Origin: Thalassotalea sp.
Lineage (GTDB): Bacteria > Pseudomonadota > Gammaproteobacteria > Enterobacterales > Alteromonadaceae
Length of the DNA: 32,178 nucleotides
Direction: 5' to 3'
Assembly: GCA_029249355.1 (NCBI GenBank)
Contig: JAQWHO010000092.1
Coordinates: 1-32,178 of the forward strand
In this document: positions 1-32,178 of the stretch, in pieces
Position numbering within the stretch: the stretch's first letter is position 1
Layout of the letters: every line of letters starts with the position of its first letter
Notes under the pieces: model-generated
Seen by the model: only the letters and a program-made list of their open reading frames with translations
Databases searched by the model: none
Told to the model about the DNA's origin: nothing
Position numbers and translations under genes: made by a program

Positions 1-1099
1 GGCCATAAACAGGGCCAGCACCAAAGTCAGATTCTGAGCCAATTACATGGTTGGCAATTGTGCCATCTTCTTCTCTTGCCTTTGCATAAGCACGTGCGCC
101 AATCAAACCTAACTCTTCTGCTCCCCATAAGATTACTCGAATAGTACGGCGTGGCTTAACCTTGACATTATTCTTAATAAAGGCTGCTGTAGCTATTCCA
201 ATCGCTACTCCGGCGCCATCATCAACTGCTCCAGTTCCTAGATCCCAACTATCTAAATGCCCGCCAATAACTACAACTTCATTAGGAAATTCACGACCTG
301 TTATTTCACCAATTACATTTTTAGTAACAATAGGGCCTAAATCTTTTGTTTGGATATTTAAACGAATTTTAGGCGTGTGACCAAATTCCATTAAACGAAC
401 TAACTGATCTGCATCAGGGTTAGAAAGCGCAACAGCTGGCACAGCTGTATAACCCATAGCAACATTTGTAGCCCCCGTATGTGGATTACGATGGTCATCA
501 GTGCCTATTGAGCGAATTAATAATGCTTCCGCCCCTTTTTTAGCGGCAAGTTCATGCCCTTTACTTCGGGCAATATTCGCTGGACCGTAACCTGCACCAT
601 TTTTAAATCGTTCCATGCGGTTACTAATAAAAGCTATTTTACCTTTTAAACTACCATCATTAGTTTTTTCAAGTTCAGCATAATTTTTAAAATGTACAAT
701 TTCAGCTTCTAAACCGCCTTCAGGCGTAGACTTTGAACGGCCTAAAGCAGTGATCACCATTTTTTGATACGAAGGCATTAAGATTTCAGCAACTTCAACT
801 TCTCGAATCCAGCCATTCATTTTTACGTCTTCGGTGTAAACTTTATCAAACCCTAACGCTTTTAATTTTTTTATCCCCCATTCAATGCCTGCTTTTTCTC
901 CAGGTGTACCAGGATGACGAGCACCGACTTCAGTCGTCAATGACTTTAGTATTTCATAAGCACTATTATCTTCGATAGCCTTATCACGAAGGCTAATAGC
1001 CATTTCCTTTGTTTCTGTTGAAACAGGAATAATTTCATTGGCAAACGCTGATGACGATAATGTGAAAGCAGCGACTGCTGCCAGTTTGATTAATTTCAT
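1..1099 (-). CDS. M28-family metallopeptidase with signal peptide (carboxypeptidase Q-like), 3' end truncated by window edge
   Basis: Minus-strand open frame from ATG at 1099 (MKLIKLAAVAAFTLSSSAFANEI...) running off the window start; contains VVVIGGHLDSWDLGTGAVDDGAGVA and WGAEELGLIGARAYA, typical M28 zinc-peptidase motifs. Absent from the ORF track because its stop lies outside the window. Confidence 0.85.
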   Translation of the reverse strand, partial: MKLIKLAAVAAFTLSSSAFANEIIPVSTETKEMAISLRDKAIEDNSAYEILKSLTTEVGARHPGTPGEKAGIEWGIKKLKALGFDKVYTEDVKMNGWIREVEVAEILMPSYQKMVITALGRSKSTPEGGLEAEIVHFKNYAELEKTNDGSLKGKIAFISNRMERFKNGAGYGPANIARSKGHELAAKKGAEALLIRSIGTDDHRNPHTGATNVAMGYTAVPAVALSNPDADQLVRLMEFGHTPKIRLNIQTKDLGPIVTKNVIGEITGREFPNEVVVIGGHLDSWDLGTGAVDDGAGVAIGIATAAFIKNNVKVKPRRTIRVILWGAEELGLIGARAYAKAREEDGTIANHVIGSESDFGAGPVYG

Positions 1100-1215
1100 T
1101 GAAGCTCCATTTGAGTGTTTTTATGTGAACAGAATATTACCTTTAAATCATTTGTCCAGAGCTTATTTCAACCGGTTTTTGAAAGGTTAGCTTTTGCATG
1201 TTAAGTAACCAAACA

Positions 1216-1519
1216 AGGGGCTGTTGATCTTTCGCGGTAAATTTTGTTCGAGATAAAATCGTTTTACTCTTTGTAGCCTAGTCATTCTAAGCAAATACTA
1301 CTCAACAAAGAGTAAAACGATTTTAGCCGAATCTTTCGGACAGCGTTTGTTAGTCATTTTTACGGCGTTGCCCCACAAGGATGTGGGGTAAGGTGACTTT
1401 GCAGGAGCATAAAGTCTTTATCACCTTTTTATGTGGGACAACCACATTACAAAAGTTCTGCCTTGTATAAATACCCAAAAAACTGCTGCAAAAACAATCT
1501 CGAAAGATCAACAGCCCCT
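1216..1519. mobile_element. MITE-like non-autonomous element with perfect 19-bp terminal inverted repeats
   Basis: Left end aggggctgttgatctttcg (1216-1234) is the exact reverse complement of right end cgaaagatcaacagcccct (1501-1519). No ORF inside; several nested hairpins. No obvious target-site duplication. Confidence 0.75.
1254..1325. repeat. Perfect 21-bp inverted repeat (30-nt loop) inside the MITE-like element
   Basis: taaaatcgttttactctttgt (1254-1274) vs acaaagagtaaaacgatttta (1305-1325), exact reverse complements. Confidence 0.9.
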
Positions 1520-1551
1520 AAATATTCAGTTCTTTTTTATAACTTTAAAAT

Positions 1552-4500
1552 TTAAGCGGCCGTTTTAATCCGTTTCAATTTATTTAAAAATGATAACTTA
1601 CTTTTACCTTGTCGTGCACCTCGGTTTCTATCTCGAAGTACAATTAAGCAAGGCGTTAACACTAACGTTAATACTGTAGCAAACGCTAAACCACCAGCAA
1701 CAGCCGTGGCTAATTGTGTCCACCATTGTGTCGATGGTGCACCAAAAACCGCCGTGCGATTAAAAAAGTCTAAATTCACCTGAAGCACCATAGGTAATAA
1801 ACCTAAAATAGTGGTAATTGTCGTTAACATGACAGGTCGAAGACGTTGAGCGCCAGTTTGTAAAACCGCATCAATTGGTGATAACCCTTCCTTCCTCAAA
1901 ACATTATAAGTGTCAATGAGAACAATATTGTTATTCACCACAATACCGGCTAATGAAATAACACCAATGCCGCCCATTACAATACCGAAAGGTTTTTGCA
2001 CTAAAAATAACGCTAAGAAAACCCCAACGGTAGAAAAAACAACCGCACTTAATATTAGAAAAGCTTGGTAAAAACTATTGAATTGCGTCACTAAAATAAT
2101 CGCCATGACAAAAAGAGCGATACCAAAAGCATTGACTAAAAATTCTTCTGATTCTTGCTGGTCTTCATTTTGCCCTCTTATGCTAATATCAACATTGGGA
2201 TCGATACCTAACGATGGAAATTGTGCTTTTAAAATGGGGAGTTCAGTTAACAGTTGTGCGCCGCTAATTAAATTGGCTTGAATAGTCACCACTCTTTTAC
2301 CATCGGTACGATGAATAGTATCAACTTTAAGTGCAGCTTCTCTAGTAACAAAGCTGCTTACCGGTACTAAACCTTCCATAGTTTTTATGCGTAATGTGTC
2401 TAATCGACCAATATTGCGCTTTTCTTCAGGAAAACGTACACGAATATCAAGCTCGTCATCAACATCATCCGGACGATACTCTCCTAGTTTCAAACCATTG
2501 GTGACCATTTGAACTGTGGAACCAACTATTGCTGCATCAGCGCCATAAGTTGCCGCTTTTGATCGATCTATTTTTAATTGCCACTCGATGCCAGGTTTTG
2601 CGCCAGAGTCTTCAATATCGGTAAATTTTCCATTGGCTACTAATGCATTACGAATAATTTTAACCGCTTCATTCAACTTTTCAGGGAAGCGAGAATTCAA
2701 TTCAAGGCGTAAATCTTTCCCAGACTGAGGACCGTCTTCATTTTTACGCACTTCTAATTCAACACCCGCTAAATCACTAGTACGTTGGTGAATTTCTTTT
2801 ATCGACTCATTAGAAGGTCGTCTAAATTGCCAGTTGATAAAATTCACTTGGAATGAACCGATAATGTCATTACCGCCCGTTAACGTATATAAAGTTTCAA
2901 TCTCTTCCATATCAAGAATGCGAGTTTCAATATCTCGCATAATTTGATCTTTTTCTCTCACCGATAAATCACCGTGAGAACGGACAACAATGGTGGCACT
3001 ATTGGGTTCAATCTCAGGGAAAAATATTGCTCCTAACCCTGAGGCACCGTATAACCACATCACAAATATCGCAGTGCCAAATGTACCTAAAACAATTTTC
3101 CATGGATGATGTATCGCAGTTTTTAATATCGAGACATATTTTCCGGTAAACCCAGTTAAATTATCTAAATTTCCCTGCTCAGTATTTTCAACTTGTGCTT
3201 TTTCTTCCTGACTTAATGCACGCGTTTTACCAATAACACTACCAATAGTTGGTACGAAAATAAGTGCCATGGCTAAAGAAGCCGTTAGTACTGCAATTAA
3301 TGTAATCGGGAGATATTTCATAAATTCGCCCATCATCCCCGGCCAAAACATTAACGGTGCAAAAGCCGCTAACGTAGTGGCAGTTGATGCGATTATTGGC
3401 CAAGCCATGCGTTTTGCCGCTAACCCGTAGGCAACTTCTCTAGGTTTTCCTTCATTCATTTCTCTATCAGCAAATTCGGTAACAACAATGGCGCCATCAA
3501 CCAACATACCAACTGCCATTATCAAACCGAATAACACAACAATATTCACGGTTAATCCGGCAATAGCTAACACTAATATGCCGGTTAAAAAGGCTCCTGG
3601 AATGGCAACTCCAACAAGAATAGCTGTTCGAGTACCAAGTGCAGCAATAATAACAATAACCACTAATAAAACGGCTGACAGTACATTATTTTGTAAATCG
3701 CTTAGGGTATTTTTTACTTCTGTCGATTGATCGCCAATATAGTCAACCACCACTTGGTTAGGCCATTTTTCTCGTTCTTTTTCGATCAATGCTTTAACAT
3801 TATCAACGGTATAAATAATGTTCTCGCCAGAACGTTTTTTCACTTCAATAGAAATAGAACGCTCGCCATTTAATCGCGCAAATGTTGTCGGATCTTTATA
3901 AGAACGTCGCACGGTAGAGACATCTTGAAAAGTAATAACTTTGTCGCCATCTGCTTTTATCGGTAACTCTAGTAAATCTTGAACGGTTTCAAATACCGAT
4001 GGTACTTTTATCGCAAAACGCCCTTTACCTGTATCCATGGTTCCAGCTGGTACTAAACGATTATTTCGTTCAACAAGATTATAGATATCGGTTTGGTCAA
4101 GGCCGTAGCTTTCCATCAGCAATGGATCAACAATAATCTCCACCATATCTTCACGATCGCCACCAATATCAACTTCCAGCACTTCTTGCATGCCTTCAAT
4201 TTTATCTTTGAGATCACGGGCGAGTGTTAATAAACCGCGTTCAGTCACAGGACCCGATAAAATAACGGTCACAGCGGGAACTTGATTCGCCATAGTCACT
4301 TCATGAACTTCTGGCTCTTCTGATTCGGAAGGTAATTTAGCTTTAGCGAGAGTCACTTTATCGCGCACATCAGCTAAGGCTTCTTTAGGGTCTAAACCCG
4401 CTAAAAATTCAATATTGATTGAAGCGTGACCTTCACTTGCGGTTGAAGTCATTTCTTTGATGCCAGCGATAGATTTCAGCTCTTTTTCCATCGGGCGAAC

Positions 4501-4692
4501 CAGCATTCGCTCGGCATCTTCTGGTGAAATGCCGTCATGAACCATAGAAACATAAATATTTGGAATAGTGATGTCGGGGTTCGCTTCTTTGGCAATATTT
4601 GCGTAAGTTATAGCGCCCGATATAAGCAAAAGTACAAACACCATCAATACCGAACGAGTCCGCGTTAATGCTGCTTCAATAATAGTTAACAT
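1552..4692 (-). CDS. Efflux RND transporter permease (AcrB/HAE-type)
   Basis: 1046 aa ORF; RND architecture with two TM/periplasmic halves, GLIMAVGMLVDGAIVVTEF and GIVVNNNIVLIDTYN motifs; follows an MFP gene. Confidence 0.93.
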   Translation of the reverse strand: MLTIIEAALTRTRSVLMVFVLLLISGAITYANIAKEANPDITIPNIYVSMVHDGISPEDAERMLVRPMEKELKSIAGIKEMTSTASEGHASINIEFLAGLDPKEALADVRDKVTLAKAKLPSESEEPEVHEVTMANQVPAVTVILSGPVTERGLLTLARDLKDKIEGMQEVLEVDIGGDREDMVEIIVDPLLMESYGLDQTDIYNLVERNNRLVPAGTMDTGKGRFAIKVPSVFETVQDLLELPIKADGDKVITFQDVSTVRRSYKDPTTFARLNGERSISIEVKKRSGENIIYTVDNVKALIEKEREKWPNQVVVDYIGDQSTEVKNTLSDLQNNVLSAVLLVVIVIIAALGTRTAILVGVAIPGAFLTGILVLAIAGLTVNIVVLFGLIMAVGMLVDGAIVVTEFADREMNEGKPREVAYGLAAKRMAWPIIASTATTLAAFAPLMFWPGMMGEFMKYLPITLIAVLTASLAMALIFVPTIGSVIGKTRALSQEEKAQVENTEQGNLDNLTGFTGKYVSILKTAIHHPWKIVLGTFGTAIFVMWLYGASGLGAIFFPEIEPNSATIVVRSHGDLSVREKDQIMRDIETRILDMEEIETLYTLTGGNDIIGSFQVNFINWQFRRPSNESIKEIHQRTSDLAGVELEVRKNEDGPQSGKDLRLELNSRFPEKLNEAVKIIRNALVANGKFTDIEDSGAKPGIEWQLKIDRSKAATYGADAAIVGSTVQMVTNGLKLGEYRPDDVDDELDIRVRFPEEKRNIGRLDTLRIKTMEGLVPVSSFVTREAALKVDTIHRTDGKRVVTIQANLISGAQLLTELPILKAQFPSLGIDPNVDISIRGQNEDQQESEEFLVNAFGIALFVMAIILVTQFNSFYQAFLILSAVVFSTVGVFLALFLVQKPFGIVMGGIGVISLAGIVVNNNIVLIDTYNVLRKEGLSPIDAVLQTGAQRLRPVMLTTITTILGLLPMVLQVNLDFFNRTAVFGAPSTQWWTQLATAVAGGLAFATVLTLVLTPCLIVLRDRNRGARQGKSKLSFLNKLKRIKTAA

Positions 4693-4701
4693 GAAGTCTC
4701 C

Positions 4702-5790
4702 TTACTTCTCGTTGCTCATCACGGCATCAACTTTTTCACCGGCACGAACAAAACCTTGCCCAAGCGTTATTACATCTGCTTGCTGACCTAACCCTGCTAA
4801 CCACAACCCATCATTTTCGCTTTTTACCACATTAATTGGCGTAAAAACAACGATGTCATTCGACACTGTTTTCACCCCGATATTGCCCATTTCATCAAGT
4901 GCTAATAATGCGGGAGACATTTTAATTGCTGGCACTTCATTTAAAACAATATCGACTTCACTGCTGATACCCGCTAATAATTTATAATCGGTATTTTCAA
5001 TATTCACTTCAATTTTAAAAGTATTGGTATTGTCATCCGCAACACTGGCAATATATCGCAACGTTCCAGGAAGTAGAGTTTTATTAAGTAAACTGACTTC
5101 CGCTTGTTGCCCAACAGACAACAATTCTACTTGCTGTTCGGTAACAAACGCACGAACCACGAGCGGATCTAAATCAGCGATCATTGCCACATCATCACCA
5201 CTTTGCACATAATCCCCTTGTTCGACATAACGGGTATTTAATATTCCGTCAAAAGGCGCGCGAATAACGGTATAGCTAATCGCAATTTCTAATCGTTTAA
5301 TTTCTGCTTTAACGGCTGCAAGATTCGCAGCTGCGCTACTGACTTGTACCTTACCTTGATAACCTTCAGCGTTTAATTTTTTCGCTCCTTGAAACTCTAT
5401 TTCACGTTGAGTTAATAACGCCTTACTGCGGGATAATTGTAATTCCAGATCATTAATTTCTAATTTCGCGATGATCTGTCCTTGAGAAACCCTCGAACCT
5501 CTTTTTGCTAATACTTGTTCAATTTTTCCAGAGATCTCCGCTTTTACATGCGTAATTCTATCAGGCTCAGTACGTCCATATAGCTCAACCACATCACTGA
5601 CATTTTCTGCATAAAGCGTTTCCACTTTTACTTTAGGAATAATGTTGTTTTCTTTATCTACTTTCTTAGGCATTTCTTGCGCTTGCATGATGCCAGAGGC
5701 CATCCAGAGAATTAATATTAGCGAGATAATAAGGGCTAAAATATAAGGTCGTTCAGCTAACCATTGACGTCCATATTTACTTTGTTTCAT
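4702..5790 (-). CDS. Efflux RND transporter periplasmic adaptor (membrane fusion) subunit
   Basis: 362 aa; N-terminal TM, lipoyl/barrel-sandwich pattern (GKIEQVLAKRGSRVSQGQIIAKLE; VIRAPFDGILNTRYVEQGDYVQSGDDVAMIADL); directly upstream of the RND permease. Confidence 0.92.
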   Translation of the reverse strand: MKQSKYGRQWLAERPYILALIISLILILWMASGIMQAQEMPKKVDKENNIIPKVKVETLYAENVSDVVELYGRTEPDRITHVKAEISGKIEQVLAKRGSRVSQGQIIAKLEINDLELQLSRSKALLTQREIEFQGAKKLNAEGYQGKVQVSSAAANLAAVKAEIKRLEIAISYTVIRAPFDGILNTRYVEQGDYVQSGDDVAMIADLDPLVVRAFVTEQQVELLSVGQQAEVSLLNKTLLPGTLRYIASVADDNTNTFKIEVNIENTDYKLLAGISSEVDIVLNEVPAIKMSPALLALDEMGNIGVKTVSNDIVVFTPINVVKSENDGLWLAGLGQQADVITLGQGFVRAGEKVDAVMSNEK

Positions 5791-5994
5791 TCGAGTCCTT
5801 TGATTTTAGTTATTGAATAGATTCAAAAGTATCAATTTATTGGATTATGCAGCCCTTTCATCATTATAAGAGCATCAATTTGTTAGATATATTAACGAGC
5901 ATTGCAACAATCGTCTACTGAGAAAATAGCACAATTTGTAAGCAAATATCTTTAAGTAATATTAGAAATTAATTGTAGGAGAAACAGGGAAGTA

Positions 5995-6022
5995 AGCACT
6001 AAACTTAGAATAGCTTAGTGCT
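5995..6022. terminator. Weak hairpin downstream of erpA, possible terminator
   Basis: agcactaa / ttagtgct 8-bp stem with 12-nt loop just 3' of the erpA stop; no good U-tract on the minus strand. Confidence 0.35.
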
Positions 6023-6033
6023 ATAAAAAGTAA

Positions 6034-6375
6034 CTAAATAGAGAAAGAGGCACCACAACCACATGTGGTTGAAGCATTAGGGTTATTGACTAAAAAACGA
6101 CTACCTTCTAATCCTTCAACATAATCAACTTCACCATCAACCAAATATTGTAAGCTCATCGGGTCAATCACCATAGTGACACCTTTCTTTACAATAGTCA
6201 TATCGCCTTCATTGATTTTTTCATCGAAGGTAAAACCATATTGAAAACCAGAGCAACCACCACCTGTAACATAAACACGCAACTTAAGTTCAGGGTTCTC
6301 TTCTTCTGTAACCAACGCTAAAACTTTTTTAGCAGCAGCATCAGAAAATGTAATAGGTAATTCGGTATCAGACAT
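6034..6375 (-). CDS. erpA: Iron-sulfur cluster insertion protein ErpA (A-type carrier)
   Basis: 113 aa; [11 protein letters not shown]...[12 protein letters not shown]-type carrier cysteines; ErpA-like length and N-terminus. Confidence 0.95.
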
Positions 6376-6407
6376 GGGGTTAACAATCTCTTTGTATATA
6401 GGGGGTA

Positions 6408-6436
6408 ATTATCTTAAACCTGACTAATTTAGTCAA
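6408..6436 (-). promoter_or_regulatory. Sigma70-type promoter of erpA
   Basis: Minus strand TTGACT (6436-6431), 17-nt spacer, GATAAT (6413-6408), about 33 nt from the erpA ATG; each hexamer matches consensus 5/6. Confidence 0.7.
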
Positions 6437-6440
6437 GTAT
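6416..6440 (-). promoter_or_regulatory. Putative IscR type-1 binding site
   Basis: Minus strand ATACTTGACTAAATTAGTCAGGTTT against the type-1 consensus ATASYYGACTRWWWYAGTCRRSTAT: 24/25 positions by eye; overlaps the -35 and spacer of the erpA promoter. Confidence 0.8.
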
Positions 6441-7183
6441 TAGTGATGTCGTTGGTGAAAAATTTTCGATAATACTTTGCCAATCGTAACTTTCATCAAC
6501 ACGCTGGTAACTCTGCCATTTGCTTTTTGGCAAGATGGCAGAAAGTTCTACCTTTTCAGGTTTGAAATTATCAGGAAAGGTGAGCTCTCCTTGAATAATT
6601 TGAAAGTATTGAAAATTGAATGACAGTTGTTTTTTGATAATTCTGCTATTTTATTCAAATTAACTTTATAAGGCTTATTATTTAGGCTTCCTACAAAGAG
6701 CAGTTCAACATGTCCTTTCGCAAAACGTTTTTTCATTCGTTGCTGAACTAATGCCACTTGAAAGCGAAAGTGATTAGGGATAGTTGTCGCTGAAATCACA
6801 ATATTATCAATAACTAAACCATCAGCTTGTTTTTCAGGAGCCATGACTTTTTCATAAAAAGCTAATTCTTTTTTAACTTGATAATGCTGCTCTTCCATTT
6901 CTTTTAAAAGTTTTTGCGATTTTTGATTAGCCAAACGCTCTACTTCTAATTCTACTTCTAAGGTATTGATGCGGCGAGTTTGTTCACCTTGCTTAAGATA
7001 TAAATTATCTAAACGTTGTTTCTGTTGTTGCATAGTTTGCTTTTGGTAACCATGGAAGAAATTCCCCATGCGATAACCACAAAACAGGCAAGTGATGATC
7101 AAAGCCAATATTAAAATGGCCGATCGAAAGGTACCTAACCGGAGTACAACAGTATTCAGATTTATTTTTGCTAACCAACTCAT
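6429..7183 (-). CDS. Coiled-coil single-pass membrane protein (DUF6776-like); frame broken at 6629-6635
   Basis: ORF 6548-7183 has one N-terminal TM then a coiled coil. A -1 shift at AAAAAAC (6635-6629) replaces the tail with QLSFNFQYFQIIQGELTFPDNFKPEKVELSAILPKSKWQSYQRVDESYDWQSIIENFSPTTSLILD*, ending at 6429 (about 251 aa). DUF assignment is from memory. Confidence 0.7.
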
Positions 7184-7255
7184 TTGTAACGTATTATGAT
7201 ATCCATTGAATAAAACATTAATATTTGACTTTAAGTTAAAACAATTAAGCCTAAT

Positions 7256-8990
7256 ATGATCTCATTAGCCCTGTTAAGAAAACACTTAGCCATGCCAAGA
7301 ACTTCTTGGCAATTATGCTTGCTTGCGGCTATTGGTGGGGCTTTTTCCGCACTGTTGGTTATATTGTTCACCTTAAGTATTGAAGGCTTACAACAATTTT
7401 ATTTGAACCAATTAGATGATTATACCAGCTTAGATATGGTAAGTCGTTTTGATTTGCCAATTATTGGCGCCATCCTTATTATTATTTTTGCTAAGTTTAC
7501 GGGTTACCAATATTTAAGGACAGGTATTCCCTTTGTTTTACATCGCTTAAAAACCGCCCATGGCATGATCCCGCTAAGAAATACTATTCATCAATTCTTT
7601 GGTACGGTAATCGCTTTAGCTTCTGGATTTTCTGTTGGCAGAGAAGGTCCTGCCGTTCATTTAGGAGCTGCGTGTAGTAGCTATATTGGTAGTTTATTAA
7701 AACTTCCTTTTAATTCAATTAGAACCTTATGTGCTTGTGGTATTGCCGCAGGAATTTCGGCTAGTTTTAACACGCCTATTGCTGCAGTAATATTCGTGAT
7801 GGAAGTCATTTTACGCGAATATAAAGTGCACATTTTTATTCCTGTGATGATCGCCGCTATTGTAGGGTCAATAATCACGCAAAACTTTTTTGGCCCTGCT
7901 CATGAATTTGATTACTTTAATAAAATAGAGTTAACCATTCATCATTACCCTTTTATCGTCTTATTAGGCATTACCCTTGGAGTATTAGCTTTTATTTTCA
8001 ACCGTTACTTAACCTTGATAGTTAAACATTCCAGTAATTTTCATATTATTCCGCGGCTTTTACTTGCGGCTTTTATAACGGGAAGTTTAGGTTTTTTTAT
8101 TCCGTATGCTATGGGTACAAATATGAGTGCGGTGAGCTTTTCCTTAGAATATGAACAACATTTTCAATTATTACTTGGCTTATTAATCGCGAAAATCATT
8201 ATGACGATTACAGCATTAGGTTTAGGAATTCCTGGCGGTATAATTGGCCCAATCCTGAGTATTGGTGCTATAGCAGGTACGTGTGCATCAACTATCACAA
8301 TGAATATTTTTCCAGGAGAGCATATAGCAACCGATTATGCCTTAATGGGCATGGCCGGATTTATGGCTGCAACACTCAATGCTCCTCTTGCAGCATTACT
8401 AGCGGTAGTTGAACTTTCAAATCAATTAGAAATTGTGATACCAGCAATGATAGTTATCAGTTCTGCTTGTATTGTTTCAGGACAATTTTTTAAAAACCGT
8501 TCAATTATTATTATGCAGCTTGAAGTGCAAAAGCTCCTTTATAGAAAATCCCCGATTGAAAAATCATTACAACGCATTGGTGTATTAGGTGTGATGCAAG
8601 CAAACTATACATTGATTGAAGACTCGTCCGAACAATCCGTGAGAAGTGCTATTAACTTAGCGAGTGAAAAGCAACTAATCATTAGCAAAAATCCGCTATC
8701 AGATAATTTATATACTTGGCATGAATCTGTTGAAACACCAAACTACAAGGTTCAAAACGTGACAGAAAATGAGTGTTTAACTAAAGCCGTCAACGATACC
8801 CAAAATAAAATTATCGAACATCAATTAAAGCCCCTAGAGAGTCAGTCTACATTAGCTGAGGCTTATTTGGCGCTTTTAGAGGATCGCCTTGGCGGTGTAT
8901 ATATATCAAGACAATCAAGAAAATATTCTTGGCGTTGTTACGTTTGAACAGATCAGGCGCTATTTATTAGAAGGAAAAACAGCCGTATGA
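7256..8990 (+). CDS. ClC-family chloride channel/antiporter with C-terminal CBS-like region; frame broken near 8898-8906
   Basis: Contains ClC signatures GREGPAVHLGA, GIAAGISASFNTPIAAVIFVMEV and GLGIPGGIIGP. Called ORF stops at 8947, but the alternative frame after the TA tract reads YQDNQENILGVVTFEQIRRYLLEGKTAV* to 8990, overlapping the hemJ ATG. Confidence 0.88.
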
Positions 8991-9415
8991 CATTACTCTG
9001 GTTAAAGGCTTTACATGTAAGTTTTATGGTCGCTTGGTTTGCCGGTATTTTTTATTTACCGCGCCTATTTGTCAATCATGCAGAATGCGACGAACCTAAA
9101 GTGATAGAACACTTAAAAGGAATGGAAAAACGCTTACTGTATTTTGTCACTCCTTTTGCATTACTCACGGTGATTTTTGGTATTGCGCTGATTTATCAAT
9201 ATGGTTATTCATGGTTTGTTGCGGCAAAGTGGCTACATATAAAAATAACACTAGTGATCGGGTTAATAATCTATCATGACTATTGTTTTAAGTTATTGAA
9301 GGTTTTTAAAGAAGATAAAAATATTCGTTCTGGAAAGTTTTACCGTATTTTTAATGAAGCACCCGTGATCATATTATTTGCCGTGATATTTTTAGTTTAT
9401 CTCAAACCTTTTTGA
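8987..9415 (+). CDS. hemJ: Protoporphyrinogen oxidase HemJ
   Basis: 142 aa, four TM segments; LWLKALHVSFMVAWFAGIFYLPRLFV and AAKWLHIKITLVIGLIIYH motifs typical of HemJ (UPF0093). Confidence 0.92.
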   Translation: MTLLWLKALHVSFMVAWFAGIFYLPRLFVNHAECDEPKVIEHLKGMEKRLLYFVTPFALLTVIFGIALIYQYGYSWFVAAKWLHIKITLVIGLIIYHDYCFKLLKVFKEDKNIRSGKFYRIFNEAPVIILFAVIFLVYLKPF

Positions 9416-9534
9416 TCTGGTTCACGTGCTAAAAAATCTTCATATGTGCTATATTACCGCGCAAATAAATTGTAATAGTCATAAAGAGCAAATCGGTTTA
9501 TAACTATTTACAAAATAATACACAGGTAATAGCA

Positions 9535-10548
9535 ATGATGACCTTTCAAGGTAGCCATATTCTCTCCGTTTCACAATTTGATCGTGAAGCTATTTCAGAA
9601 ATTTTATCTGTTTCTGCCCAAATGGCGCCTTATGCTATGCGCCAAAAGCGTTGTCATGTTTTAGAAGGCGCGATTTTAAACAATTTATTTTTTGAACCAA
9701 GTACACGTACACGAGTGAGTTTTGGCTCAGCCTTTAATTTATTGGGTGGTTTTGTTCGGGAAACGGTCGGTGAAGAAAATTCATCATTAAGTAAAGGCGA
9801 GTCATTATTTGATACCGCAAGAGTGATCAGTGGTTATTCTGATATAATCGCAATGCGTCACCCTAAAATGCATTCAGTGAGTGAATTTTCAGAAGGTAGC
9901 AGTGTGCCGGTTATAAATGGAGGCGATGGTGCCAATGAACACCCTACTCAGGCGTTATTAGATTTATTTACCATTCAATCTGAAATGGCACCTCATGATA
10001 AAACCCTAGACGGAATCAATATCACCTTAATGGGTGATTTAAAACATGGTCGCACGGTTCATTCGCTTTCAAAATTAATAAGTTTATACAACGATGTTCA
10101 TATAACGATGATCGCACCTAATGAATTACAAATGCCTGATAATGTTATTTCTACATTAGAAGATGCAGGACATAAGGTTACCTTAACCGATAAAATTGAA
10201 GGTAACTTAGCATGTGATGTTATATATCAAACACGTATTCAGCAAGAGCGTTTTGCAAGTCCTGACGAAGCCGACTTATATCGAGGACACTTTAGTTTGA
10301 ACAGAGAAATTTATCGTCAATATTGTAAAGAGCATACCGTCATTATGCACCCTTTACCGCGCGATTCTCGTCCTGAAGCAAACGAGTTAGATACCGATTT
10401 AAATGACTTAGACAATTTGGCTATTTTTAGACAAGCACAAAATGGTGTCTTGGTTCGTATGGCATTATTTGCTTTAGCCCTAGGGGTTGAAGACAAACTA
10501 ACGCAATATGAAAGACCGATCACATGGCACAGCAATAAAAACATTTAA
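9535..10548 (+). CDS. pyrB: Aspartate carbamoyltransferase catalytic subunit
   Basis: FFEPSTRTRVSFGSA, GGDGANEHPTQALLDL, MHPLPRDSRPE: aspartate transcarbamylase motifs. Confidence 0.93.
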   Translation: MMTFQGSHILSVSQFDREAISEILSVSAQMAPYAMRQKRCHVLEGAILNNLFFEPSTRTRVSFGSAFNLLGGFVRETVGEENSSLSKGESLFDTARVISGYSDIIAMRHPKMHSVSEFSEGSSVPVINGGDGANEHPTQALLDLFTIQSEMAPHDKTLDGINITLMGDLKHGRTVHSLSKLISLYNDVHITMIAPNELQMPDNVISTLEDAGHKVTLTDKIEGNLACDVIYQTRIQQERFASPDEADLYRGHFSLNREIYRQYCKEHTVIMHPLPRDSRPEANELDTDLNDLDNLAIFRQAQNGVLVRMALFALALGVEDKLTQYERPITWHSNKNI

Positions 10549-10609
10549 GTAGCAATTCAACAAAAAATGAATTGATTAACTGCGTAAAAAATCAAGTAAG
10601 GCAAAAATA

Positions 10610-11890
10610 ATGGATAAATCTCAACAACTTTTTAACCATGCCCAAGAAATTATTCCTGGCGGCGTTAACTCTCCTGTTCGTGCATTTAATGGTGTAGGCG
10701 GCACGCCTTGTTTTATCAAACGAGCAAGCGGCGCTTATGTCTATGATGAAAATGATAAAGAATATATCGATTATGTAGGCTCTTGGGGACCAATGATTTT
10801 AGGCCACAACCATCCGGCCATTTTAGCCGCAGTTATTGAAACGGCTCAAAACGGTTTAAGCTTTGGCGCGCCAACTGAACTTGAAATAACCATGGCTGAA
10901 AAAGTACGAGAAATTGTCCCGTCGATGGAAAAATTACGTATGGTGAGCTCAGGCACTGAAGCTACGATGAGTGCGATTCGTTTAGCACGTGGCTATACCG
11001 GACGTGACAAAATCCTTAAATTTGAAGGTTGTTATCACGGTCATGCAGATTCTTTATTAGTAAAAGCTGGCTCTGGTGCATTAACCATGGGCGTACCTAA
11101 CTCTCCCGGTATCCCTGAAGACTTTGCTAAACACACCTTAACCGTTAGCTTCAATAATTTAGAAGAAGTTAAACAAGTATTTGCTGAATTAGGTGATGAA
11201 ATTGCCTGTATTATCGTTGAACCTGTTGCGGGCAACATGAACTGTATTCCTCCAGTTGAAGGCTTCTTAGAAGGTTTAAGAGCAGTTTGCGATCAATATA
11301 AATCTGTACTGATTTTTGATGAAGTTATGACCGGCTTTCGTGTTGCTTTAGGCGGTGCACAAGCTCATTATAATATTCACCCTGACCTAACAACATTAGG
11401 AAAAGTCATTGGCGGTGGTATGCCTGTTGGTGCTTTTGGTGGTAAAAAAGAAATAATGGATTATATCGCCCCTGTTGGTCCAGTTTATCAAGCGGGAACA
11501 TTATCAGGCAACCCAATAGCGATGGCAGCCGGCTTAGCTTCTTTGAATGAACTGTGCCAAGGTGACAAACATCAACAGCTTTCTCAAGCGACTGAAAAGT
11601 TAGCCATGGGTTTTAAAGCTGCAGCAGAACGTAATGGTGTTTCATTATCAATTAATTATGTTGGTGCGATGTTTGGCTTCTTTTTTACAGAAGAAGAAAC
11701 AATCACCAGCTTTGCTCAAGCAACAGCATGTGATAGTGAGAAATTTAAACGTTTCTTCCACTTAATGTTAGAAGAAGGTATTTATTTAGCGCCGTCAGCG
11801 TTTGAAGCAAGTTTTTTATCTACGGCTCATACAGATGAAATATTAGAAGAAACATTAGCAGCAGCTGATCGCTGTTTTGCAAAGCTATAA
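10610..11890 (+). CDS. hemL: Glutamate-1-semialdehyde 2,1-aminomutase
   Basis: 426 aa; [61 protein letters not shown]. Confidence 0.97.
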
Positions 11891-11925
11891 AGCAACAAAC
11901 ACTCTTTTAATTAAAATGTTAATAA

Positions 11926-11960
11926 AAAAGCTGCTAATTTTCATTAGCAGCTTTTCTTTT
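11926..11960. terminator. Bidirectional intrinsic terminator between hemL and a convergent gene
   Basis: aaaagctgctaat (11926-11938) / attagcagctttt (11943-11955), 4-nt loop, flanked by A-rich and T-rich tracts. Confidence 0.85.
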
Positions 11961-11985
11961 TAAAGAACATTTATAGCAAATTAAC

Positions 11986-12381
11986 TTAACTCATTTTAAC
12001 AGTCGTTAATTCCTGTTGCAGCCAATTATAAGCTTGCTGCCAACCTAACTCTAATCCCGAAAACGCTCGAAAATTCCATTCATCAAAAGCACGTAATTGA
12101 TATAAATCTTCAGTAACATCTTTACTGTCTGGAGAGTAATATACAAAAGCAATCGCTTTTAAATGAGCATATGATGCAATGCTTAATTTGGCCTCAAAAG
12201 AATAGGTATAGTTATTAACACGGTTGACTAACATGCCAAAATCATCAGCGAAGTGTTTATCGACAAATTGATGACATTCTTCTATCATTTCTAATGTCAT
12301 TTCTACCCCCTCATCGGCCACGACTTCGAGGATATTTTCAGAAAGAATATTGAAGTGGCCGAAACTTAAACGATGTTTCAT
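11986..12381 (-). CDS. Hypothetical protein (131 aa; STAS/SpoIIAA-like fold suspected)
   Basis: Intact ORF in an intergenic position with its own start; length and pattern resemble small STAS-like proteins, but this is weak. Confidence 0.65.
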   Translation of the reverse strand: MKHRLSFGHFNILSENILEVVADEGVEMTLEMIEECHQFVDKHFADDFGMLVNRVNNYTYSFEAKLSIASYAHLKAIAFVYYSPDSKDVTEDLYQLRAFDEWNFRAFSGLELGWQQAYNWLQQELTTVKMS

Positions 12382-12568
12382 TTAACCTCTCCTCAATATT
12401 GGCAGATGCATTGAGCTCGCGTTATTTGCTGATTTATTATTCATGCTACTAACCTTAGCGTAGAAAAATAAAAACTCAAACCATGTAAGCGCTTAACCTG
12501 TAGAAATATATTTAAATGATGATTTAGCTCAACATTTAGTTATATATCGATATGTAAATTTAAGGCAA

Positions 12569-12596
12569 AAAAAAACCGACATAAGTCGGCTTTTTT
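12569..12596 (-). terminator. Intrinsic terminator downstream of rpsI
   Basis: Minus strand gccgac-ttat-gtcggt followed by a T tract (A-run at 12567-12575 on the + strand). Confidence 0.88.
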
Positions 12597-12615
12597 AATA
12601 ACGTATAAATAAAGA

Positions 12616-13008
12616 TTAACGTTTTGAAAATTGTGGCTTTTTACGAGCCTTGTGTAAACCAACTTTCTTACGTTCAACTTTACGAGCATCACGAGTAACA
12701 AAACCAGCAGCACGTAAACCGCCACGTAAAGTTTCATCAAACTCCATTAATGCACGAGTAATACCGTGACGAATCGCGCCAGCTTGACCAGAAATACCAC
12801 CACCAACTACCGTGATGTTGAAGTCAAACTTTTCTAACATTTCAACTAATTCTAATGGTTGACGAACAACCATACGAGCCGTTGGACGACTGAAATATTC
12901 AGAAATGTCACGTTTATTAATTGTAATTGCACCGTTACCAGCTTTCATGAACACACGAGCAGTTGAGCTCTTGCGACGACCAGTACCGTAATATTGATTA
13001 TCAGCCAT
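12616..13008 (-). CDS. rpsI: 30S ribosomal protein S9
   Basis: 130 aa; [16 protein letters not shown] ... [14 protein letters not shown]. Confidence 0.99.
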
Positions 13009-13011
13009 TGC

Positions 13012-13440
13012 TTAAAGCTCCAAAAGTTGTGGTTGTTGTGCTGTATGCTTATGTTCAGTACCCGCGTAAACTTTAAGTTTACGGAACATTTCACGACCTA
13101 AAGGACCTTTAGGTAACATACCTTTAACAGCAAGTTCAATTACACGTTCTGGTGCTTTTTCAATTAGCTTTTCAAAACTAATTTGCTTCAAGCCGCCAAC
13201 ATACTCAGTATGTGTGTAGTAAATTTTGCCTTTAGCTTTATTACCAGTCACTCTTACTTTCTCAGCGTTGATAACAACGATATAATCGCCTGTATCACAA
13301 TGAGGAGTGTATTCTGGCTTATGCTTACCGCGTAAACGGCTTGCGATTTCAGTAGCGATACGACCAAGAGTTTTATTCTCAGCGTCCACTAGTAACCATT
13401 CGCGTTGTACGCTTTCTGGTTTTGCTACAAAAGTTTTCAT
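13012..13440 (-). CDS. rplM: 50S ribosomal protein L13
   Basis: 142 aa; [33 protein letters not shown] ... [21 protein letters not shown]. Confidence 0.99.
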
Positions 13441-13467
13441 TTAAAAACCCAATATTAAAATGTTACT

Positions 13468-13488
13468 AAAAAACAGTCTTATGACTGT
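13468..13488 (-). promoter_or_regulatory. Attenuator-like hairpin plus U-tract in the rplM 5' leader
   Basis: Minus strand acagtc-ataa-gactgt followed by TTTTT, about 28 nt before the rplM ATG. Confidence 0.5.
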
Positions 13489-13570
13489 CAGTTAAAAGAC
13501 TACGCCATTACCCCTTCGAGTATCGAGTCCATCGTCTAGTATCTTGGGGATATTAGACAGTTTGTAACGT

Positions 13571-13588
13571 CAGGGAGCGCGCATTATA
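13571..13588 (-). promoter_or_regulatory. rplM-rpsI promoter -10 with GC-rich discriminator
   Basis: Minus strand TATAAT (13588-13583) followed by gcgcgctccctg; weak -35. Confidence 0.6.
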
Positions 13589-13650
13589 CAGAAGACTATT
13601 GTATAAATCACGTATAATTTTTAATCTTTTATATATTTCGACTAAATAAA

Positions 13651-14766
13651 TTAAGGAAGATGCTCTGAAGCTAGGTAATCATGAGACTGCATTTCTTGTA
13701 AGCGACTTAAGCAGCGTTTGAACTCAAAAACCAAGCCGCCATTGCAATATAAATCTTCCATAGCAACATCTGCAGAAATAATTAATTTCACATTTCGTTC
13801 GTAAAACTCATCAACCATCGCGATAAATCGTCTTGCGGCATCATCACAATCAACATGCATTTGAGTTACATTTGCCACTAATACCGTATGATATAAACGA
13901 CTTATTTCCATATAATCGTTTTGACTACGTGCAGATTCACATAATTGTGAAAACTCGAAATGCACAACGCCATCAGACTCTTGTATGGTGGTTAATGAGC
14001 GATGATTTATCTCAATTTCTTTATTTTTAGTGCCTAACTCAACCGATAGTTGTTCAAAATAACGATTTAAATTATCCTTCGCTTTTTCATCAAGTGGCGC
14101 ATGATAAATTTCTGCCTGTTCGAGTGTTCTCAGTCGATAATCAATCCCGCTATCGACATTAACAACATCACAATGTTTATTGATCAGCTTGATTGCAGGT
14201 AAAAACCTTTCCCGTTGTAAACCATTTCGATAAAGTTCATCAGGAATAATATTCGACGTAGCGACTAAGGTAACATTGTGGGCAAAAAGTTCTTCAAATA
14301 ACGTGCCTAAAATCATCGCATCGGTAATATCTGAAACAAAGAATTCATCAAAACAAATAATACAAGTTTCTTGTGAAAAACGTTTTGCTATAATTTTTAA
14401 CGGATCTGATTGCCCTGTTAATGACTCAAGTTCTTGATGAACACGATGCATAAAACGATGAAAATGAACGCGCATTTTATTTTTAAAAGGTAAGCAATCA
14501 TAAAACGTATCGACTAAATAGGTTTTACCTCGACCAACCCCACCCCAAAAATAAATGCCTTGTATAGATTTAATCTCTGCTTTTGCGACAACACGCTTCC
14601 AACCATTTAATACTTTTTTAAATCCGGTAACGGGCAAAGGCTTACTTTGTAAACATTCATATAATCGCTGTAAGTTTTTTACCGCATTTTCTTGGGCAGC
14701 ATCATATTGAAAATCATCCTGCGTTAAATCTTCTCTATATTTTTCAAGTGGTGAAAGCGTAATCAT
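13651..14766 (-). CDS. zapE: Cell division protein ZapE (AFG1-family ATPase)
   Basis: 371 aa; GIYFWGGVGRGKTYLVD Walker A, CFDEFFVSDITDAMIL Walker B, AFG1-like. Confidence 0.95.
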   Translation of the reverse strand: MITLSPLEKYREDLTQDDFQYDAAQENAVKNLQRLYECLQSKPLPVTGFKKVLNGWKRVVAKAEIKSIQGIYFWGGVGRGKTYLVDTFYDCLPFKNKMRVHFHRFMHRVHQELESLTGQSDPLKIIAKRFSQETCIICFDEFFVSDITDAMILGTLFEELFAHNVTLVATSNIIPDELYRNGLQRERFLPAIKLINKHCDVVNVDSGIDYRLRTLEQAEIYHAPLDEKAKDNLNRYFEQLSVELGTKNKEIEINHRSLTTIQESDGVVHFEFSQLCESARSQNDYMEISRLYHTVLVANVTQMHVDCDDAARRFIAMVDEFYERNVKLIISADVAMEDLYCNGGLVFEFKRCLSRLQEMQSHDYLASEHLP

Positions 14767-14950
14767 GAGTGAAATTTTATCTATTAATTAGGTTTATTTT
14801 TGCTTGAAAAAAATATATTTGCATACATATTTATTAATGAGGTAGAAAGTTTACCCACAAGCAAAAATAAAAGCAGTGTGTTAATCTCTATTTTCACCAA
14901 TTTTTAACGTGAATACAATTTTCCGCAACAAGATAAAAGGTAAAAAGCTT

Positions 14951-15415
14951 ATGGATATAGTTATTGGAATCATCATTTTTGTCGTTGGCGCAGCATTAGG
15001 TTTTTTTGCAAGCAGGATGTTATCTGCTTCTAGTCAAGAAAATCAAAAGCTTGCAGAAAAAGTAAGTCAAAGTGAAGCATCATTAGCACAATACAAAGTG
15101 GATGTTGCTGAGCATTTAGACCATTCAACGCAATTATTAGAACAAATGAACAGTACATGTCAAAAAGCCATGGTTCAAATGGAAAAAAGTACCTCGTTAT
15201 TACAAAAAGCGACGCCTAAAGAAAATGACGCTATGCCATTTTTCTCAAAAGAAACTCAAGAGCAATTAGCACAAACCGTTGCACTTAGACACAATAAAGA
15301 AGATCGCAAAAGCGATAGAGAAGTCACTGAAGCTCCTCTTGACTACTCAGGTGAAGCAAGCGGACTTTTTGCCGACAAGAAACAACCTGTTACAAATAGC
15401 AATATTGAAAATTAG
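14951..15415 (+). CDS. zapG: Z-ring associated protein ZapG (YhcB/DUF1043 family)
   Basis: N-terminal TM MDIVIGIIIFVVGAALGFFASRM then coiled coil. Upstream ORF start at 14909; ATG at 14951 is preferred. Confidence 0.82.
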   Translation: MDIVIGIIIFVVGAALGFFASRMLSASSQENQKLAEKVSQSEASLAQYKVDVAEHLDHSTQLLEQMNSTCQKAMVQMEKSTSLLQKATPKENDAMPFFSKETQEQLAQTVALRHNKEDRKSDREVTEAPLDYSGEASGLFADKKQPVTNSNIEN

Positions 15416-15442
15416 GAACTTTGTTCTCACGTTAAAGTCTTT
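15415..15442 (+). promoter_or_regulatory. Candidate sigma-E promoter upstream of degQ
   Basis: GGAACTT (15415-15421), 15-nt spacer, GTCTTT (15437-15442); -35 matches the RpoE consensus fully, -10 only partly. Confidence 0.45.
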
Positions 15443-15495
15443 AATTGAGTATTTATATTTTTTTGTATTATTGTATTTTTGGAGTTCCCTTACAT

Positions 15496-16857
15496 ATGAA
15501 TAAAATGTCAGTTTTAATTAGTAGCGCTTTACTTTCAAGTAGCTTAGCTTTATCGAGTTTACCTGCTCATGCTAATCTGCCTTTTGCTGTAGATGGTCAA
15601 AAAGTACCAAGCTTGGCCCCGATGCTAGAAAAAGTGACTCCCGCAGTAGTGCTTATTTCGGTTCGTGGTACACATGAAGTTCAACAACGTAATGTGCCTG
15701 ACGCATTTAAGTTTTTCTTTGGTAACCCTCGACAACAAAACCAAGCCCGAGAAAAGCCTTTTCAAGGATTAGGATCAGGGGTGATAATTGATGCTGATAA
15801 AGGTTATATCGTTACCAATAATCACGTTATTAAAGAAGCCGATGAAATTCAAATAACGCTTAAAGATGGTCGCCAAATTGATGCGAAAAAAATTGGCGCC
15901 GACGAGAGTAGCGATATTGCTTTATTACAAGTTGATTCTAAAAACTTAAAGGAAGTTAATATTGCAGATTCTGACAAATTAAGAGTGGGTGATTTTGCAG
16001 TCGCCATTGGGAGTCCTTTTGGTTTAGGACAAACAGTAACTTCGGGTATTGTAAGCGCCTTGGGTCGAAGTGGGCTCAATGCCGATAACTTTGAAGATTT
16101 TATTCAAACAGATGCCGCTATTAACAGTGGTAATTCCGGTGGCGCTCTTATTAATTTACGTGGTGAATTAATTGGTATTAATACTGCGATAATTGGACCA
16201 AACGGCGGAAATGTTGGTATTGGCTTTGCTATTCCAAGCAACATGGTTAAAAACTTAGTTGATCAAATTATTGAATTTGGTGAAGTTCGTCGTGGTGTAT
16301 TAGGTGTTTCAGGTCGCAGCGTTACCGGTGAATTTGCTAAAGCAATGGAACTTGATGGCGCGCAAGGTGCTTTTGTCGAACAAGTTGTTGAAGACTCTGC
16401 AGCACAAGTAGCCGGTATCGAAGCAGGTGATGTGATCACTAAAGTCAATGGCAAACGTATTAAGTCATTTAGCGAATTACGAGGAAAAATTGGTTCAATT
16501 GGTGCTGGCAATGAAGTGAAGCTCAGTGTGATTAAAGCCAATGGTGACGAGAAAACTTACCCTGTTGTTCTGAAAAAAGCAGAAACAGCGAATGTTGAAC
16601 CCGCAAGTATTCATAGAATGCTTGAAGGTGCTGTGTTAGGTAATAATAACCAAAATAAAGGTGTATTAATTACTGCTGTTGAGGATGAATCGCCCGCAGC
16701 AATGATTGGTTTACGTAGTGGTGACATTATCGCGGGAGTTAATCTCAAACGTGTGAGTAATATCGCTGAACTTCGTGATTACTTAAAAGATAACAATGGT
16801 ATTTCTTTGATCAATATAGTACGCGGAAATTCTAATTTATATATTCGTATTAGATAA
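15496..16857 (+). CDS. degQ: Periplasmic serine endoprotease DegQ/DegP (Do family, two PDZ domains)
   Basis: GLGSGVIIDADKGYIVTNNHVI, SDIALLQV, NSGNSGGALINLRGE. Signal peptide starts at ATG 15496 with GGAG upstream; the ORF-track start 15445 is probably too early. Confidence 0.93.
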   Translation: MNKMSVLISSALLSSSLALSSLPAHANLPFAVDGQKVPSLAPMLEKVTPAVVLISVRGTHEVQQRNVPDAFKFFFGNPRQQNQAREKPFQGLGSGVIIDADKGYIVTNNHVIKEADEIQITLKDGRQIDAKKIGADESSDIALLQVDSKNLKEVNIADSDKLRVGDFAVAIGSPFGLGQTVTSGIVSALGRSGLNADNFEDFIQTDAAINSGNSGGALINLRGELIGINTAIIGPNGGNVGIGFAIPSNMVKNLVDQIIEFGEVRRGVLGVSGRSVTGEFAKAMELDGAQGAFVEQVVEDSAAQVAGIEAGDVITKVNGKRIKSFSELRGKIGSIGAGNEVKLSVIKANGDEKTYPVVLKKAETANVEPASIHRMLEGAVLGNNNQNKGVLITAVEDESPAAMIGLRSGDIIAGVNLKRVSNIAELRDYLKDNNGISLINIVRGNSNLYIRIR

Positions 16858-16880
16858 CGCGAACTCACTATTTAGTAATT

Positions 16881-16908
16881 AAAACGGCTCGTTAATCGAG
16901 TCGTTTTT
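16881..16908 (+). terminator. Intrinsic terminator after degQ
   Basis: aaaacggctcg-ttaat-cgagtcgtttt followed by T. Confidence 0.85.
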
Positions 16909-17008
16909 CATTCCGTTTCAGTCATATATCAAAAAATTTAACATCTACTTTTTGGTTCTCAAAAATATATGTTAATCTGCGTTATATTTTTCCAATTACT
17001 ATTCAATT

Positions 17009-18073
17009 TTGAAAATACTAAACGCATTAAAATATATATTAAACTCAGCAAGTTATGGAGTCATTATTGCAGTAATGATGCTATTACTTATTCCTGAGTT
17101 ACGTGATGGAAATACAGGTTGGTGGAATATATTTCAAGCCAGTGACCAAAACCAACCACCTATCTCTTTTGCAAAAGCGGTACAAGCTTCAAGCCCAGCT
17201 GTAGTTAATATTTATTCAGAAGAAATTCAAACCAATCCCAACTATGCTCATTCTCAGCGGAAAACAACTCGCTTAGGTTCAGGGGTAATAATGGACAGTA
17301 ATGGTTATTTATTAACAAACTACCATGTGGTGCAAAATGCCAGTTTAATAAATGTGTTATTACAAAATGGTCAAGTCTTCCATGCTGAAGTTATTGGTTA
17401 CGATCTTTATACTGATCTCGCTGTATTAAAAGTTGACGCAATAAACTTACCGGTGATTCCTCAAAATAGTAATCAGCAATCTTTAGCCGGTGATGTAGTT
17501 TTAGCGATTGGTAACCCCTTAAATTTAGGGCAAACGATCACTCAAGGAATTATAAGTGCAACGGGTAGAAGTGGCTTAAGTAACACCAGTTATTTACAGT
17601 TTTTACAGATTGATGCGGCAATTAATCAAGGAAACTCGGGTGGCGCGTTAGTTAACTCAAATGGTGTTCTTGTAGGAATAAATTCACTGAAATTTAGTGA
17701 GTTAAACCCAAATCAAGACATTCAAGGTATCTCATTCGCCGTCCCTTATGAACTCGCCTATAAAGTCATGCAAAAAATTATTGAGCATGGCCGAGTAATT
17801 CGTGGTTGGTTGGGAATTGTTTCAAGAAACTATAATCAAAATGCAAAAGGTTTTACTATTGCGGCTGTAGAGCCTAACAGCCCAGCATTTATAGCGGGCT
17901 TACAAGTAGATGATATTGTTTATCAAATTTCAGACATCGCGATAGAAAGTACAACTCAGGCATTAGATATTGTTGCTGAAACTAACCCAGGTACAGAACT
18001 AAACTTTAAAATATACCGGGATCAAAAATCACTTGATATTAAAGTGACCATTTTAGAGAAACGACCCATTTAG
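17009..18073 (+). CDS. degS: Membrane-anchored serine protease DegS
   Basis: 354 aa, N-terminal TM anchor, trypsin-like motifs (TRLGSGVIMDSNGYLLTNYHVV; DLAVLKV; NQGNSGGALVNSNG), one PDZ; apparent TTG start. Confidence 0.92.
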   Translation: MKILNALKYILNSASYGVIIAVMMLLLIPELRDGNTGWWNIFQASDQNQPPISFAKAVQASSPAVVNIYSEEIQTNPNYAHSQRKTTRLGSGVIMDSNGYLLTNYHVVQNASLINVLLQNGQVFHAEVIGYDLYTDLAVLKVDAINLPVIPQNSNQQSLAGDVVLAIGNPLNLGQTITQGIISATGRSGLSNTSYLQFLQIDAAINQGNSGGALVNSNGVLVGINSLKFSELNPNQDIQGISFAVPYELAYKVMQKIIEHGRVIRGWLGIVSRNYNQNAKGFTIAAVEPNSPAFIAGLQVDDIVYQISDIAIESTTQALDIVAETNPGTELNFKIYRDQKSLDIKVTILEKRPI

Positions 18074-18133
18074 CTTGAACCTAACTTTAATTAAATTTGA
18101 ATTAAAAACTCAGGTTTAGTTTTTTAAATAAAA

Positions 18134-18162
18134 AAATACCGTATTAAATTAATACGGTATTT
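18134..18162. terminator. Bidirectional terminator between convergent degS and murA
   Basis: aaataccgtattaa (18134-18147) / ttaatacggtattt (18149-18162), near-perfect palindrome flanked by A and T tracts. Confidence 0.85.
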
Positions 18163-18201
18163 GTATGACCAGTTTTAACCCTTACTACACTTTTAATACA
18201 C

Positions 18202-19488
<1,287 letters not shown>

Positions 19489-19491
19489 TTA

Positions 19492-19749
19492 TTAAAGGGG
19501 TAAGTTAAACATTTTTTCACGCTTCCAATCTGAAGTCGTAAATGTTTTGATTGTTACGGCATGTATTATGCCTTCATTAATCACTTGCGCAAGCGGAGCA
19601 TAAACCGTTTGTTGTTTTTTTACGCGACTTAGTTCACCCAAAAAATCGGCTACGGCAATAACAGTACATTGTGAACCATCATATTTAACATGTAGCTCAT
19701 CTAACGTTAACGCATCGTTGATCAACTTTTCAATTTCAGAAACTTCCAC
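19492..19749 (-). CDS. ibaG: BolA-family protein IbaG
   Basis: 85 aa, BolA-like, conserved position next to murA and mla genes. Confidence 0.88.
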   Translation of the reverse strand: MEVSEIEKLINDALTLDELHVKYDGSQCTVIAVADFLGELSRVKKQQTVYAPLAQVINEGIIHAVTIKTFTTSDWKREKMFNLPL

Positions 19750-19832
19750 TAGGTTCTCCCAACAAATAAATTATCAAGATTATAACCTCAAACCACCTTA
19801 AGTGATATGGCAGAGTGAGGGCTAGTGAAAAA

Positions 19833-20123
19833 TTATTTGATAGGAAGAAACGTATCTACAGCGCTTAGTTTAGCTAACTTGATCAATTCTTGAGGGATAT
19901 TAATAAAATGAATATCTTGATGTTGCTTTTTGGCTTGTTCTAGCACCAATAGCAACCAGGCTAATCCAGCAGTATCCACTCGGGATACTGCGGACAAATC
20001 TAACAAGGTAATTTCTTTTGAAATTAAATGAGCTGCTTTCTTTTCAAAAGTGCTATTAACTGTTTTACGTGTTAACTCACCGGTCAGTAATAATTGCTCA
20101 TGTTGTTTTTTTATTTCAATCAT
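19833..20123 (-). CDS. mlaB: STAS-domain protein MlaB
   Basis: 96 aa; ITLLDLSAVSRVDTAGLAWLLLVLEQAK STAS motif; mla operon context. Confidence 0.9.
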   Translation of the reverse strand: MIEIKKQHEQLLLTGELTRKTVNSTFEKKAAHLISKEITLLDLSAVSRVDTAGLAWLLLVLEQAKKQHQDIHFINIPQELIKLAKLSAVDTFLPIK

Positions 20124-20137
20124 ACTTCAAAACAACC

Positions 20138-20842
20138 TTATTTATAGACGATGCTTTTTTGTGCTTTTTCTTTTAGCATTTCAGTAACATGCGACAAGCC
20201 TTTTTGACGAATTAAGCTACTTAATTCAGCTTGCTTACTGTCGAGTAAACTCACGCCCTCAGCAACCATGTCATAGGCTTTCCATTCTTGTGTTTTTTTA
20301 CTTTTTCGCACACGAAATGAGATATCAATAGGGGGTCTACCGGCTTCTATCACACTAGTATTTACCGCAACAACTTTCTCATCGCTAAAGTCTTTTGCTG
20401 GCGCAAAAGTAACTTCTTGGTTTTTATACAAGGTAAACACTTGTGCGTATGACGTGACTAAGTAATCACGAAAAACAGGCACAAATTCAGCACGTTCAGC
20501 TTTATTGGTTTTTGTAAAGTTACTACCAATTACTTTAAATGCTGCATATTGGTAATTTATATAAGGAATTAATTCTTCACGAACGATATCTTTAAGAATA
20601 TCAGGATTTTTCTGTATTGCACTTTGCTCATTCGCGAATCGTTTAAAGGTAATATCAGCAACCGTTTTGATCATTTTATAGGGATCTTTTTTATCGACAT
20701 CAATCGAACTACCACCAGCAGGTGATAATGCAACAATGCTCATGATATTGCCGCTATTTTCAGGTAATTGATGAGTTTGACCTTTTGCCATGACATTGGC
20801 ACTCAGGGTGAAACAAACCATTAAAGAAATAATTTTTTTCAT
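20138..20842 (-). CDS. mlaC: Phospholipid-binding protein MlaC
   Basis: Signal peptide MKKIISLMVCFTLSANVMA, MlaC-like DPYKMIKTVADITFKRF. ORF extends to 20869, but ATG 20842 gives a proper signal peptide. Confidence 0.92.
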   Translation of the reverse strand: MKKIISLMVCFTLSANVMAKGQTHQLPENSGNIMSIVALSPAGGSSIDVDKKDPYKMIKTVADITFKRFANEQSAIQKNPDILKDIVREELIPYINYQYAAFKVIGSNFTKTNKAERAEFVPVFRDYLVTSYAQVFTLYKNQEVTFAPAKDFSDEKVVAVNTSVIEAGRPPIDISFRVRKSKKTQEWKAYDMVAEGVSLLDSKQAELSSLIRQKGLSHVTEMLKEKAQKSIVYK

Positions 20843-20868
20843 AGAATATGTTTTTCCTATATTCATCA

Positions 20869-21351
20869 CTAATCGCCACTCCCTTGACTGAATAAAAACT
20901 GCCCTATTAATTCTTCTAACACTAATGCAGGCTTAGTATCTTCAATATAGTCGCCAGCAACTAAAGTTTCGACTGATTCGTCCATAAAACCAGGTAATAA
21001 ACCGATATATTGCTCACCTAATAACCCTGCTGTTAATATAGAAACTGAGGTTGCTTCTGAAAAATTATTATACTCAGCAAAAATATCTAGTGTGACCACA
21101 GGAGTGTAATCTTCAGCATCTAAACTAATATTGCTCACACGGCCAACAACGACACCACCTACTTTAATGGGTGAACGCACTTTCAATCCACCTATATTGT
21201 CAAACTTTGCATAAAGTTGATAAGTACTTCCATTTCCAGATATTCCGCTATCCGCAACTTTTAGCGTTAACATCAGTAAAGCTGCTATGCCTATTGCCGC
21301 AAAAACACCTACCATTAATTCAATTTTTTTCGACACCATGTCACTCACCAC
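20869..21351 (-). CDS. mlaD: MCE-domain substrate-binding protein MlaD
   Basis: 160 aa; N-terminal TM plus MCE domain (YQLYAKFDNIGGLKVRSPIKVGGVVVGRV). Confidence 0.95.
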   Translation of the reverse strand: MVSDMVSKKIELMVGVFAAIGIAALLMLTLKVADSGISGNGSTYQLYAKFDNIGGLKVRSPIKVGGVVVGRVSNISLDAEDYTPVVTLDIFAEYNNFSEATSVSILTAGLLGEQYIGLLPGFMDESVETLVAGDYIEDTKPALVLEELIGQFLFSQGSGD

Positions 21352-21384
21352 ACTCTAAAATAAATACTACGCTTAATGTTTACA

Positions 21385-22161
21385 TTACTTGGCAAACATT
21401 AACGCCGTTAAAATAAAATCTAAACCTAAAACCAATAATGAAGATTGTACTACGGTTGCTGTTGTCGCCCGGCTAATACCTTCTGACGTTGGCTCACAAT
21501 CATAACCTTTATAAACTGCAATCCAGGTCACAACAAACGCAAATACAATACTTTTGATCACGCCATTTAAAATATCTTTTTCAAAAGAAACTTGAGCTTG
21601 CATCACTGACCAAAAGGTTCCGCTATCAACCCCTAACCAATCAACGCCAACTAGATGTGCGCCCAAAATACCTACCGCTGAAAATATCGCAGCCAATAAA
21701 GGTAAGGAAATAAATCCAGCCCAAAATCGAGGCGCTATAACGCGACGCAGAGGATCAACCGCCATCATTTCTAAACTAGATAATTGTTCTGTTGCTTTCA
21801 TTAATCCTATTTCTGCAGTTAGCGCAGAGCCTGCTCTTCCGGCGAATAGTAAAGCGGCAACAACAGGGCCTAATTCGCGCAGTAAAGATAAAGCGACCAT
21901 GGGGCCTAAACTTGCTTCTGCACCGTAACCGACAAGAATAGTATACCCTTGAAGCGCCAAAACCATGCCGATGAATAGCCCTGAAACCAAGACAATTATT
22001 AATGATAAAACACCCACTGAATAAAGTTGGTTCATCAATAATGGAAAGCCTTTTCTAAAGTTTGGTACGTGTAATAATGCTGAGCTCAACATTAAAATTG
22101 CACGCCCTAATGCCGCTATACGACCAATAACTTTTCGTCCAAGTAAACTAAAAATGTTCAT
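21385..22161 (-). CDS. mlaE: Lipid asymmetry ABC transporter permease MlaE
   Basis: 258 aa; [40 protein letters not shown]. Confidence 0.96.
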
Positions 22162-22967
22162 GAAAAAATTTCCTTACCCAGCAAATCTTCTTGGTAAGGT
22201 TGTGCTTTATAATGAAACGGAACAGGCCCATCAGCTTCACCTTTAACAAATTGTTGCACTAAAGGAGAAGTTTGTTGAGCAATTTGCTCTGGCGTTCCGT
22301 GACCAATTATTTTCTGTTCAGCAATAATATAAATATAGTCGGCAATGCTCATCACTTCGGGGACATCATGTGAAACAACAACCGAAGTCAGTCCTAACGC
22401 GTCACTTAAAGAACGAATTAATCGAACAATAACCCCCATAGAAATAGGATCTTGTCCGGCAAAAGGCTCATCGTACAAAATAAGTTCAGGGTCTAAGGCT
22501 ATTGCTCGAGCTAGTGCAGCTCTTCGTGCCATCCCACCAGACAATTCGCTAGGCTTCAAAAACCTTGCTCCACGCAAGCCAACCGCTTCAAGTTTCATCA
22601 GCACCATTTTTTCAATAATAGCTTCAGAAAGTTGCGAGTGTTCGCGAATAGGAAATGCCACATTTTCATAAACGGACATATCGGTAAATAATGCCCCACT
22701 TTGAAATAGCATGCTCATACGTTTTCGTGATGAATAAAGTTCAGTTCTGGATAACGCTGGAATATCTTTGCCATCAAAGTAAATATGACCGGAATCAGGT
22801 TTTAGTTGACCACCAATAAGACGTAACAAAGTAGTTTTTCCAATACCACTTGGTCCCATAATTGCTGTGACTTTTCCTTTAGGGATCTGCAAACTAATAT
22901 CATCATAAATGATCCGTTCATCCCTTTTAAAAGTCATATTTTTAATATCTACTAAAATATCTGACAT
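22158..22967 (-). CDS. mlaF: Lipid asymmetry ABC transporter ATPase MlaF
   Basis: Walker [10 protein letters not shown], signature [16 protein letters not shown], Walker [17 protein letters not shown] start 22994; ATG 22967 ([13 protein letters not shown]) more likely. Confidence 0.95.
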
Positions 22968-23146
22968 AATGTGTTTTTTAGTGCAATAATCCATATTATT
23001 TCTTAGTTGCGAATTCTACCTGAGTCAGGCAAATACTTCACCCGAAATAAACAAATTATTATGTTTATAATTAGTAAGAAAACGTATCAAAACGTAAGAA
23101 AGTGTAAGTTCGATGTGCTGTGTTTGAATCTTATAGCGCAATATTT

Positions 23147-23177
23147 ATCGTTCTTTTATTTAATGAAAAAGAACGAT
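23147..23177. repeat. 11-bp perfect inverted repeat in the divergent mlaF/yrbG intergenic region
   Basis: atcgttctttt (23147-23157) / aaaagaacgat (23167-23177), 9-nt loop, no U-tract. Confidence 0.7.
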
Positions 23178-23329
23178 GTTGTCGGTAGATAATTTCAATT
23201 AGTTCATATTTGATGAAAAAATAGCTAAAAATTCATATCTTCGTTGTTTTTTTTGCACTCATTACTGAATAATCCTTTTTTTTTCTCCACCAACCAGCGA
23301 CAATTAGCCTTGATGTTTTGGAGTCTTTA

Positions 23330-24313
23330 ATGCTTGTTCAAATTTTAATTTTGCTTATTTCGTTGGTCACTTTAGTTTGGAGTGCTGATAAGTTTGTTTT
23401 TGGTGCCTCATCGCTCGCGCGAAACTTTGGCATTTCCCCGATGATTATCGGTTTAACCATTGTAGCAATGGGCTCTTCTGCGCCTGAAATGATGATCGCG
23501 GGCACTGCATCGTTACAAGGGAATCCTAACACTGCAATAGGTAATGCTATTGGTTCCAATATTACTAATATCGCAGTAGTTTTAGGTATTACCGCCTTAC
23601 TTCATCCTTTATCTGTTTCGTCATCAACCATCAAGCGTGAAATACCACTAATTTTAGCAATCACGGCCTTAGCTTATTGGATGCTTGCTGATAATCATTT
23701 TAGCTTTAATGAAGGGTTAGTTTTAATTATTGGTTTCTTTGTCTATATATTCTCATTACTTTTAATCACGTTAAAACGTTCAAAAAACAATAAAGTGAAT
23801 GACGCAATGATCATCGAAGCTGAATTAGAAGTGCCTGATGCGATTAATACACCACTGTCACTTTTTTGGTTAGCTGTTGGGCTAATATTATTACCCCTAA
23901 GCGCCAGTTTTTTAGTAGACTCTTCTGTTTTTATAGCTAAAGCTTTTGGAATTAGTGATCTCGTTATTGGTTTAACTGTAATCGCCATTGGTACAAGTTT
24001 GCCTGAATTAGCCGCTAGTATTATGAGCATTATTAAAAAAGAAGATGATTTAGCCTTAGGCAATATCATCGGCTCTAACATCTTTAATATTCTTGCCGTT
24101 TTATCATTAGCAGGATTAATATCACCGGGTGATATAGATAAAGATGCTTCGGTTAGAGATGCGCCATTTATGTTAGGCGTTACTTTATTACTCTTTATTC
24201 TTTGTTTTAGTCGATTTTCAGGTAATTTTAGAATTACTCGTTTTAAAGGCGTTTTACTATTATTTACTTTTTTCGCTTATCAAATGTTACTCTTTAGCCA
24301 ATTAAAGAATTAA
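23330..24313 (+). CDS. yrbG: Calcium/sodium antiporter (CaCA family, YrbG-like)
   Basis: Two internally repeated motifs (MGSSAPEMMIAGTASLQGNPNTAIGNAIGSNITNIAVVLG; IGTSLPELAASIMSIIKKEDDLALGNIIGSNIFNILAVL). ATG at 23330 preferred over TTG 23318. Confidence 0.93.
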   Translation: MLVQILILLISLVTLVWSADKFVFGASSLARNFGISPMIIGLTIVAMGSSAPEMMIAGTASLQGNPNTAIGNAIGSNITNIAVVLGITALLHPLSVSSSTIKREIPLILAITALAYWMLADNHFSFNEGLVLIIGFFVYIFSLLLITLKRSKNNKVNDAMIIEAELEVPDAINTPLSLFWLAVGLILLPLSASFLVDSSVFIAKAFGISDLVIGLTVIAIGTSLPELAASIMSIIKKEDDLALGNIIGSNIFNILAVLSLAGLISPGDIDKDASVRDAPFMLGVTLLLFILCFSRFSGNFRITRFKGVLLLFTFFAYQMLLFSQLKN

Positions 24314-24322
24314 TTTAACTTA

Positions 24323-25300
24323 ATGAAAAGTTCTATGAAAAACTTTAAACAACTCGCAAAACAAGTAATTGATATTGAACAGCAAGCAATTGCTGAACTT
24401 GAACAATTTATTGACGATGGTTTTGAACTTGCTTGCCAGTTAATGTTTAACTGCCAAGGACGTGTCATTGTTATTGGCATGGGAAAATCCGGTCATATTG
24501 GTGGAAAAATTGCTGCCACATTTGCCAGTACCGGCACACCTGCTTTTTTTGTTCACCCTGGCGAAGCGAGTCATGGTGATTTGGGCATGATCACTTCTAC
24601 TGATGTGGTATTAACGATTTCAAATTCTGGTGAAACCGGTGAGGTTTTAGCAATAATCCCTGTGATTAAACGAATCGGTGCCAAACTTATCGCGATGACA
24701 AGCAATCCAAATTCTACGTTGGCCAAATTGAGTGATACTCATGTTTGCATCAAAGTATCGCAAGAAGCTTGTCCTTTAGGTTTAGCTCCGACATCAAGCA
24801 CTACTGCGACATTAGTAATGGGTGACGCATTAGCCGTAGCACTTTTAAACGCAAAAGATTTTACTGCAAATGATTTTGCCCTTTCTCATCCAGGTGGTAG
24901 TTTAGGAAAACGATTATTATTGCGCCTGCAAGATATTATGCACAGCGGTGAACGTATTCCATCAGTAAATGACAATGCAAAAATTAAAGATGCACTGGTT
25001 GAAATGTCCTTAAAAGGACTTGGGATGACAGCGATAGTTAAAGAAAACGGTGAATTAGTCGGTCTTTTTACCGATGGTGATTTACGTCGTATTCTTGATG
25101 AAAAAATAGATATTCACCACGATGATATATCAACTGTTATGACAAAAAATCCTCGCGTAGCTGATGGTGAAATGCTTGCTGCTCAAGCGTTAAAAATAAT
25201 GGAAGACAATAAAATCAATGGTTTAATTATCGTTGATAACGAAAATCGCCCCGTAGGTGCAATGAATATGCACGACTTGTTAAAATCAGGCGTTCTATAA
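24323..25300 (+). CDS. kdsD: Arabinose-5-phosphate isomerase KdsD (SIS + CBS domains)
   Basis: 325 aa; RVIVIGMGKSGHIGGKIAATFASTGTPAFFVHPGEASHGDLGM; adjacent to kdsC. Start may be 24335. Confidence 0.96.
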   Translation: MKSSMKNFKQLAKQVIDIEQQAIAELEQFIDDGFELACQLMFNCQGRVIVIGMGKSGHIGGKIAATFASTGTPAFFVHPGEASHGDLGMITSTDVVLTISNSGETGEVLAIIPVIKRIGAKLIAMTSNPNSTLAKLSDTHVCIKVSQEACPLGLAPTSSTTATLVMGDALAVALLNAKDFTANDFALSHPGGSLGKRLLLRLQDIMHSGERIPSVNDNAKIKDALVEMSLKGLGMTAIVKENGELVGLFTDGDLRRILDEKIDIHHDDISTVMTKNPRVADGEMLAAQALKIMEDNKINGLIIVDNENRPVGAMNMHDLLKSGVL

Positions 25301-25878
25301 TGAAAAAACAAAGCATATCTCCAGACTCCGTAACACAATCACTATATGGTGATATTTCCAATACTGTTTTTGAAAAAGCTAAACACATCAAACTTTTTGT
25401 CTGCGATATTGATGGTGTTTTTTCAGATGGTCGCATTTATTTAGGTAATGACGGTGAAGAACTAAAAGCCTTTCATACCAAAGATGGATATGGCATTAAA
25501 GCACTTGGAGCCAGTGGCGTTGATGTGGCTGTAATCACCGGTAGACAATCCAATATAGTGCAAACTCGAATGACAGCACTTAATGTCAAACACATTGTAC
25601 AAGGCGAAGAAGATAAACTGCCTGCTCTCAAAGCAATGATTAAAAAACAAGGTTTATCACCAGAGCAAGTTGCTTATATCGGCGATGACATGCCTGATTA
25701 TCAATGTATGAATTTTGTCGGTTTAAGTATTGCCGTTAATGACGCCCATCCAACCATTTTAGCCACCGCAGATTACATTGCGACAATTCGTGGCGGTTTT
25801 GGTGCAGTTAGGGAAACCTGCGATATTATCATGCAAAGTCAAAATAGCCTGCAATACGCTACTGGCGCAAGTGTATGA
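25300..25878 (+). CDS. kdsC: KDO-8-phosphate phosphatase KdsC
   Basis: 192 aa; LFVCDIDGVFSDGRIYLGNDGEELKAFHTKDGYGIK, HAD family. Confidence 0.96.
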   Translation: MKKQSISPDSVTQSLYGDISNTVFEKAKHIKLFVCDIDGVFSDGRIYLGNDGEELKAFHTKDGYGIKALGASGVDVAVITGRQSNIVQTRMTALNVKHIVQGEEDKLPALKAMIKKQGLSPEQVAYIGDDMPDYQCMNFVGLSIAVNDAHPTILATADYIATIRGGFGAVRETCDIIMQSQNSLQYATGASV

Positions 25879-26441
25879 CCCGAATTTACATAGTCTCGCT
25901 ATTATTTTTTATATTTTCTGTTATCAGTTACACCGTAATTGAATGGCATCAAAGCAACACTCAATCAACCAATGCTATCGATAATAAAATAGCGCCAGAC
26001 TTCATTGCAGAAGCCCTCAATAGCGAAACGTATAATAGTACCGGCCAACTCTCCTACATTATAGATGCGAACCGAATGGAACATTACTCAGGATTAGCGG
26101 TCACACATTTTGAGTTCCCAAAATATACCTTATACCCAAAAAATACCGATTCACCATGGAAAATCAGTGCAAATGAAGGCACACTCTATAATAACAATAG
26201 AGTAAAGCTTGAAAGCGAGGTCGCTTTAATTGCCACTGATAGCGAGAGTTTAATTAAAGAAATTCATGGTAAATATTTAGAATTAGATTTAAACACTAAT
26301 ATTATTAGTTCTGAAAAAAAGATAGAGATTAAAGGAATAGATTTTATCATGTATGGTTCCGGACTGATTGTAGACTTAAACACTAAACAAGTAACGCTGA
26401 CAAAACATGAACAAACCATATTTCAACCTATTAAAAACTAG
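25875..26441 (+). CDS. lptC: LPS export system protein LptC
   Basis: 188 aa; N-terminal TM, MEHYSGLAVTHFEFPKY; kdsC-lptC-lptA-lptB synteny. Confidence 0.92.
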   Translation: MTRIYIVSLLFFIFSVISYTVIEWHQSNTQSTNAIDNKIAPDFIAEALNSETYNSTGQLSYIIDANRMEHYSGLAVTHFEFPKYTLYPKNTDSPWKISANEGTLYNNNRVKLESEVALIATDSESLIKEIHGKYLELDLNTNIISSEKKIEIKGIDFIMYGSGLIVDLNTKQVTLTKHEQTIFQPIKN

Positions 26442-26961
26442 CTGTTTAGCTTTCGGTTTAACCTTAAGCTTCTCATTTAATGCTATAGCGGCCAAAATTG
26501 ATCTTAACGAAGAGATCAAAATCGATGCGTCAAGGCAAGCAGCTGATTTAAAAAATAAAATATTTAGTTATATTGATAATGTGATGATCACTCAAGGATC
26601 ATTGACCATTAAAGCGGATCTCGTGCAAGTTGTAACAGAGTCTGCTAACAATGAAAAAACTTATATCGCTAAAGGGCAACCAGCAACGTTTGAACAAATA
26701 CTTGAAGATGGTACTCCTATTCATCTGCAAGCGAATGAAATTAAATATCAACCAGAAAAAAACACCGTGATTATTTCGGGAAATGCAGAGCTTCGCCAAG
26801 AAGGTAGTAAAGTTAGCGGGACGATTATCACGTATAATTTTCTCACTGAACAAGTACAAGCGAGCAGCGATGAAAACGATCGAGTGCAAACCGTATTGCA
26901 ACCACAAAACCTTGAAAAGAAAAAATTAGATAAAAAGCGTCTGGATAAAAAAATTCAATGA
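26407..26961 (+). CDS. lptA: LPS transport periplasmic protein LptA
   Basis: 184 aa, signal peptide, OstA-like ([18 protein letters not shown]...[20 protein letters not shown]). Confidence 0.94.
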
Positions 26962-27689
26962 GTACAGCAACATTAATTGCCAATAATTTAGCGAAAGCCT
27001 ATAAAGGGCGCAAAGTCGTAAAAAACGTAGGCATGAAAGTTCAAGAAGGACAAGTTGTCGGTTTACTCGGCCCTAATGGTGCGGGAAAAACCACCTCGTT
27101 TTATATGATTGTCGGTTTAGTTAATAGCGACAGCGGTTCAATCATCTTAAATGATGAAGATATTACGTTGCTGCCAATGCATGAACGTGCAAGAAAAGGT
27201 ATCGGTTATTTACCTCAAGAAGCCTCTATATTTCGTAAGCTTACAGTATATGACAATATTATGGCCATTTTACAAACGCGTAAAGATTTAGATGACATAG
27301 CACGAGAAGAAAAGCTTGAGCATCTGGTTGAAGAGTTTAATATTGGTCATATCAAAGATAATTTAGGCATGAGTTTATCTGGTGGTGAACGACGTAGGGT
27401 TGAAATAGCCAGAGCACTTGCCGCAGAGCCAAAATTTATTCTGCTTGATGAACCTTTTGCCGGTGTAGATCCAATTTCAGTAGGTGATATAAAAAAAATT
27501 ATCCTACACTTAAAACAACGGGGCATTGGGATTTTAATAACAGATCACAATGTTCGCGAAACATTAGACGTATGTGAACATGCCTATATTGTGAGTCACG
27601 GTGAGTTAATCGCTGAAGGGAATGCAGATCAAATTCTTGCTAATCAACAAGTAAGAGATGTATACCTAGGTGAACAATTCACGCTATAG
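26958..27689 (+). CDS. lptB: LPS export ABC transporter ATPase LptB
   Basis: 243 aa; [54 protein letters not shown]. Confidence 0.98.
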
Positions 27690-27758
27690 TAATAACGGAA
27701 AGCTTTGACAAAAAGTAAAATGAATATGAAGCTAGAAAACAGGAAAATAATACTATAA

Positions 27759-29267
27759 ATGCGCCCTAGTCTGCAGCTCCGCATAGGACAACAACTCACT
27801 ATGACACCACAATTGCAACAAGCGATTAAGCTTTTGCAATTGTCGACGTTAGATCTTCAACAAGAAATTCAAGAAGCGTTAGAAAGTAATCCATTATTAG
27901 AAGTTGATGAGTCATCTCCTAGTGATAATGATGCTCCGTCAGATAATTTAGAAGAAGCTTTTTCTGCAGGTATCACTGAACAAAATACTAAAACTTCAGA
28001 TGGCAGTGAAGATTCAACGCCTACTATTGATGAAATAAGCACTTCAGAGGCGATGGATAAATCTGAAATTCCAGAAGAACTCAACATAGATACGACTTGG
28101 GAAGAAAGCTACAGTGCCGGTGTTTCAAATACTGGCGCAAGCGCACCAGCATCAGAAGATTATACTTACCAAGGTGAAACAACTGACTCAATTCAAGATC
28201 ATTTACGCTGGCAAATGGAATTAACTCCGTTTACTGAAACTGACCTTGCTATTGCTACTGCCATTATTGATGCCATTGATGATGCCGGTTATTTAAGAGT
28301 GACTGCTGACGAAATTTTAGAAGCAATGGGCAATGAAGAAGTTGAACTTGATGAAGTAGAAGCCGTACTTAAACGTATTAATATGTTTGACCCTGTTGGT
28401 GTAGGCGCTCGTTCAATTTCAGAATGTTTAACGATTCAACTAAATCAATTTGATAAAGAAACACCTTGGTTAAAAGAAAGTAAGCTTATTATTAATGATT
28501 ATATCGATTTATTGGGCAATCGTGATTATCGCCAAATTATGCGTAAAACACGCTTAAAAGAAGATCAGTTACGCGAAGTGATAAAATTGATTCAATCACT
28601 CGATCCACGCCCTGGCGATAGCGTCATCAAAGGCGATGATCAATATGTCATTCCTGACGTTTCAGTGGAAAAGAAAAATGGTCGCTGGATGGTAGAACTA
28701 AATCCCGATACCGCGCCAAGATTATCCGTAAATCAACAATATGCTTCAATGGCTCGCACGATGAAATCATCTAGCGATAGCCAATTTATTCGTTCAAATT
28801 TACAAGAAGCTAAGTGGTTTATTAAAAGTCTAGAAAGCCGAAATGATACATTATTGAAAGTATCGAACTGTATTGTTCAACGCCAACAAGGTTTTTTTGA
28901 GCACGGCCCTGAAGCCATGCGCCCTATGGTACTGAATGATATTGCCGAAGCGGTAGATATGCATGAATCCACTATTTCTCGTGTCACTACACAAAAATAT
29001 ATGCACACTCCACGCGGGATTTATGAATTGAAATATTTCTTCTCAAGTCATGTCAGTACGGAAAATGGTGGTGAATGTTCATCAACCGCTATTCGAGCAT
29101 TGATCAAAAAATTGGTTGCTGCAGAAATTCCCGCTAAACCATTAAGTGATAGTAAAATGGCAGAGTTACTGGCTGATCAAGGTATTAATGTGGCAAGAAG
29201 AACCATTGCAAAATATCGAGAGTCGCTTTCAATACCTCCCTCTAACCAACGAAAAAGTTTACTTTAA
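27759..29267 (+). CDS. rpoN: RNA polymerase sigma-54 factor
   Basis: 502 aa; [49 protein letters not shown]-terminal RpoN box [12 protein letters not shown]. Confidence 0.98.
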
Positions 29268-29290
29268 CAACTAAATAAGGATCTAAGTTT

Positions 29291-29578
29291 ATGCAAATTA
29301 ATCTTGCTGGTCATCATGTTGAAATTACCGAACCTTTACGTGAATGTGTAAATACCAAATTTGCCAAGTTAGAACGACATTTTGATCATATCAATAATGT
29401 TCACGTGGTTTTGACGATAGAAAAACTTAACCAAATTGCCGAGGCAACGGCTCACTTAAACGGTACTGAAATACATGCTAAAGCTGAGAATGCTGATATG
29501 TATGCTTCTATCGATGCTTTAGTGAATAAGCTCGATAAACAAGTTTTAAAGTACAAAGGCAAAATCAACCAACATTAA
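29291..29578 (+). CDS. hpf: Ribosome hibernation-promoting factor
   Basis: 95 aa; MQINLAGHHVEITEPLRECVNTKFAKLERHFDHI; follows rpoN. Confidence 0.95.
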   Translation: MQINLAGHHVEITEPLRECVNTKFAKLERHFDHINNVHVVLTIEKLNQIAEATAHLNGTEIHAKAENADMYASIDALVNKLDKQVLKYKGKINQH

Positions 29579-29605
29579 TATAACGTCTATTTCAGAACGA
29601 GCATT

Positions 29606-30064
29606 ATGAAATTAACTGATCTTATCAACGAGAACTGCACCTTATGTGCAGTTCTCGCAAATAGCAAAAAACGTATTTTAGAATTATTATGTGAAAAGGC
29701 CGCAGAGTCTTTTGAAGATTTTAATACTTATTCACTCCTTGAAAGTTTAATGGCACGTGAAAAAATGGGCTCAACCGGGATAGGAAATGGTATAGCAATT
29801 CCTCATGGTAGACTTGCTCAAGGTGATAAAGTACTTGTTGTTATTGCTACAACTCAATCTCCTGTAGAATTTGATGCTATCGATAATCGACCCGTTGATA
29901 TATTTATCGCTTTATTCGTTCCAGAAGAAAATTGCCAGCAACATTTATCAACTCTACAAAGTATTGCTCAGATATTTAGTGATAAACAGATATGCAAACA
30001 GGTGCGTAAGTGTCAAACTAGCGCCGAGTTATTCAATTTACTCAAAAACACCCATAATAACTAA
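29606..30064 (+). CDS. ptsN: PTS IIA-like nitrogen regulatory protein PtsN
   Basis: 152 aa; REKMGSTGIGNGIAIPHGRL active-site region. Confidence 0.96.
   Translation: MKLTDLINENCTLCAVLANSKKRILELLCEKAAESFEDFNTYSLLESLMAREKMGSTGIGNGIAIPHGRLAQGDKVLVVIATTQSPVEFDAIDNRPVDIFIALFVPEENCQQHLSTLQSIAQIFSDKQICKQVRKCQTSAELFNLLKNTHNN
29629..29657 (+). repeat. 12-bp perfect stem, 5-nt loop inside the 5' part of ptsN
   Basis: cgagaactgcac (29629-29640) / gtgcagttctcg (29646-29657), starting 23 nt after the A of the start codon. Confidence 0.9.
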
Positions 30065-30088
30065 AAACTCATCATCAGGAGTTCTTCA

Positions 30089-30943
30089 ATGAAACTCATC
30101 ATAGTAAGTGGTCGTTCAGGCTCCGGAAAAAGTGTCGCATTAAGGGTGCTTGAAGATTTAGGTTATTATTGTGTTGATAATATTCCCGTTAACCTTTTAC
30201 CTGCTTTAACGCATACCGTTATTAATGATTATGAAACCGTAGCAGTTAGCTTAGATGTCCGAAATTTACCTGCAGATCCTAATGATATTTCTGAAATTAT
30301 CAATTATCTGCCAAGTGCTGTTGAGCTTAGTATTGTCTATTTAGATGCTGATGATAGTGATCTCATTAAGCGTTTTAGTGAAACGCGTCGTTTACATCCT
30401 TTAATTAAACAGAATATCGCGCTTGATCAAGCAATTTCACTTGAGAAAAAGTTGCTTGAACCTATTTCAAGCCGCGCTAATTTATATATAAATACTAGCC
30501 AGCTCACGCCTCATCAACTGGCCGATTTGATCAGAGAGCGAATCCTCGGCAAAACGACCGGCAGAATGGTGGTGGTTTTTGAATCTTTTGGTTTCAAACA
30601 TGGCGTTCCACAAGATGCAGATTATGTTTTTGACGCCCGTTTTTTACCTAACCCTTTTTGGGAAAAAGACCTCAAGCCATTTAACGGTTTAGATCAACCG
30701 GTGCAAGACTTTCTTGCAAGTCAGCCTATTGTGACTAAGTTTATCTGGCAAATTAATAGTTTCATGATGACTTGGTTACCACATTTAGAACGTAACAACC
30801 GAAGCTATATAACGATAGCTATTGGTTGTACCGGCGGTAAGCACCGCTCAGTATATATTGCAGAATTATTAGCGAATAATTTACGCAAAGAACGAAAAGA
30901 TGTACAAGCTCGTCATCGCGATTTAGAAGTACAAAGTACATAA
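30089..30943 (+). CDS. rapZ: RNase adapter protein RapZ
   Basis: 284 aa; IIVSGRSGSGKSVALRVLEDLGYYCVDNIP and IGCTGGKHRSVYIAE. Confidence 0.97.
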   Translation: MKLIIVSGRSGSGKSVALRVLEDLGYYCVDNIPVNLLPALTHTVINDYETVAVSLDVRNLPADPNDISEIINYLPSAVELSIVYLDADDSDLIKRFSETRRLHPLIKQNIALDQAISLEKKLLEPISSRANLYINTSQLTPHQLADLIRERILGKTTGRMVVVFESFGFKHGVPQDADYVFDARFLPNPFWEKDLKPFNGLDQPVQDFLASQPIVTKFIWQINSFMMTWLPHLERNNRSYITIAIGCTGGKHRSVYIAELLANNLRKERKDVQARHRDLEVQST

Positions 30944-30947
30944 CACT

Positions 30948-31226
30948 ATGCCTAAAAAATTAAACAAAACGTTATTGATCACTAATAAACTAGGTTTACA
31001 TGCAAGAGCTGCAACCAAGCTCGCGCAATTGAGCCAAAAGTTTGATGCTAAAGTAACGATAGAGCTTGAAAGCAAAGAAGCTGATGCTAGTAGTATTATG
31101 GGCCTTATGCTCTTAGCTGGCGGCCAAGGAAAAGAAGTAACCATTCATACTGAAGGGCTGGAAGCTCAAGATGCGTTAGATAATGTATGTCAGCTATTTT
31201 CAGATAAATTTGATGAAGACGAGTAA
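30948..31226 (+). CDS. ptsO: Phosphocarrier protein NPr
   Basis: 92 aa HPr-like; NKLGLHARAATKLAQL, ASSIMGLMLLAGGQGKEV. Confidence 0.95.
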   Translation: MPKKLNKTLLITNKLGLHARAATKLAQLSQKFDAKVTIELESKEADASSIMGLMLLAGGQGKEVTIHTEGLEAQDALDNVCQLFSDKFDEDE

Positions 31227-31438
31227 TACCACCAATCCCTCTTTTTATAAATGTAAAAATTAGCGGATATAATAATAAAAAAGCTGCTAAAACCAGTCAG
31301 TTGAGATAAACTTATAATAACTGGGCAACCACGAATTTTGTTAAACAAAACAATAATTCTGTTACGCATAGCAAATTCAGTCCAATAAATTTATACCTTA
31401 ATTTCCATTTTCGTTTTTTAACGGCACAGGATAGCTAT

Positions 31439-32178
31439 ATGCCGGAAACTTCAGAGCAAGAAGACAGCCAACAACGATTACTCCAAGTGAACAAAGCACT
31501 TGGCAGTGGTATGTTTGTCTATGTGCGTAAGCTACTCCAAAATATGCCCGCTTATGATCTTGCTTTGATTTTAGAGTCTTCTCCCAGTAAAAGCCGTACG
31601 GTTTTATGGCAACTTATTGATCACGACCATCACGGTGAGGTGCTTGAAGAACTAAACGAAGAAGTGCGAAAAGGCATTTTGAAAAAAATGCGTCCAGAGA
31701 AACTCGCTGAAGTTGCCGAGGGTATGGACGTTGATGATCTCGCCGAAGTTTTACGCACATTGCCTGACAGTGTCTATCGTGAAGTATTAAGCTCAATGGA
31801 CTCTCAAGATAGAAGTCGCGTCGAAACGGCTCTCTCTTTTGATGAAGATACCGCTGGCGGTATCATGAACACCGATACTATCACGATTCGTCCTGACGTT
31901 ACCGTTGACGTTGTTTTACGTTATCTTCGCCTTAAAGGTGAGTTGCCAGAAGCAACCGACTCTTTTTATGTTGTTGATAGAAAAGACCATTTCATTGGTG
32001 CAGTGTCACTTTCTACCATTGTTACTGCAAAGCCAGAAGTGGTTATTTCAAAATTGATCAACGATGAAATTACCGCTTTAAATGCTGATATGCCTGAAAA
32101 TGAAGTGGCTCAACTATTTGAACGTTACGATTGGTTTTCAGCCCCTGTTATTGACGGAAAAGGTCGCTTACTCGGTCG
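31439..32178 (+). CDS. mgtE: Magnesium transporter MgtE, 3' end outside window
   Basis: Open frame from ATG 31439 (MPETSEQEDSQQRLLQVNKALGSGMFVYVRKLLQNMPAYDLALILESSPSKSRTVLWQLID...) with MgtE_N and CBS features (FDEDTAGGIMNTDTITI). Not in the ORF track because it has no stop in the window. Confidence 0.92.
   Translation, partial: MPETSEQEDSQQRLLQVNKALGSGMFVYVRKLLQNMPAYDLALILESSPSKSRTVLWQLIDHDHHGEVLEELNEEVRKGILKKMRPEKLAEVAEGMDVDDLAEVLRTLPDSVYREVLSSMDSQDRSRVETALSFDEDTAGGIMNTDTITIRPDVTVDVVLRYLRLKGELPEATDSFYVVDRKDHFIGAVSLSTIVTAKPEVVISKLINDEITALNADMPENEVAQLFERYDWFSAPVIDGKGRLLG

Follow-up and report, generated by a model that had tools for sequence, protein, structure and literature searches.

A probable IS5-type MITE of Thalassotalea with a folded core that recurs behind different ends in other Gammaproteobacteria

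Results

The window, by which we mean the whole 32,178-nucleotide stretch of Thalassotalea sp. DNA that was analyzed, contains at 1217-1518 a 302-bp element with perfect TIRs (18/18; GGGGCTGTTGATCTTTCG), which we consider, with a probability of roughly 0.93, to be an IS5-type MITE. An element of this type is by itself ordinary; the surprise is its conserved folded core, which keeps a near-constant length and is found with different ends. The features of the window copy are as follows.

1215..1216, no strand: left target dinucleotide, decayed (AA, where the family has TA in 46/48 copies)
1217..1518, plus strand: probable IS5-type MITE, non-autonomous, a copy of the long subfamily, 302 bp
1217..1234, plus strand: left TIR, GGGGCTGTTGATCTTTCG, 18 bp
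1242..1349, plus strand: structured module 1, conserved; 93.7 bits with covariance model R1, against 130-140 bits for siblings
1254..1274, plus strand: left arm of a perfect 21-bp inverted repeat, with CTCTTTGT at 1267-1274
1305..1325, plus strand: right arm of the same repeat, sequence as in siblings
1327..1339, plus strand: ccgaa/ttcgg, overlapping the end of the module 1 stem and the central hairpin
1368..1417, plus strand: 50-bp insert with a ccccaca/tgtgggg hairpin, absent from the 264-bp siblings
1431..1447, plus strand: atgtgg/ccacat hairpin, covarying in the family (one pair is GC in 20 copies and AU in 19)
1501..1518, minus strand: right TIR, 18/18
1519..1520, no strand: right target dinucleotide TA, in TAR context

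A preliminary description of this DNA had proposed an element of ~304 bp bounded by 19-bp TIRs at 1216 and 1519. The outer pair does match at 19/19 positions, but comparison with other copies sets the boundary one base further in at each end and reduces the TIR to 18 bp. In the family the arrangement is YTA-element-TAR, with TA at each end in 46-47 of 48 copies, whereas the window copy has CAA before it and TAA after it. No TA duplication is visible at this copy because of a T-to-A change at 1215, and because the left TA has thereby become AA, the pair 1216/1519, which is target DNA, was read as part of a 19-bp outer repeat. The remark that no convincing target-site duplication could be seen thus holds for this copy and fails for the family. 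No ORF of at least 100 aa lies inside the element, as had been described, and every internal repeat named earlier was recovered at its coordinates. Folding of the element gives z-scores of -9.1 for one strand and -11.7 for the other; the nested hairpins are present, though they belong for the most part to a conserved family fold and are not incidental palindromes.

The element lies between genes for an RND permease and a peptidase, both on the minus strand, and the coordinates confirm its position upstream of the peptidase, 117 bp from the ATG (1099), and downstream of the RND permease, 33 bp from the stop (1552). This proximity to the peptidase start is what a native intergenic regulatory sequence of that gene would show; such an origin is contradicted by two congeners, G001 and G002, which hold the orthologous gene pair without the element, as well as by the dispersed, multicopy nature of the element, and we give it practically no credence. 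Divergence of the intergenic DNA in the congeners blurs the junction, and the empty site is resolved only to several bases, with no clean TA there; in G001 the shared stretch AAGTAACC.AAC reaches the insertion point. Full or partial matches to the element DNA number 20 in the host genome, which excludes a chance origin of the repeats, and more occur in relatives, including 36 covariance-model matches in G002. At up to 3 mismatches the TIR was found 11+11 times in the host, against 0 for a reversed-pattern control. Eight complete TIR-bounded host copies were aligned, the window copy and seven siblings of 262-265 bp each. Together, the multiple copies and the congeners' element-free sites uphold the earlier MITE interpretation. 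Three internally deleted derivatives in G002 (L135, L136 and L137, of 160, 141 and 224 bp, respectively) keep both TIRs and TA flanks.

Among 53 copies for which both neighboring genes could be called, 35 lie between tandem, 10 between convergent and 8 between divergent genes; none of the 53 is inside an ORF, and no orientation bias was seen. Of 55 neighboring gene 3' ends at the L192-L310 loci and the host copies, 9 abut the element at distance 0. YTAR includes stop codons, and G is the first base of the element; from the distances we infer that an element inserted at a TAA or TAG stop of this kind would restore TAG, its G completing the codon after TA. In Vibrio penaeicida (L278:2793-3637), a 153-aa ORF is flanked on one side by a partial MITE end and on the other by a complete MITE of 264 bp; named by eye, the ORF is dCMP-deaminase-like, and it is possibly a gene carried between MITE ends.

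Public genomes were scanned for the TIR plus its TA. The matches were mostly MITEs, commonly of 262-329 bp, in Colwellia, Thalassotalea, Shewanella, Vibrio, Pseudoalteromonas, Motilimonas and other genera, and the same scan returned a few TA-flanked elements of 867-898 bp whose ends are identical to the TIR or nearly so. Both TIRs of one such element, from a symbiont MAG (L296), are identical to GGGGCTGTTGATCTTTCG of the window, and an element of Alteromonas oceani (L225) has this sequence at one end; L300 also belongs to the 867-898-bp set, as does a full-length element with a broken frame in Vibrio metschnikovii (L199). A further full-length element, L189, came from a scan of viral contigs. 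The three proteins scanned (L189, L225 and L296) all match PF13340 and PF01609, and that of L189 is typed as NCBIfam NF033580 transpos_IS5_3 with 278.6 bits against a cut-off of 110. Autonomous elements sharing the TIR, whose existence the preliminary description had asked about, are thus IS5-family elements, and through them the MITE, for which no family could be named at that stage, is now assigned to IS5. A transposase of the IS630/Tc1 type also targets TA, and the TA duplication would be compatible with mobilization by such an enzyme; however, no DDE_3 match was found in the host or congeners, and the IS5-family enzymes encoded by those TIR-matched full-length elements whose proteins were scanned contradict this alternative, which we regard as highly improbable. 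Closer to the host, a genome of the same family (G016, among 60 relatives) has seven near-identical IS5 copies (E ~1e-121), and those examined have TIRs 1-2 mismatches from that of the window.

We found no intact partner transposase in the host assembly, whose 423 contigs amount to 84% completeness, and nothing in G001 and G002. The only partner trace in the host assembly is a 41-aa IS5 transposase remnant beside a decayed TIR, ctaGAACCTGTTGATCTTTTA (L319; G000:C399:7898-8020). Two sets of candidates were rejected: the PF01609 transposases of 16 relatives (30 loci), whose TIR flanks do not match, and unpaired TIR matches in G002, G046 and G006, which are MITEs, short derivatives or solo ends and not IS ends. 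The phage collection gave no match. As far as an assembly of 84% completeness can show, the host element looks stranded without its partner. The suggestion of recent mobility is accordingly only partly sustained: the TIRs are intact, but the left TA has decayed and the host, G001 and G002 yielded no intact partner.

Copies in Vibrio, Shewanella, Pseudoalteromonas, Motilimonas and the Colwelliaceae are typically 264 bp long and have a common covarying fold. In an alignment of 42 distinct copies of 262-266 bp (A1), this fold comprises 68 pairs, 38 of which show double changes. Double-change cells numbered 279, compared with 62.7 in shuffles that ignore relatedness among copies, and 0/500 shuffles reached the observed values; in slid controls, which retain relatedness, displacing the partners by 1-3 columns lowered the paired cells from 95.7% to 36-45%. 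The clearest stems are stem 2 (double changes in 11/18 pairs) and stem 4 (8/8), and the central hairpin covaries in the family as GAATCC-nnn-GGAC and GAACCC-nnn-GGGC.

The fold extends beyond this marine group. Covariance model R1, which describes the 119-nt first module and was given a short calibration, matched 21/229 gammaproteobacterial genomes drawn across the class, one per species. In distant families the inspected loci were mostly TIR-bounded and about 262-265 bp long, and their ends differ: several families have GGGCCTGTTAACAC or a sequence close to it, and the ends are GGAACCTCTGATTGGAACG in L354, GAGCCTATCCGTGAATAA in L357 and GGGTTTGTGAAATAATAACT in L359, a shorter element. With the TIRs excluded, distant and marine cores are ~46% identical; when the two groups were folded separately on a joint sequence alignment, 72 of ~92 pairs were identical, against a mean of 0.15 for a rotated control. 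We conclude that a conserved fold is very probably common to these families. One genome, G181, holds a folded MITE with the end GGGCCTGTTAACACTA together with ~807-bp elements that have a PF13340 transposase and the end GGGCGTGTTAACACTA, and a remnant in G272 carries GGGCCTGTTAACACTGATAG. In the second half of several elements, R1 has a further match on the opposite strand (L002, 3e-10; L141, 4e-11), which suggests that the element may consist of two inverted copies of one module; a sequence-only test of the halves was weak, and the support comes from the covariance model only.

Two further observations concern the range of cores. A 265-bp host copy (L037; G000:C126:12475-12739) has the local TIR and an interior nearer the distant-family type, which suggests that both core types coexist in one genome. 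In G106, L358 and L368 are short, TIR-bounded, AT-rich hairpin elements with GAGACCTTTGCAT-like ends and a weak R1 match; their ends differ, most core motifs are absent, and these matches may be false positives, the elements perhaps being an unrelated MITE.

The window copy departs from its siblings in two respects. The left arm reads TAAAATCGTTTTAATCGCGGCGAGTAGTGTGTAGCC in the siblings and TAAAATCGTTTTACTCTTTGTAGCC in the window, where CTCTTTGT, standing in place of the siblings' ATCGCGGCGAGTAGTGTG-type sequence, is the complement of this copy's own right arm ACAAAGAG. By this comparison, the ancestral element lacked the perfect 21-bp inverted repeat, and the hairpin looks like a product of template switching; the replacement of the left arm shows the same pattern as the quasi-palindrome template switch (PMC8794818). 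The lower R1 score of the window copy would follow from this event, since it removed the left strand of stem 4. The second departure is the 50-bp insert, which occurs at 14 places in G002 and one in the host, and at none in G001 or G006; it therefore defines a long subfamily that spread.

Discussion

Our findings point to a MITE that would be mobilized in trans by an IS5-family transposase. Such an enzyme would recognize the 18-bp TIRs, insert the element at YTAR and duplicate the TA, and the insertion between the RND permease and peptidase genes would then have taken place after the split from the two sequenced congeners, unless these lost the element. IS5-family insertion sequences (PF13340 and PF01609; NF033580 transpos_IS5_3) share with it the 18-bp TIR and the duplication of TA at YTAR, whereas the element of the window is 302 bp long and without a transposase.

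The cause that keeps the fold is a separate matter. One explanation is that one strand of the core is read into a functional RNA with a regulatory or terminator role, and both the strong, RNA-like covariation and the very low folding energy are in keeping with it. A one-strand RNA should tolerate G-U more than A-C, yet the two mismatches are about equally common (34/26 and 34/35, for pairs predicted from both strands), and for this reason such an RNA is not favored. In addition, copies between tandem genes show no preferred orientation with respect to these genes (20 versus 15), no promoter- or terminator-like site is predicted inside the window copy, and no Rfam family exceeded its gathering score, the only matches lying far below threshold and on hairpins; we consider a functional RNA unlikely. 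The strand symmetry of the mismatches fits better with a cause at the DNA level, and the fold would then be kept because selection favors DNA that forms hairpins, because the template switches between arms, or for both reasons.

Template switching competes with selection as the cause of the fold, not with the identity of the element as a MITE. In its strict form it holds that the palindromes are functionless and only look selected, one arm being rewritten as the complement of the other during replication. This would explain the left arm of the window copy, whose sequence has given way to the complement of the right arm in that copy, as well as double changes with symmetric G-U and A-C intermediates, and template switching has been reported to create and maintain hairpins (PMC8794818). 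Against it, unpaired columns are conserved as well as paired ones (0.84 versus 0.85 within the family and 0.65 versus 0.68 across it), including the loop and junction motifs GTnATTC, GGCG, CAAC, GCGTT and GCCTTG, which template switching alone does not predict, and the length stays near 264 bp even at 46% identity. Single changes outnumber double changes at short distances and double changes dominate later, as expected if a second step compensates the first, although repair of mismatched palindromes would give the same result and the pattern fits either. We regard functionless palindromes as a real possibility that falls short of even odds. We give similar odds to a further, tentative reading, in which the core of ~264 bp is a self-standing structured DNA element, built of two modules, that has come to be combined with TIRs from several IS5 elements across the Gammaproteobacteria. 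DNA-level selection, whether for transposition, for replication-coupled mobility or for host-protein binding, would hold the fold and length of this core, and the element may then be a hyperparasite that has a functional architecture of its own and is not a decayed insertion sequence.

Other intergenic palindromic repeats with conserved hairpins, such as ERIC, Correia, RUP and BOX, some of which target TA, differ from the window element in length and ends according to their general descriptions; ERIC, for example, is an element of about 127 bp with the ERIC consensus. Bacterial MITEs, reviewed in PMC10969869 and represented by QMITE1 and QMITE2 of Coxiella (PMC5896051), are likewise short, non-coding, dispersed, TIR-bounded and strongly folding; QMITE1 is ~400 bp and QMITE2 ~190 bp long, with 7-9-bp direct repeats (PMC5896051). 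What distinguishes the present element from bacterial MITEs in general is an interior fold conserved in many families, at near-constant length and with several TIRs. In the open-access literature, we found no paper naming this element family.

MITEs are usually regarded as remnants of insertion sequences whose interiors drift freely. Here, the interior retains its fold and length while its sequence drops to ~46% identity and the TIRs change. Two questions thereby become accessible to experiment: can a non-autonomous element possess its own functional nucleic-acid structure, and can template switching without selection yield conservation of DNA structure? For both, the covariance model, together with the paired IS5 elements, provides ready material.
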